Assembly (NCBI GenBank): GCA_038043445.1
Contig: JBBTBY010000008.1
Coordinates: 1 to 54,501 of the forward strand
Direction of reading: 5' to 3'
Source of the DNA: Spirochaetota bacterium
GTDB taxonomy: Bacteria > Spirochaetota > Brachyspiria > Brachyspirales > JACRPF01
DNA length: 54,501 bases
Position numbers and translations under genes: made by a program. The notes beneath the pieces were generated by a model. The model was not told the origin of the DNA, did not search any database, and saw only the letters and a list, made by a program, of their open reading frames with translations. Below are positions 1 through 54,501 of this stretch, one piece after another; positions within the stretch are counted from its first letter, which is position 1; the number at the start of each line of letters is the position of its first letter.

Positions 1-432
1 GGCTTTCCCGTCGTCGATGCGGGAACGAAGCTCATCGCGCCGATACAAAAGACCACACCGCGCGATGCGGCCGCCGAAAAAGGGATGAAGGAATTCGACC
101 GTTTTACCGGGCCGGTGAAGGGATATCAGGAGCAGTGTTTCTATCATGCGATGAAGGCCGGGAATGAAGGTGTAACGGTCTCGCTTGTCAACGCCGAACT
201 CAACGGCGGCATGGGCGTATTCGTAAAATACGATCCGAAGGAGCTGCCTGAGTTCACCGAATGGAAAATGACCGGCGAGGGCGCCTATGTCGTCGGTCTT
301 GAACCGGGTAATTGCCGCGTGGAAGGGCGTGCGAAAGAACGCGCCCGCGGCACCCTGCGATCCCTTACACCCGGCGAGAAGCGTGATTATCATCTTGAGA
401 TCGGCGTGTGCACAGCGGCGGTGCGGCAATGA
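1..432 (+). CDS. Mutarotase-like DUF4432 family protein, C-terminal part (5' end outside window)
   Basis: The reading frame is open from base 1, so the gene begins upstream of the window and only the last 143 codons are present. The visible part has the look of the C-terminal half of the aldose-1-epimerase-like DUF4432 family: a segment with GAYVVGLEPGNC, then RAKERARGTL, then a PGEKRDYHLEIGV strand typical of the end of the beta-sandwich. An internal ATG at 85 is not a convincing start because homologous-looking sequence continues upstream. Family members bind sugars in a galactose-mutarotase fold. The substrate of this one cannot be read from the sequence. It would fit the sugar-degrading genes at the other end of the window, but no operon partner is visible here. 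Confidence 0.7.
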   Translation, partial: GFPVVDAGTKLIAPIQKTTPRDAAAEKGMKEFDRFTGPVKGYQEQCFYHAMKAGNEGVTVSLVNAELNGGMGVFVKYDPKELPEFTEWKMTGEGAYVVGLEPGNCRVEGRAKERARGTLRSLTPGEKRDYHLEIGVCTAAVRQ

Positions 433-436
433 CAGC

Positions 437-462
437 CGGGCTCAGAACACGGGCTCAGAATC
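437..462. repeat. Two tandem 13-bp direct repeats
   Basis: CGGGCTCAGAA occurs at 437-447 and again at 450-460, a 13-bp period, directly after the stop of the mutarotase-like gene and just upstream of the -35 box at 466. It may be a binding site for a regulator of the following lipoprotein operon, or chance. Confidence 0.35.
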
Positions 463-465
463 GGG

Positions 466-494
466 TTGCGAATGGCCGATAATGCACATATAAT
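466..494 (+). promoter_or_regulatory. Sigma-70-type promoter of the lipoprotein operon
   Basis: TTGCGA (466-471) and TATAAT (489-494) are separated by 17 bp. The position suits the lipoprotein starting at 571, with a leader of about 70 bases. A second TATAGT at 545-550 lacks a matching -35. Confidence 0.5.
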
Positions 495-570
495 TGAAGA
501 AGGTATGCTGATGCATCGAGTGCACCTTTCCGGACAGGACCGGTTATAGTATATGATCGAAGGAGATCCC

Positions 571-1230
571 ATGAAAGCGATACGATTCTTCCTCATGGCC
601 GTCGGCATCATCGCACTGTCAGGATGCGCCTCAAAGCAGTCCATTTCATCGCAGTGGCGCGAGGAGCGCGGCGTGTTCATCGAGAATGACACCATGCCCA
701 AGAAATCGTTCACCGACGCGGCATTGAAAAGTGTTTCCGTCATGCGCTTCGATGCGAAATCGGTGCGCACCATCGGCGGGCGGCTCATCGACTATGTGCA
801 GCTGGGCGAGAATTTCACCGACGATATCATCAAGGGTTTCTATACGCTCAATTCCGTCAAGGTGGCGGTCGGCGAATACGAGGACACCATCGAGGAAAGC
901 GATTATATCGAAAAGAAAAGCGGCGACCTGGACATCAGCACGTCGCAGCTGCGCCGTACGATAACGTTCAAGGCGGTGCCGTTCAAGAAGATAGACTGCA
1001 TGCTTTCGGGGCGCATCGAGAAATTCGACGAAGCACCGGATTACTACAAGAGCTTCATCGAAGTGAGCTTCAAGGTGATAGGCACCTATGACGGCGAGGT
1101 CTATTGGGTGTCGCGCATACGCGGTTTTTACAAGGACGTGGTGAAGACCATGGTCGAAACGATATCGAAGGGCACGTATACCGAACCGGTGGACACGACG
1201 CCCAAGCCCGCGAAAACGGAGACGAAGTAG
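571..1230 (+). CDS. Lipoprotein, 219 aa, unknown function
   Basis: The start at 571 is chosen over an in-frame ATG at 553 because AAGGAG lies just before it and the protein then begins with a normal lipoprotein signal: MKAIRFF, a hydrophobic stretch and a lipobox ending LSGC at about residue 18. The mature part is polar, with no repeats or domain I recognise; the C-terminus is Pro/Lys/Thr-rich. It is followed 18 bp later by another lipoprotein gene and then an outer-membrane barrel gene, so the three probably form one operon and act together at the outer membrane. The molecular role is unknown. Confidence 0.75.
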   Translation: MKAIRFFLMAVGIIALSGCASKQSISSQWREERGVFIENDTMPKKSFTDAALKSVSVMRFDAKSVRTIGGRLIDYVQLGENFTDDIIKGFYTLNSVKVAVGEYEDTIEESDYIEKKSGDLDISTSQLRRTITFKAVPFKKIDCMLSGRIEKFDEAPDYYKSFIEVSFKVIGTYDGEVYWVSRIRGFYKDVVKTMVETISKGTYTEPVDTTPKPAKTETK

Positions 1231-1248
1231 CATCGAAACGAGGTCGGC

Positions 1249-2514
1249 ATGAATACGCGTACGTTCGTACTGCTGATGGCGCTCCCCGCTGTCATCGTGC
1301 TGTCATCCCTCGGCTGCACGAATATCTTCGGCGTTTTCGGGGCGCCGACGCCCAACGGCACCTACGATGAGCTTGTGCTCCTCGGACAGAACGAATCGCA
1401 GGCGAAACGCTACAATAATGCGCTCATCTATTTCGATGCCGCCATCGCAAAGAACCCGTCGGGGAGCAGGGCGCGGGTCTATGCCGCTGATGCCATCTTC
1501 CTCCGCGACGCCGCTCAGATAGCGACCATAGTAACCACCTATAACAACAATGTATCGGGCAATCCGTTCTCGGCGCTTGTGAACGTTATGAACAATCCGC
1601 CGGCCGGCAATGACCTTTTTTCCGCGACCGGCAGCTTTGCACAGATGGCGAATTATCTCAATAACAGGTACGGCCACTCCTACGTCTATGGACGCTGCGA
1701 CGGGGCCATCTCGAACACATCGCTCTTTGCGAATATTGAATTCATCTTCGCGAGCGCGTTCCTGCAGATAGGCGAGTTCTTCGATTCCAACGGCGATAAG
1801 CATTATGCCCAGGCGGACGACCTTTTCATGCTCGACGGGGGCGGGAACATCGCGGTCAATACGAACAGTTTCAACATAGGTGCAATGACGAATACGACCG
1901 TGCTCGCCAACGGCAATTTCGCGAACATGTCCTATGAAGACCTGACGAACATGATAGACCTCATGCGCACGACGCACAATACGCTTGAGGACGTCATGTC
2001 CCTGTTCAAGAGCATCTATTCCTCGATAAAACGCGTCGATGATGTGAACGCTGCGGCAGTGCGCATCGGCACGGCCATGCCGTCGTCGTTCTTCGGCATG
2101 TCCCTTTCCATCGACACCGCATCAATAACCAATTCGCTCCAGTCATTCGATGCTACCGTCCGTGCGCCGGTCAATTCCATCGCGGCAACGCTCAATACGC
2201 TCCATGTGGTGCTCACCGGGGCGGTTGCGTACCCGAGCAATGACGTCGTGTATTTCACCCCGTCAGCATGGGCGACACACACCGGCGGCCTCAAGGGGAC
2301 GGCCGACAGCGCAATAAGCGTCCTCAACTCCATCGCCGCGCTCGGTGTGCCGCTCGCGGGGCTCACCGACTGGACGACGCTCACCAACACCATCGCCACG
2401 AACGACATGGCGGCGTTCTCGAACTTCATCAGCAATATATCATCGATGAGCAATGAGATGACCAATATCATGAACATGCTCACCAACCTGACCACGAATT
2501 TCACGGGGTTTTGA
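1249..2514 (+). CDS. Lipoprotein with TPR-like N-terminal segment, 421 aa
   Basis: A lipoprotein signal ends at LSSLGC (about residue 25). A helical segment around residues 40-85 (YDELVLLGQNESQAKRYNNA, then ALIYFDAAIAKNP) resembles a tetratricopeptide unit. The rest is rich in Asn, Thr and Ser and has long stretches without charge, as in cell-surface proteins; no catalytic motif is visible. It lies 18 bp after the upstream lipoprotein and 3 bp before the barrel protein gene, so co-expression is likely. A TPR-like lipoprotein next to an outer-membrane barrel could be an assembly or docking partner, but that is inference. Confidence 0.7.
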   Translation: MNTRTFVLLMALPAVIVLSSLGCTNIFGVFGAPTPNGTYDELVLLGQNESQAKRYNNALIYFDAAIAKNPSGSRARVYAADAIFLRDAAQIATIVTTYNNNVSGNPFSALVNVMNNPPAGNDLFSATGSFAQMANYLNNRYGHSYVYGRCDGAISNTSLFANIEFIFASAFLQIGEFFDSNGDKHYAQADDLFMLDGGGNIAVNTNSFNIGAMTNTTVLANGNFANMSYEDLTNMIDLMRTTHNTLEDVMSLFKSIYSSIKRVDDVNAAAVRIGTAMPSSFFGMSLSIDTASITNSLQSFDATVRAPVNSIAATLNTLHVVLTGAVAYPSNDVVYFTPSAWATHTGGLKGTADSAISVLNSIAALGVPLAGLTDWTTLTNTIATNDMAAFSNFISNISSMSNEMTNIMNMLTNLTTNFTGF

Positions 2515-2517
2515 TCG

Positions 2518-4101
2518 GTGAGAAAGATCCCGCGGCAATGCATCATCACGCTTATCGCTGCAGCGGCATTCGGAACGATGCCCCTTTTTGCGACGGTAAA
2601 GCTCGATCTGCGCATACAGCGCTCCGCCCTTGTCACGCCGTATGTCATGGCCGTCGGCGGCGCGGATATCGCGAGCGCCTCCGATGAGGATGTGTTCGGG
2701 CAGAACCCGGCGCTTCTTTCCTTCCAGAAGCGTGCCAGCGCACGCGAGGGATACGGCAAATATCTCGATGAAGACCTTGTGTATCTCGCGACAAAAATGG
2801 GAGGGCGATTCCGTTTTCCCGGGATGAATTTCGGGATGAGCCTTTTTGCGGACATGGCCGCGATCACGACATTCCTTGAATACTCGGGCATGAGCTCCAT
2901 GTTCACGGGGGGCAGCTCGCCGCTTCCCCTCTATTTTCTCGGGCTTGCCGGCATATCGTTCAATACGAACCATACGCCCGCGTCGCTGTCCAACGCATCC
3001 GATCTCTCGAATTTCATCGGCGCCATGCAGACGCTTCTGCTTTCCGGAGGCCTCGACATCAATTTCTCGGTGTATACATACGTTCCCGTGAGCGGCAATT
3101 TCGCGTTCATGGTCGGCGACCGCGCGCAGCTCCTGTTCCTTCCGGGCATACGCAACGATCTCGCGATAGACCTCGCCTTCGCCACACAGCTCCCCGGCGT
3201 GAACCGCATGTCCTTCGGGCTCACCGTGCGCGCGTTCAACCGCTATGCCATCGAGATCAAAAGCGATCTTGACCTCATCGACATCGCGTCCAATGATTTT
3301 ATCAACAGGTCGATGTCGATATATGTGTCAGCCATACAGAACGCGTTCTCAACGTTCGGCGCATCGCTCATCAGCGGCACGCCGTATTCCAACATGGCGC
3401 CGGTGTTCATCGGCACGGGGTTCTCCGTCGATCTCGGTTATGCCTGGCGCGTCAATCGCGAATGGCGTCTGGGCGCCGTCATCGAGGACCTGTACTCGCC
3501 CATATCGTGGTGGGACGGCAGACGCGATGTCATCCCCATCAATCTCAAAGTGGGGGCCACGTATTCCATTCCGTTCGCGCTGCCGGGGCTTTTTGAGGAC
3601 CCGGAGATCATCATGGGGCTTGACGATCTCTTCTCACAGAAATACAATTTCCTTATCAGCTCGCCTATCGCGGCGCTGCAATCGATACTCCTGAAAACGC
3701 ATGCCGGGCTCAGGTTCGGGATATTCGACAGATTCGCGAAGATACATATCGGGCTCAATCAGGGATACCCTTCTATCATGATATCGAAATCGTTCGATTT
3801 CTCGTTCTTCAAATACACGCCCTTCCTGAAACCGCTCACCCCGCCGAAATATGTCGGCGGACCGTGGCCGTTCGCCTTCCCCGATTATACACCTATCATC
3901 ATACCGCTCACCGAGCAAGAGACACGCCGATATATATCCGAGAACATATTCGTCTATGCCGCGCAGTGGGCCGCATGCATCGTCCTTACCGGCAATCTCG
4001 AGTTCGCCGCGGGCGTGTACGGGTATGAGAACGGAAGCTATCCGGGACAGCTTCCTGTGTATATTGGTTTCGGGAGATTGAATCTGTATTGGTATTTTTG
4101 A
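2518..4101 (+). CDS. Outer-membrane barrel-type protein (UPF0164/PorV/FadL-like), 527 aa
   Basis: It starts with GTG three bases after the previous stop; the first residues form a signal peptide (MRKIPRQ, hydrophobic core, cleavage near PLFA). After it comes the sequence AVGGADIASASDEDVFGQNP (about residues 43-62), which matches the opening of spirochaete UPF0164 and PorV/FadL-like proteins (a pattern of A-x-D followed by NPA). The remainder alternates hydrophobic and polar residues with many aromatics and ends in an aromatic residue (YWYF), as expected for a beta-barrel. The likely role is transport or surface anchoring in the outer membrane, together with the two lipoproteins upstream. The exact subfamily is uncertain. 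Confidence 0.7.
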   Translation: MRKIPRQCIITLIAAAAFGTMPLFATVKLDLRIQRSALVTPYVMAVGGADIASASDEDVFGQNPALLSFQKRASAREGYGKYLDEDLVYLATKMGGRFRFPGMNFGMSLFADMAAITTFLEYSGMSSMFTGGSSPLPLYFLGLAGISFNTNHTPASLSNASDLSNFIGAMQTLLLSGGLDINFSVYTYVPVSGNFAFMVGDRAQLLFLPGIRNDLAIDLAFATQLPGVNRMSFGLTVRAFNRYAIEIKSDLDLIDIASNDFINRSMSIYVSAIQNAFSTFGASLISGTPYSNMAPVFIGTGFSVDLGYAWRVNREWRLGAVIEDLYSPISWWDGRRDVIPINLKVGATYSIPFALPGLFEDPEIIMGLDDLFSQKYNFLISSPIAALQSILLKTHAGLRFGIFDRFAKIHIGLNQGYPSIMISKSFDFSFFKYTPFLKPLTPPKYVGGPWPFAFPDYTPIIIPLTEQETRRYISENIFVYAAQWAACIVLTGNLEFAAGVYGYENGSYPGQLPVYIGFGRLNLYWYF

Positions 4102-4104
4102 AAC

Positions 4105-4141
4105 ACGCACCCGCAGCGCGAGGCAGGGTGCCGATGTGCGT
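4105..4141. terminator. Possible hairpin between convergent genes
   Basis: After the stop at 4101, ACGCAC (4105-4110) can pair with GTGCGT (4136-4141), and GCACCC (4107-4112) with GGGTGC (4126-4131) as an alternative. The next gene is convergent, so a terminator is expected here, but there is no clear T-run. A run of ten G follows at 4156-4165. Confidence 0.3.
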
Positions 4142-4187
4142 CAAGGGAAGGGACTGGGGGGGGGGTGTTCCCATGCATGCTTTGCCC

Positions 4188-5123
4188 CTAGCGCTTTCTC
4201 TGCCGCGCACGCGATATTTCCAGTATAATACCGATCATGACAGGTACTATCGTGAGTATGACCCCGCCGATAAGTGCATCGGTGTTCGACGTTTTCCCTT
4301 TTGTGTCGGTCACAACACCTGCGATGAGCAGCGCCCAGAAAACAGCGCACACGGTAAAAAGGAAGCGCGCTATGACGATCTTCCATGTCCCCTTCCCTCT
4401 CGCGGGCCGCGGCATGTCGGTCGGTGTCCGCATTCCTGCCGATACGCCGTCCCATCGCTTATGCGATAAGAGCTGTCCCTTCTTGAGATGCAGAACGCCG
4501 AATATCACGAGCATTATCACAAGGGGTATGATAAGGAGCCCCGCTGCGGTACCCGAAAGCGCGAACGTATCGTAGACGGCGTGAAGGAGCCAGGCGATGA
4601 AAAATCCGGCCGCTATCTTTCCGATGCGCCCTGTTGCGGCGAATTTCGCGAGCCCGATGAAATACCCCATGAGAACGCCGGTGAACGTATGGAGCGGTAT
4701 CGATGTGAGCGCGCGCATGATGCCGTTGCCGAAGCCGTTGCCGACCACATAGAACACGTTCTCGAGCATGGCGAATCCGATGGCGACAGCGCCGGTATAT
4801 ACGATGCCGTCATTCTCCTCATTGAAGTTCCTGCTGCGCCAGAGGAAAAGCATGACGACGAGGAGCTTCACGCCCTCTTCGACCGGGGCGATGACGACGA
4901 AGGACTGAAGCCCCGCGCCGATGAACCCGCCGACCTTGAAGATCGGGGAAGACAACCCGACGGATTCTATGAATGCTGCAGGGATAACGGATATCGCACC
5001 GAGCACGACCGCTCTGAGCACGGTCTTGACCGGCTCCGGCTCAACACTGTCCATCCGTACGATATAGATGAGGAAAAGTATCGGCGGGGCGATAGCGAGC
5101 AGTACCAATCCGATGGTCACCAT
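4188..5123 (-). CDS. prsW: PrsW-family intramembrane metalloprotease, 311 aa
   Basis: A multi-pass membrane protein with the PrsW/CPBP-like motifs in order: EE in PVEEGVKLLVV (about residue 100), ENVFYV (about 140), H in HTFTGVLMGYFIG (about 165) and HAVYDTF (about 200). These Glu and His residues are the predicted metal and catalytic residues of the family. After a polar loop, two more membrane helices close the protein. PrsW of Bacillus cleaves an anti-sigma factor at site 1; whether this one does is unknown, although a sigma/anti-sigma pair exists at 23.5-25.6 kb. Its start lies one base after the stop of the glycosyltransferase gene upstream, so the two are almost certainly cotranscribed. 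Confidence 0.8.
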   Translation of the reverse strand: MVTIGLVLLAIAPPILFLIYIVRMDSVEPEPVKTVLRAVVLGAISVIPAAFIESVGLSSPIFKVGGFIGAGLQSFVVIAPVEEGVKLLVVMLFLWRSRNFNEENDGIVYTGAVAIGFAMLENVFYVVGNGFGNGIMRALTSIPLHTFTGVLMGYFIGLAKFAATGRIGKIAAGFFIAWLLHAVYDTFALSGTAAGLLIIPLVIMLVIFGVLHLKKGQLLSHKRWDGVSAGMRTPTDMPRPARGKGTWKIVIARFLFTVCAVFWALLIAGVVTDTKGKTSNTDALIGGVILTIVPVMIGIILEISRARQRKR

Positions 5124-5124
5124 A

Positions 5125-7227
5125 TCATACCTTTATCACGCCGGCGAGCGCACTCGTGAACGCATGTTCCGAACAATCGCGCCGCATGCGCATGAGCATC
5201 GCCCGCTGCATCCTGTTCCACGATCTTTCATCGGTATAGAGATCATGAACGGCGCGTGCGAACATCTCGGGGGTATCGCCCACCATCACCTCATAGCCGT
5301 TGCGCCAGCCGACCTGTTCTGCGATGAGCGGTGTGACCACGGAGGGGATGCCGAACGATGACGCGTGATGGAGCTTGTACGGTATGCCGCCGGCGAAACG
5401 CGTGGGCACCACGAAAACACGATGCGACGCGAACAGTGTGCCGAGGTCGGGCACGTATCCGGTGACGATAAGCCCTTCACGCGCGAGGGAGACAACCTCA
5501 TCCGTAACATTGCCCGCAATGGTCACGGTCGCACCGAGGGACTGCCGTATCACCGGGAATATCTCCCTGATGAACCACGTGAGCGCATCGTAATTGGGGC
5601 TGTGCGGGGCCGTCGACAATATGCTTCCGGCGAAGAGTATGCCCTGCCGCGCACGGAACGATGACGACGGCTTCACGGCAAGCGCATGCCCGAGCGTCGT
5701 CACCGATGCGACGCCCGCCTCGGAGAATATCCTTCCCTCGGCATCCGATACCGCGGTGACCATATCGGCTTTTTTTGCGAGCGCTAATTCCTTCGCAACG
5801 GCAATTTCGCGCTCACGCAGAGGCATCGCCCTCCCCGTGACCTCGCGGAATCGCGCATCGCGGAACGCGAATATCGCCTCCGCATCATAGATGATCCTCG
5901 AGCGCGGTGAAAGGCGTCGGCAGGCATCGCCGTATGCCGCCATATTGCCGGGGCGTGCGATGAAAATGATGTCGTAATAGGCGTTACGCGCTTTCAGTAT
6001 GCGCTTCACATCGGCGTACTCATCGTGGAACACCTCCACGCCGCGGCGCGCAAGATCGGCAGCGATGTCCGCACGGGAACGCATGCGTGTCGGGCACACG
6101 CTCACAAAGCAGCCGAGCGAAACAAGTCTCGTGACGATATCGTACGACCGCGGCATGCCCGAACCGACAGCGGGGTCGGGTATCCTGTCCTCGATGAAGA
6201 GCACACGCGGGCGCTTGTCGGGAACTGACCGATACGGGAAAAGATCGCGTTCCCCCGCGGGGCATCGCACTGCAAGCTCCTTCTCCCAGCGCGCAAGGAA
6301 TTTCCTGCGATTTACCGCCTGACGCGCGAGCGCATCCGCCGCCGGCATGCTCTGGAATTCATGATGCACGGCATTGGCGAACGGCGTATACACGACGCGC
6401 AACCCCGCTTTGCGCACGCGCATGCAGTAATCACTTTCTTCATAGTATGCGGGGGCATAGAGCTCATCGAAACCCTTGAGTTGTGCAAACAGCACGCGCG
6501 GTGTGCAGAACAGCGCACCGCTCACATAGTCGACATCGCGCATGAAGGAATACTCGGGCTTGAACGGATGGTCCATACGCCCGTAGCCGCCGGCAGTGCC
6601 GTCGGTTCGGAGCACGCTCCCTGCTTCCTGAAGCCGTCCGTCGGGGAACAGCAATCGCCCGCCGACCACGCCGATGTCCTCACTTCGCATCACATCGATG
6701 AGCGCGCGGCAGGTACCCGGCAGGAGCTCGGCGTCATTGTTCATGAACAGGATGTAGTCGCCCTTCGCGCGGCGGGATGCATTGCTGCAATTGCGGAGGA
6801 AGCCGACGTTCTTTTCCGCGCGGAGAATTATCGCATTGACCGTGCACTGTTCGATCTGTGCCGTCCCGTCGGGCGATGCGTCATCGGCGATGATCACCTC
6901 ACAGGGAATATCCGTGACCGTACGCGCTATCGATATGAGCGCTCGGCGTGTATGATGCCACTGATCATACACCGGAACGATGATGGAAAGTACGGGCTTT
7001 TTCGAGTCGGGGAGCGTGATGACACCGCTGCCGCTGCGTTCGCGTTCCCAGAACGCCGTCTCGAAATAGTACGGACTCTCCTTCGGCACCTTCCGTCTGC
7101 GCACGGCGAGAATGCGTATCGGGGAGATCATCCCTGAGAACAGCCGCACTATCTCCTTCACCCGTTCCCTTCGTGCCGAGCCCGGTGGAAGGAGTGTAGT
7201 GATCATCCTCGATATTACGCCGCGCAT
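5125..7227 (-). CDS. Two-domain glycosyltransferase, GT2 + GT4-like, 700 aa
   Basis: The N-terminal half (about residues 60-290) is a GT2 (GT-A) domain: SIIVPVYDQW, IIADDASPDG, NNDAELLPG as the metal/sugar-nucleotide site, GFDELYAPAYYEESDYC as the acceptor side. The C-terminal half (about 345-695) is a GT-B domain of GT4 type, with YDAEAIFAFRDAR, AGNVTDEV, VTGYVPDL and VVPTRFAGGIPYKLHHA. Such proteins add two sugars in sequence in polysaccharide or glycoprotein glycan synthesis. The frame extends back to a TTG at 7245; I place the start at the ATG at 7227, and 7206 is an alternative. No strong ribosome site is seen. The gene closes the surface-glycan cluster and is coupled to prsW. Confidence 0.85.
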   Translation of the reverse strand: MRGVISRMITTLLPPGSARRERVKEIVRLFSGMISPIRILAVRRRKVPKESPYYFETAFWERERSGSGVITLPDSKKPVLSIIVPVYDQWHHTRRALISIARTVTDIPCEVIIADDASPDGTAQIEQCTVNAIILRAEKNVGFLRNCSNASRRAKGDYILFMNNDAELLPGTCRALIDVMRSEDIGVVGGRLLFPDGRLQEAGSVLRTDGTAGGYGRMDHPFKPEYSFMRDVDYVSGALFCTPRVLFAQLKGFDELYAPAYYEESDYCMRVRKAGLRVVYTPFANAVHHEFQSMPAADALARQAVNRRKFLARWEKELAVRCPAGERDLFPYRSVPDKRPRVLFIEDRIPDPAVGSGMPRSYDIVTRLVSLGCFVSVCPTRMRSRADIAADLARRGVEVFHDEYADVKRILKARNAYYDIIFIARPGNMAAYGDACRRLSPRSRIIYDAEAIFAFRDARFREVTGRAMPLREREIAVAKELALAKKADMVTAVSDAEGRIFSEAGVASVTTLGHALAVKPSSSFRARQGILFAGSILSTAPHSPNYDALTWFIREIFPVIRQSLGATVTIAGNVTDEVVSLAREGLIVTGYVPDLGTLFASHRVFVVPTRFAGGIPYKLHHASSFGIPSVVTPLIAEQVGWRNGYEVMVGDTPEMFARAVHDLYTDERSWNRMQRAMLMRMRRDCSEHAFTSALAGVIKV

Positions 7228-7349
7228 GCCCCGACTATACGGCAAATGGGAAAAACATCAAGGCAAACGATCACTCGCGAGCGGACGATTATAACAAGGT
7301 CAAGAGAACGGCAGACCGTCCGGACCTCCCCCTCGATGGTAATAAAAAA

Positions 7350-8333
7350 TTAATGGGTATTCCACACATTTTTCAGATATGTGCTTCCATCGCTCTTTCC
7401 GGCAATGATCCATATTTTGCTGTTATGGACCAGGATAACCGCGCCAGTGCGCGCACCGTATCCCGCACTGGATGTCACCGTGCTCCATGTTATCCCATCC
7501 ATCGACGATATCACATCCTGTTTTGTCCCCGTTTCCGATCCATAACTATCCTGTCCAGAGGTATAATACATCTTCTCCGTTCCGGCGAACGCGCCATGAA
7601 AACTTCTCCCAGACGCACCGGCAAAGGTCGACATCCTCGTCCATGTGCCCCCGTCGGTTGAACGGTACACATCGTTGGTGAGCTGTCCATTGAGTGTTCC
7701 ACCGATCACCCACATCGCATCCTTGAACACACAAACAGCCGTATGGTAGCGCCCACCTGAAGTGAATGCAATATTCGTGACCAAGGTCCAATTAATGCCG
7801 TCGGCTGACTGGTATACCGTATTTTGAGGAGACGTTGTGTAACAGCCGATAGCCCAAAGCATATTGTTGTAGACGACGAAACGTATGCCGCTGCGGCCGG
7901 AAGGAAATGCATTGGCATTCGCAAGAGTCCAATTCTCCCCGTCGGTCGAATAATACGCATCTCTCAGGAATTGTGAACCGTCATGACCGCACATGACCCA
8001 CATTTTATTATCATACACCACCATGGAATGGCCGTATCGCCGTGAAAAAGCGGCTTTGTTCGTGGCCTGTGTCCATGAAATACCGTCCGTACTTGACCAA
8101 ACATCATTCGTGTACACTCCGGAGCTTATCTCTCCTCCGGCGATCCAGATCTTTCCATTGTATGAAACGGCCGTGGCATATCCCCTCGCTGTAAACGGGG
8201 AAGTAGCGACTGCCTCCTGCCACGCATTTGCATTATACGACACCGGTGTCAATGAAAGCGGGTTGTTCCCGCCGCAGGATGTCAAAACAAGAGCAACGAC
8301 TACCAAGGAAACGAATGATATTCGGTGCCTCAT
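7350..8333 (-). CDS. Six-bladed Kelch-repeat lipoprotein (paralogue 1), 327 aa
   Basis: A lipoprotein signal ends at LVLTSC (about residue 20). The rest is built of about six Kelch blades of roughly 48 residues, each with NGKIWIAGG-like and NDVWSSTDGISW-like strands; the last is a partial strand (KNVW near the C-terminus), so the propeller can close by pairing N- and C-terminal strands. GGAGG precedes the ATG. Kelch propellers usually bind protein or glycan; no catalytic motif is visible. Two paralogues lie at 18398 and 20578. The gene sits inside the glycan cluster but has its own promoter, so it is probably an insertion rather than an operon member. Confidence 0.8.
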   Translation of the reverse strand: MRHRISFVSLVVVALVLTSCGGNNPLSLTPVSYNANAWQEAVATSPFTARGYATAVSYNGKIWIAGGEISSGVYTNDVWSSTDGISWTQATNKAAFSRRYGHSMVVYDNKMWVMCGHDGSQFLRDAYYSTDGENWTLANANAFPSGRSGIRFVVYNNMLWAIGCYTTSPQNTVYQSADGINWTLVTNIAFTSGGRYHTAVCVFKDAMWVIGGTLNGQLTNDVYRSTDGGTWTRMSTFAGASGRSFHGAFAGTEKMYYTSGQDSYGSETGTKQDVISSMDGITWSTVTSSAGYGARTGAVILVHNSKIWIIAGKSDGSTYLKNVWNTH

Positions 8334-8361
8334 TGGTCCTCCGACGATTGTACTTTAATGT

Positions 8362-8391
8362 AGTATACGCTATTTTTTGGAAAAAGTGCAA
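8362..8391 (-). promoter_or_regulatory. Promoter of Kelch lipoprotein 1
   Basis: On the - strand TTGCAC (8391-8386) and TATACT (8367-8362) are 18 bp apart, giving a leader of about 20-25 bases to the ATG at 8333. Confidence 0.45.
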
Positions 8392-8419
8392 ACGCAAAAG
8401 CATACGGAACAGCAAGGAG

Positions 8420-8518
8420 CTAGCCTGACGGATGCATAAAAAGAACGATGCCCTTTACCATGTCCTGTTCTATCTGTGTAGCCCCCTCGGGCGATGCATC
8501 ATCGAAACGATACGCATA
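8420..8518 (-). pseudogene. Relic of a GT2 glycosyltransferase gene
   Basis: Directly after the flippase stop and in the same frame, 32 codons read FDDASPEGATQIEQ and then MVKGIVL before TAG at 8420. This matches ADDASPDGTAQIEQ of the intact GT2 domain at about 6850-6900 (- strand). The DNA is alike too: ATCGCCCGA, CACAGAT and GAACAG line up without gaps. There is no start codon and no further GT2 sequence on either side, so I call it the remnant of a glycosyltransferase gene mostly deleted, perhaps when the Kelch gene arrived. It is short, so chance cannot be wholly excluded, but the run of matches is strong. Confidence 0.65.
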
Positions 8519-9808
8519 TCAAATACCCTTTGCGGGGACTTCGCAGATCAATTGTGCCCGGCGCATGATGAAGAACACGACGGCGGTGAACACAAGTATC
8601 GATGCCTGGAAAAGCACCGAAACGGTGACAAGATCGCTCACGGACAGGTGAATGCCGCGCACGATGAGATAGAACGCCGCGATGAAAACGATATACACGT
8701 AGAGCGGCCAGTATTTCCTGCATGCGGAAAGGTAATTGCAGAAGAGATTGGTGAAGCTCAGGCAGGCGGCGCCGACGGCATAAAGCGACACGAGCGGCGC
8801 GACATCGCTGTAGCGTTCGGTGAATTGAAGGACGATGAGCGGCCGCGCGAACAGCGCGATGAAGATGAGGCCGCCCCCCACGACGAATGCGTTCACCAGG
8901 AACGTATCGCGCAGATGGCGGCGTTTCGTGCGGCTCTTGCCGGCGGCGCTTATGCGGGCGAAGAGGAGCGGGCCTATCATCGAAGGAAGGAGCGCCAGGA
9001 CCTTGCCGAGTATCGTCACGGTCGCGAATGCCCCGGCATCGTCCGCCGAAAGGAAGCGTTTTGCGAGGACAACATCTATCTGCATCACCGCCATGCAGAT
9101 GGTATAGACGGCCATGAGCGGCAGAAGTCCGGCGATGTTCGAGAACACCCATTGAAGACCGCTTGCCGAGAACGCATCGGAAGATCGCATGCCGGGGAAG
9201 GAGCGGACAAGGAACAGCACGAAGAGCGCCGCGAGGACGAGATACGGAAGGAGCGCGCTCCACATCGCGAACGCGAACGTGAAACCCGCCGCGACGAAAA
9301 TGACCGTGAGCAGCAGACGCACGATGACGGACACCATTATCGATGCGTTCACGGAAAATCCCTTCTTGCGCCCGAAGAGCGCCCCGCTCACAATGGTGGT
9401 GACGGTCGAAAGCACAACGATAGCGGCAAGAAAGGTAAAGCCGGACTGCGAACGTATCTGCATGTTCCGCGCAAGCCAGCCGGAGAAAAGAACGAGCACG
9501 GCGGCGGCGGCAAGAGAAATACTGACAAAGAAGACGCAGAGCGAAATGATGCGCCGTGCCGCGATGGCACCGCGTGATGAGGCGACGGAGCGTATGACGA
9601 AGAAGAGCACGGCGGTTATCGGCATTGTCGCGATGGCCAGAAATCCCATGAGCACGGTATAATCGCCGAAATCGGCCGCGGAAAGATTGCGGTTGGTGAA
9701 GACCTGGATGATATAATTCCCGAGACCGGCGATGGCTGAAAAAAGGATGCTCGCGATGGAGGAGGATATGAGCGTGTTACGACGCAGGAATGAACGTAAT
9801 CGTTTCAT
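8519..9808 (-). CDS. Wzx/MATE-type polysaccharide flippase, 429 aa
   Basis: A polytopic membrane protein with about 12-14 hydrophobic helices and the polysaccharide-biosynthesis pattern near the N-terminus (helix, LGNYIIQVFTNRNLSAADFG, second helix). This fits the Wzx/RfbX flippase group, which moves lipid-linked oligosaccharide across the inner membrane. I start it at the ATG at 9808, which overlaps the TGA of the upstream methyltransferase as ATGA, instead of 51 bases further upstream. The position at the end of a chain of overlapping glycan genes supports the call. No Wzy polymerase or ligase gene was found in the window. Confidence 0.85.
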   Translation of the reverse strand: MKRLRSFLRRNTLISSSIASILFSAIAGLGNYIIQVFTNRNLSAADFGDYTVLMGFLAIATMPITAVLFFVIRSVASSRGAIAARRIISLCVFFVSISLAAAAVLVLFSGWLARNMQIRSQSGFTFLAAIVVLSTVTTIVSGALFGRKKGFSVNASIMVSVIVRLLLTVIFVAAGFTFAFAMWSALLPYLVLAALFVLFLVRSFPGMRSSDAFSASGLQWVFSNIAGLLPLMAVYTICMAVMQIDVVLAKRFLSADDAGAFATVTILGKVLALLPSMIGPLLFARISAAGKSRTKRRHLRDTFLVNAFVVGGGLIFIALFARPLIVLQFTERYSDVAPLVSLYAVGAACLSFTNLFCNYLSACRKYWPLYVYIVFIAAFYLIVRGIHLSVSDLVTVSVLFQASILVFTAVVFFIMRRAQLICEVPAKGI

Positions 9809-10539
9809 CACCGTCGTCTTCCCGCCCGGCCGCTGCCGGCCTTTTTCTGCAAGATGCATTCATAATTGAGCGTAACGGATTTTCGGCGGTCAAGGAAGTC
9901 CAGCAGGAAGGCGAGCAGGTTGATGAAGAAAATCGGAATGCTGAAGATGACATGGAAAGGATAATATATCCACGGGTGGTCGTTGAATACTTTCGGCAAC
10001 GCCACCTGTATGAGACGCGCGATAACACCGAATATGCCGCCCTGCGGGCGAATGGACACTACGGAAAATCCAACGTGTTCCGCGAGACTTCGCACGCCGT
10101 AGGACGTATAGCGGAAATAATCATGCGGTTCCATATGCGGCGGATGTATCTGCGGCACACAGAGGAAAAGATAACCGCCCTTCTTGAGAACACGGCACAT
10201 CTCTTTCATCGCACGTTCGGGATCCGGGACATGTTCGAGCACCTGCATCGACAGTACCGCATCAAAGCTGCCGCTCTGTACCGGCATGCGGGAAACGTCG
10301 GCGACGATATCGATACCGTATGCCGGTGTCTTGTCCAGGCTCACATAATCATGGTCTTTGAACAGCGGACGGTATTGAGCATCACCGGCACCAGCGTCGA
10401 GAACTCGGCTCTTGTCCGGCATACGCTTCGCCGCCAAAGCCACGAAACGGCGGATGCGGTATGCGAGAGGATTGCTGATCGGCTCCGGGAATATCGTCAC
10501 ATATATCCGGTAACATATCCTGAATATCCTGTTCGTCAT
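9808..10539 (-). CDS. Class I SAM methyltransferase (Methyltransf_11 type), 243 aa
   Basis: Motif I is VLDAGAGDAQYRP (SAM binding); motif II/III includes FDAVLSMQVLEHVPDP, followed by LKKGGYLFLCVPQIHPPHM. The start at 10539 overlaps the upstream stop as ATGA and is preceded by GGAG; an ATG at 10551 preceded by AAAGGA is the alternative. The gene is the third of three overlapping methyltransferase genes feeding the flippase. Such enzymes often O-methylate sugars or modify a carrier-linked intermediate; the acceptor is not deducible. Confidence 0.8.
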   Translation of the reverse strand: MTNRIFRICYRIYVTIFPEPISNPLAYRIRRFVALAAKRMPDKSRVLDAGAGDAQYRPLFKDHDYVSLDKTPAYGIDIVADVSRMPVQSGSFDAVLSMQVLEHVPDPERAMKEMCRVLKKGGYLFLCVPQIHPPHMEPHDYFRYTSYGVRSLAEHVGFSVVSIRPQGGIFGVIARLIQVALPKVFNDHPWIYYPFHVIFSIPIFFINLLAFLLDFLDRRKSVTLNYECILQKKAGSGRAGRRR

Positions 10540-11276
10540 GCGCATCTCCATGAACGCTGTTTTTCCTTTCGAGCGATGATATAACACGAGGGTAAAAGAA
10601 GTCGGAGGAGCGGCATGCGGGCCAGTATCGATGCGGGAAATGGCAGAGGCTGCATAGCCCCCGAGTTGTGAAGGATACGCAAGCCCTGTGCGCGGAAATA
10701 CCGCACTATCGGTATGCTGTTGGCAACGACAACGGCGTCATCATCAGGCATGAATTGCGGACGTTCTATCGGCTCGTTCATTTCCAAGGGCACACCGAGC
10801 GCGTATCGGAGTACGCGCATGAATTTCTCCCTCAGCGAATATCCGCGGACGCTGTTGAATATCCCGAGGAAATTCGGCGTTGCGACGATGCACACCCCGC
10901 CCGGTTCAAGAACACGTATCTGCTCCCGGAGGAAGCCATAGGGGTCGGCGACATGCTCGAATACCGTGAACGATCCAACAACAGAAAAATAGCCGTCGGG
11001 ATAGGGGATGCGGGAGCCGCTATACCGTCGCACGTTGGCCTTGACCCTGCATTCTTTCAGAAAAAAGCCGCTGACATCGATACCGAAAAGATCTCGGCGG
11101 GTACGTGTCCGGGAAAGCATGCGCAGCGCGGTCCCCGTCCCGCAGCCGACATCGAGGAATTTCCCGCGAGGGGACAGATACCGGAGGACATCAGTGCAAT
11201 ATTTCATGTACAGCGATTCCGGTGATGTTACAAGGAATTCCTTGTACCGCTTATCGGTGCGAAATCGCCGCGTCAT
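10536..11276 (-). CDS. Class I SAM methyltransferase, 246 aa
   Basis: FLDVGCGTGTALRML is the SAM-binding motif I; FSVVGSFTVFEHVADPYG and RVLEPGGVCIVATPN are the later core motifs. The frame is open far upstream, but the ATG at 11276 has GGAG seven bases before it and gives a protein starting MTRRFRTDKRYKEF, normal for the family. It overlaps the upstream methyltransferase by 26 bases and the downstream one by 4, so translation is probably coupled. The three enzymes differ clearly from each other, so they likely act on different positions of the glycan. Confidence 0.8.
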   Translation of the reverse strand: MTRRFRTDKRYKEFLVTSPESLYMKYCTDVLRYLSPRGKFLDVGCGTGTALRMLSRTRTRRDLFGIDVSGFFLKECRVKANVRRYSGSRIPYPDGYFSVVGSFTVFEHVADPYGFLREQIRVLEPGGVCIVATPNFLGIFNSVRGYSLREKFMRVLRYALGVPLEMNEPIERPQFMPDDDAVVVANSIPIVRYFRAQGLRILHNSGAMQPLPFPASILARMPLLRLLLPSCYIIARKEKQRSWRCA

Positions 11277-11943
11277 GCTGCTTCTCCAGAACGCACAGTA
11301 TGCTTCTACCGAATCCGGGGGCGATACGCGCCAGCGTACGCGAACAAAGCCGTCCGCTGCCGTCAAAATTGATGACATCGGAAGTATGCTTGACCACACG
11401 CCAGCCGTTACGGGAAAGAAGGGTGACAAGCGTCGGGTAGATGAAATACCGCACATGGCCGACGGCATCGGGCTCAAGCGGGCTTAACTCAATGAACGGG
11501 TTCTTTCCGAACAGCAGCAGCAGTCGTTTGCCAAAACTGGCGAGATTCGGCGTGGTCAGTATGAATTTCCCTGCGTCCTTAAGCACGCGACGTGCCTCAG
11601 ACAGCAGTCTATCCGGTACGAGAACGTGCTCGATGACCTCGCTTGCGATGACCATATCGAACGACCCGGTTTTGAACGGAAGAGATTTCTCATCGACATT
11701 GCAGTAGCGCGCATCCATCCCGCGTTTTCGCGCGATTGCAATCTGTTCACGCGAAACATCGACCCCGAAAAGGCGCAGCCCGCTTAAACCGTCGAAAAGA
11801 GACCCGTCGCCGCACCCGATATCAAGGATCGTCCTCGGCTTCGCCGCCGCGATCTCGGCGCGGATGAATGCGTACACTTCCGGCATCCGACGATAATTAT
11901 CCTCGCGATAGAGATCCCTCGTGATCGATTCCCACTTATTCAT
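11251..11943 (-). CDS. Class I SAM methyltransferase, 230 aa
   Basis: Motifs: ILDIGCGDGSLFDGL (motif I), LFGVDVSREQIAIARKRG (motif II region), FDMVIASEVIEHVLVPD and AGKFILTTPNLASFG. It is of Methyltransf_11/UbiE-like type. It overlaps asnB by 8 bases at its 5' end and the next methyltransferase by 26 at its 3' end. The likely role is methylation of a sugar or lipid-linked intermediate in the surface glycan pathway; the substrate is unknown. Confidence 0.8.
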   Translation of the reverse strand: MNKWESITRDLYREDNYRRMPEVYAFIRAEIAAAKPRTILDIGCGDGSLFDGLSGLRLFGVDVSREQIAIARKRGMDARYCNVDEKSLPFKTGSFDMVIASEVIEHVLVPDRLLSEARRVLKDAGKFILTTPNLASFGKRLLLLFGKNPFIELSPLEPDAVGHVRYFIYPTLVTLLSRNGWRVVKHTSDVINFDGSGRLCSRTLARIAPGFGRSILCVLEKQHDAAISHR

Positions 11944-13768
11944 ATTTCCCCGCCCATACGTTCAGCTGCAATATTCGTAGCAGCGTGAATCGGTGATCCG
12001 CACGTCCCGAACAATGCTCGTCGTAAAGTACTCTTGCATATGCATTGGAGAATCGACCCGTTCCGGTATGCTGCTTGAACAGGTCGCTGAGCTCGGATCG
12101 TATCCACCGGTCAAGCGGAACACCAAAACCGCGCTTCGGCCTGTATGCAAAATCACGGCCGAATATCTTTTCAGCGATGCGCTTTATGATATATTTTGAC
12201 GTTCCGTCATTCACCTTCATACTCCCCGGCAATGAGAACACGAACTCAGCAAGATCCTTATCGAGCAATGGATTGCGCATCTCAAGCGATGCCGCCATGG
12301 TGGCCCGGTCGCCCTTCACGAGATACCAGTCCGGGAGCTGCAAACGGCAGTCGAGATAGAGCGATCGATTGAGTATATCATGGCCTTTGCATTCTTCAAA
12401 CCAGGCGAACGCTTCACGGAACACGGAGCGGATATCGATCGTATGGCCGAGAAGCCGCGCCGCGTCCGCGGGCAGGAGTCCGCCGCTGCCGAAGATGAAT
12501 TGCCGTACGGGGAACGGATAGCGGAGCATCGTGAAGAATTTCCGGTACACGTTGTCCTTCGGGAAAAGGAACGCCGCCGCCGACGCGAGCCAGCGGAGGA
12601 AGGACAATCGCTCGATGAAGACCTGCGCGCGGTGCTTCTCATAACCGCCGAACAGTTCATCGCCGCCGTCGCCGGAAAGCGCCACCGTGATATGCTTTTT
12701 CGCATACTGAGCCACATAGTAAAGCGGTATGACGGCCGCGTCCGCGAGTGGTTCATCGAGATAGTCGAGCATGGCTTCGAACGCGGGCTTGACCGCGGCA
12801 CCCTCGAGATAGCAGTGGTCGAGGGGAATGCCGAGGCGTTTCGCCGCGTAGTCCGCGTACGCGCTTTCATCCGCCTCCGGGGCGTTGCGATAGCTCACGG
12901 TGAACGCATTCACCTTGTCCGTGTGACGTGCAAGCGAAGCGGTGACAATGCTTGAATCAATGCCGCCGCTCAGGAACACGCCGAGCGGCACGTCGGCCAT
13001 GAGCCGCTTCTGCACGGCCGCATCGATAAGTGTTTCGGTTTGCGCAACGGTATCGTCCATCGATATACGCCGGTTCACGGCAATGGCGCCAGGCTCCCAG
13101 TATACGTTCATATCCTGTATGCGCCACGAGGCGATGTCGAAGGTGAACGCCGTTGAGGGAGGCACTTTTCGTATCTGCGAGAATATGCTCCCCGGCGACG
13201 GGATATAGCCGTAGAAAAGGAATTGCGTTACCGCGCGATCGTCCACGGACAGACGCTTTTTCAGCGGAGGATACGCGAGCATGGCTTTGAGTTCGGACGC
13301 GAAGACGAAGCGTTCATCGTCGAGATAATAGTAGAGCGGCTTTTTCCCGAAATGATCGCGCGCGAGGAAGAGCTGCTCTCTCGTCCTGTCGTGGATGCAG
13401 AACGCGAACATCCCTTCGACGTGACGAACGAGATCGGCACCGTATTCCTCATAGCCGTGAACGAGCACTTCGGTGTCCGATGCGCTTACGAAGCGATGCT
13501 TCTCTGTGAGCGCGCTTTTCACCTGCCGGTAATTATAGATCTCTCCGTTATAGACGATGCGTACCGATGCATCCTCGTTCTCAAGGGGCTGCCGCGCGTG
13601 TACCGATGTGTCGATGATGGATAGGCGCCGATGACCGAGCGCGATGTTCTTCTCGATGCGTATCCCTTCCTGATCGGGACCGCGCAGGATGAGCGAACGG
13701 ACCATGGCGGTGAACCGTGTGCGATCGACCGCCTGCGACCGTTCAACAACGCCGACAATGCCGCACAT
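11936..13768 (-). CDS. asnB: Asparagine synthase-type glutamine amidotransferase (AsnB family), 610 aa
   Basis: It begins MCGIVGVVE with the N-terminal nucleophile Cys2, then GHRRLSIID, NGEIYNYRQ and SDTEVLVHGYEEYG of the class II glutaminase domain. The synthetase domain has the ATP-binding SGGIDSSI loop (about residue 270) and YRPKRGFGVPLDRW near the C-terminus. By family it transfers ammonia from glutamine to an acyl-adenylate. In surface-polysaccharide clusters such enzymes often amidate uronic acids; here, between an acyltransferase and methyltransferases, that is more likely than free asparagine synthesis, but the sequence alone cannot decide. Confidence 0.88.
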   Translation of the reverse strand: MCGIVGVVERSQAVDRTRFTAMVRSLILRGPDQEGIRIEKNIALGHRRLSIIDTSVHARQPLENEDASVRIVYNGEIYNYRQVKSALTEKHRFVSASDTEVLVHGYEEYGADLVRHVEGMFAFCIHDRTREQLFLARDHFGKKPLYYYLDDERFVFASELKAMLAYPPLKKRLSVDDRAVTQFLFYGYIPSPGSIFSQIRKVPPSTAFTFDIASWRIQDMNVYWEPGAIAVNRRISMDDTVAQTETLIDAAVQKRLMADVPLGVFLSGGIDSSIVTASLARHTDKVNAFTVSYRNAPEADESAYADYAAKRLGIPLDHCYLEGAAVKPAFEAMLDYLDEPLADAAVIPLYYVAQYAKKHITVALSGDGGDELFGGYEKHRAQVFIERLSFLRWLASAAAFLFPKDNVYRKFFTMLRYPFPVRQFIFGSGGLLPADAARLLGHTIDIRSVFREAFAWFEECKGHDILNRSLYLDCRLQLPDWYLVKGDRATMAASLEMRNPLLDKDLAEFVFSLPGSMKVNDGTSKYIIKRIAEKIFGRDFAYRPKRGFGVPLDRWIRSELSDLFKQHTGTGRFSNAYARVLYDEHCSGRADHRFTLLRILQLNVWAGKYE

Positions 13769-13780
13769 GTACTACCGCCA

Positions 13781-14296
13781 TTATTTCACCTTTTTCCGTT
13801 TCCCTTTTGCGCCGTTGCGGAAGCGTATCACCTTCGCGGGAACACCGGCGACGATGGCATACGAGGGGACATCCTTTGTCACGACCGACCCCGCGCCGAT
13901 GACGGCACCCTTCCCGATAGTGACACCGGGGAGTATCGTCGTATTCGCACCGATCCAAACTTCATCGCCAATGGTAACCGGACGATATTCATCCTTCTGT
14001 TTCGCTATCGTGACCGAGATATCGTCAAATCCGTGCATCGTCGATATTATCGTAACATATTGCCCAATGAGCACATGCTTGCCTATCGTAAGCCCGCCGT
14101 TGCCGTCGAGCACGGCATGGATATTTATCGTTACGTAATCGTCAAGCGATATGCCGCGCGGGCCGGTTATCCATACGCCGCGCATGATCGTCGTGTATTT
14201 TCCCAGGCGCTTGAACAGCACCCCCCAGAGCAGTGCACGCAGCCGGGCCTTTCTGAACAGGAATTGATTGTAAATAAACCGCAGGACCTCGAACAT
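13781..14296 (-). CDS. Left-handed beta-helix (hexapeptide) acyltransferase, 171 aa
   Basis: The C-terminal two thirds consists of hexapeptide repeats: [20 protein letters not shown], then [20 protein letters not shown] and [10 protein letters not shown], the WbbJ/LbetaH pattern of O-acetyltransferases (acetyl-CoA to a sugar hydroxyl or amine). The ATG at 14296 has AAGGGG before it and is preferred to the ATG at 14338, which lies inside the upstream gene. The tail [10 protein letters not shown] is basic. It sits 11 bases after the GT2 gene and 12 before asnB, within the glycan operon. Confidence 0.85.
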
Positions 14297-14306
14297 GGAG
14301 AACCCC

Positions 14307-15299
14307 TTATCTGAGAATACGCGATATGCTGTTGACAAGCTTCTTCGTGAAAAAGTATATCATCGCATCGCGCCATCCGTACCAGTACAATCGCACGAGA
14401 TCGAACCTGCCGAAACGGACGACGAGCGCCGAATAGATGAGGGCCCATATCCAGGAGAAGACAAGGGCGTACACGACGCGATGATACCACCGCCCGTAAC
14501 GGAATATGATGAACCCGCGATTGCGCATGGTGTAATACGCCTTGTGCTTGTACTCGCCGCCGAGCGTCCGCGGCGTGTACACACCGGTGGGGATATTGTG
14601 ATGCGTGATCGCAGCGGACACGAACGCCGACTGTATGCCGTACCGCCGGGCATTGAACGCGAAATCAGGCTCGGTGAACGTCTGCACGAGGGCCTCATCG
14701 AAACACCCCGCTTTCCTGAAAACGGAACGTGCTATCATGAACACATTGGGGATGCCGTCGCTGTCACTGTACTCGCGGCCGGAGCGATCCACCCATCCAT
14801 TGGTGCGGCCGGTGAAGAAATTTATCCGCTGCCCGTCAAGTATACGCTTCTTTGTTCTTGCCGAATAGTTCGACGGACCGAGAATGCCGTACTCCGGATG
14901 CATCTGTGCGAATGCCACGAGCTCGCGTATCATGTTCTTATCGATGACATTATCGTCATCGATGAAAGCGATGTACTCCCCTCGCGCGAGTTTCGCCCCG
15001 AGATTCCTCGCCTTGACCATCTTGATGTTCGTTTTCGCATGCTCGATACGCACCCGTTCGATGCGGCTTCCGGTCATCCGCTTCAAGCGCGGCACGGTAA
15101 GGGCCTTCGTTGCGTCGGACGAGTTATCATCGATGATGATGAGTTCGATCGGCCGATACGATGATGCGGCGACCGATCGTATGCACTCGCAGAGCAGTTC
15201 GTAACGATCGCGCGTTGTTATGACCGCCGATACGAGGGGCGTGCGGGAGCGTTTGGATGCGGTCATTCTCTGTACCCGGGAGTTGTGATTTCGAGCCAT
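14307..15299 (-). CDS. GT2 family glycosyltransferase, 330 aa
   Basis: A typical GT-A fold: [14 protein letters not shown] at the N-terminus, [20 protein letters not shown] as the DXD-type metal site (about residue 110), and [17 protein letters not shown] as the acceptor/base region. Two hydrophobic segments near the C-terminus may hold it at the membrane. It is the first gene of the - strand glycan operon and is divergent from the radical SAM gene at 15347. The start at 15299 has no clear ribosome site; 15266 is an alternative start. Confidence 0.85.
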
Positions 15300-15346
15300 T
15301 CAGCATACTATGACATAAATCAGAATTCGCAAGAGGCGCACAGGCG

Positions 15347-16837
15347 ATGGCTCACGCACGGAAAAAGATACTGCTCGTATACCCGGGGGTATTTGACAGT
15401 CCGTTCCCGGAGCTGCCGATGCCGCTCCTCTATCTTTCATGGGCGCTCAAAAAACACGGCTACATCGTCGACATACTCGACACGCGCCTCACCGATTTCC
15501 GGTCCGTGACCGACCTTTCGCCGTACCTCTTCGCCGGCATAAGCACGATGACCGGTTCGATGATAACGCACGCCCTTGCTTTCGCTTCGCATGCCCGCGC
15601 ACTCGCCCCGGCACTGCCGCTCGTGTGGGGGGGCATACACCCGACGCTCCTCACCGAAGAGACGCTCGCCGACACCCATGTCGATATCATCGTTCGCGGC
15701 GAGGGCGAAACAACGGTGTGCGAACTCGCCGATGCGCTCTCTTCCGGCGCTTCGCTCGATACAATAGCGGGGGTATCGTTCAAACGGGGCGGCGAGATGA
15801 TACACAATCCGGAGCGGCCGTTCCTGGACATGAACACCTTCGACCCCGAACTCCCGTACGAATTATTCGACCTCAAACGCTACACGGTTTCCCCGTTCCC
15901 CGTGCACACGAGCCGCGGCTGTCCGCATCGCTGCGGGTTCTGCTACAATATGGCGTTCAATCATCGCCGCTGGCGCTCAAAGAATGCAGCACGTACGCTC
16001 GATGAGATAGCATATATCGTAAAGCGATTCAACCCCGCGCATATCTGCTTCACTTGGGAGGATGAATTCTTCATCAATGTGCCGCGCGTGCGCGAGATAG
16101 CCGAGGGGCTTCTTTCCCGCTCGATCACGGTGAGCTGGGAATCGTTCTGCCGCTTCGACAGCTTCACCCGCGTGGATGATGAAGCGTTGAAGGTCATGGA
16201 ACGCTCGGGGCTTCGGCTCCTCAGTTTCGGCGGCGAGTCGGGGTCGGAGCGCATGCTCGATACGGTCATCTGCAAGGACATAAAGCTCGATCAAGTGCGC
16301 GAGGCGACACGGCGTCTTTCACGTACAAGCATACGGCAGGTGATATCATTCATGTCGGGGCTGCCGGGTGAGACGGATGAGGATATGTCGAAAACGTTCT
16401 CGTTCATGGATGAGCTCGCGACGATCAACGGCACTATCTACTTCAACGGCGTCTTCCTCTACACGCCGTACCCCGGCACACCGCTTTTTGAGCGCATCGT
16501 GCGCGAATACGGCTATCGCCCGCCGACGTCGTTCTCCGCGTGGGGGAATTTCGGCATCTATCGCGATGTCGGCGCTACTTGGTACAAGCCGCGGTATCTC
16601 AAAAAATACCGCGCAGTATCGATACTCACGCGCTTCCCGTTCTGGAAAAAGGAATTCGCCCTCTCCGATGTGAAACGCGGCATTGTGCCTGAGCGCTTTG
16701 CCCGTTTCCCGCTCAATCTCGTGTACTTTTTCTACACGCGCATGGCGATGTTCCGCTGGAAGCATCGCTGGTTTCGCTTCGCCTTCGAATGGTCGCTGCT
16801 CGAACGCATGCTCGCCCGCGTCCGCGGATTTGTATAA
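15347..16837 (+). CDS. B12-binding domain radical SAM protein, 496 aa
   Basis: The N-terminal 140 residues form a cobalamin-binding Rossmann domain (LLVYPGVFDSPFP, GISTMTGSM, VWGGIHPTLLTEE, VRGEGETTVCELADAL). The radical SAM core follows, with SRGCPHRCGFCYN (CxxxCxxC, about residue 190) binding the 4Fe-4S cluster. The C-terminal part is a helical extension. Enzymes of this layout methylate unactivated carbon or rearrange complex substrates. Its divergent position next to the glycan operon and the convergent paralogue 6 bp away suggest both modify the same product; this is inference. Confidence 0.88.
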   Translation: MAHARKKILLVYPGVFDSPFPELPMPLLYLSWALKKHGYIVDILDTRLTDFRSVTDLSPYLFAGISTMTGSMITHALAFASHARALAPALPLVWGGIHPTLLTEETLADTHVDIIVRGEGETTVCELADALSSGASLDTIAGVSFKRGGEMIHNPERPFLDMNTFDPELPYELFDLKRYTVSPFPVHTSRGCPHRCGFCYNMAFNHRRWRSKNAARTLDEIAYIVKRFNPAHICFTWEDEFFINVPRVREIAEGLLSRSITVSWESFCRFDSFTRVDDEALKVMERSGLRLLSFGGESGSERMLDTVICKDIKLDQVREATRRLSRTSIRQVISFMSGLPGETDEDMSKTFSFMDELATINGTIYFNGVFLYTPYPGTPLFERIVREYGYRPPTSFSAWGNFGIYRDVGATWYKPRYLKKYRAVSILTRFPFWKKEFALSDVKRGIVPERFARFPLNLVYFFYTRMAMFRWKHRWFRFAFEWSLLERMLARVRGFV

Positions 16838-16843
16838 CGGGAA

Positions 16844-18268
16844 CTACTGCTCGTCGTACCACTGTTTTTCTTTCGAGAACCAGCGGCGTATCCACGGATG
16901 CTCGAGTATCGCTTTTATCTGGCTTAACCGTATGTTCAGGAGCAATGACAGCAGGACACGCGGGCGCAGATAGAATCTTTTTATGAAACGCTCCTGCAGC
17001 GCGATGATGCGCGGAAGGGAGATGTCCTGGAACGATGGCACGGTCTCGTTCTTCTGGAATGCATCCACGCGCGCAGCGTATGCATCGCTCATCGGCTCGA
17101 ATATCGCTTCGAAATCCTCGCTCCCGGGATACGGTATGTAATTGCTCACCTGTATCCGGTCGAACGGCACCGAGAGCGCAAAGCGCATCGAGCGCTCGAT
17201 ATGCTCCTCGGTCTCACCGCGCATGCCGCACATGAAGAATCCGCTCACCTTTATGCCGTGCTTGTGGAAGAGCGACACGACCGGCGCTACGACAGCGAGA
17301 TCGAGGTGCTTGCGTATCTTTTTCATGATATCCTGATCGCCCGTTTCAACGCCGAGCCCGACGAAGTAGCCGCCCGAGCGCGCCATTTTTCCGACAAGCG
17401 CTTCCGTCAGACGATCGATGCGTATGCCGTTGGGCGCACGCCAATGCATGCGGACGTTCTCAGCGATCATCATGTCGAATATCGCTTCCGCGCGTGCGGT
17501 GTCCATCGTCAGATTGTCATCGGTGAAGAATATCTCGTCGGCGCCGAAGCGCTCCCTGAGCATTTTCATCTCAGCGATGATGTTCGCCGGATCGCGGTAG
17601 CGCATGCGCCGTTTATTGGTGAGCCCCGACGAACAGAACGTGCATCGATACGGGCAGCCGCGGCTCGTGAGTATCGGCACCGGGCGTTTGCCGCGTATCG
17701 GCATGGACGCACCCTGCAGGTAGGGATAGTAGCGCCGCGGATCGATAAGGTCCCAATCGGGGAACGGTAATTCGTTCGCGTCGCGGAGAAAACCGAAATT
17801 GACGGCCGCATGGCACCACCGACCGCCATTCGCATAGATGAGACCGCTCACCGATGAAGCATCACGTTTTCCTTCGATGTGTTCTGCGAATTCAACGATA
17901 GCCGTTTCGCCTTCGCCCATGACGCCGTAGTCGGCGCCGATATGATCGAGTGCAAGTCCCTGAAGTGCCGTGATATGCGGTCCGCCGACAATGACAATGA
18001 CATTCGGGAGGCGTGCCTTGAGAAGCGGGATGAATTCCTTCGTCCAATTATGCGAGCCGGTGTACACCTGAATGCCGACGATGTCCGGCCGCTTCTCTGC
18101 GGCAAGTCCCGCGGCATGTACGGGCGTGAGCAGCGAGAGCGAACCGTCGATGAGGGAAACATCGCTGTAGCCGTTCTTCTTGAGCGATGCGCTCAGATAG
18201 CCGAGCGAGAGCGGCGGATTGACCTGGAATCGTGAGCCGTATGTGGGGCGGAGAAGGATTATCCTCAT
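16844..18268 (-). CDS. B12-binding domain radical SAM protein, 474 aa
   Basis: Same architecture as its neighbour: cobalamin-binding domain (MRIILLRPTYGSRF, VGIQVYTGSHNW, VIVGGPHITALQG, MGEGETAIVEFAEH) and a radical SAM core with TSRGCPYRCTFCSS (CxxxCxxC). Later motifs include EIFFTDDNLTMD and GLGVETGDQDIMKKIRKH. The frame extends to a TTG at 18316; I prefer the ATG at 18268 because the family starts with an RIILLRP-like strand, but no ribosome site is visible for any choice. Sequence identity to the other enzyme is limited, so they are not a recent duplication. Confidence 0.85.
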   Translation of the reverse strand: MRIILLRPTYGSRFQVNPPLSLGYLSASLKKNGYSDVSLIDGSLSLLTPVHAAGLAAEKRPDIVGIQVYTGSHNWTKEFIPLLKARLPNVIVIVGGPHITALQGLALDHIGADYGVMGEGETAIVEFAEHIEGKRDASSVSGLIYANGGRWCHAAVNFGFLRDANELPFPDWDLIDPRRYYPYLQGASMPIRGKRPVPILTSRGCPYRCTFCSSGLTNKRRMRYRDPANIIAEMKMLRERFGADEIFFTDDNLTMDTARAEAIFDMMIAENVRMHWRAPNGIRIDRLTEALVGKMARSGGYFVGLGVETGDQDIMKKIRKHLDLAVVAPVVSLFHKHGIKVSGFFMCGMRGETEEHIERSMRFALSVPFDRIQVSNYIPYPGSEDFEAIFEPMSDAYAARVDAFQKNETVPSFQDISLPRIIALQERFIKRFYLRPRVLLSLLLNIRLSQIKAILEHPWIRRWFSKEKQWYDEQ

Positions 18269-18397
18269 TGGCGATATCATATGGGATATGATACTCGAAG
18301 AAAAGACATCCCGCAAGTTACGCGAGAAAACACTTCATTATTGAAATGAAAACGTTACATCTGTGAAACCTTAGCCGATGACGGTATGAAATGACAA

Positions 18398-19369
18398 TCA
18401 ATCGGAACACCATGTATCCGTCAAGTATGCATTGTCATACCGCTGCCCTCCAATAACCCACAATTTATTCATAAACCCGGAGACATAAGAACCTGAACGG
18501 CGCGAAAAACCCGCGTTGAGCGTGGCGTAATTCCAAGAACCGTTATAATACCAGACATCGTTCGATGCAAAACTTACGGATGAACTTGATTGACCACCGA
18601 TAAGCCATATTTTCCCCCCGACCAACGTGCTTGAGCAATAATACCGATTACCGCCAGGGAAAGTTCCGGCTGACGTCCATGTAATTCCATTGGTCGAATA
18701 CCACATATCATTCAATGCTGCAACGCCGGTCCAGCCCCCGATGATCCACATCCTATCGTTGTAGACGACAGCACTATGAGCCCAACGTGCGGAAAATGCC
18801 GCGGAGGCAGTGGCCGACGTCCAAGTTAATCCGTCGCTTGTGTAATAGACATCGTTCAGTGCTCCGCCGGCTCCTCCGCCAATCAGCCACATCTTTCCGT
18901 TATACACAAGCATTTGATGAGCGTTACGAGCAGAAAATCCCGGCGATGTTGTCTCCTGCGTCCAATTGGTGCCATCGGATGAACTATATACATCGCCCTT
19001 GTTCACCCCGTCATATCCCGCAGTGACCCAAATTTTACCGTTGAACACCGCTGATGCGCATCCATATCGACCGCTCGCCCACAGCGACGAAGTCGCCTGA
19101 TACCACGTAATACCGTCGGACGACCGATATACATCGTTCACGTACGGGGCTGACCCCCCGATAAGCCACATATTGCCATTGAATTCGACGATACTTCCGA
19201 ATCCCCTTCCGGCAAACGATCCGGTCGCTTTTTGCGTCCAATTGTTTCCTGAAACGATAATATTCGTGTTTCTAGGATCGTATGGATTGATCCTGCCAAT
19301 TTTCACCGGAAGGCATCCAATCATTGTCATAATGCCCACGGAAAACGCACATCCGATCATGGACCTCAT
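18398..19369 (-). CDS. Six-bladed Kelch-repeat lipoprotein (paralogue 2), 323 aa
   Basis: The signal ends in TMIGC (about residue 19). About six blades follow with the core NDVYRSSDGITW, GDVYSSSDGTNW, NDVYYTSDGLTW, NDMWYSTNGITW and partial last strands. GGAGG is placed well before the ATG. It lies next to the CsgG-like gene on the same strand, 67 bases downstream of its stop. It shares the WYSTDGxxW pattern with the other two Kelch lipoproteins, so all three derive from one ancestor. Confidence 0.8.
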   Translation of the reverse strand: MRSMIGCAFSVGIMTMIGCLPVKIGRINPYDPRNTNIIVSGNNWTQKATGSFAGRGFGSIVEFNGNMWLIGGSAPYVNDVYRSSDGITWYQATSSLWASGRYGCASAVFNGKIWVTAGYDGVNKGDVYSSSDGTNWTQETTSPGFSARNAHQMLVYNGKMWLIGGGAGGALNDVYYTSDGLTWTSATASAAFSARWAHSAVVYNDRMWIIGGWTGVAALNDMWYSTNGITWTSAGTFPGGNRYYCSSTLVGGKIWLIGGQSSSSVSFASNDVWYYNGSWNYATLNAGFSRRSGSYVSGFMNKLWVIGGQRYDNAYLTDTWCSD

Positions 19370-19436
19370 TTCGTACCTCCTTAACCAAAAGTGAGTGAAT
19401 ATATCATTTCGATTGATAATCGATGATGCATGTCAT

Positions 19437-20297
19437 CTAGAACCGCATGAACATCGCAATAGCAATGCTGTCCGTGGTAATATTAGGCATAACCGAGACC
19501 GTCGGAATTGTATCCGGCATGAACAGCCACCAGGTAAATAGTCCCGCCGCTATCGCATAGCAGGACCAGGCAGAAATGTTCAGTATGGTCGCTCGGGTGC
19601 CGCGCTCATTGAACACCGTTTCGTACTGCGAATACAACGTGTCGTAATTGCTCGTGGCGTTCCGGTACAGCTGCTCGGCCGCATTGACCGCCGAATAATC
19701 AAGAAATCCGAAGATATTCATCGCGCCGCCGGCCGCTGCGACGCCGATGCTGGAAAAGAACACTATCGTTTTTGCGTTTATCCCTTTTGCGTCCCCTTTC
19801 TGCTCCGCTGCCGGCGGGCGAATGACCGGCTTCGGCGTATCTGTTCGTGCGAGCGTTTCGGCGATGGTCTTGACATTGTCGATCGCCTGATCGATCTTTG
19901 AGAACCGCTCCTGCGCCGTTTTGACTATTTTGCTCGTTTCAACATCGGCAAGGCCGACACTGACTATATAGGAATCCCCGAGCTTCATGAGTGAGCCATA
20001 GAACATATACTGCATGTTAAGGACCCTGCCGATCTTCACCGCGCATTCGCTTTCCGTGCAGCCGCTTTTCTGGAATTCCTGCTCTTTGAGGATGGCACCC
20101 ATATTGTTCCGGTCAAGTACATCGAATTGACCGTTGTCGACCACGGCATTGCGGAAGAGCTCACTTACCACGTCGGCATCGCTTGCGCTTACCCCTTTTG
20201 CCTGAAAAGGCAGTATGCCGACACGGGTTCTCTGGGCCGAGAATACCGCCGAAACAGACATTACTGACAGAAATAAAGCGAGGAGGGGTTTATGCAT
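19437..20297 (-). CDS. CsgG/LpoB-like exported protein, 286 aa
   Basis: A signal peptide (MHKPLLALFLSVMSVSAVFS) is followed by RVGILPFQAKGVSASDADVV, then DNGQFDVLDRNNMGAILKEQ and CTESECAVKIGRVLNMQYMF, the pattern of the CsgG / LpoB-like domain. A C-terminal part of about 120 residues holds two hydrophobic segments (IVFFSSIGVAAAGGAMN and CYAIAAGLFTWWLF), so it is probably a membrane protein of the envelope, not a classic CsgG pore. AAAGGA precedes the ATG, and a strong promoter lies upstream. The partner may be the barrel protein at 22095 that has a similar domain. Confidence 0.75.
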   Translation of the reverse strand: MHKPLLALFLSVMSVSAVFSAQRTRVGILPFQAKGVSASDADVVSELFRNAVVDNGQFDVLDRNNMGAILKEQEFQKSGCTESECAVKIGRVLNMQYMFYGSLMKLGDSYIVSVGLADVETSKIVKTAQERFSKIDQAIDNVKTIAETLARTDTPKPVIRPPAAEQKGDAKGINAKTIVFFSSIGVAAAGGAMNIFGFLDYSAVNAAEQLYRNATSNYDTLYSQYETVFNERGTRATILNISAWSCYAIAAGLFTWWLFMPDTIPTVSVMPNITTDSIAIAMFMRF

Positions 20298-20341
20298 GCA
20301 GAATCCTTTACGACCGACGTCTCACACCAAAACCTGTGGTT

Positions 20342-20370
20342 AGTATAATGCATTGCAAAACGCTTGTCAA
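20342..20370 (-). promoter_or_regulatory. Strong promoter of the CsgG-like gene
   Basis: On the - strand TTGACA (20370-20365) and TATACT (20347-20342) are exactly 17 bp apart, about 45 bases upstream of the ATG at 20297. Confidence 0.65.
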
Positions 20371-20387
20371 ATCATCGCGCCAGTGCT

Positions 20388-20520
20388 GGATCGCAATTCG
20401 TATGAAAAATGCACGTGAATCACACCGAATTAACCGGTTGTGAGGGATAGCGGTAATTGTTTCTATATCCCCTTCTGGAGCAGCCTTTGTTATGGATTGC
20501 AGAGGACCTTGCGGATTGCA
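20388..20520. repeat. GGATTGCA repeats upstream of Kelch gene 3
   Basis: GGATTGCA occurs at 20494-20501 and 20513-20520, 19 bp apart, with a one-mismatch copy GGATCGCA at 20388-20395. The two exact copies lie just upstream of the -35 box at 20529, a suitable place for an activator. The rest of this 280-base intergenic region shows only the two promoters and no gene. Confidence 0.35.
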
Positions 20521-20528
20521 CTTTTCAA

Positions 20529-20557
20529 TTTACAGTTCGTATACATTGGTATATAAT
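20529..20557 (+). promoter_or_regulatory. Promoter of Kelch lipoprotein 3
   Basis: TTTACA (20529-20534) and TATAAT (20552-20557) with 17 bp spacing; the start codon follows 20 bases downstream. Confidence 0.6.
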
Positions 20558-20577
20558 TAACCTTGGAGGGTACGAAA

Positions 20578-21576
20578 ATGAAGCGTATAGCAGTGCTTTT
20601 CGCGGCAATGAGCGTAACGGTATTGGTGAGTATTGGATGCGGGAATATCAACCCATTGAATGTCCTCAACAACCTGCTCGGGGGAACGAACTTCATAACG
20701 CCAACATTACCCATCGGCGACACGTGGGTACAGGCGACCGTCGGAACGCCTTATCCCGGGCGTGCAGGACATCGTATGCTCACGTATAATAATAAAATGT
20801 GGGTGATGACCGGCTCGCTCGGAGCGACCTATTCAAATGATGTGTGGAGTTCATCGACGGGGAGCAATTGGACCTTGGAAACAGATTCAGCGTTCACGAC
20901 GGCGGGAAGACTTCATAGCGGTGCTGCGGTGTTTCATAGCGCAATGTGGGTCATCGGTGGTAATATCCCCGGCACGTCGTATTCGAACGATGTGTGGTAT
21001 TCGCTCAATGGTTCATCATGGACGAAGGTCGGCACTTTTTCGCTCCCGCGGTACGGACACACATTGCTTGTGTATAACAGCAAGCTGTGGCTCATAGGGG
21101 GAGAGACCGCGTCATCGGTGACGAATGATGTCTGGTATTCTTCGGATGGCACCAATTGGTCATGCGCGACGAACTCTGCCGCTTTTTCCAAGCGCTTATT
21201 CCATTATGCCGTGGTCTTTCTGAACAAAATGTGGGTCATCAACGGGTATACCGGGTCGGGATACCTCAATGATGTATGGTATTCAACTGACGGCGCTGAA
21301 TGGACGCAGGCTTCCGCGGCACCGTTCTCGGCACGGCATACATCATCTACGCTTGTCTTGAACGAGCGCTTATACGTTATGGGCGGATTCAATGGAAGCT
21401 ATCTGAACGATGTGTACTATACCACGAACGGCAATAATTGGACGACGATGACAATGTCAACGCCGTTCACAGCCCGAAGCGCTCGCGGATGTACCGTGTT
21501 CAAGGATAAACTATGGGTGAGCGGCGGAAATATCGCCGGCAGTCACTACAATGACGTCTGGTCATCAGGCGATTGA
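20578..21576 (+). CDS. Six-bladed Kelch-repeat lipoprotein (paralogue 3), 332 aa
   Basis: I start it at 20578 (GGAGGG at good distance, MKRIAVLF), not at the in-frame ATG at 20563. The lipobox is VLVSIGC. Six clear blades follow: NDVWSSSTGSNW, NDVWYSLNGSSW, NDVWYSSDGTNW, NDVWYSTDGAEW, NDVYYTTNGNNW and a last partial NDVWSSGD at the very end, which would close the ring with the first strand. Blades carry RxxHxxLVYNxKLWLIGG-like strands. It is monocistronic with a promoter and a strong terminator. Function unknown; surface glycan or protein binding is the likely class of role. Confidence 0.82.
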   Translation: MKRIAVLFAAMSVTVLVSIGCGNINPLNVLNNLLGGTNFITPTLPIGDTWVQATVGTPYPGRAGHRMLTYNNKMWVMTGSLGATYSNDVWSSSTGSNWTLETDSAFTTAGRLHSGAAVFHSAMWVIGGNIPGTSYSNDVWYSLNGSSWTKVGTFSLPRYGHTLLVYNSKLWLIGGETASSVTNDVWYSSDGTNWSCATNSAAFSKRLFHYAVVFLNKMWVINGYTGSGYLNDVWYSTDGAEWTQASAAPFSARHTSSTLVLNERLYVMGGFNGSYLNDVYYTTNGNNWTTMTMSTPFTARSARGCTVFKDKLWVSGGNIAGSHYNDVWSSGD

Positions 21577-21596
21577 TACGAATAGCGCTGCGATCG

Positions 21597-21630
21597 AAAA
21601 AAGCCCCCGGGTCATCTCGGGGGCTTTTTT
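21597..21630 (+). terminator. Rho-independent terminator after Kelch gene 3
   Basis: AAAAAAGCCCCCG (21597-21609) pairs fully with CGGGGGCTTTTTT (21618-21630) around an 8-base loop. The T-run follows the stem, and A-runs make it usable from either side. Confidence 0.85.
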
Positions 21631-21712
21631 CAATGCGTGCCCGAGAGGACACATCAGACAGAGCAATAACCCGCACTCCTGATCGATCTCGAGTGAGTAT
21701 GCACGCGGCGCA

Positions 21713-21741
21713 TTTACAAATCACCGTATCGGGTGTATACA
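21713..21741 (+). promoter_or_regulatory. Promoter placed for a possible leaderless start
   Basis: TTTACA (21713-21718) and TATACA (21736-21741), 17 bp apart. Only six bases separate the -10 box from the ATG at 21748, so transcription would begin at or next to the start codon. Confidence 0.5.
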
Positions 21742-21747
21742 ATGTGT

Positions 21748-22098
21748 ATGAAGAAGCCAGCAGTTAAGGCCATCGTGATATCGCTGTTCTCTGCCGTTGT
21801 GGCCCTCGGGTACTCCGCCGCGGATACGAACGTGTATCTGATCAATCAGAATTTCTTTCACGAAGGAAGCGCCGTCCTCGCCGTTCGCGTCATCGGCACA
21901 TCCGCCGCGGATATCGCCATTATCGACAGGGCGGGTGCCGTGCGCGGCCGCCCGATATACGCCGGGACAAGCGGCTCGGACACGTTATACCAGTTCACTG
22001 TCGTACCTGCATTGGGTTCAGGGACTTATCTCATCTATCTGCGTGTCGGCAGCACCGTATACCGGCGGCCATTCATCGTATACAGGACACAGCCATGA
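21748..22098 (+). CDS. Small exported protein, 116 aa, unknown
   Basis: A signal peptide (MKKPAVKAIVISLFSAVVAL, cleavage near YSAA) precedes about 90 residues of likely beta-structure: NVYLINQNFFHEGS, VLAVRVIGTS, YQFTVVPALGSGTYLIYLRV and RRPFIVYR. The last part resembles a small Ig-like or fibronectin-like sandwich ending, but I do not recognise a named family. No ribosome site is seen, consistent with the promoter position. Its TGA overlaps the next ATG (ATGA), so it is coupled to the barrel/CsgG-like protein and probably works with it. Confidence 0.65.
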   Translation: MKKPAVKAIVISLFSAVVALGYSAADTNVYLINQNFFHEGSAVLAVRVIGTSAADIAIIDRAGAVRGRPIYAGTSGSDTLYQFTVVPALGSGTYLIYLRVGSTVYRRPFIVYRTQP

Positions 22099-23465
22099 CC
22101 AATATCGCCGCCGCGGTCATGCTTGCATTCGCTCCGCTGTCATATCAGCCGGAGTATCGCCTGCCGGCATCGGTCATGGCGCTTGAGGAAAGGACACTTG
22201 TCCAGGTGCGCTATGAACTTATGAGCGAATGGGCACATCATGCCGTGCTTTCAGCGGTCATCCCATTACCGATACCGTTCATTACCATAGGCGGTTCCTA
22301 TGACACCTGTATCGAGGATATAGGCGCTTTTGTGAACGGTTATACAGCGGCGGCAGAGACACTGCTGTCGTATGAATCGACATTGCGCATCGGGGCTACG
22401 CTCACGTTCATTCGCGGTCTTTCCCTCGGATTATCGTTCGAAGAGGACTTGGACATACTCGCGAACAATCCCGTGTATCAGCCTTATCTATCCGCCGGTG
22501 CGCAGTATGATATCGATCTGCCCTTGCTGCAGGGCACGGTAGCGGTGGGCGTCAACGATATCGCGCTTGCCAGGGTCCCGGTGTTCAACATGTCGGCAAT
22601 GGCGGAATATCGTCCGCTGCCGTTCCTGGCCGTGCGTTATGTGTTCGATAAGCAGGAGAATGTCCTTACGCATCGTCTTGCCGTCGGAGCGGTGTTCGGC
22701 GCCGTGGGGTTCACTGCGACAGGCGCCTTCGACGGAACATCGTTTTCCGTTTCCTGCGGGGTCCCGTTCTCTGTTCTCAAAGACCCGTCGGTTATCGTTG
22801 CGGTCACCGGACGCTATCATCCCCTCCTCGGCGTGGAGGGCGGTGTGTCGACATCGATGCTTTTCGGGGACGTGCATGCCCGTAACGGGTTCATCGGCGT
22901 TCCGCCTCATGCCGGCGAGCATCGGACGAATACCGCGGAAAAGAACGCGGATGCCCCCGCGGAGAATGAACGAAGGGAAAAAGCCGCCGATATCGCGCAG
23001 CGAGAACGCATGCTCAAGCGCCTCACCGTCCTGCCTTTTCGGAACGACGGACTGAGATCGTATGAATACCTGAAACGCACCATCGTCTCGGCGATCAGCG
23101 CACAGCTCGTGAAGAACGCCGGTTTTCAGACGATACCCTATGACACCGTGATCGATACGTTCACGAAAAAAGGCGTAGCACCCGAGCGCGCCGGACTTAC
23201 TCCGGAGACCGCCGCGCTCATCCAGACCACGTTCACTTCCGGATTCGCCGTCACCGGCGATATCGTCGTTACCGGCGGTGCCGTGCGTATCACGGCGGTG
23301 CTCTATGACACCCAGACGTGCTCGGTCATCGACATGTTCATCGAGAACTGCGCGGCCGGGGACAGACCCCTCTTCAACGCACTTGACGTCCTCGGTGCGC
23401 GCATACAATCCCGATTATGCGTACTGGCGTCAGAGCGCGAAAAGAGCGCGCGGAAAGGCGGATAG
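22095..23465 (+). CDS. Outer-membrane barrel-like protein with C-terminal CsgG-like domain, 456 aa
   Basis: The N-terminal part (about residues 20-275) alternates short hydrophobic and polar strands with many Tyr/Gly, like an outer-membrane barrel. A polar, charged linker follows (about 275-305). The C-terminal part starts RLTVLPFRNDGLRSYEYL and continues SAISAQLVKNAGFQTIPYDT and GFAVTGDIVVTGGAVRITAV, the shape of a CsgG/TolB-N-like alpha-beta domain (about 308-440). A hydrophobic segment near the start is a weak signal sequence. Barrel plus CsgG-like fusion is unusual; the CsgG-like gene at 19437 may be its partner. Confidence in the exact family is moderate. Confidence 0.6.
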   Translation: MTNIAAAVMLAFAPLSYQPEYRLPASVMALEERTLVQVRYELMSEWAHHAVLSAVIPLPIPFITIGGSYDTCIEDIGAFVNGYTAAAETLLSYESTLRIGATLTFIRGLSLGLSFEEDLDILANNPVYQPYLSAGAQYDIDLPLLQGTVAVGVNDIALARVPVFNMSAMAEYRPLPFLAVRYVFDKQENVLTHRLAVGAVFGAVGFTATGAFDGTSFSVSCGVPFSVLKDPSVIVAVTGRYHPLLGVEGGVSTSMLFGDVHARNGFIGVPPHAGEHRTNTAEKNADAPAENERREKAADIAQRERMLKRLTVLPFRNDGLRSYEYLKRTIVSAISAQLVKNAGFQTIPYDTVIDTFTKKGVAPERAGLTPETAALIQTTFTSGFAVTGDIVVTGGAVRITAVLYDTQTCSVIDMFIENCAAGDRPLFNALDVLGARIQSRLCVLASEREKSARKGG

Positions 23466-23512
23466 ACCCGCCCGTGCATCGAATGAATGCCGAACGCCGG
23501 TCCATGATATGA

Positions 23513-25030
23513 TCATTCCTGCTTAGTATCACTTCGATCGGCCGCGTCATGGTGCAGTTTTCCCCCGCGTACGAAGAACGCACCGTCCGCAGTATATTCC
23601 TGCTGAGGATAACGGGCTGCAGCGGTGCACGCCGCACCGTTCCCATCGAAACGGAACGTTGATTCCGCCATGATCGTCACACCCGCTGCATCAGCGTACA
23701 AACGCGCTTCGATGAACCTTCCCGTAAGCTCTCGGCGCCACTCTACAACGCGCCTCGGGATATCATAGCGGACAAGAACGCCGGACGGTGAAACGGCATA
23801 CAAGCTGCCGCCATGTACGGCGATGTCCGAAAAGTTCATGTCGATAATGCGTTCCCGGTGTACGATGCGGTACAGTGAGAATATGACGAGGTATCCGTCG
23901 CTGTTCACCGCGCAGAACGTATCGCCGGAGCGGCGTATGGAGGAGTTCCTGAGCGTACCGGTCGGGAGCGAACCCGCTATGCGCATGGCTTTGGTGTCGA
24001 TAATGTGCGTGGTATCATCATTCGCATTCACGGCGATATACGGCATTCCGCGGCCGAACACGCACGGACGCGAGGATACCGGTGCCGGGAGGACGAGGGT
24101 TCTCCGCTCGCTGCGCGTTATGGTCTCGAATGTTCCGTCGCTGTACACAAGCGCCGCCGTGTCCGCCGACAGCGCGGTCACCGTGCTCGGTTCGCGCGCA
24201 AGCGTGACCGCCCACACGCCGCCATCAATCACCGTGTGTTCAATGCGCGGCCCCCTTGTCGAGGGCATCTCCGGCAGCGATTCCATATTCGGTGTGAAAT
24301 AATCCGCAACGGGTACCGCGGCACTGATGTATTGTCCCTTTTTCTGAAGCGATACATCGCCGAAGATGACACGGTAATTGCTTTCGTCAATGACGACGCG
24401 TTCGCCCGAACTGAGCACGATGCTGTTCGACAGGCAGGAGACGAGCACCTTGCCGGAATCAAGCGATATACCGACCGATGCCGCATTCTGTTCGACAAGG
24501 AAACGCGTGCCCACCACCGAAACGGTCACCGGCAGTACGCCGAGATGGAGAGTGACGGTCACTGGTTTTTGCTGCGGCAGGACCGCGAATGCGCATGCCC
24601 CGTTCTTGAGCGTAAAGCGCTCACCCGACGAACCGGAAGCGGGAATAATGGCAAGCGCCGTCCGTTTTCCGAGCGAAAGTACGCCGATACGCCCGTTCGC
24701 GATAACGGTGCGCGTATCGTCGGTCGATACGGCGATCGTTCCGTTGTGAGAACGTATGGGGACCTGTGAAAAGCCCCCCGGCTGCGGGACTGCGCGATAC
24801 TGGGGGCGCAGCGCAAGGGTAATGAAAACGGCGACAACGGCGCACGCGCTCATTACAGGCATAAGCACGCGAAAAAATGGAATATATCCCTTTGCCGGGG
24901 AAAGCACCTCTGCTTTCGCTTTATACTGCAGGAACGATTGGAATGACGGCGGTGGTATCGACCCGTCCCGGGTACGTTTACGCGAGAGAAGCCCTTCGAC
25001 AGTGAGGGACTCATTGTGTTTCAGTGACAT
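23513..25030 (-). CDS. FecR-domain anti-sigma-type protein with propeller-like C-terminus, 505 aa
   Basis: I use the ATG at 25030 (AAGGGGG before it); the frame is open further upstream only inside the sigma gene. The first 50 residues are cytoplasmic (MSLKHNESLTVEGLLSRK), one membrane helix follows (about 52-74), then a FecR domain (about 95-215: NGACAFAVLPQQKP, SVVGTRFLVEQ, ISLDSGKVLVSC). The second half (about 240-505) has repeated short strands (ALVYSDGTFET, TFCAVNSDGYLVIFSL, GSLYAVSPSGVLVRYDI) like a WD40/PQQ propeller. It overlaps the sigma gene by 20 bases, the usual sigma/anti-sigma layout, so it probably senses an envelope signal. Confidence 0.75.
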   Translation of the reverse strand: MSLKHNESLTVEGLLSRKRTRDGSIPPPSFQSFLQYKAKAEVLSPAKGYIPFFRVLMPVMSACAVVAVFITLALRPQYRAVPQPGGFSQVPIRSHNGTIAVSTDDTRTVIANGRIGVLSLGKRTALAIIPASGSSGERFTLKNGACAFAVLPQQKPVTVTLHLGVLPVTVSVVGTRFLVEQNAASVGISLDSGKVLVSCLSNSIVLSSGERVVIDESNYRVIFGDVSLQKKGQYISAAVPVADYFTPNMESLPEMPSTRGPRIEHTVIDGGVWAVTLAREPSTVTALSADTAALVYSDGTFETITRSERRTLVLPAPVSSRPCVFGRGMPYIAVNANDDTTHIIDTKAMRIAGSLPTGTLRNSSIRRSGDTFCAVNSDGYLVIFSLYRIVHRERIIDMNFSDIAVHGGSLYAVSPSGVLVRYDIPRRVVEWRRELTGRFIEARLYADAAGVTIMAESTFRFDGNGAACTAAARYPQQEYTADGAFFVRGGKLHHDAADRSDTKQE

Positions 25031-25622
25031 GATACCCCCTTGTCTGCATTCGTTCACGAAGCAGACCGCAGGCTTTTTCCACCTTATATTTGACGTTACG
25101 AAGGCTTTCACCGCAGATATCGCTTATCTCGTTGTACTGAAGCCCGTCATAGAATCGCATGAGCATGATGCTTCGCAGCCCGACGGGAAGTGCCTTAAGC
25201 TCGTCAGTCAATACGCTCATCTGTTCTTTGTCTATCATTGCATCCTCAATGCTCACCCGGTCATCCCCGACGGTCTCGGCGATAGATTCCTCCGTCTCCT
25301 CGGTCATCCGTGCCATGTTCACGCTGCGCTTGATCTTGCGGTATCGGTCGATAAGAAGGTTGTTGATCATTCTATAAAGGTAGGTCTCGAATTTGCAGCG
25401 GAAATCGAATTTCGGCAGGATGGTATAGACCTTGAACATCACTTCCTGGAACAGATCGCGCGCTGTTTCATCGGAACCGACCCTGGCAAGGATGAAATAG
25501 AATATCCGATCTTTGTAAAGCTCGTATACCGGAGAGAACGATGCGTCGTCGCCTTTTCGCTGGAATTCTTCTATGATCGCCCGGTTTTCGCTCTCGCGCC
25601 CCGGCGTTGTATTACCGCGCAT
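25011..25622 (-). CDS. ECF-family RNA polymerase sigma factor, 203 aa
   Basis: Region 2 is seen in VYELYKDRIFYFILARVGS and DLFQEVMFKVYTILPKF plus YLYRMINNLLIDRYRK; region 4 in RSIMLMRFYDGLQYNEISDI and the following helix SLRNVKYKVEKA, which reads the -35 box. Region 3 is missing, as in ECF sigma factors. It is followed, with 20-base overlap, by the FecR-type protein that likely holds it at the membrane. The ATG at 25622 has no strong Shine-Dalgarno; a short open frame upstream ends TAATG over it. Confidence 0.88.
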   Translation of the reverse strand: MRGNTTPGRESENRAIIEEFQRKGDDASFSPVYELYKDRIFYFILARVGSDETARDLFQEVMFKVYTILPKFDFRCKFETYLYRMINNLLIDRYRKIKRSVNMARMTEETEESIAETVGDDRVSIEDAMIDKEQMSVLTDELKALPVGLRSIMLMRFYDGLQYNEISDICGESLRNVKYKVEKACGLLRERMQTRGYHVTETQ

Positions 25623-25651
25623 TATACATACTTTCGGAAAGGATGACCGGA

Positions 25652-25680
25652 AGTATACATCCGCCCCGCCTTAATTTCAA
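25652..25680 (-). promoter_or_regulatory. Promoter of the sigma/FecR operon
   Basis: On the - strand TTGAAA (25680-25675) and TATACT (25657-25652), 17 bp apart, giving a leader of about 23 bases. It looks like a housekeeping promoter, not an ECF-type one. Confidence 0.5.
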
Positions 25681-25817
25681 CATGGCTTTCAAAGAACATC
25701 TTTCCCGGTATAGGCACCGGTAAAGGCCCCTTCGGTACATAGCAACGCACCCGAAAAACCTTCTTTAATTGTATACGCACGAATAATGGATTAGTGCAAA
25801 ATGCGCGGCGGGATGAT

Positions 25818-26825
25818 TCAGGTAAGCTCTATAGCCGCACTGATCGCATGCAAGAGCCCGTCCGCGGACGCCCGTCCCTTCCCCGCGATATCATACGCAC
25901 TGCCGTGATCGACCGACGTGCGCACTACCGGAAGGCCGAGCGTAACGTTCACCGAAGCACGAGGGTAGAGCGCTTTCACCGGTATCAGCCCCTGATCATG
26001 ATACATCGCAAGTATCAGTTTGAACGACTTGTATCGCTCGATGAAGAATGAATCGGCGGGGAACGGCCCCAACGCGCTCGGCAATGCCGCCATTCCCTCT
26101 GCGATGACACCGTCATCCTCGCTGCCCATTAGTCCGTGTTCACCGGCATGCGGGTTCAATGCAAGTACGGCGATGGGAGCTCGTTTTCCGTAGCGGCGCC
26201 TGCCCGCCTCCGCGATGAGCGCAAGCGACTTCGCTACCGATGCCGCGGTTATCGATGAGGCGACCTTCGACAGCGGTATATGCACGGTCTCCAATGCGAG
26301 TATAAAATCCGGCGTATAGAATGCCATACGCGTATCGGCGGCGCCGAAGGCTTCGGAGAGATATTCCGTATGCCCGCGAAAATCGGGGAGCACTTTCGCC
26401 ACCGCAGCCTTCGTGACCGGTGCGGTAACGATGGCGGCAACGGCACCGCGTTTCGCCTCGGCGACGGCATGATCGATATACGCTATCGACTCGCGCCCAT
26501 ACGTGCATTCACCGAAACGGAACGACTTCATATCGATGGAGGTGACCGGGATGCATTCGACGGCCGAAAGCGCTGTGAAGGAACGCGGCACGCCCGCGAT
26601 GGAACGTACGGCGATACGTGAGCGCATCCTTTTCGCGTGCCAGGAGAGATACCCCGCATCGCCGGCGACGACAAGCGATATCCGCTTTCGCGTGAGCTCC
26701 CGCTTAACCCTCCGCGCAAGGGCATCGCGCCCGGCGCACATGCGCGCATGCGCTGTAACGATTATCTCTCCGGATATCCCTGCCGGGTCACCCATGGTCA
26801 TGCAGATGCATTGCCCGTGCGGCAT
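25818..26825 (-). CDS. pdxA: 4-hydroxythreonine-4-phosphate dehydrogenase (PdxA family), 335 aa
   Basis: PdxA motifs are present in order: TMGDPAGISGE at the N-terminus, TAPVTKAAV, RGHTEYLSEAFG (metal-binding His), LNPHAGEHGLMGSEDDG, MYHDQGLIPVKAL (metal-binding His/Asp) and LPVVRTSVDHGSAYDIAGKG. It oxidises 4-phosphohydroxy-L-threonine with NAD for vitamin B6 synthesis. The usual GIGPE is here GISGE, a small change. Length is normal. It starts two bases after the bactofilin stop, so it is cotranscribed with the chemotaxis-bactofilin genes without an obvious functional link. Confidence 0.93.
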   Translation of the reverse strand: MPHGQCICMTMGDPAGISGEIIVTAHARMCAGRDALARRVKRELTRKRISLVVAGDAGYLSWHAKRMRSRIAVRSIAGVPRSFTALSAVECIPVTSIDMKSFRFGECTYGRESIAYIDHAVAEAKRGAVAAIVTAPVTKAAVAKVLPDFRGHTEYLSEAFGAADTRMAFYTPDFILALETVHIPLSKVASSITAASVAKSLALIAEAGRRRYGKRAPIAVLALNPHAGEHGLMGSEDDGVIAEGMAALPSALGPFPADSFFIERYKSFKLILAMYHDQGLIPVKALYPRASVNVTLGLPVVRTSVDHGSAYDIAGKGRASADGLLHAISAAIELT

Positions 26826-26827
26826 CG

Positions 26828-27211
26828 TCAGTGTTCGTCGTAGAGTTTTTTGATGTGTTCGGACGCTTCTGCCGTTACATCATTGGCGATGGTGCAGCGG
26901 CCTTCGAGTATGACGCCGTTCTGTATGATGAGCTCAGGCGTCTTGATGTCGCCGAGAATGCGCGCGGTGGGCAGGAGCAGTATGCGCGTTGTCGCATGCA
27001 CGTTGCCGATGATGATGCCCTCGACGACGACGTTCGACGCGCGTATGTTGGTGCGCACACGTCCGGTCCTGCCGATGTACACCTGATCGGTCTCGAGGTA
27101 ATCGCCCTCGTATTTCCCGTCAATGCGTATCGAACCCTTGACGGAGAACTTGCCCTCGAAATAGGACCGCTCGCCGATGACGGTGTTGATAGCGTCGTTC
27201 TGTACGGCCAT
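26828..27211 (-). CDS. Bactofilin, 127 aa
   Basis: A single bactofilin (DUF583) beta-helix: VIGERSYFEGKFSVKGSIRI, DGKYEGDYLETDQVYIG, GRVRTNIRASNVVVEGIIIG, and ILGDIKTPELIIQNG ending RCTI. Short polar ends flank the core. Such proteins self-assemble to filaments that set cell shape or hold partners. GGAG precedes the ATG. It lies between cheR and pdxA; in spirochaete-like bacteria bactofilins are often near motility genes. Confidence 0.9.
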   Translation of the reverse strand: MAVQNDAINTVIGERSYFEGKFSVKGSIRIDGKYEGDYLETDQVYIGRTGRVRTNIRASNVVVEGIIIGNVHATTRILLLPTARILGDIKTPELIIQNGVILEGRCTIANDVTAEASEHIKKLYDEH

Positions 27212-27227
27212 GGAAAACTCCTTCCCC

Positions 27228-28040
27228 TCACAGCCCTTTCGTATACACTATGGAATCATCCATCTTGTTGAACTTGAAGCTCGTCTGCATGCCGAAGAGC
27301 GATTCCGAATGCCCGAGATAGAGATACCCTTCGGCATTGAGCACATCGTAGAACTGGTCGATGGTGCGCTTCTGCGATTCCGCATCGAAATAGATTATCA
27401 CGTTCCGGCAGAAGATGATGTCGAGGTTCTTTATCGCGCTCGGGTGCTTGAGATTGTGGTAATCGAACGTGATGAGCTTCTTGAGCTCGTCGCGGACGAT
27501 ATATTCGTCGGCCATCGCATCGAAGTACTTGTCGATGATGGCCTTGTCTATCTGCTCGAACTTGTCCTTGCGGTAACGCCCCTCTTTCGCGGCGATGAGC
27601 GATTTAAGCGATATGTCGCTTGCGAATATCGACACCTGAGAGCCCCTGAGCGCCTCGCTCTCCCGCACCGTTATCGCGATGGAATACGGCTCTTCGCCGG
27701 TGGAGCATCCTGCGCTCCAGATGCGAAGTACCCGGCTGCCTGTTTTTGCCTTGCGCGCCACTATCTCGGGGATGACCGTCTGCTTGAGACTTACGAACTG
27801 CGCTTCATTGCGGAAGAATTTGGTGAGATTGGTCGTGACGGAATCGAGGAATTCCTTGAGCGATTCCCTGTCCTTTTTCAGGTACTGGTAGTACGCGTCG
27901 TAGTCGGGAAGCGATCGGGCGCGTATGTTCTCATTGATGCGGGATTCAAGGACGACGCGGTTCACCGAGTTGAAGCAGATGCCGCTTTCCTCGTACACCA
28001 TCGATTTGAATTTCTCGAAATACTCATCGGTCAATGTCAA
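27228..28040 (-). CDS. cheR: CheR chemoreceptor methyltransferase, 270 aa
   Basis: N-terminal helical CheR domain (FKSMVYEESGICF, VTTNLTKFFRNEAQF) and SAM-binding domain with IWSAGCSTGEEPYSIA, DIIFCRNVIIYFD and GYLYLGHSESLFG. It methylates glutamates of chemoreceptors. The start codon is TTG: an in-frame ATG is found only after 13 codons, inside the conserved start of the domain. A second TTG at 28034 has better spacing to GAGGAA and may be the real one. It lies downstream of cheY and cheX on the same strand. Confidence 0.93.
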   Translation of the reverse strand: MTLTDEYFEKFKSMVYEESGICFNSVNRVVLESRINENIRARSLPDYDAYYQYLKKDRESLKEFLDSVTTNLTKFFRNEAQFVSLKQTVIPEIVARKAKTGSRVLRIWSAGCSTGEEPYSIAITVRESEALRGSQVSIFASDISLKSLIAAKEGRYRKDKFEQIDKAIIDKYFDAMADEYIVRDELKKLITFDYHNLKHPSAIKNLDIIFCRNVIIYFDAESQKRTIDQFYDVLNAEGYLYLGHSESLFGMQTSFKFNKMDDSIVYTKGL

Positions 28041-28087
28041 CTTCCTCGATACATGCGTGCTCGGTGCCGCGCGTGCGCTGCCCGGCG

Positions 28088-28522
28088 CTATCCCTTCGAG
28101 AGGACGGCCTTCACGCGCTCAAGCACTTTTTTCCGGTCGAGCGGCTTGGTGATGTAATTCTTCGCGCCGGTCAAAAGCGCCTTTTTTACAAGGTCTTCCT
28201 TCCCGAGCGCGGATATCATCACCACGCGCGCGTTCTTATCATATTCGACGATCTTTGCCAATGCGGTGATGCCGTCCATCTTTGGCATGGTGATATCGAG
28301 CGTGACGAGATCGGGCTTCAATTCCTTGTACATGACGACAGCGCCCTCTCCGTCCTCGGCCGTACCGATGATCTCATATTCTTCCGATATGAATATCTGC
28401 TGCAGCTGCTTGATGACGAACGCGGAGTCGTCGACCAGGAGCAGGCGGAACGGCTTGCCGTTATCGTCGATGCCGTCCGGCGATTTCGCATTGATCTTGC
28501 TGCCGATGTCCATTGTTCTCAT
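28088..28522 (-). CDS. cheY: CheY-like response regulator, 144 aa
   Basis: A single receiver domain after an N-terminal extension of about 25 residues. Acidic pocket Asp31-Asp32 (LLLVDDSAF), phospho-acceptor Asp76 (LVTLDITMPKMDG), the conserved Ser in VVMISALG and Lys in NYITKPLD. It carries the signal from CheA to the flagellar switch. GGAGG lies before the ATG. Being next to cheX, which removes its phosphate, supports the chemotaxis role. Confidence 0.9.
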   Translation of the reverse strand: MRTMDIGSKINAKSPDGIDDNGKPFRLLLVDDSAFVIKQLQQIFISEEYEIIGTAEDGEGAVVMYKELKPDLVTLDITMPKMDGITALAKIVEYDKNARVVMISALGKEDLVKKALLTGAKNYITKPLDRKKVLERVKAVLSKG

Positions 28523-28567
28523 ACCGCGCCTCCACTCTTCCTCTGTTCCACGTGCCTGTGCACTCGC

Positions 28568-29035
28568 CTACGCCTGCTCGACGATAGCGACAAAAATGTC
28601 CATGGGTCCCACATTCGCTATATCGAGCCGCACGAGGAGCGATTCGTTCTTGAACGACTGATAGGTTATCTGATGCCCCTGCACGACGACCGGCGGCGAT
28701 ACGTTCAGGTCATAGCCGATCTTGGATATCTTCGTGACCGCAAGCGCGCTCACCATGTTCGCCAATTCCTTGATGGCATTGATCACCGGCGGACCCACGT
28801 TCACGCAGGGCGTTTCGTTCATCGCGGAACCGACCTTGCAGGCCACCTCTTCGCTCATATCGAGGAGGACGTTGCCGCTTGCCTGCCCGGAGATGCCGAT
28901 GACGATGGCAAGCCCCGATATCTCCGTAACGCCCTCGCGCAGCGTAACATCGCTTATGCGGATATCGTCCTTCAGGTACGTGCCGAGCGTTTCATAGGCA
29001 GCCTCGGCGAACGGATTGATATACTCAAGACGCAT
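28568..29035 (-). CDS. cheX: CheX CheY-phosphatase, 155 aa
   Basis: The CheC/CheX/FliY family pattern NAIKELANMVSALAV (about residues 85-100) holds the catalytic Glu and Asn spaced E-x-x-N. SGNVLLDMSEEVACK and LGTYLKDDIRI are the typical CheX strands. I start at 29035 (GGAG before the ATG, MRLEYINPF) rather than 21 bases upstream. CheX dephosphorylates CheY-P and is common in spirochaetes. It is first gene of the run cheX-cheY-cheR-bactofilin-pdxA. Confidence 0.9.
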   Translation of the reverse strand: MRLEYINPFAEAAYETLGTYLKDDIRISDVTLREGVTEISGLAIVIGISGQASGNVLLDMSEEVACKVGSAMNETPCVNVGPPVINAIKELANMVSALAVTKISKIGYDLNVSPPVVVQGHQITYQSFKNESLLVRLDIANVGPMDIFVAIVEQA

Positions 29036-29162
29036 GCGTTCTCCGCCTTTTTTCAATGCTGAGATGCATTATACCGCCGTGCGGTCAAAAACACAATACC
29101 GCGAATTCCAATTCCATGGTGAAAAGTGCAAACTACTATCCATTTTCGTGATATTTGATACA

Positions 29163-30143
29163 ATGGCGCGCATGAAGAAGGATATCATCCCCTATGCGCA
29201 AAGCGTGCTCCGCGAAGAAGCCGAGGCGATAATACGCGTGAGCGACAGGCTTTCCGGCGCGTTCACCGAGGCGCTCGATCTCATGCTCGCCTGCAAAGGA
29301 CGCGTTGTCGTCACCGGTGTCGGTAAAAGCGGGCACATCGGGCGGAAATTCGCATCCACGCTCGCATCCACCGGTACGCCGTCGTTCTTCGTCCATCCGG
29401 CTGAATGCCAGCACGGCGATTTCGGCATGATAATAGAAGGCGATGTTATGGTGATAATATCGCAGAGCGGCGAATCGGCGGAAGTACATGGGATAATCCC
29501 GTATGTGAAGCGATTCAAGATACCCGTCATCGCGATATGCAATAAACCATCGTCATATCTGGGAAAGAACGCCGCGGTCACGCTGCCGCTCCATGTGGAA
29601 AAAGAGATATGTCCGCTTAATCTCGCGCCGACGACGAGCGCGGTGGTCACCCTCGCCCTCTCGGACGCTATCGCGGTTTCGCTCATGAGGATACGCGGCT
29701 TCACCGAAAAGGATTTCGCGATCTATCACCCCGGCGGCAGCCTCGGCAAACAGCTTGCCACCGTCGAGGGCATCATGCGCACGGGGAAAGCGCTCACGCT
29801 CGTATCGCCTGATGATACACTTGCGAGCGTTCTCGATCGCCTCGTGGCAGAGCGGATCGGATGGGCGCTCATCGTCGATGGAGAGACAAAGAAGCTTTCG
29901 GGCATACTCGTTGACGGCGATGTGAAGCGCATACTCATCGGGGCGAAGGCCGGCGAGAACATCCTCGAGAAAAAAGTATCCGATGTGATGACGCACGACC
30001 CCAAGACGATAACGAAGGATACGCTCGTCGCCGAAGCGCTTGCCATCATGGAAGGGCGCATCACCATGCTTGTTGTCGTCGAGGACGGGCGCCCCGTGGG
30101 CATCGTTCATATCCATGACATATTGAAAAGCAAGGCGATCTGA
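29163..30143 (+). CDS. kdsD: D-arabinose-5-phosphate isomerase (KpsF/GutQ/KdsD family), 326 aa
   Basis: SIS domain with TGVGKSGHIGRKFASTLAST, HGDFGMIIEGDVMVIISQSG and the conserved HPGGSLGKQL stretch, then two CBS domains (GIMRTGKALTLVSPDDTLAS and VMTHDPKTITKD). It converts ribulose-5-phosphate to arabinose-5-phosphate, the first step to Kdo of lipopolysaccharide. The start is at 29163 or at ATG 29172; an open frame upstream is not homologous. TACAAT ends seven bases before 29172, so a leaderless start there is possible. It is divergent from cheX. Confidence 0.9.
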   Translation: MARMKKDIIPYAQSVLREEAEAIIRVSDRLSGAFTEALDLMLACKGRVVVTGVGKSGHIGRKFASTLASTGTPSFFVHPAECQHGDFGMIIEGDVMVIISQSGESAEVHGIIPYVKRFKIPVIAICNKPSSYLGKNAAVTLPLHVEKEICPLNLAPTTSAVVTLALSDAIAVSLMRIRGFTEKDFAIYHPGGSLGKQLATVEGIMRTGKALTLVSPDDTLASVLDRLVAERIGWALIVDGETKKLSGILVDGDVKRILIGAKAGENILEKKVSDVMTHDPKTITKDTLVAEALAIMEGRITMLVVVEDGRPVGIVHIHDILKSKAI

Positions 30144-30199
30144 TCCCCTTTCGACGACGATGATCGTGCCGAGTTCCAATATATTTTCAATTTTATGCA

Positions 30200-30227
30200 T
30201 TGTAACATCCCTGAATGCAGATATACT
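30200..30227 (+). promoter_or_regulatory. Promoter of the small LamG protein
   Basis: TTGTAA (30200-30205) and TATACT (30222-30227), 16 bp apart, 30 bases before the ATG at 30258. Confidence 0.45.
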
Positions 30228-30257
30228 ATCGGTGAAAGCAGCTATCGGAGGTATTCC

Positions 30258-30995
30258 ATGAGATCATCTTCATTACTTGTATCAGTGCTCATAGGTGCGG
30301 CCGTTTTTGCGGAAGTCCCGCGAGAGGGCTGCGTGCTCTGGCTTGAAGCGGATACGCTTTCCGCTTCGCATAAAAGCGGCGATGCGGTCACTGTATGGAA
30401 AGCCGTCATCGGGCCGCAGGCGGTTCGAACGCCGATGAAGCTCGTGAACAATCAAAGCGCAACAGCGCCGGTGTTCATTGCGGATGCCGTGAACGGCAGT
30501 CCCGCCGTGCGTTTCGACGGGTCCAATACCCAGCTTTCCGTTCTCGGCAATGTCATCTCGAACCTTGCCGGAACACCGTTCTCGATATTCATGATAAGCC
30601 GCTCGACGAACAGCACGTTCGGCATCTGCGGCAACTCGTCGATCGGCGGCGGCGGCGTGCCGCGTTTCTATGTGCAGCGCCATGGAATGTTCTTCAGTGA
30701 GATGAAGTATTTCATCATGGTGAACACGATAACCGACGCGGCGGAATTGCTCGGTATACAGCACGACGGCGCGAACACGCTCACAAGCTATAAGAACGGC
30801 ATACTTTCGAAAACGCTGATTGCCGCGATAGTGCCGGCATACGGCGGGGACGGGAATATATCAATCCCGTTCTGGCCTGCAAATCAGCCGCAGCCGGGGG
30901 ATATCGCGCTTATCCTCATCTACAATCGGTATCTGAGCGAAGCGGAGCGCACCGAAGTCGAGAGGATCTTCACTGCGAAGTACAAGATACGCTAA
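30258..30995 (+). CDS. Secreted LamG/concanavalin-like protein, 245 aa
   Basis: GGAGG precedes the ATG at 30258, and MRSSSLLVSVLIGAAVFA is a signal peptide; an ATG 63 bases upstream gives a non-signal extension and is rejected. The mature protein is one LamG-like domain: GCVLWLEADTLSAS, GSPAVRFDGSNTQL, FSIFMISRST, QPGDIALILIYNRYLSEAER. The same type of domain begins the big protein at 32091 (LYLWLSADKG), so it probably binds the same glycan as a free binding module. Its stop codon overlaps that of the convergent AraC gene. Confidence 0.75.
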   Translation: MRSSSLLVSVLIGAAVFAEVPREGCVLWLEADTLSASHKSGDAVTVWKAVIGPQAVRTPMKLVNNQSATAPVFIADAVNGSPAVRFDGSNTQLSVLGNVISNLAGTPFSIFMISRSTNSTFGICGNSSIGGGGVPRFYVQRHGMFFSEMKYFIMVNTITDAAELLGIQHDGANTLTSYKNGILSKTLIAAIVPAYGGDGNISIPFWPANQPQPGDIALILIYNRYLSEAERTEVERIFTAKYKIR

Positions 30996-31837
30996 CTGCG
31001 TATACCGACACCATGTTTTTTCGCTGAGGGTGCATCGGTGAGTATCCGCTGCCGATATTCTCGCGGCCCCGCACCGAACCGGTTTTTGAACGCACGATAG
31101 AAGTAATGTATGTTCGTGAACCCCGTTGCAGCGGCGACCTCATGCGTTCTGAGATCGCGGTTGGCAAGGAGCATCTCAGCCTTTCGCAGACGGCTTTCGA
31201 GCAGATACGATATCGGCGAAACGCCGAAGGCCTTGCGGAAAGCGCTTGAAAGATGGGGTACGGAATATCCCGCGTCAAGCGCGAGCGATGCAAGGGTAAG
31301 CGGCTTTGCGCTGTGTGTTTCGATATTCCAGCGCGCCCGTATGACCCATTCGGGAATATGCGCGCTGCCCTGCTCGTCGGGCCGATACTGCACAGAAAAG
31401 AAATTTTCAAGAAGGCTCGCGAGCATCCGCGCATCCGGCCTCGTGCGAGTGGATATCTCCCGATAGAGAAGCATGAACGTCGCGTCCGCCTGAACGATGT
31501 CCTTGATGGCGGCAGGTGTACCGAGCGCTACACCCTTATCCTTCAGCAAAGCATTCGCTTTTTTTCCGGCGAAGTGCAGCCACTGATGCGTCCATCGGCG
31601 CGATATATTCCCATAGCAGTGCGGCCAGCCCTTATCCCATACGACGATAGAATTCCCGCTCACGGGAAGATCACCGGCGGGGGTACGCACGTGAGCGGCA
31701 TCGACAAATACTATCGCCATGAGATCACCGGTCCCCGGACGTTCAATCATGCCGGGGGGCATGGTCTCATGCATGCCGACGATGCGAACCGAAAGATCGG
31801 CGGCGGGGTCGAATGAACGGTTAAGCGCGAAGGGCAT
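30992..31837 (-). CDS. AraC-family transcriptional regulator, 281 aa
   Basis: N-terminal cupin-like sensing domain (VVWDKGWPHCYGNISRRW, THQWLHFAG) and C-terminal double helix-turn-helix (about residues 165-270: LTLASLALDAGYSVPHLSSA, FRKAFGVSPISYLLESRLRK, VAAATGFTNIHYFYRAFKNR). GGAG precedes the ATG. It is divergent from the giant glycosidase gene at 32091, so it likely controls that gene and perhaps the further sugar genes in response to a sugar ligand. Confidence 0.9.
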   Translation of the reverse strand: MPFALNRSFDPAADLSVRIVGMHETMPPGMIERPGTGDLMAIVFVDAAHVRTPAGDLPVSGNSIVVWDKGWPHCYGNISRRWTHQWLHFAGKKANALLKDKGVALGTPAAIKDIVQADATFMLLYREISTRTRPDARMLASLLENFFSVQYRPDEQGSAHIPEWVIRARWNIETHSAKPLTLASLALDAGYSVPHLSSAFRKAFGVSPISYLLESRLRKAEMLLANRDLRTHEVAAATGFTNIHYFYRAFKNRFGAGPREYRQRILTDAPSAKKHGVGIRS

Positions 31838-32009
31838 GCCAAGCTCCGGTATGATGTAAATTCACCGTGATGACAGGTGCGGACATTTTATGGTATACCG
31901 ACGGGATTACAACAATACGCGTCGCGTAAATGCGAAAAAAGCGCGTCCCCATCTGCTCATCGGATCACGGGCCGTTCCGTTTCATACTGATTTTTTCTGT
32001 TCTCTATAT

Positions 32010-32038
32010 TGTATTCATACTTTCAATGTACTATACTT
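32010..32038 (+). promoter_or_regulatory. Promoter and possible AraC site of the giant glycosidase gene
   Basis: TTGTAT (32010-32015) and TATACT (32033-32038), 17 bp apart. GTATTCATAC (32012-32021), a partial palindrome, overlaps the -35 and GTATTCAT recurs at 32070-32077; both are candidate sites for the divergent AraC regulator. The rest of the 253-base intergenic region shows no gene. Confidence 0.45.
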
Positions 32039-32090
32039 ACGGCTTATATTAAGACAATTGCTCATGATAGTATTCATGCAGGAGACCACA

Positions 32091-35000
32091 ATGGCAAAGC
32101 ACTTTGCTCATCAGCATTTCATCCGGACGTTGATGCTGACGGCCATTATTCTTGCACCCTGTACCGTAAACGCTCAGATGCCGCTCTCAGCCGATGCTTC
32201 GCTTTATCTCTGGCTCTCGGCAGACAAGGGTGTTATTACGAACACGGATGGATTCGTGAGCGTGTGGCAGGATCAGTCGCCGGAAAAGAACAATGCCGTG
32301 CAGACGTCTGCGGAGAAAAGCCCGGTTCGGGTTGCTGCAGCAATAAACGGACAGCCCGTCGTGCATTTCGACGGCGAAGACGATTCGCTTGTTACAGCAA
32401 AGCCGATGCTGCTTACTAAGAACTGCACGGTATTCATTGTCGCGTTAAACACCAAGCAATCGGCAACGGGTTCCGCGCATAAGGCGATATTCGCCGGAGC
32501 GCAAAATGTTTATAAAGCGACTGCGACTTCGTACGGATTCGGTTATTCAAGGCTGAGCGATACGTTCATTATCAGGACAGGCGACGGTTCGAAAGAGACC
32601 GGACTTGCCATTCCCGACCCGGCGAACGATACCTTTGAACTCATAAGCGTTTCGATAGAAAACGCGAGCTGCCGAGTGTTCCGGGACGGGAAAGCCGCCG
32701 GCACATCCGACACCGGACGCACGAGCGGATTTCAGGCCGAGACGTATGTCATCGGCGATCAGTACGGGAGCGAGCTGCGGCAATACACCGGCGCGATAGC
32801 GGAGATCGTGGTCTTCAATCGAGCGCTTTTGGACACGGAACGCAGTTCCATCGAACAGTATCTGACGAAAAAATATCTTTCGGGAGAAAGGAAGATCGAT
32901 CTCGCCGTGTTCCCAAAAAGAAAGGTATGGTCGCCTACCGGCTGGTTCGTTCAAGCGGCGGCAGACCCGAATACCGCGCCCGTCGATGCGAATTGGAATT
33001 CGGTACGCGTACTGAATACGGCACGGGCCATCATAGGCCGCGGCGGCCTCGGCAAATTGCCGAGCGGCGTAAAATCCGCTGACGATATCGACGCTGTCTG
33101 GTATAAAAAAACCTACGATATACCGGGGGACTGGAAAGACAGATCCGTGTGGATACGATTCACTATGATCGAAGGCCAGGCTGCACTTTTCGTCAACGGC
33201 AGAAAAGTCCGGGAAATGCTCCGCGGGGATTGGGAAACGGACATTACGTCGTATGTCACTCCGGGCACGCAGGCGGAAGTGCAGCTCTATTGCACAAGGA
33301 ATTTCAACGGGCTTACCGCGACGATAGAGGACGATGAGCTTATGCGGCAGGCGCTTACGCATGCCAAACGCACGAAAATGGAATCCCTGGGTCTTACCTA
33401 TGATGCCGTTCTTTTTCCCCGCGGACGTACGGCATGGCTGAGCGATGCATTCGTCGAGTCGAAAGTCAGGGAGAAAAAGATAGTTCTTGCCGTGACCGCC
33501 GGCGGCGATCATGCGCGCGACGGGAATATATCCGGCGTCATTCGCAGCATTACCGAGCCGTCACAGAAACCCGTATCGTTCGGCCCGTTCGCCGTGACCG
33601 CAGATGAGAACACATATGAGATTGACTTTAGCGGTACGCCATGGTATCTCGATGCCCCGCATCTGTACCGGATCGAAACGGAATTGCGTGTCGGCGGAAA
33701 GGCCGTACAAGCGATGAGCAATACATTCGGTTTTCGCGAAGTTTCCATTGCCGGGAACAAAGTGTATCTCAACGGGCGTCGCTCCACGTGGCGTATGATC
33801 GGACCGTTCCACGGCGGCGGCACCTGCAGCACGACAGCGATGAGCACGAACAGCGTGTTCCTTGACCTTTTCAGAAGCATGGGCTTCAATGTTATTCAGC
33901 TTCAGCCGAACGGCAGCTTCTGGTGGGGATATCTGACATCGCAATGGCATAACCTTACGACCTACAACCTGCATGACGACAATTTTCTTGACCTCTGCGA
34001 TCGACTTGGCATCGGCGTGACATTGCCCATCCCCCCCAGCGGCAATAATCAGCGGCTGGCGTTCAAGCTCGACAAAGGATCGAAGGGGTATGAGCAGTAT
34101 CGCCGCGAGATGCTTGCGTATATAAAAAGGTATCGTCATCATCCCTGCATTCAGGCGTATACGATCGGGATGAACATCATCAATTATGACACGTATGCCG
34201 AAAATCTTTCGCCGCGCGGGATGGGTCAGGAATTCCCGGTGGGCAAGGAACGCGCACACGAAGCAGTATCAATAGCCGCCGGCATCGATATCGTGCACGA
34301 AATAGATCCGACGGTGCCGGTCTATGTGCATGCCGGCGGTTCATGGGGCGGGGATATTTCCGGCGGGAATCAGCATATGAATCTGCTGCCCATCAGCGAA
34401 TACGAAAAATGGCCGAGCTATTGGGCGGAGAACGGAAAAAAGCCGTGGGTGGGCGATGAGTTCGGCTGCCCCTGGCTCGGCGATTTTATGTTCAAAAAAT
34501 ACTCGAAAGCCGGCTGGGGGCTCGAGGACAAAGATCCGGTGATCGCATTCACCGAGTTCTGTGCGCTCCTGTACGGCGATGAAGCCTATCGCAATGAGCC
34601 GGAACATTATCGGCGGCGGCCGACCGAGGGTCTGGGCGATTATGAAAAATACGGCACGACGTATCTCACCGCGCCGATGCGCTATAGCCGCATACCGGCG
34701 TATGAAAATTTCCTCAGTGACTACTATTCCCGCATAGCAAAAAGCTGGCGCACCTGGGGCATTCAGGGCTGGGTGCCGTGGCTTATGGAATTGACCGTCA
34801 ACTGGCAGAATCCTGTCATCACCGATGTTTTTGTCCAGCGATATGCAGCTGTCATGCAGCCCTTGCTCGTGTATATCGGCGGAAGCCCGGATTTCATCAA
34901 TCGCGATCGGAACTACTTTCAGAACGAAACGATAACGAAACAGATAGTGATCGTATACGACGGGCCGGAGAGCCGTATCGAATTCCCGGTGCGCTGGCAG

Positions 35001-37028
35001 GCGAGTTGGGATGACGGCGGCGTGATCGCTTCCGGCACGGAGACGGTGAAGATCGATGCCGGGGGCATTCAGTTCAAACCGATCGTATTGAAAGCGACGA
35101 CGACGGCAAAAAAACGATATGCGACGATCAAGATCACGACGCTTTACGACAAACAGAAATTCGGGTTGCAAGATGAGTTCCATTTCGGTATATGGCCGGA
35201 GATCAAAAAAACGCCTATAATAGCCGCTTCTCTATATGATCCGATCGGCGATTCCTCGAAATGGCTTGACCGCTATGTGAAAGCAGAGAACGATCAAAAC
35301 CTCATCATCATCGGGCGCGGGTCATTGAGCAATGCCGTGCGATTGCCTTTTTCCGCTGATGATATCAATAGAGGCCGCACCATTATCATGTTCGAGCAGA
35401 CGCCAGACGATCTTCTGCGCTTGGGGTTGCGCTGCGAGGAGCGCGGCGTGCGAAAGGTGTTCGTGCGTGAAAAGGCGCATCCGGTCATGGCAGGAATACA
35501 GAGCAGCGACCTTGAGGATTGGCGCGGCAGCGCATCGCTTCTCCCCGAAGAAACGCCGCCGCGATACTGGACGCATCGCGATGTGCCGCAGGCCGGTTTC
35601 CGCGCGCAGCGCATGACGCGGTGCGGGAATCACGGGAACGTCGCATCGGCCATAATAGAAATTCCGCACAAGGGGAATTTCCGACCGCTTATCGATTGCG
35701 AATTCGATATGGCGTATTCGCCGCTTCTTGAATGGCGCCATGGAAAAGGGAGGATAATCTACTGTCAGCTCGATCTTACCGGCAGGGTCGGCGTCGACCC
35801 TGCCGCGACGGCTGTTGCCGAGCAGCTGCTCAAGTACGCGGCCGCACCGTCGGATGATGTGAACAGAACATTATCAATCGGCATGGACGAGAGCGTAATG
35901 CGCGAATTCGCTTCGCTCGGTTTCGAGCAGGGCAAAGGCGAGCAGGCTGTGCGCATTATGCCGCCGAAAAAATTCGATGACACTGCTCGGGAGAAGATCA
36001 AGAGCGGTTACACGGCGCTTATCGCGGCCGATGGAACGCCGTCAGCAGGGTATACCCTCGTGACCAATGTTACGCGCTCGCCGTCTCTCGACGATGCTGT
36101 CATCGGAGCGGGTACGATCGGCCCCGGATTACTGCGCTGGCGTCAGCCGATCGATTATTTTGTGGATGCGAACGGATCGCTTGTGAGCGACTCGGTGCTT
36201 GGAAAAGGGCGTGTCGTGTTTTGCGGAGTGCCGGTGACCGCGTTCGATATCGGCAATCCATCGCAGGCGCGTTTGTCACAGCTTCGTGTGCGCGGACTGT
36301 ATAACCGCATGCTGAGCTTTCTCAACGTCAAAAGCGAGGCCGCGCTTGTCGAGCGGATCACCACGCTCATCGATGTCCCGTCGAATCAGAGCGACGACAC
36401 GCGGATTGTCGAAGATCAGCTCTTGAACGATATCGAAATTTCGGCCGTGAAAAAAGGACCGCTCAGCCAGAAAGCGCTCCTTGATGAGAAGCTTTCCGAG
36501 GAGAGCGTGTCCTGGAAAAGCCTCACGCTTCTTGCCGCCGCTTCCGATCTCGCCGGCTACGGCGGTGCAAAATCAAGTATCATCGATGTCGCAAGCCTCT
36601 ACAAGATCCAGCCGGGTATGGACCAGGTCGTATTGATCCGCGGGTCGTTCGATCTTGCCGCCGACAGCCGCGTCAATTTTTATGCGGGCGGGGACTACTG
36701 GGCGTATATATGGGTCGACGGGACGTTGACGATAGACTTGAGCAAACAATCCGGTGCTCCGGGGAAAGCCACCGAAATAAAATCGGGCAATTTCACCAAA
36801 GGCAAACATACCGTGCTGATAAAACTCGTTTCCGGGAGCCGAGGTTTTAACGTGAGCTTTTTCATGGACAATCTCGCGGCGCCGCGAAAATTTTCCGGGA
36901 CAAAGGCCATCGATTTTTCAAAATATTACAGCCAGCCGATGCGGCACTATGATCCCCCCGGCACGTATCCGCTCTACCTGCGGCCGATGGAGGATTTCGA
37001 AGACCCCTATTTGTATTTCGCCTGGTGA
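32091..37028 (+). CDS. Giant secreted LamG + GH2-like glycosidase, 1645 aa
   Basis: Start at 32091 (GGAG before it) gives a signal peptide ending VNAQ; the frame is open further upstream without a signal. Order: LamG (about 30-265), GH2-like sugar-binding jelly roll (about 330-430: IDAVWYKKTYDIPGDWKD, LFVNGRKV), Ig-like part, TIM barrel (about 565-900) and long C-terminal modules, the last (about 1505-1600: NFYAGGDYWAYIWVDGTL) PA14-like. In the barrel, KPWVGDEFGCP gives a nucleophile candidate Glu790. The acid/base position, Asn-Glu in GH2, is here GMNI (Asn695-Ile696). Activity is thus uncertain. It probably attacks an external polysaccharide. Confidence 0.75.
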   Translation: MAKHFAHQHFIRTLMLTAIILAPCTVNAQMPLSADASLYLWLSADKGVITNTDGFVSVWQDQSPEKNNAVQTSAEKSPVRVAAAINGQPVVHFDGEDDSLVTAKPMLLTKNCTVFIVALNTKQSATGSAHKAIFAGAQNVYKATATSYGFGYSRLSDTFIIRTGDGSKETGLAIPDPANDTFELISVSIENASCRVFRDGKAAGTSDTGRTSGFQAETYVIGDQYGSELRQYTGAIAEIVVFNRALLDTERSSIEQYLTKKYLSGERKIDLAVFPKRKVWSPTGWFVQAAADPNTAPVDANWNSVRVLNTARAIIGRGGLGKLPSGVKSADDIDAVWYKKTYDIPGDWKDRSVWIRFTMIEGQAALFVNGRKVREMLRGDWETDITSYVTPGTQAEVQLYCTRNFNGLTATIEDDELMRQALTHAKRTKMESLGLTYDAVLFPRGRTAWLSDAFVESKVREKKIVLAVTAGGDHARDGNISGVIRSITEPSQKPVSFGPFAVTADENTYEIDFSGTPWYLDAPHLYRIETELRVGGKAVQAMSNTFGFREVSIAGNKVYLNGRRSTWRMIGPFHGGGTCSTTAMSTNSVFLDLFRSMGFNVIQLQPNGSFWWGYLTSQWHNLTTYNLHDDNFLDLCDRLGIGVTLPIPPSGNNQRLAFKLDKGSKGYEQYRREMLAYIKRYRHHPCIQAYTIGMNIINYDTYAENLSPRGMGQEFPVGKERAHEAVSIAAGIDIVHEIDPTVPVYVHAGGSWGGDISGGNQHMNLLPISEYEKWPSYWAENGKKPWVGDEFGCPWLGDFMFKKYSKAGWGLEDKDPVIAFTEFCALLYGDEAYRNEPEHYRRRPTEGLGDYEKYGTTYLTAPMRYSRIPAYENFLSDYYSRIAKSWRTWGIQGWVPWLMELTVNWQNPVITDVFVQRYAAVMQPLLVYIGGSPDFINRDRNYFQNETITKQIVIVYDGPESRIEFPVRWQASWDDGGVIASGTETVKIDAGGIQFKPIVLKATTTAKKRYATIKITTLYDKQKFGLQDEFHFGIWPEIKKTPIIAASLYDPIGDSSKWLDRYVKAENDQNLIIIGRGSLSNAVRLPFSADDINRGRTIIMFEQTPDDLLRLGLRCEERGVRKVFVREKAHPVMAGIQSSDLEDWRGSASLLPEETPPRYWTHRDVPQAGFRAQRMTRCGNHGNVASAIIEIPHKGNFRPLIDCEFDMAYSPLLEWRHGKGRIIYCQLDLTGRVGVDPAATAVAEQLLKYAAAPSDDVNRTLSIGMDESVMREFASLGFEQGKGEQAVRIMPPKKFDDTAREKIKSGYTALIAADGTPSAGYTLVTNVTRSPSLDDAVIGAGTIGPGLLRWRQPIDYFVDANGSLVSDSVLGKGRVVFCGVPVTAFDIGNPSQARLSQLRVRGLYNRMLSFLNVKSEAALVERITTLIDVPSNQSDDTRIVEDQLLNDIEISAVKKGPLSQKALLDEKLSEESVSWKSLTLLAAASDLAGYGGAKSSIIDVASLYKIQPGMDQVVLIRGSFDLAADSRVNFYAGGDYWAYIWVDGTLTIDLSKQSGAPGKATEIKSGNFTKGKHTVLIKLVSGSRGFNVSFFMDNLAAPRKFSGTKAIDFSKYYSQPMRHYDPPGTYPLYLRPMEDFEDPYLYFAW

Positions 37029-37124
37029 ACCATAAGATACGTCAACTTTTTCATGTCCTGCGGCATTGCATCCATCAATCCGACGCAATAGATTCGTATT
37101 ATCTGAAATGCAGCGGAGAACGAT

Positions 37125-38201
37125 ATGACTTCACAGAACGCGGTGACCAGCATTGCCATTCTCGGTACCGGTTACATGGCGTCGATGCATGTGCGTTCGC
37201 TGAAAGCGATGCCCGATGTACATATCGGCGCGATATGCGCCCGTTCGAAAATGAAGGGCGATGAATTCGTAAATGATCAATCCCTGTCGGGTGCAGCAGT
37301 ATACAACGAATACGGAAGGATGTGTGACGAGGTTTCGCCCGATGCTGTCATAGTGACGCTCCCTCCGCATGCGCATGCCGGCGAGGTGGAATGCGCCGCC
37401 GAACGAGGCATCGCCGTGTTCCTTGAAAAGCCGCTCGCACGCGATCCCGATCGCGCGCAGTCGATGGCGGATGCGATACGAAAGCACAATGTCGTAAGCC
37501 AGGTGGGGTATCATTATCGGTTCAAACGGTCGGTGAAGCGGATGAAAGAGCTCATAACGAGCGGGCGGGCGGGAAGACCTGCGCTTTTTGAGGGGAGATT
37601 CTGGTCAAATATGGAAGGAAAACCGTGGTGGCGTTCACGATCGATGAGCGGCGGACAGACATTCGAACAGGCAACGCATATATTCGATACAGCCCGATTT
37701 CTCATGGGCGATGTACTGACCGTGCAGGGGCATATCGCTACGCTTTGCCATCCCATCAAGGATGATCGTATCGAGGATGTAAGCGCGGCAATCCTGAAAA
37801 TGGAGAACGGATCGCTTGCGCTCATCAGCGCGAGCAATTGCGCCTTCCCCGGAAAATGTATCGGCGATTTCCGTGCAGTGTTTCAGCGCTGCGTACTCGA
37901 TTATCGAAGCACCGGTGATTGGTGCGACAAGGATACGGCGACAATAACGTTCACCGACGGGAGCGGCCCGACAGAAGCATTCATAGAAGACAGCGATGCG
38001 CATGCCGAAGAAATGCGCGATTTTCTGGACGCGGTCAGCAATGGTGGTCCCACGGTCACGCCGGCGGCCGATGGGATCATTACGCAGCGTACGGTCGAGG
38101 CGATGCTTGCGTCAGCAGAGCATGATGGTGTACCGATAGCCGTTGGAACAGAACAAAATATGAACAAAGGAGCATTACAATGCCAAAACGTCTTGCCTTG
38201 A
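37125..38201 (+). CDS. Gfo/Idh/MocA-family NAD(P) sugar dehydrogenase, 358 aa
   Basis: N-terminal Rossmann fold with ILGTGYMASMHVRSL, VIVTLPPHAHAGEVECA and the family signature VFLEKPLARD containing the catalytic Lys. GYHYRFKRSVKRM and FEQATHIFDTARFLMG follow in the C-terminal domain; His in the latter is the usual active-site residue. It oxidises or reduces a sugar or cyclitol. GGAGAA lies before the ATG. Its end overlaps the next dehydrogenase gene by 22 bases, so the two are coupled and may perform consecutive redox steps. Confidence 0.85.
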   Translation: MTSQNAVTSIAILGTGYMASMHVRSLKAMPDVHIGAICARSKMKGDEFVNDQSLSGAAVYNEYGRMCDEVSPDAVIVTLPPHAHAGEVECAAERGIAVFLEKPLARDPDRAQSMADAIRKHNVVSQVGYHYRFKRSVKRMKELITSGRAGRPALFEGRFWSNMEGKPWWRSRSMSGGQTFEQATHIFDTARFLMGDVLTVQGHIATLCHPIKDDRIEDVSAAILKMENGSLALISASNCAFPGKCIGDFRAVFQRCVLDYRSTGDWCDKDTATITFTDGSGPTEAFIEDSDAHAEEMRDFLDAVSNGGPTVTPAADGIITQRTVEAMLASAEHDGVPIAVGTEQNMNKGALQCQNVLP

Positions 38202-39232
38202 TCGGTGATCATGTATGTGATTGGCTTTCCTATGGGGATACGCCTATCGGGACTCATGATGTGCGTATTGCAACCGAGTACGCATCGGGCAAATACGGGA
38301 CCTGGGCGGCGCTCATGGATGCCTCAACCTTCGGCGGCGAGCGATTCGATATCGATCGAAGGATGTTCGTTGCGTCGGAGTCGGATGCATCGCCGGCGAC
38401 GGTAAGCCGCGAGAAGCCGATATCATTCGGCACCAGCACCGTCGGGGTCGTCAGCGAGATCGGCTCCGGAGTAAAGAGCGTGCGCGTCGGCGAGCGCGTG
38501 TTCGCCATCAACGCCGATATACGCGAGACGAACACGATGAATGCTGCGTATGTGCATGCGCTCGGGGACCTGTCTCCGACACTCGCACTCTGCGCGGAGC
38601 CTGCGTATGTTTCATTCCACTGCGTGCGCGAGAGCAATGTTCGTTTCGGAGAAACGGTGCTTGTCGTCGGATTGGGCGCGCTCGGTCTTATCGCGGTAGC
38701 AATGGCGCATGAGAGCGGTGCTGAACGTGTGATAGCCGTCGATATGAGCAGCGGGCGAAGGCGCATGGCCGAATCGCTCGGGGCCGATATTTCCTTCGAT
38801 CCGCGGGAAGGCGATACGGCGGCGCGCGTTCATGATATCCTCGGCGGCACCGGTGTGGATGTCGCCATCGAACTGAGCGGTGCGAGCGCAGGTCTTGCCA
38901 CGGCGATACGTTCCTGCCGCGTCGGCGGGACGGTGTGCGCTGCAGGGTTCTATCGCACGGATGCGCACGGCGTATTCCTTGGGCGCGAATTCCATCACAA
39001 TCGGCTTACGATGATAGTGCCGCATGGATGCGGTTTCGGTCATCCACCGCGGGATATTCCGCGCTGGGACGAGCGCCGCGCCGTCGCGGCAATACTGTCG
39101 ATGATGCGTCAGGGGAAATTGAACGTGGGTGGTATCGTCGATCCCGTTGTCGGCACCGCGGAAGCGCTTGACATGTTCCGGCGAATGAGAGATGAACCGG
39201 ATGCAATTGTAAAATTCGCCGTCAAATTCTGA
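38180..39232 (+). CDS. Medium-chain dehydrogenase (MDR), apparently zinc-less, 350 aa
   Basis: The nucleotide-binding domain is clear: VLVVGLGALGLIAVAMAHES, AERVIAVDMSSGRRRMAESL, GADISFDPREGD, GVDVAIELSGAS. In the N-terminal catalytic domain the usual GHE motif is replaced (FGTSTVGVVSEIGSGV) and the four-Cys structural zinc cluster is absent, so it belongs to the zinc-poor side of the MDR family. AAGGAG precedes the ATG inside the upstream gene. The likely job is a redox step on a sugar derivative together with the Gfo/Idh/MocA enzyme. Substrate unknown. Confidence 0.8.
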   Translation: MPKRLALIGDHVCDWLSYGDTPIGTHDVRIATEYASGKYGTWAALMDASTFGGERFDIDRRMFVASESDASPATVSREKPISFGTSTVGVVSEIGSGVKSVRVGERVFAINADIRETNTMNAAYVHALGDLSPTLALCAEPAYVSFHCVRESNVRFGETVLVVGLGALGLIAVAMAHESGAERVIAVDMSSGRRRMAESLGADISFDPREGDTAARVHDILGGTGVDVAIELSGASAGLATAIRSCRVGGTVCAAGFYRTDAHGVFLGREFHHNRLTMIVPHGCGFGHPPRDIPRWDERRAVAAILSMMRQGKLNVGGIVDPVVGTAEALDMFRRMRDEPDAIVKFAVKF

Positions 39233-39269
39233 TCAAAAATACCGCTGAAATATGATGACCTGCCGATTC

Positions 39270-39333
39270 TGACTATTTTATACTACATGATAAATCGGTC
39301 TTGACTATTTTATACTTGATGATAAATTAGTCA
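39270..39333. promoter_or_regulatory. Two tandem 32-bp near-palindromic repeats (candidate operator)
   Basis: Copies at 39270-39301 and 39302-39333 are directly adjacent and match at 27 of 32 positions. The second is a near-palindrome: TGACTATTTTAT at the left, ATAAATTAGTCA at the right. The first keeps the left arm but its right arm is changed (ATAAATCGGTCT). TTGACT and TATACT within could serve as promoter boxes. They lie 23 bases before the AAA ATPase gene, so they are probably its own control site. The spacing and count do not suit a CRISPR. Confidence 0.6.
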
Positions 39334-39355
39334 TATTAGAAAATAGGAAAATGCC

Positions 39356-40552
39356 ATGCATAGATACGTTCACGATGCGATCGCACATGATATTACCCGG
39401 AAAATGGTATTGCTTTCCGGGCCGCGGCAATGCGGGAAAACGACGCTTGCGCGCCATATCATGGAACAGTATCCGAAGAGTATCTATCTTAACTGGGACA
39501 GCGCCCCTGACAGACGCATCGTACAGAAAGGTGCTATCGATGAGTCATCACCGCTCATCGTCCTTGATGAGATACATAAATTCCGCAACTGGAAGAATAT
39601 GCTGAAAGGGCTTTATGATACGCGCCGTGATGCGCAGCATTTCCTCGTTACCGGCAGTGCGCGCCTCGATGTGTATCGCCGCGGGGGTGATTCACTTCTT
39701 GGACGATATCATCACTGGCGCCTGCACCCTATTACCGCCGACGAACCTGTCGAGGGTATGAGCGTTAAGGATGTCATAAGCCGCCTCCTTGTTACCGGCG
39801 GATTTCCGGAGCCGTTCCTCGGGAATGATGAACGCGAGGCGAGGCGCTGGCGCACCGAACGCTGGGACCGGGTGATAAAGGAAGACATTCGCGATCTGGA
39901 AGCGGTGCGCGAGCTCGGATCGCTTACCATGCTCCTTGATCTGCTCAAATCGCGTGTAGGAAGCCCGGTCGTGATGAGCAATCTTGCCGAGGACCTGCAG
40001 GTTACATCGAGAACGGTGCTGCACTGGATCGAAATACTTGAACGCATGTACGTCATATTCAGGGTATTCCCGCTTACGGCAAAAGTCGTGCGGGCGATAC
40101 AAAAGCCGCCGAAGATATTCTTCTACGACATTGCGGATGTTGACGAGGATATGGGCATGCGGGCGGAAAATCTTATTGCCGCGGCGCTTCTCAAACGCTG
40201 CCATTTCCTTTCCGACCGCGACGGATACCGATACGAACTGCGCTATATACGCGATAAAGAGAAGCGGGAGGTTGATCTTGTCGTTCTCAGGAACGGTGTT
40301 CTCCTTGATGCCGTAGAGGTAAAAGTGAATGATGATGCGGTGAGCAAACCGCTTATCCATTTCCGGAAGCATTTGAATATACCGAACACGTGGCAATTGT
40401 CACTTGCCGATCGGTCCCCGGCAGTCTTGTCCGGCATCATGCGAGAATCGTTCTCGCATTGCCTTTCACGGACCGTGATCACCGACATCGACGAGAATTG
40501 TGCCAGTGTCATCACGGGGAAAGCAAAGGACGTGTCTTCGAAGCGCGAATAA
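39356..40552 (+). CDS. AAA_14 ATPase with DUF4143 (PD-(D/E)XK-like) C-terminus, 398 aa
   Basis: Walker A is SGPRQCGKTT (about residues 21-30), Walker B LIVLDEIHKF, sensor LVTGSARLDVYRRGGDSL. A helix-turn-helix-like part (NLAEDLQVTSRTVLHWIEIL) and the DUF4143 end with EVDLVVLRNGV and LDAVEVKV, the D-x(n)-ExK pattern of the restriction-endonuclease fold. AGGAAA precedes the ATG at 39356. The family is widespread, patchy, and of unclear function. It lies between sugar genes, is lower in GC around its promoter and has its own repeat, so it is probably an acquired, independent unit. Confidence 0.88.
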   Translation: MHRYVHDAIAHDITRKMVLLSGPRQCGKTTLARHIMEQYPKSIYLNWDSAPDRRIVQKGAIDESSPLIVLDEIHKFRNWKNMLKGLYDTRRDAQHFLVTGSARLDVYRRGGDSLLGRYHHWRLHPITADEPVEGMSVKDVISRLLVTGGFPEPFLGNDEREARRWRTERWDRVIKEDIRDLEAVRELGSLTMLLDLLKSRVGSPVVMSNLAEDLQVTSRTVLHWIEILERMYVIFRVFPLTAKVVRAIQKPPKIFFYDIADVDEDMGMRAENLIAAALLKRCHFLSDRDGYRYELRYIRDKEKREVDLVVLRNGVLLDAVEVKVNDDAVSKPLIHFRKHLNIPNTWQLSLADRSPAVLSGIMRESFSHCLSRTVITDIDENCASVITGKAKDVSSKRE

Positions 40553-40601
40553 GCGGATGGGGCATTATCCGAATTATTCTGCTAATTTCCATTTTCTCCT
40601 G

Positions 40602-40628
40602 TTGACATCACACCGTACGCTGTATACC
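40602..40628 (+). promoter_or_regulatory. Possible promoter of the BNR/GH operon
   Basis: TTGACA (40602-40607) and TATACC (40623-40628), 15 bp apart, slightly short. AAGGAG and the ATG at 40657 follow. Confidence 0.4.
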
Positions 40629-40656
40629 TTTAGCGCAAAGAACTAAGGAGCATGCA

Positions 40657-41940
40657 ATGAGTTTTGATATCACCCGCATGGAAGAAGAGATACGCCGCAC
40701 ACATCCCGATTATATCGTTCATGTACCGGGGAGCCTCGACGGGAGCACCGGTGACGGCGGGAACGAACACTTTCTCGTATTCGACGGCCCCGACGGTTCG
40801 CTCATGGCGGTATGGACGCAGAGCACATACGAGGGACAGCCCGATCACCGAATAGTATTTTCGCGGAGCACTACCGAGGGAATGACCTGGACGCGGCCGA
40901 AAACGATCGCGGGGCCGGGCAAGGATATCGATCCGAAAACCGGCAAAGGGATGACGAGCTGGGGCTTTCCGCTCATTTCAAAAAGCGGGCGCATCTACGT
41001 GCTTTACAACAAGCAGATAGGGCTTGTCGATACGCATCATCAATTCACCGGCGTCATGGCGGGGAAATATTCGGATGATAACGGCGAGACCTGGTCGGCG
41101 GAGGATATTGTTCCGATGCCGAAAAGCAAATGGGATGACCCCGACCCCGCGATGCCGGGGAATTGGATAGTGTGGCAGAAGCCCGAGCGGCTTTCCGAGG
41201 GAAAATATTTCGCCGGATTCACGCGATGGCTTTCGACGAAAGTACGCAAGGAGCCGCCGAAAGGGCATTACTGGGCATGGGAATGTGTGGTCGAGTTCAT
41301 GCGCTTTGAGAACGTCGATAATGATCCGGCTATTCGCGATCTGAAGATCAGCTATTTCGCCGAGAACGATGCGGCGCTGCGCGTGGAATATCCTTTCGAC
41401 AGCACGATGAGCGTTGTACAGGAGCCGTCATTAGTTAAGCTCCCTGACGGCAGATTGTTCTGCGCCATGCGCACGTTCACGGGCCATCCCTATTATGCTA
41501 TTTCCGCCGATGCAGGGAAAACATGGTCGAAACCGGAAGTGCTCCGCTACAATGACGAGAGCGTCCCGATGCTCCATCCGATAAGCCCTTCGCCGATATA
41601 CGAAGTGGAGGACGGCGTCTACGCGCTTTTCATCCATAATCATAACGGCAATTTCGGTCCGTGGACGGGCGGAGATGCCGAAAAGCCGGGCGATTCGCTC
41701 TGGCATAGGCGTCCGATATGGATACTCCGGGGTACGTTCATGCCCAACGCAAAACAGCCGCTTCATTTTTCTCCGCCGCGATTCCTCATGGATAATGACG
41801 GCGTTGCACTTGGTTTCGGCAACGGGCGCACCGACCTTGCGATGTATGCGAGCTGTACGCGGCGCAACGGGAATGCGGTGTTATGGTATCCAGAACGGAA
41901 ATTCTTCCTGCTTGGCAAGAAGCTCAAAGGCTTATACTGA
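40657..41940 (+). CDS. BNR/sialidase-like six-bladed propeller enzyme, 427 aa
   Basis: Asp-box repeats of the sialidase superfamily are seen: SDDNGETWS (about residue 145) and SADAGKTWS (about 285), with a degenerate STTEGMTW (about 70). There is no signal peptide, so the protein is presumably cytoplasmic. EPSLVKLPDGRLFCAMR is typical of the GH33-like/BNR group, but the Arg triad and FRIP motif of true sialidases are not clear, so the sugar released is not certain. It is followed after 4 bases by the GH29/GH42-like gene, so the two work in one operon. Confidence 0.75.
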   Translation: MSFDITRMEEEIRRTHPDYIVHVPGSLDGSTGDGGNEHFLVFDGPDGSLMAVWTQSTYEGQPDHRIVFSRSTTEGMTWTRPKTIAGPGKDIDPKTGKGMTSWGFPLISKSGRIYVLYNKQIGLVDTHHQFTGVMAGKYSDDNGETWSAEDIVPMPKSKWDDPDPAMPGNWIVWQKPERLSEGKYFAGFTRWLSTKVRKEPPKGHYWAWECVVEFMRFENVDNDPAIRDLKISYFAENDAALRVEYPFDSTMSVVQEPSLVKLPDGRLFCAMRTFTGHPYYAISADAGKTWSKPEVLRYNDESVPMLHPISPSPIYEVEDGVYALFIHNHNGNFGPWTGGDAEKPGDSLWHRRPIWILRGTFMPNAKQPLHFSPPRFLMDNDGVALGFGNGRTDLAMYASCTRRNGNAVLWYPERKFFLLGKKLKGLY

Positions 41941-41944
41941 TATC

Positions 41945-44002
41945 ATGAGCGCGAAAGGCTCCTGGTACGGCGATCGATGCTATTTCGGCATGCATTATGA
42001 TATGCATGTGCGCACCGACGATACTGATATCGGCGCACGACTGACCGTCGACGATATTGCCGCCAATCTCAAAGCAATGAAATGCGACTGGGTACAAACC
42101 GACTGCAAGGGACATCCCGGCGTCACCGGATGGAAAAGCACTGTGCCTGCGGCGACGGTGAATGCTCATATTCATAACGACATGATGACGGTGTGGCGCG
42201 CGGCGACGAAACGGTTGAAGCTTCCGCTCCATTGTCACTACTCAGGAATCATCGATCATGCGGCCGCGGAAAAATTCCCCGCATGGAAAGTGGTGCCCAA
42301 TCCATCGCAGAAAAAGCCGCCGGAAATGCATCGCCTCTGCCCGCGTTCGCCGTATCTCGATGAACTTCTCATACCGCAGATGAAAGAGCTTATCGACCGC
42401 TATGATGTGGATGGCTTTTGGGTGGACGGTGATCTCTGGGGCGTCGATCCCTGCTACTGCAGCGCCTGCCGCCGCGTGTTCACCGAAGAGACGGGTATCA
42501 TCGAGCCGCCGGTTGAACTGAGCGATGCGAATTGGCCGCTCTGGATGAAATTTCACCGCGCGAGTTTCGACGCGTATGTGAAAAAATACTGCGATGCGGT
42601 ACACGCGCACAGACCCGGCGTCCGTGTCTGCTCGAACTGGCTTCAGACATTCGGGGATCCCGGCGAACCGACAGCGCCCACGGACTGGATAAGCGGGGAT
42701 AATACACCGGTGTTCGGGCTCGATTCAAGCCGCTGCGAGGCCCGCTTCATTTCCACACGGGAAAAACCGTGGGATATCATGCTCTGGAATTTTTACTGCT
42801 CCGGCGGCTTCGAACATCTCGATACATCTCCGTGGACGGCGAAACCGGCAGAAATGCTCATGCAGGAGGCGGCTGTCTCGCTCGCGTTCGGCGGCCATGT
42901 GCAGATATATGAATCCCCCCAGTACATACGCGATGGACGTCTTGTTCCCTGGCGATCGAAACGCATCGGCGAGGCCGCATCGTTCATCAAAGCGCGGCGT
43001 GCCGTCTGCTCAGGCACCGAGACCATACCGCAGATTGCGGTTCTTCACTCCGAACATCATTATCGAAGTCTTCCATCGAATAATCTTCATTGGGGGTACG
43101 ATGCCGACGCCGTGCGCGGAGCGGTGTTCTCGATACTGGAATCGTCCTACGGTGTCGATGTTCTCGACGAATGGGCGCTCTTTCCGCATCTTGCCGATTT
43201 CCCGGTGGTTGTAATCCCCGAGCAGTACAATATGAGTAATGCGATGGTGAATGCATTGAAGCAGTATGCTGTCGCCGGCGGGCGTCTCCTCGTGGCGGGG
43301 GCGAAATGCCTTGACCGCTTCGGGGCCGAATTTTTCGGCGTAAAAAGTGAGGGTATTACCGATGTAAAAGAAAAGGTGAACGGTGAGCCGAAAAGTCTCT
43401 ATCCGTTCAAGAATTCCCATTTCTGTGTTTCCTCAGCGCTCGGTGTGACGCCGGTGTTCAGCAAAGAGCTGCATCGCGTCATCCCGGCAGGCGCGGATGC
43501 GCATTCGTATTTCTGGACAACACCGATACCCGACGATGACCGCGCCCCGTTCGCCGCGGCGACGGTATATCGCGTCGGGAAGGGATATGCCGCATACATA
43601 CCATTCGATGTTTTTAAGGATTTTAAGACGAATAGATATATCATGGAACGGGCGTTCATAGGCGAAGTGATAGCGTCGATGAGACCCGATCTTTCGATAC
43701 GGGTGAAAGCCCCTGCGGCGATAGACGTCGTCCTTCGTAAAAAAGGCACGGCAAGCATCGTACATTTCATCAATCGCGCATCGGGCATTCCCAATCAGCC
43801 GAACAACGGCGTCATCGATGAGATCCCCGGCGTGGGACCGATGACGATAACCGCAGCGCTGCCGCGCCGTCCGAAAAAAGTGGAGCTCTCCCTTGAAAAA
43901 GGCACGTTGTCGTGGAAATATACGCCGGGAAAGAAAGGACGCGGCGTGCTGTCAATTACGCTTCCGCGTGTGCATATTCACGCAGCGGTACTGATAGACT
44001 GA
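41945..44002 (+). CDS. GH29/GH42-like (GHL-type) glycoside hydrolase, 685 aa
   Basis: Starts at 41945, four bases after the previous stop; the frame is open upstream inside that gene. The barrel begins CYFGMHYDMHVRTDDTDIGA, with DVDGFWVDGDLWGVDPCYCS followed by ACRRVF (about residues 155-180): the DG-WVDGD strand suggests an Asp nucleophile and the Cys cluster resembles those in GHL/GH42-like proteins. A flavodoxin-like trimerisation-type domain follows (about 360-470: IAVLHSEHHYRSL, FPVVVIPEQYNMS, GGRLLVAGA), then a C-terminal beta domain. No signal peptide. Family membership is approximate; alpha-fucosidase or beta-galactosidase type are the options. Confidence 0.65.
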   Translation: MSAKGSWYGDRCYFGMHYDMHVRTDDTDIGARLTVDDIAANLKAMKCDWVQTDCKGHPGVTGWKSTVPAATVNAHIHNDMMTVWRAATKRLKLPLHCHYSGIIDHAAAEKFPAWKVVPNPSQKKPPEMHRLCPRSPYLDELLIPQMKELIDRYDVDGFWVDGDLWGVDPCYCSACRRVFTEETGIIEPPVELSDANWPLWMKFHRASFDAYVKKYCDAVHAHRPGVRVCSNWLQTFGDPGEPTAPTDWISGDNTPVFGLDSSRCEARFISTREKPWDIMLWNFYCSGGFEHLDTSPWTAKPAEMLMQEAAVSLAFGGHVQIYESPQYIRDGRLVPWRSKRIGEAASFIKARRAVCSGTETIPQIAVLHSEHHYRSLPSNNLHWGYDADAVRGAVFSILESSYGVDVLDEWALFPHLADFPVVVIPEQYNMSNAMVNALKQYAVAGGRLLVAGAKCLDRFGAEFFGVKSEGITDVKEKVNGEPKSLYPFKNSHFCVSSALGVTPVFSKELHRVIPAGADAHSYFWTTPIPDDDRAPFAAATVYRVGKGYAAYIPFDVFKDFKTNRYIMERAFIGEVIASMRPDLSIRVKAPAAIDVVLRKKGTASIVHFINRASGIPNQPNNGVIDEIPGVGPMTITAALPRRPKKVELSLEKGTLSWKYTPGKKGRGVLSITLPRVHIHAAVLID

Positions 44003-44012
44003 TGCAGGGCCG

Positions 44013-46514
44013 CTATCGTATTGCCGCGCTCGTAACCACAACATCTTTGGCCGCCAATGTCTTCGCGCGAACGGCAACCGTGCGTGATGCCCCCGGCAAT
44101 AGATCGAAATAATCGTCATCGGGTACGGCACTGTCGGGAAGTTCCAGGTGCACCGCATGCGCGAACACATCGCTTGTCACGGTGACCGCATAGATGCCCT
44201 TCGCGGTTTTAACCGTCTTCACTGAAAGTTCCGGCTTTGTGAGCTTCATCTCACGAATATCCGCGGCACGGAGCGTCGCCGGGAGAATTTCGCTTTTACC
44301 TCTGATGCGCGCGAACCAGACCCCGTCCTTCGGGTCTTCCTTCCCGCGCTTGAACGAAGCGATGACCGTCCGCGATGATGCCTTCGCGATAAAGATCTTC
44401 GACCGAGCGGAGATACTTTTGCCGTCGAGCGTTGTGTACCCGAATTCGATATATCCTTTCACCGGTTCCAGGGTATCATTCGCCATGACGACAGTAATAA
44501 CCCTCTTTTCTTCACGGAGGATAAGCCGACGATGCGCGAGTGCGCGTTTGACGAAATAGTACGATATCTTCCGCCTGAGATAATAATCGATGATGGTCCA
44601 GCCGAGCTCGCCCCAGCAATCCTCGTACATCCAGAAAAGCGCACCGTGACAGTTGCCCCGAAAGCGCATGGCCTCGAGGGAGTAGGAATACATGAGCCCC
44701 TGACAGAGGCCGCTGTAGAGAAAGTAATCGACGAGCGGCATGCCGTCCGTATCGCGATAGTGCTTTTGTATCCCCGCGAGCACGGTGTCCTTCTCGAACG
44801 TGTTCGTGTGATGCTTCCACACATCGCCCGTTATGTCGATGTCGTTCGTGTCGAGGTAGTCCTCCGTGGAGCGTTTGCTGCACGCGCCGATATATCCGTA
44901 CTCCGAAACGAAAGGCGATGTGCATGCGTCATATTCTTCCGGCGTGATACGCTTCATCATATCCTTGTTCATCATGCAATCGCCCCAATGATGGCGGTCG
45001 CCGATGCTCGGCGAATTGGGCGAATCGGCGCCGCCGTAGGGCGAACCGTTCCAGTAGGGAATGTCGGGGGAATAGGCGCGCACGGCGTCCGGGAGAATGT
45101 GATTATAGATATACGCCCCGCTTTGTGTTCTATCCTTCCACCAGTCGCAGAACCCCCAGTTGTTCTCATTGTTACCCGACCACACAGCCATACAGGGATG
45201 ATGGCGCAGGCGCTCGATCTGATATTTCGCTTCAAGCTCGACCTCGCGTCGGAACCATTCGAGATGATCGGGATACGGCGCGCAGGCGAACATGAAATCG
45301 TGCCAGACGAGAATGCCCGCACGGTCGCATTCGTCGTAGAATGCTTCGCGCTCGTAGAGGCCGCCGCCCCAGATACGGAGCATGGTGAAATTCGCCTCGG
45401 CCGCTTCGCGTACGAGCGTATGGTATCGTTCGTCGCTCACGCGGGCGTAGATCGCGTCCGCCGGTATCCAGTTCGCACCCTTGCAGAACATCTTCACGCC
45501 GTTCACTTCGAATGCGAATGTGTTCACGTCGAGCAGCTTGATGGATCGAACGCCGAAGCACTTTTCCATCCGTTCATGCTTTTTTCCGCCGATGAGAAGC
45601 GCCGCTTCGACGGTATAGAGGTGCTGTTCGCCCATACCGTTAGGCCACCAGAGCTTTGGGCGTTTCAGCGGCACGTCGAACGTGATGACGGTGTTCCCTG
45701 AATGCACGAGCACCGCGCGCTTCATCGATATTTTTTCCGCTTTCACATCGCTTTTTTCGCCGCGAATGAAAAGCGAAAGTTCGGCATCGAGCGTGCGGTA
45801 AAAATGCATGCCTTCGACGGCAACATCGACGATAACCGATATATCGTCGCCGTGCCGCTGTGATCGCACATGTATGTCGCGAAGCGCCGCTGACTTCAAT
45901 ACCTGGAGCGTAACGTCGCCGGCGATGGCGGTGGTGGCAAGCCGCGGGCTCCAGTCCCAGCCGAAACTGTACTGCGGTTTGCGTACGAAGGGACGCCGCG
46001 CATCTCCGCGTTCGGGACGCCCGTTGCCGGCTTCCGTTCCTGCGCGGATCGCCATCCCGATCATATCGTCCTCGGTGATATTCTCCACGCCGGCGGAAAG
46101 CCGTACGAGAAGGACATTTCCCGCAGGCTTAAGCACGGGTTTTACATCGCATACAAAAGGGCGAAATGCGTTCACATGCCTGCCGATGATGACGCCATTG
46201 AGGAAAATGACCGCGTTCGAATCGAGACCGTTCATCGAAAGCTCGACGGCATCCGCATCCGCGTATCCGTTCGGCGCATCGAATGTTCTCTTGTACCACC
46301 ACGAGCGTTCCTCGGTCCAGGCACACTCACGGCTCTGAACGCCGGTAAGCGGCTCCGTTATCTTCCCCGCACTGATAAGTCCCTGATGTATGTCACCCGG
46401 CACCGGTGAGGAGATCCAATCCGACTTTGCGAGTACGGCATCCGCGTTCGTTATATCGAGATCTATCGGCTCGTCGGTTATCTCCCACATGCCGTTCAAG
46501 GAAATAGTGCTCAC
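44013..46514 (-). CDS. GH2 beta-mannosidase-type enzyme, 833 aa
   Basis: Start is GTG at 46514 (GGAGG at good distance; ATG one base earlier in another frame runs into TGA). Order: sugar-binding domain (SLNGMWEITDEP, SWWYKRTFDAP), Ig-like domain, TIM barrel with NFTMLRIWGGGLYEREAFYD, the acid/base region VWSGNNENNWG (Glu450) and nucleophile region FVSEYGYIG (Glu538). FGWDWSPRLATTAI and PKLWWPNGMGEQHLYTVE are typical for beta-mannosidases. No signal peptide, so it acts on imported oligosaccharides. It is convergent with the upstream operon and divergent from the 46720 gene. Confidence 0.9.
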   Translation of the reverse strand: MSTISLNGMWEITDEPIDLDITNADAVLAKSDWISSPVPGDIHQGLISAGKITEPLTGVQSRECAWTEERSWWYKRTFDAPNGYADADAVELSMNGLDSNAVIFLNGVIIGRHVNAFRPFVCDVKPVLKPAGNVLLVRLSAGVENITEDDMIGMAIRAGTEAGNGRPERGDARRPFVRKPQYSFGWDWSPRLATTAIAGDVTLQVLKSAALRDIHVRSQRHGDDISVIVDVAVEGMHFYRTLDAELSLFIRGEKSDVKAEKISMKRAVLVHSGNTVITFDVPLKRPKLWWPNGMGEQHLYTVEAALLIGGKKHERMEKCFGVRSIKLLDVNTFAFEVNGVKMFCKGANWIPADAIYARVSDERYHTLVREAAEANFTMLRIWGGGLYEREAFYDECDRAGILVWHDFMFACAPYPDHLEWFRREVELEAKYQIERLRHHPCMAVWSGNNENNWGFCDWWKDRTQSGAYIYNHILPDAVRAYSPDIPYWNGSPYGGADSPNSPSIGDRHHWGDCMMNKDMMKRITPEEYDACTSPFVSEYGYIGACSKRSTEDYLDTNDIDITGDVWKHHTNTFEKDTVLAGIQKHYRDTDGMPLVDYFLYSGLCQGLMYSYSLEAMRFRGNCHGALFWMYEDCWGELGWTIIDYYLRRKISYYFVKRALAHRRLILREEKRVITVVMANDTLEPVKGYIEFGYTTLDGKSISARSKIFIAKASSRTVIASFKRGKEDPKDGVWFARIRGKSEILPATLRAADIREMKLTKPELSVKTVKTAKGIYAVTVTSDVFAHAVHLELPDSAVPDDDYFDLLPGASRTVAVRAKTLAAKDVVVTSAAIR

Positions 46515-46580
46515 ATCGCCCTCCGGGTCGCCGTTTGCATCAATATAGCATCCGTGCGGTATTCGGGAAATACCCCTTCC

Positions 46581-46661
46581 TGCAAAATGGATATACCTGC
46601 CCGCAACGGCGCATCAGGATGCGGCTATTCCGTTTTCTCCATGCAATTACCATTTTGTGCA
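46581..46661. promoter_or_regulatory. Inverted repeat between two divergent glycosidase genes
   Basis: TGCAAAATGG (46581-46590) and CCATTTTGTGCA (46650-46661) form an inverted repeat with one insertion, 59 bases apart, in the 205-base region between the mannosidase and the LamG-GH gene. It may be a shared operator. A TATACT at 46685-46690 is a likely -10 for the + gene. Confidence 0.35.
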
Positions 46662-46719
46662 TGGCGCATTCAGGGACAGTATACTATACTGGATGGAATT
46701 CTCCCGCGGGGGTTCTGTT

Positions 46720-49700
46720 ATGAACACAAGAAGTTTCACGATGCTTATCGTTTCGACGATGACCGCTCTTTCGGTGTACGCCCAGGCGAAGCCCGAGGTC
46801 GAATTTCTCTTCAACGGCGATCTTAAGAACACCGGCACACTCGGCGGCGAGGGGAAATTCCTCAATCCGGTGACGGGGGAAGAGGCGTGTTTCGGCGAAG
46901 GCATGAATATTCGCTGTCTCGATGTGACACGGACGAAAGGCGGATCAGCGGAGAAAGCGAGCGATCACGGCGGGGCGGTGATCATTACGGCAAAGGGTAT
47001 TGACGGCGCGAAGTCGCTTTCAGTGAGCGGCGTCATCTACGCTGCGACAAAGGATGATCTTCCCCGGCGCATCGTGTCGGTGAGCCCGCTCCTGCAGGTG
47101 TATGTACAGAGCGGGGGCATGGTGTGTGCGGTGGCGAACGCGAAGAATGAGACGAAGTGGTTCGGCGCGAAGATGATCGCAGAAGTGAATAAACCGATAT
47201 TCTTCACCATAGTCGTTGACAGCGAGAAGGACACGGTCACGGCATATCAACTGCAGAGAGGTGCGCTGGTAAAGACCGCTTCCGAGGGGGCGCTGCCTGT
47301 GGACGCGAAGGTCATCGGCGGGTATATCGAGATAGGCAATATGAACAAACAGCGCCCATTCAAGGGTTTCATCGATAATATCCGTATATTCACAAGTGCG
47401 CTCGCTGAGGGCGATATCAATGCGGTCATGACCGCGGACAGATCATCGCTTGTTCTTCCCTCGCCGGGCATTGTCGAAGCAAAGGATGCTCCCGAAAGGA
47501 AAGCGGATGCCGGTAAGAAAGCGCTCCCGCCGCTCGAGAACGGCGTGCTTGTCGATCCGGACAAGAGCAGCAAGATGCCGCCGTGGAAGATACAGATAGT
47601 GCGCGAGGGTGTGCGCGGGAATGTACTGCCGGCTGTCGACGGTAATTCCTTTGTCACAAAACTCAACTATTCATTCGTGCCGAATGCCGCCAACAATGTC
47701 TATATCAAACTCGTTCGCGGAATGCCTACCGGCGTCGACGATTCATCCGGGCTCACGTTCTCATACTTTGCCGCGGACCCGAAAATAACCTGCTTCGTCA
47801 GACTGTCGGACAACACGGGGCAGACGCATCAGCATACACTGAAGATACCCGCTGCCGGCTGGCAGAAGGTCTCTCTTGCATTCGATAAAACGGTGTTCAC
47901 CGATTGCTGGGGCGGCGACGGCAGCGGCGCGATAAAATTCCCCGTACGTTCGCTGTCCATTGATATTTACAAGGGGTCGGCAGACTCGCCGGACGGGACA
48001 TTTCAGATAAAAGAGACCATGATCCATACGTTCTCATTCAATCCTCATGCCGTGTTCGGTATTGCCATCGAGAACGATCTGCCGAGCGGCGTTGCGTTCG
48101 TCGGGGAGCGTGCCGTGTATCGTGTGTCGGTCATGAACCGCCGCTCGCTTGCCATCAACACCGAACTCGTGGTGAAAAGTATCGCCGACGATAAGACCGT
48201 GAATGAGCGTCGTTTCCCGCTGTCGTTCAAGGGTCTCGGCGAGACGATAACGAAAGAGATACTCTTCCCTACCGACGTGCCGCGGTTCTTCGGCATAAGC
48301 GCATATCTTGCTATCGAAGGGATAAAAGCCGGACGTACGCGCTCGGGCTTGAGCGTGGTGAATAAGATCGCCAGTTACGGAAAGGACGACCCGAAAAGTT
48401 TTTTTGGTTCCATGCATGTTCACGAGGATCCGCATGCGCTCGACCGCATCGGCTGTAAGAATTACCGCGAGTTCTACTGGTTCCTGCCGTGGACGTCGAA
48501 GGATGCATCAAAGTACGATTTTTCAGAGCTCGATAAGCGTATCGATTCAGCGCGCGAACGCGGCATTGGTGTTGTTATCTGTCCCGAAGTGAATTTCCAG
48601 TATATACCCACGAACTGGGGCATGAAGGAAATGAGCGACATCATGAAGCCTGAAATAATGGAGATATACCGCGCCCATATTCGTGTCGCGACCGAGCGCT
48701 ACAAGGGGAAGATCGCCGGCATCGAGGTGCAGAACGAACCGAACAATGAGATCTGCCATGTGCCGGGGTATACGATAGAAAAGGGCGCCGAGATATATGC
48801 CGCGATGATAAAGGCTGCGCACGAGGAGATACGAAGTGTTGCGCCGAACATGCCGATACTTGCGCTCGATGTAAGCGGACGCGATTTTCATACGTTCGCG
48901 GGCGCCGATCCGGAAAAAGTACCCGGCGATTTCAAATTCACAAAAGCGGTGCTTCCGCTCACGAAAGGGATGTTCGACATCAATTCCGCCCATCCGTATT
49001 CGCATAACCGCATCATACGACAGAACGGCAAGGTGCAATTCCCCGAGGAGATGGACTTGCGCGGGAAATTCATACTGCTCGGCGATCTCATGGAACAGCA
49101 CGGTTTTCCGCGGCGCATATGGACCACGGAGATTGGATATTCCATTCTCGGCGATATCGACCCGCCGGACGATATGACGACGCAGTATGCCGCCATCGTG
49201 GGGCAGGGATTGGCGATATGCAAATCGGTGCCCGGTCTGGAAAAATGCTATTGGTTCATCACGCATTATCATAATCCGACCGGGGACGATTACGGGCTGT
49301 TCCACTGTAACCTGCCGCAGCGGGCGGCGGTCGGCCATGAATGTCCGGACACGCTTTTTCCGACGCCGATGGCGAGCACATTCGCCGCCTCCGCGTATAT
49401 GCTGCATGACTCCTCGTTCGTACGCGAAGTAACGTGCAATGACACTGTATCGGCCTGGCGATTCGACAGGAATGACGGGAAGTCGGTCGTTGCGTTCTGG
49501 TCGAAAAAGGACGGCGAATTCATTCTCTCGATGACAGCGCCGACTTCGACGGAAGCGGTGAACAGCGTCGGGAGGCGTATCGCAGGCGGAGCGACGCTTT
49601 CACTCGGTTACAACAGGCTGCCCTTGTATGTTACATCGCCGAAAAAGGACGCCGATGCGCTTGAGAAAGCGTTCGCATCGGCAAAGGTCATCGCGGCCGA

Positions 49701-50565
49701 GCCGCTTATGGTGAGGAAAGTATATCTTTCGGATGACAGAACGGTTACCGCGGTGGTGGAGAACACTGTCGGGCGGCCTGTCGACGGCGTATTCGAGGCC
49801 GGCGGGAAACGCATGACGAGAACATTCACCGTGTCCGGCGAGGATACGGTTTCCGTTGCGCTTCCGTCAGCCGTAACGCGCGGCGATACGCTTTCGCTTG
49901 CCGTCTCTGCTGAGATAATGAAAAAATCGTTCGTTGTGCCTACCGATCTTGTAACGGTCGGGTATATCGCGACGCCGAGAATAGACGGCACGCTCGATGA
50001 GACGAAAATGCTCACCCCTGTCACCCTCGATAATCGCAATTTCCTCTATCCGCCTGATGCGCCGTGGAAAGGAACGAATGATCTTTCCGTTGAGGCGTAT
50101 ATCGGCTGGAATGACGATGGCCTGTATTTCGCGGCTCGCGTGCGCGATGACGTGCATGCGGCGCCGTTCGACGGCCCGAAAGAGTCGTGGAAATCCGACA
50201 GCATTCAGCTCGCGATCGACCGAAGCGGCGATTCGATGAACGCATACAATGACGATGACCGTGAGGTAGGACTTGTCATAGGCGAGCATGGCGCAAGCGC
50301 ATCGCTCTATATCGTCGGGAAATACTGGGGCGAACTGAAAGCGGAGACAGCGGGGAAACATGCCGATGGAGTGACCGTCTATGAAGCACTGCTCCCGTGG
50401 AACGCGCTTAAGCTCGATGCACCGAAAGCGGGCACGGTCATGGGGATAAACTTCATCGTCAACGAAAATGACGGCCTCGGGCGAATGTCGTGGATGGGAT
50501 TCACCCCCGGCATCGGTGAGGCGAAAGCACCGATAAATTACAAGCCGTTCCACTTCGTTCGGTAG
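46720..50565 (+). CDS. Secreted LamG + clan GH-A hydrolase + CBM9-like protein, 1281 aa
   Basis: The ATG at 46720 gives a signal peptide (MNTRSFTMLIVSTMTALSVYAQ); the ATG at 46657 does not. Order: LamG-like (about 25-240), linker, CBM-like sandwich (about 300-450), TIM barrel (about 560-850), beta linker, CBM9-like (about 1083-1281: RIDGTLDETKM, YIGWNDDGLYFAARVRDD, KSDSIQLAID). In the barrel EVQNEPNNE gives acid/base Glu673 and WTTEIGY the nucleophile Glu804, spaced as in GH39/GH5-like clan A families. It probably cuts a plant-type or algal polymer outside the cell. Exact GH family not certain. Confidence 0.8.
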   Translation: MNTRSFTMLIVSTMTALSVYAQAKPEVEFLFNGDLKNTGTLGGEGKFLNPVTGEEACFGEGMNIRCLDVTRTKGGSAEKASDHGGAVIITAKGIDGAKSLSVSGVIYAATKDDLPRRIVSVSPLLQVYVQSGGMVCAVANAKNETKWFGAKMIAEVNKPIFFTIVVDSEKDTVTAYQLQRGALVKTASEGALPVDAKVIGGYIEIGNMNKQRPFKGFIDNIRIFTSALAEGDINAVMTADRSSLVLPSPGIVEAKDAPERKADAGKKALPPLENGVLVDPDKSSKMPPWKIQIVREGVRGNVLPAVDGNSFVTKLNYSFVPNAANNVYIKLVRGMPTGVDDSSGLTFSYFAADPKITCFVRLSDNTGQTHQHTLKIPAAGWQKVSLAFDKTVFTDCWGGDGSGAIKFPVRSLSIDIYKGSADSPDGTFQIKETMIHTFSFNPHAVFGIAIENDLPSGVAFVGERAVYRVSVMNRRSLAINTELVVKSIADDKTVNERRFPLSFKGLGETITKEILFPTDVPRFFGISAYLAIEGIKAGRTRSGLSVVNKIASYGKDDPKSFFGSMHVHEDPHALDRIGCKNYREFYWFLPWTSKDASKYDFSELDKRIDSARERGIGVVICPEVNFQYIPTNWGMKEMSDIMKPEIMEIYRAHIRVATERYKGKIAGIEVQNEPNNEICHVPGYTIEKGAEIYAAMIKAAHEEIRSVAPNMPILALDVSGRDFHTFAGADPEKVPGDFKFTKAVLPLTKGMFDINSAHPYSHNRIIRQNGKVQFPEEMDLRGKFILLGDLMEQHGFPRRIWTTEIGYSILGDIDPPDDMTTQYAAIVGQGLAICKSVPGLEKCYWFITHYHNPTGDDYGLFHCNLPQRAAVGHECPDTLFPTPMASTFAASAYMLHDSSFVREVTCNDTVSAWRFDRNDGKSVVAFWSKKDGEFILSMTAPTSTEAVNSVGRRIAGGATLSLGYNRLPLYVTSPKKDADALEKAFASAKVIAAEPLMVRKVYLSDDRTVTAVVENTVGRPVDGVFEAGGKRMTRTFTVSGEDTVSVALPSAVTRGDTLSLAVSAEIMKKSFVVPTDLVTVGYIATPRIDGTLDETKMLTPVTLDNRNFLYPPDAPWKGTNDLSVEAYIGWNDDGLYFAARVRDDVHAAPFDGPKESWKSDSIQLAIDRSGDSMNAYNDDDREVGLVIGEHGASASLYIVGKYWGELKAETAGKHADGVTVYEALLPWNALKLDAPKAGTVMGINFIVNENDGLGRMSWMGFTPGIGEAKAPINYKPFHFVR

Positions 50566-50712
50566 GGGAACGCCGGGAGTGGCAGCTATAGCCCTGTTCC
50601 GACTTGTCCCGAAAATTTCTTTATTGTGCTGAAATCGGCAAGATCGGAAAAAGATAAGAAATACACGGATTGAGATAATGTGATTTTCTGATTATCGACT
50701 ATACTAATATTC

Positions 50713-53700
50713 ATGAAGTATTTCAAATATAATGCGACTGCCCCTGTGCATGTCGCCCTGTTGCGATCGATATTCTTCTGCCTGTTGCCGACCATGCTTT
50801 TCACCGTTCCGATCGCGCACTGGTCGTTGGACGAGAGAAGCGGAGAATCGTATCTTGACGCGATTGGCGGACTTACGGCGGTCACGGTGAACGCATCGGC
50901 ATCCGCCGGGGTGACGGGAAATGGATTGTCGTTCTCCGGCACAAATTCATACGCCGAGATCAGTATAACGCGTACTCTGGAAAGTTTCAGCTTTTCCGTG
51001 TGGGTGCGGCCGCGTACCATACCGCAGGCGGAAGCGGGGATTTTCGGACGTCCCGGCCATCACAATATCCTCAGCTTCAGGCCGACAAAGCAGTTCGCTT
51101 TCCGCGGCTATACTGCCGATAAAAAGCAATTCGAAGCAGTATCAGAAAAAAAGTACGAACAGGGCGAATGGCATCATCTTATCGGTGTGTATAATAAAAG
51201 CTCTGCAACCGCCTTCCTTTTTATCGACGGGGAGCTGGCAGCTGCCGTGTCCGTGCCGGGCGCGCTTTTCACTTACGGCAATACGTTTTATGCGGGTTGC
51301 GGCAATCCGAAGAGCGAGCAGTATGCCGGATGGTTTGCCGGTGATGTGGACGATGTGCGTATGTATGACACGGCATTGACCGAAAGCGAAGCATCGGCGA
51401 TATATGCGCACTACCGCGGCGGGGAAGCGTTACCTGACAATGGAATATTGGGCTATTGGAAATTTGACGAAACAGGCAGTTATGCGTTCGACAGTGCACT
51501 GTCAAACAGGACCGGACGTGCATTGAATACGGTATCAGTACCGGGGAAAACAGGTCAGGCATATCAATTCAACGGGAGCAATGCCGTCGTTTCTGTAGAG
51601 ATACCGACGAAGCTCATGAGTCATACCTACGAGGCGTGGGTAAAGCCGTCGGCGCTGCCGAAGACAATGGCCGCTGTGATGGGCCGCCCCGGATATCATA
51701 ATGCCATCGAGTATTCGCCGAAGAAGAAATTCATCTTCCGTATCAGCGACACCAAAAAGATCTCCTACGGTGTGACAAATGATGCGGTGTGCGAGGTCGG
51801 CGAGTGGTATCATGTCGCCGGCGTGTATGAACACGTTGCGCGGACACTGACGATCTATGTTAACGGCAATCCTGTCGCAGCGGAGCTTCCGCGCTTTGAT
51901 ATCTATGATTACCCCGGCGTGTTCAATATCGGCTGTGCAAAACCGGAAAGTGAAGTCGTCGCATTTTGGTTCAACGGTGTTATCGATGATGCGAAGGTGT
52001 ATACGCGTCCGCTGACTGCTGATGAGATACGATCGCATTATCAGAACCCCGCCCTTCTCGCAGGACAGTATGGCGAAGAAGCGAAGAAGATCGTGAATGT
52101 TTCAACGCGGTACACCGCAGGCACGGCGCCGAAAATAGTCCCGCCGCCGATAACAAGCGCAGTGACCAATGCCATCGCCGCCCGTCCGATCGCCGCCGCG
52201 CATCTGTCGCGCAGAGATAACGGCGGAGTTGACCTTATCGTGAATGGGGATCTTCAGCCGCGCATGGCCGGCTATCAGGAAATGTTTTCTCCGGAAATAA
52301 CCTATATGGATCCTTACCGGGAAGGCGGTGTTGAGATAATCGTTGTCAATGTGAATCTAGGGTATTCGGGCTCGAAAAAACCATTGTCGTATGGCTTCTG
52401 GGACGGCAAGGGAAAATACGATACTGCGGGCATCGAAGAAAACCTCTGGCATCCGCTGCGTTCCAATCCCAACGCGAAACTGATAATCCGTTTGTGGATA
52501 GATACCTATCCGCAGTGGGGATTTGAGAATCCCGACGATGTCATTCAGAACGGACGCGGCGAGAAAATGATAGTCAGTGGGCATTTTCTCCGGTTCAGCA
52601 ACGTACCGCCGGTAAAACCTGAGCAGTATGCATGGTCATTCCTCTCGAAGCGTTTTCGGAAAGACACCGGAGATATGGTGAGCGCCTATATTCGAGCGGT
52701 GGAAAAAACGATACCCTCGCGGGCTATCATCGGCTATTTCGTCGGCGGCGGACAGGACCAGCAAATGTATCACTGGCATGCACCCGATGACTTTCTTTCC
52801 AAGGACCCGTATCTCTGGGGGGATTACAGCCCCGTTGCACGCACCGCCTGGCTTCACTGGGTAGAAAAAAAATATAAAGCCGTCGATGCATTATCACACG
52901 CATGGGGCATGAACATCACTTCCCTTGATGCTGTTTCACCGCCGCCCGCGGAGGATCTCGCGCTCGGCAACGGTTTTCACGACCCGCGTTCTGAACGACG
53001 TGCCATGGACTGGAAGCGATTTCACACCGAGAGCAGGCTTTCACTCATGGAATACCTTGTCGACACCGTGCGCAAGGCTTCAACAAGGAAGATCATCGTC
53101 GGCGTTGCCGGCAGCGGCGATTCGGGCCGGCGGGACCTGACCGTTGTGAGCGAACTGGTGCGCAATAAGAACATCGATTTTTTCTATCACCAGCCAACCT
53201 ATGCTCAGCGGCTTCCGCCGTCGCTCGGCGGATTCAACGCATACCTTGATACGTATGCGCTTCACGGGAAATTCTTTTCAAGCGGCATGGACCATCCGAC
53301 CTGGCTTGTCAAGGAATCGACATGGACATCGGGCGTCGTATCGCAGAACCCCACCATGCGCGGACATGCGAAGAATATCGAAGAGCTTCGCGCGATGTAC
53401 CGACGCGAATATGCACATCTGCATGCGAGCGGGAGCATGTTCATATATCAGGCGCTGCTCGGGGGGCCGTGGCAGTATAACGATGAGCGTATCATCGACG
53501 AGATGAGATTTCTTTCGGAACTCGAGCGAACGCTTCCGCGTGCATCGGTGAAAACGCCCGTGCAGGATGTGGCGATCATTTACGATGAGCGTGCAGTCGA
53601 TTACATCCGTGCCGACGCGAAATATCACGTACGCTGGGCGCGCAATGCACTCGATGAGGCGCTTGGATCGGGCGTCCCCTGCCGTACCTATTACGCCGAG

Positions 53701-54501
53701 GACATTCGCGACGATATAGTACCGCCGGTAAAAGTGATCGTGTTTATCAATCTGTACAATATCGACGAACGTCTTCGCGCGAGCATTGCGAAGCTTAAGG
53801 CAGACGGCCGTACGCTGGTATTTCTTCAGGGTACGGGCTACGAGCACTCTAGCGGCGGTAATGACACGATCGTGGATGAAACGATCGGTATGCATTTGAC
53901 GACAATGAAAAATGCATCGCCCGCCATCCCGGTGAAAGAACACGCACTGCTGGGGAATAGAAGCTCTCGAAACCGCGATATGGCATTCAGTTCTGTTCAC
54001 GTATCAGCGCCCATTCGTATCGAGAACAAAAAACAGCAGGAACTGCTCGATGCCATGGATACGAATACCGCGGTATGGAACGAAGTGGATGATTCATTCG
54101 GTGTCACATCGTCAGGGGATTTTGACATGCGCTCGATAGCGAAACTCGCTGCGCGCAATGATACCGGAGCGCTCATCCGTTGCCGGTTTTCGCTCGAGAA
54201 AGATGACACGGTCAACTTTTACGGCGGTGCTGATTATTACGCGAAATTCTACCTGAACGGCGAGGAGATCCTTGACCTAAGCAGACAGAGCGCATCGCCG
54301 CAGAAGTTCGCTACTCTTGTGACGCGAAGGCTTGCGCGCGGTGACTATGAAATTCTCATTCGCTTGGTGTCAGGCAGCGGCGGTTTCTGGGCGAGCATGC
54401 AGATGGACGCCGGGGGCGAGCCGAGGGAGTATTCGGCGGCAGCGTATTTCAACTTCGACACGCAGGAACAGATCGCGCGTGGTGTCGACGATGCATCCCC
54501 T
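50713..54501 (+). CDS. Secreted LamG-LamG-GH42-like protein, 3' end outside window
   Basis: An open frame of 1263 codons runs from the ATG at 50713 to the window edge without a stop. A signal or anchor sequence is at about residues 18-34 (LRSIFFCLLPTMLFTVPI). Two LamG domains follow (about 35-235 and 250-450, each with a HW/YW start and FSVWVRPR or YEAWVKPS strands). The GH42-like barrel is at about 500-930 (KLIIRLWIDTYPQWG, IIGYFVGGGQDQQMYHWH, HAWGMNITSLDAV), then a flavodoxin-like part and a PA14-like end (about 1155-1245) shared with the 32091 protein. No ribosome site is seen; TATACT ends seven bases before the ATG. Confidence 0.75.
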   Translation, partial: MKYFKYNATAPVHVALLRSIFFCLLPTMLFTVPIAHWSLDERSGESYLDAIGGLTAVTVNASASAGVTGNGLSFSGTNSYAEISITRTLESFSFSVWVRPRTIPQAEAGIFGRPGHHNILSFRPTKQFAFRGYTADKKQFEAVSEKKYEQGEWHHLIGVYNKSSATAFLFIDGELAAAVSVPGALFTYGNTFYAGCGNPKSEQYAGWFAGDVDDVRMYDTALTESEASAIYAHYRGGEALPDNGILGYWKFDETGSYAFDSALSNRTGRALNTVSVPGKTGQAYQFNGSNAVVSVEIPTKLMSHTYEAWVKPSALPKTMAAVMGRPGYHNAIEYSPKKKFIFRISDTKKISYGVTNDAVCEVGEWYHVAGVYEHVARTLTIYVNGNPVAAELPRFDIYDYPGVFNIGCAKPESEVVAFWFNGVIDDAKVYTRPLTADEIRSHYQNPALLAGQYGEEAKKIVNVSTRYTAGTAPKIVPPPITSAVTNAIAARPIAAAHLSRRDNGGVDLIVNGDLQPRMAGYQEMFSPEITYMDPYREGGVEIIVVNVNLGYSGSKKPLSYGFWDGKGKYDTAGIEENLWHPLRSNPNAKLIIRLWIDTYPQWGFENPDDVIQNGRGEKMIVSGHFLRFSNVPPVKPEQYAWSFLSKRFRKDTGDMVSAYIRAVEKTIPSRAIIGYFVGGGQDQQMYHWHAPDDFLSKDPYLWGDYSPVARTAWLHWVEKKYKAVDALSHAWGMNITSLDAVSPPPAEDLALGNGFHDPRSERRAMDWKRFHTESRLSLMEYLVDTVRKASTRKIIVGVAGSGDSGRRDLTVVSELVRNKNIDFFYHQPTYAQRLPPSLGGFNAYLDTYALHGKFFSSGMDHPTWLVKESTWTSGVVSQNPTMRGHAKNIEELRAMYRREYAHLHASGSMFIYQALLGGPWQYNDERIIDEMRFLSELERTLPRASVKTPVQDVAIIYDERAVDYIRADAKYHVRWARNALDEALGSGVPCRTYYAEDIRDDIVPPVKVIVFINLYNIDERLRASIAKLKADGRTLVFLQGTGYEHSSGGNDTIVDETIGMHLTTMKNASPAIPVKEHALLGNRSSRNRDMAFSSVHVSAPIRIENKKQQELLDAMDTNTAVWNEVDDSFGVTSSGDFDMRSIAKLAARNDTGALIRCRFSLEKDDTVNFYGGADYYAKFYLNGEEILDLSRQSASPQKFATLVTRRLARGDYEILIRLVSGSGGFWASMQMDAGGEPREYSAAAYFNFDTQEQIARGVDDASP

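Follow-up and report, generated by a model that had tools for sequence, protein, structure and literature searches.

Results

A 64-bp block of four half-sites precedes an AAA_14-DUF4143 gene

The window, by which we mean the whole 54,501-nucleotide stretch analyzed here, carries two directly adjacent 32-bp repeats on the plus strand, copy 1 at 39270..39301 and copy 2 at 39302..39333. The two copies, which the first-pass annotation had described, are present as it placed them: they are identical at 27 of 32 positions, are absent from shuffles (0 matches to the repeat pattern are expected in the dinucleotide-shuffled window), and end 22 bp before an AAA_14-DUF4143 gene. When the 5.1-Mb genome was searched with the 27 specified bases, allowing up to 3 mismatches, the two copies were the sole matches. 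A wider regulon was considered and rejected, as this whole-genome search returned no further site. Each copy comprises two 16-bp half-sites in opposite orientation: TGACTATTTTATACTA (39270-39285, plus strand) and AGACCGATTTATCATG (39286-39301, read on the minus strand) in copy 1, and TGACTATTTTATACTT (39302-39317, plus strand) and TGACTAATTTATCATC (39318-39333, read on the minus strand) in copy 2. Counted directly, 12 of 16 positions pair in copy 2, which makes it an imperfect palindrome and its earlier description as nearly perfect too strong; copy 1 is weaker, with 9 of 16. The 64-bp block of four alternating half-sites scores 69, compared with a shuffle 99% quantile of 47.5, and it is this four-half-site block, not a single 32-bp palindrome, that is the significant unit. 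A TG-extended sigma-70 promoter, predicted solely by consensus match (39301..39328, plus strand), consists of TTGACT at 39301-39306, a 16-nt spacer, and TAAATT at 39323-39328, and spans the copy junction and copy 2. Taken with the family comparisons below, the block very probably serves as the switch by which the gene controls itself.

The gene itself (39356..40552, plus strand) is intact, starts with ATG, and encodes a 398-amino-acid protein that corresponds to the PADLOC candidate PDC-S01. Both Pfam domains exceed their cut-offs (AAA_14, 90 bits against 27; DUF4143, 81 bits against 28), and the PDC-S01 models match residues 15-337, most of the protein's length, with an E value of 8.6e-51; the protein is therefore a member of the AAA_14-DUF4143/PDC-S01 family. 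Its AAA+ ATPase domain spans residues 15-130 (39398..39745, plus strand), with Walker A at residues 22-29 and Walker B at D71 and E72. An AlphaFold2 model with a mean pLDDT of 91.4 places a helix-turn-helix (HTH) internally at residues 187-230 (39914..40045, plus strand; recognition helix 218-230), in agreement with the internal HTH that had been claimed at the outset, and covariation also points to this region. The restriction-endonuclease-like domain lies at 40151..40465 (plus strand) and contains E271, D307, E321, and K323; in the model, strands 305-312 and 315-323 carry D307 and the E321/K323 pair, respectively. Across 52 homologues, E271, D307, and E321 are invariant and K323 is at least 90% conserved, which bears out the ExK pattern read from the window alone. 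The domain thus has the conserved E, D, and ExK residues of a PD-(D/E)XK nuclease on the expected strands. It is from these conserved residues only that nuclease action on DNA is suggested.

The layout of the probable operator recurs across the family

As the first-pass annotation had proposed, we looked for similar repeats upstream of homologues, and they were found. We gathered 168 distinct homologues from genomes of the phylum and, across many phyla, from named genomes; the detailed study covers the closer branches within Bacteria. Start codons were assigned by rule, as the ATG nearest the expected distance from Walker A, with none picked by hand, and the region from -120 to +10 was scanned. 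Inverted repeats with a score of at least 10 occur in 62% of the 168 genes, versus 3% of dinucleotide shuffles and 6% of the 210 promoters taken from these loci as controls (Mann-Whitney p = 6e-35). Direct repeats reach the same score in 87 genes, and in 64 of the 87 they are spaced at exactly 32 bp; among closer homologues (profile score of at least 350 bits), this spacing is found in 58 of 62. No peak at 32 bp is seen in control promoters or shuffles. Of 109 closer homologues, 75% score above the 99% shuffle quantile for the four-half-site arrangement; about 25% have no clear four-half-site block, which counts against reading the repeats as an operator. Distant members have mostly single palindromes and no 32-bp period.

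The layouts themselves vary. Several distant homologues (loci L020, L021, L023, L033, L177, and others) have, in place of the 32-bp tandem, a single palindrome of 31-37 bp, often near-perfect and sometimes overlapping the start codon, and the operator upstream of another homologue (L014) runs to about 2.5 repeats (TCCAGAATAGTCTTGACTAAATTGAAGAAGAC) with the 32-bp period, indicating that the number of half-sites can grow. The genome from which the window comes has three further DUF4143 genes, of which two, on contigs C39 and C98, show clear palindromes of quite different sequence in their promoters. At one locus of this genome (L001, G000:C98:5549-9022), two convergent DUF4143 genes have 3' ends about 80 bp apart, and one of them has a short palindrome pair, TACTCAACATCTTGAGTA / TACTCAGCACATTGAGTA, just before its start.

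Half-site letters covary with residues of the downstream protein

The half-site consensus across 77 genes is TGACTATTTTnnAnTA. Columns 4, 11, 12, and 14 are gene-specific, with identities of 0.60-0.83 within a gene and 0.26-0.40 between genes, the pattern expected of dedicated, non-cross-reacting operators. Masking the tested columns left phase and orientation unchanged in 77 of 77 half-sites. We then compared operator columns with about 350 protein columns, correcting first for overall protein identity and using permutation maxima as the threshold; the sample carries phylogenetic structure, and its effective size is about 58. Operator columns 11-14 are coupled most strongly to T220, R219, and D213, all within the HTH and above the permutation 99% maximum. 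Columns 1-5 are coupled to K301 (40256..40258, plus strand), which sits in a hairpin, flanked by two strands of the nuclease-like domain, and whose alignment column covaries with operator base 4; lesser coupling to L196 and to V245 and R246 in the loop after the wing falls below the permutation 95% maximum. The columns of R219 and T220 (40010..40015, plus strand) covary with bases 12 and 13. Scanning 353 protein columns puts 301 at the top for base 4 and 219 at the top for base 12, with 220 third for base 13, after two nearly invariant columns.

These couplings can be expressed as residue-base rules. Lysine or arginine at 301 accompanies C4 in 46 of 47 cases, and other residues do so in 0 of 30. 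At 219, asparagine or histidine is found with C12 (13/15), and glutamate (8/8), lysine (15/21), and arginine (8/10) are found with G12; at 220, threonine goes with A13 (45/55) and alanine with C13 (8/9). Even between proteins less than 38% identical, base 12 is equal in 62% of pairs if residue 219 is equal and in 29% if it is not. When changes were mapped on the tree by parsimony, the 301 class switched 7 times, each time on a branch that also carries a base-4 change (0.6 expected, p = 0.0005); coincident changes number 9 versus 4.1 expected for 219 and base 12 (p = 0.005) and 5 versus 2.2 expected for 220 and base 13 (p = 0.04), and nine control residues tested by parsimony against base 12 are at chance and not significant. 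The window gene obeys the rules at K301-C4 and T220-A13 and is an exception at R219, for which G12 is predicted and the consensus half-site has T. Three other loci (L252, L253, and L064) combine alanine at position 219 with C at base 12 (TCA), so A219 may pair with C rather than A/T, a possible extra rule outside the original set. The operator is thus dedicated to its own promoter and matched to the DNA-reading residues of the protein, as would be expected of an autoregulator.

The rules were fixed in writing before being applied to new genes. In nine new genes with a clear operator, a small test, they were right in 7/9 (219), 8/9 (220), and 8/9 (301). This held-out set included a Rhabdochlamydia plasmid gene, the upstream sequence of which had been seen earlier but was unused. 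The rules predict poorly where the operator is weak or unclear, as expected if the half-site of such genes is misread or absent.

The probable operator and its gene form a solitary unit

Close homologues lie in unrelated surroundings, where DNA similarity begins in the operator (-40 to -66) and stops at or near the stop codon. Neither downstream of the gene nor further upstream is there a half-site beyond chance (0.357 versus 0.370 in shuffles), so the same site does not stand at both ends as it would in a transposon. Around 14 cassettes, we found no recurrent partner gene or neighbor family and hence no fixed partner of the kind that defines a type II toxin-antitoxin system. From the limits of DNA similarity, the lack of a downstream half-site, and the lack of a shared partner, we conclude that the unit is a solitary operator plus gene.

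Within one genus, a family member sits at a different place in each of three species, and one of these copies is damaged. This degenerate cassette (L223, 3259-4305 in G117:C67) has an internal deletion of about 120 bp, and its right flank is the same as that of the intact copy in G178. An empty site was sought in this genus (G178, G117, and G219) and rejected: all three species share the point at which the left flank stops, but the sequence beyond differs, leaving no clean empty site. The window cassette lies between two sugar genes, and an exact empty site there was likewise rejected; G001, the only family relative, has no match to the window protein and has a BNR homologue at 54%, but its ADH homologues are too distant for judging synteny. 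Elsewhere, a stretch of some 170 bp that lies downstream of a cassette (L213, about 5190-5357 in G057:C53) has more than 10 dispersed copies in that genome (73-97%) and is an interspersed repeat.

A defence or selfish role had also been suggested for the gene, and the neighborhoods do not bear this out. PADLOC matches show no excess among 145 neighbor proteins of the 14 cassettes relative to 148 control-stretch proteins from the same contigs, a small sample; no mobility machinery was found; and PDC-S01 is itself only a computational candidate. Homologues are present on 331 of 72,556 plasmid records and are rare in phages (5 of 50,697 records, plus 31 viral contigs, all distant). On one plasmid (Candidatus Bandiella, NZ_CP104165.1; L254, 1950-2972), the DUF4143 gene is annotated as two pieces and sits between two AbrB/PIN toxin-antitoxin pairs, near an integrase.

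Discussion

It is very probable that the protein uses its HTH and its nuclease-like domain to bind and regulate its own promoter, given the family-wide layout, the covariation in both domains, and the held-out prediction; the same three lines of evidence strongly support the autoregulation proposed in the first-pass annotation. A contribution of the nuclease-like domain to operator reading, which our data suggest, was not foreseen there. In the account that we favor, and which we regard as very likely correct, the 64-bp block is a dedicated operator that is bound by the downstream protein and represses its own promoter until a release signal arrives. The AAA_14-DUF4143 protein would bind as at least two dimers on the four alternating 16-bp half-sites, with dimers sitting on both 32-bp palindromes. 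The inner bases 11-14 of each half-site would be read by the HTH recognition helix, and the outer bases (around 4) by the nuclease-like domain near residue 301, across an A/T tract. Because the operator overlaps the -35 and -10 elements, binding would be expected to repress the gene's own promoter, and some signal acting on the ATPase could then free it. Operator and gene together would make up a solitary self-regulating cassette in unrelated genomic places. Direct binding, its stoichiometry, repression rather than activation, the release signal, and any action of the released nuclease on DNA are all inferred from comparisons of this kind. A 6.6-fold rise reported for TT_P0211, a DUF4143 gene of Thermus thermophilus HB27, in the presence of a plasmid (PMC4406477) is consistent with releasable repression; the Thermus plasmid homologue that we examined is distant (31% identity) and has no clear operator.

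Since a nuclease-like domain with an intact active site appears to be part of the sequence reader, the operator could also be a parking place, at which the enzyme rests with its site uncut until an ATP-dependent signal releases or fires it, making the repressor the effector nuclease. Possible targets would be its own promoter, sibling cassettes, or invading DNA. We offer this extension tentatively and consider it rather unlikely.

Other explanations of the repeats would place the block under the control of another protein or give it another function altogether. Single palindromes before genes are ordinary operators, and the repeats could be bound by some other host regulator rather than by the product of the downstream gene. 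However, promoter palindromes differ between paralogues of one genome, the layout with its varying letters tracks the gene across phyla, and the half-site letters follow residues of the downstream protein itself, so we judge a separate regulator very unlikely. Even so slight a chance is a little more than we would allow the idea that the repeats mark one end of a transposon-like element, cut by the nuclease to move the cassette. The intact catalytic residues, the apparent contact of the nuclease domain with the operator, and the conservation of operator plus gene in unrelated contexts would all suit such an element, but the lack of any half-site beyond chance downstream or further upstream leaves it no second end, and neither a target-site duplication nor a multi-copy, near-identical element was seen.

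It is more improbable again that operator and gene are a relic, or a living example, of a minimal replicon, in which an initiator protein acts on an iteron-like origin. The AAA+ fold is nearest RuvB, RFC, and ORC (ORC4 is also matched weakly by sequence), the tandem sites adjoin the gene for their binder, and homologues occur on the 331 plasmid records. Against a replicon, most cassettes sit on chromosomes, a single genome often has several whose operators differ, the site and the promoter overlap, and no replication partner genes recur. Action of the inverted repeats in RNA, as an attenuator or hairpin, is almost certainly wrong: the repeats are able to fold as RNA, but neither an exact 32-bp direct period nor protein-DNA covariation would be expected of a hairpin, and a predicted promoter inside the block would leave most of it untranscribed. 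Binding of the operator by the product of its own gene remains our preferred reading.

If correct, this reading gives many PDC-S01 genes a readable DNA target together with named residues that seem to set it, and suggests that PDC-S01 proteins are sequence-specific DNA binders that control themselves. Binding, the release signal, and nuclease action become directly testable, and the residue-base rules could help in building orthogonal repressors for use in laboratory strains. Our results also advise caution, in that neighborhood alone is insufficient for calling PDC-S01 genes defence genes.

PDC-S01 is a PADLOC single-gene candidate defence family in which an ATPase is fused to a PD-(D/E)XK domain; it is unvalidated, was ranked the fourth most common prokaryotic defence, and occurred 39,480 times in one survey (PMC12988326). 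It is also abundant in rumen genomes (PMC13356809). The window protein is like PDC-S01 in that the models match over most of its length, and in the open literature that we searched, no paper was found to describe an operator, DNA target, or self-regulation of PDC-S01. The best structural matches of the model are the AAA+/winged-helix DNA binders RuvB, ORC/Cdc6, and RFC (Foldseek E values from 3.5e-6 downwards), although TM-scores to the window protein are only about 0.3 and none of the listed matches has the AAA+, HTH, nuclease order end to end. A PDB sequence search likewise gave P-loop or remote matches only, with no full-length relative. Among transcription regulators, IniR is a mycobacterial AAA+ ATPase (PMC5760070). 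It is like the proposed window protein in combining an ATPase domain with a DNA-binding domain that acts on a promoter, and unlike it in having other domains, regulating another operon, and lacking a nuclease-like domain. Autoregulated antitoxins and plasmid Rep proteins are self-repressing regulators with tandem palindromic operators, and the window shares with them inverted repeats over the promoter of the presumed binder's gene. Unlike in those systems, the presumed binder is an AAA+ ATPase that has no partner gene and whose nuclease-like active site is intact, and its operator site is built of four 16-bp half-sites with a fixed 32-bp period.
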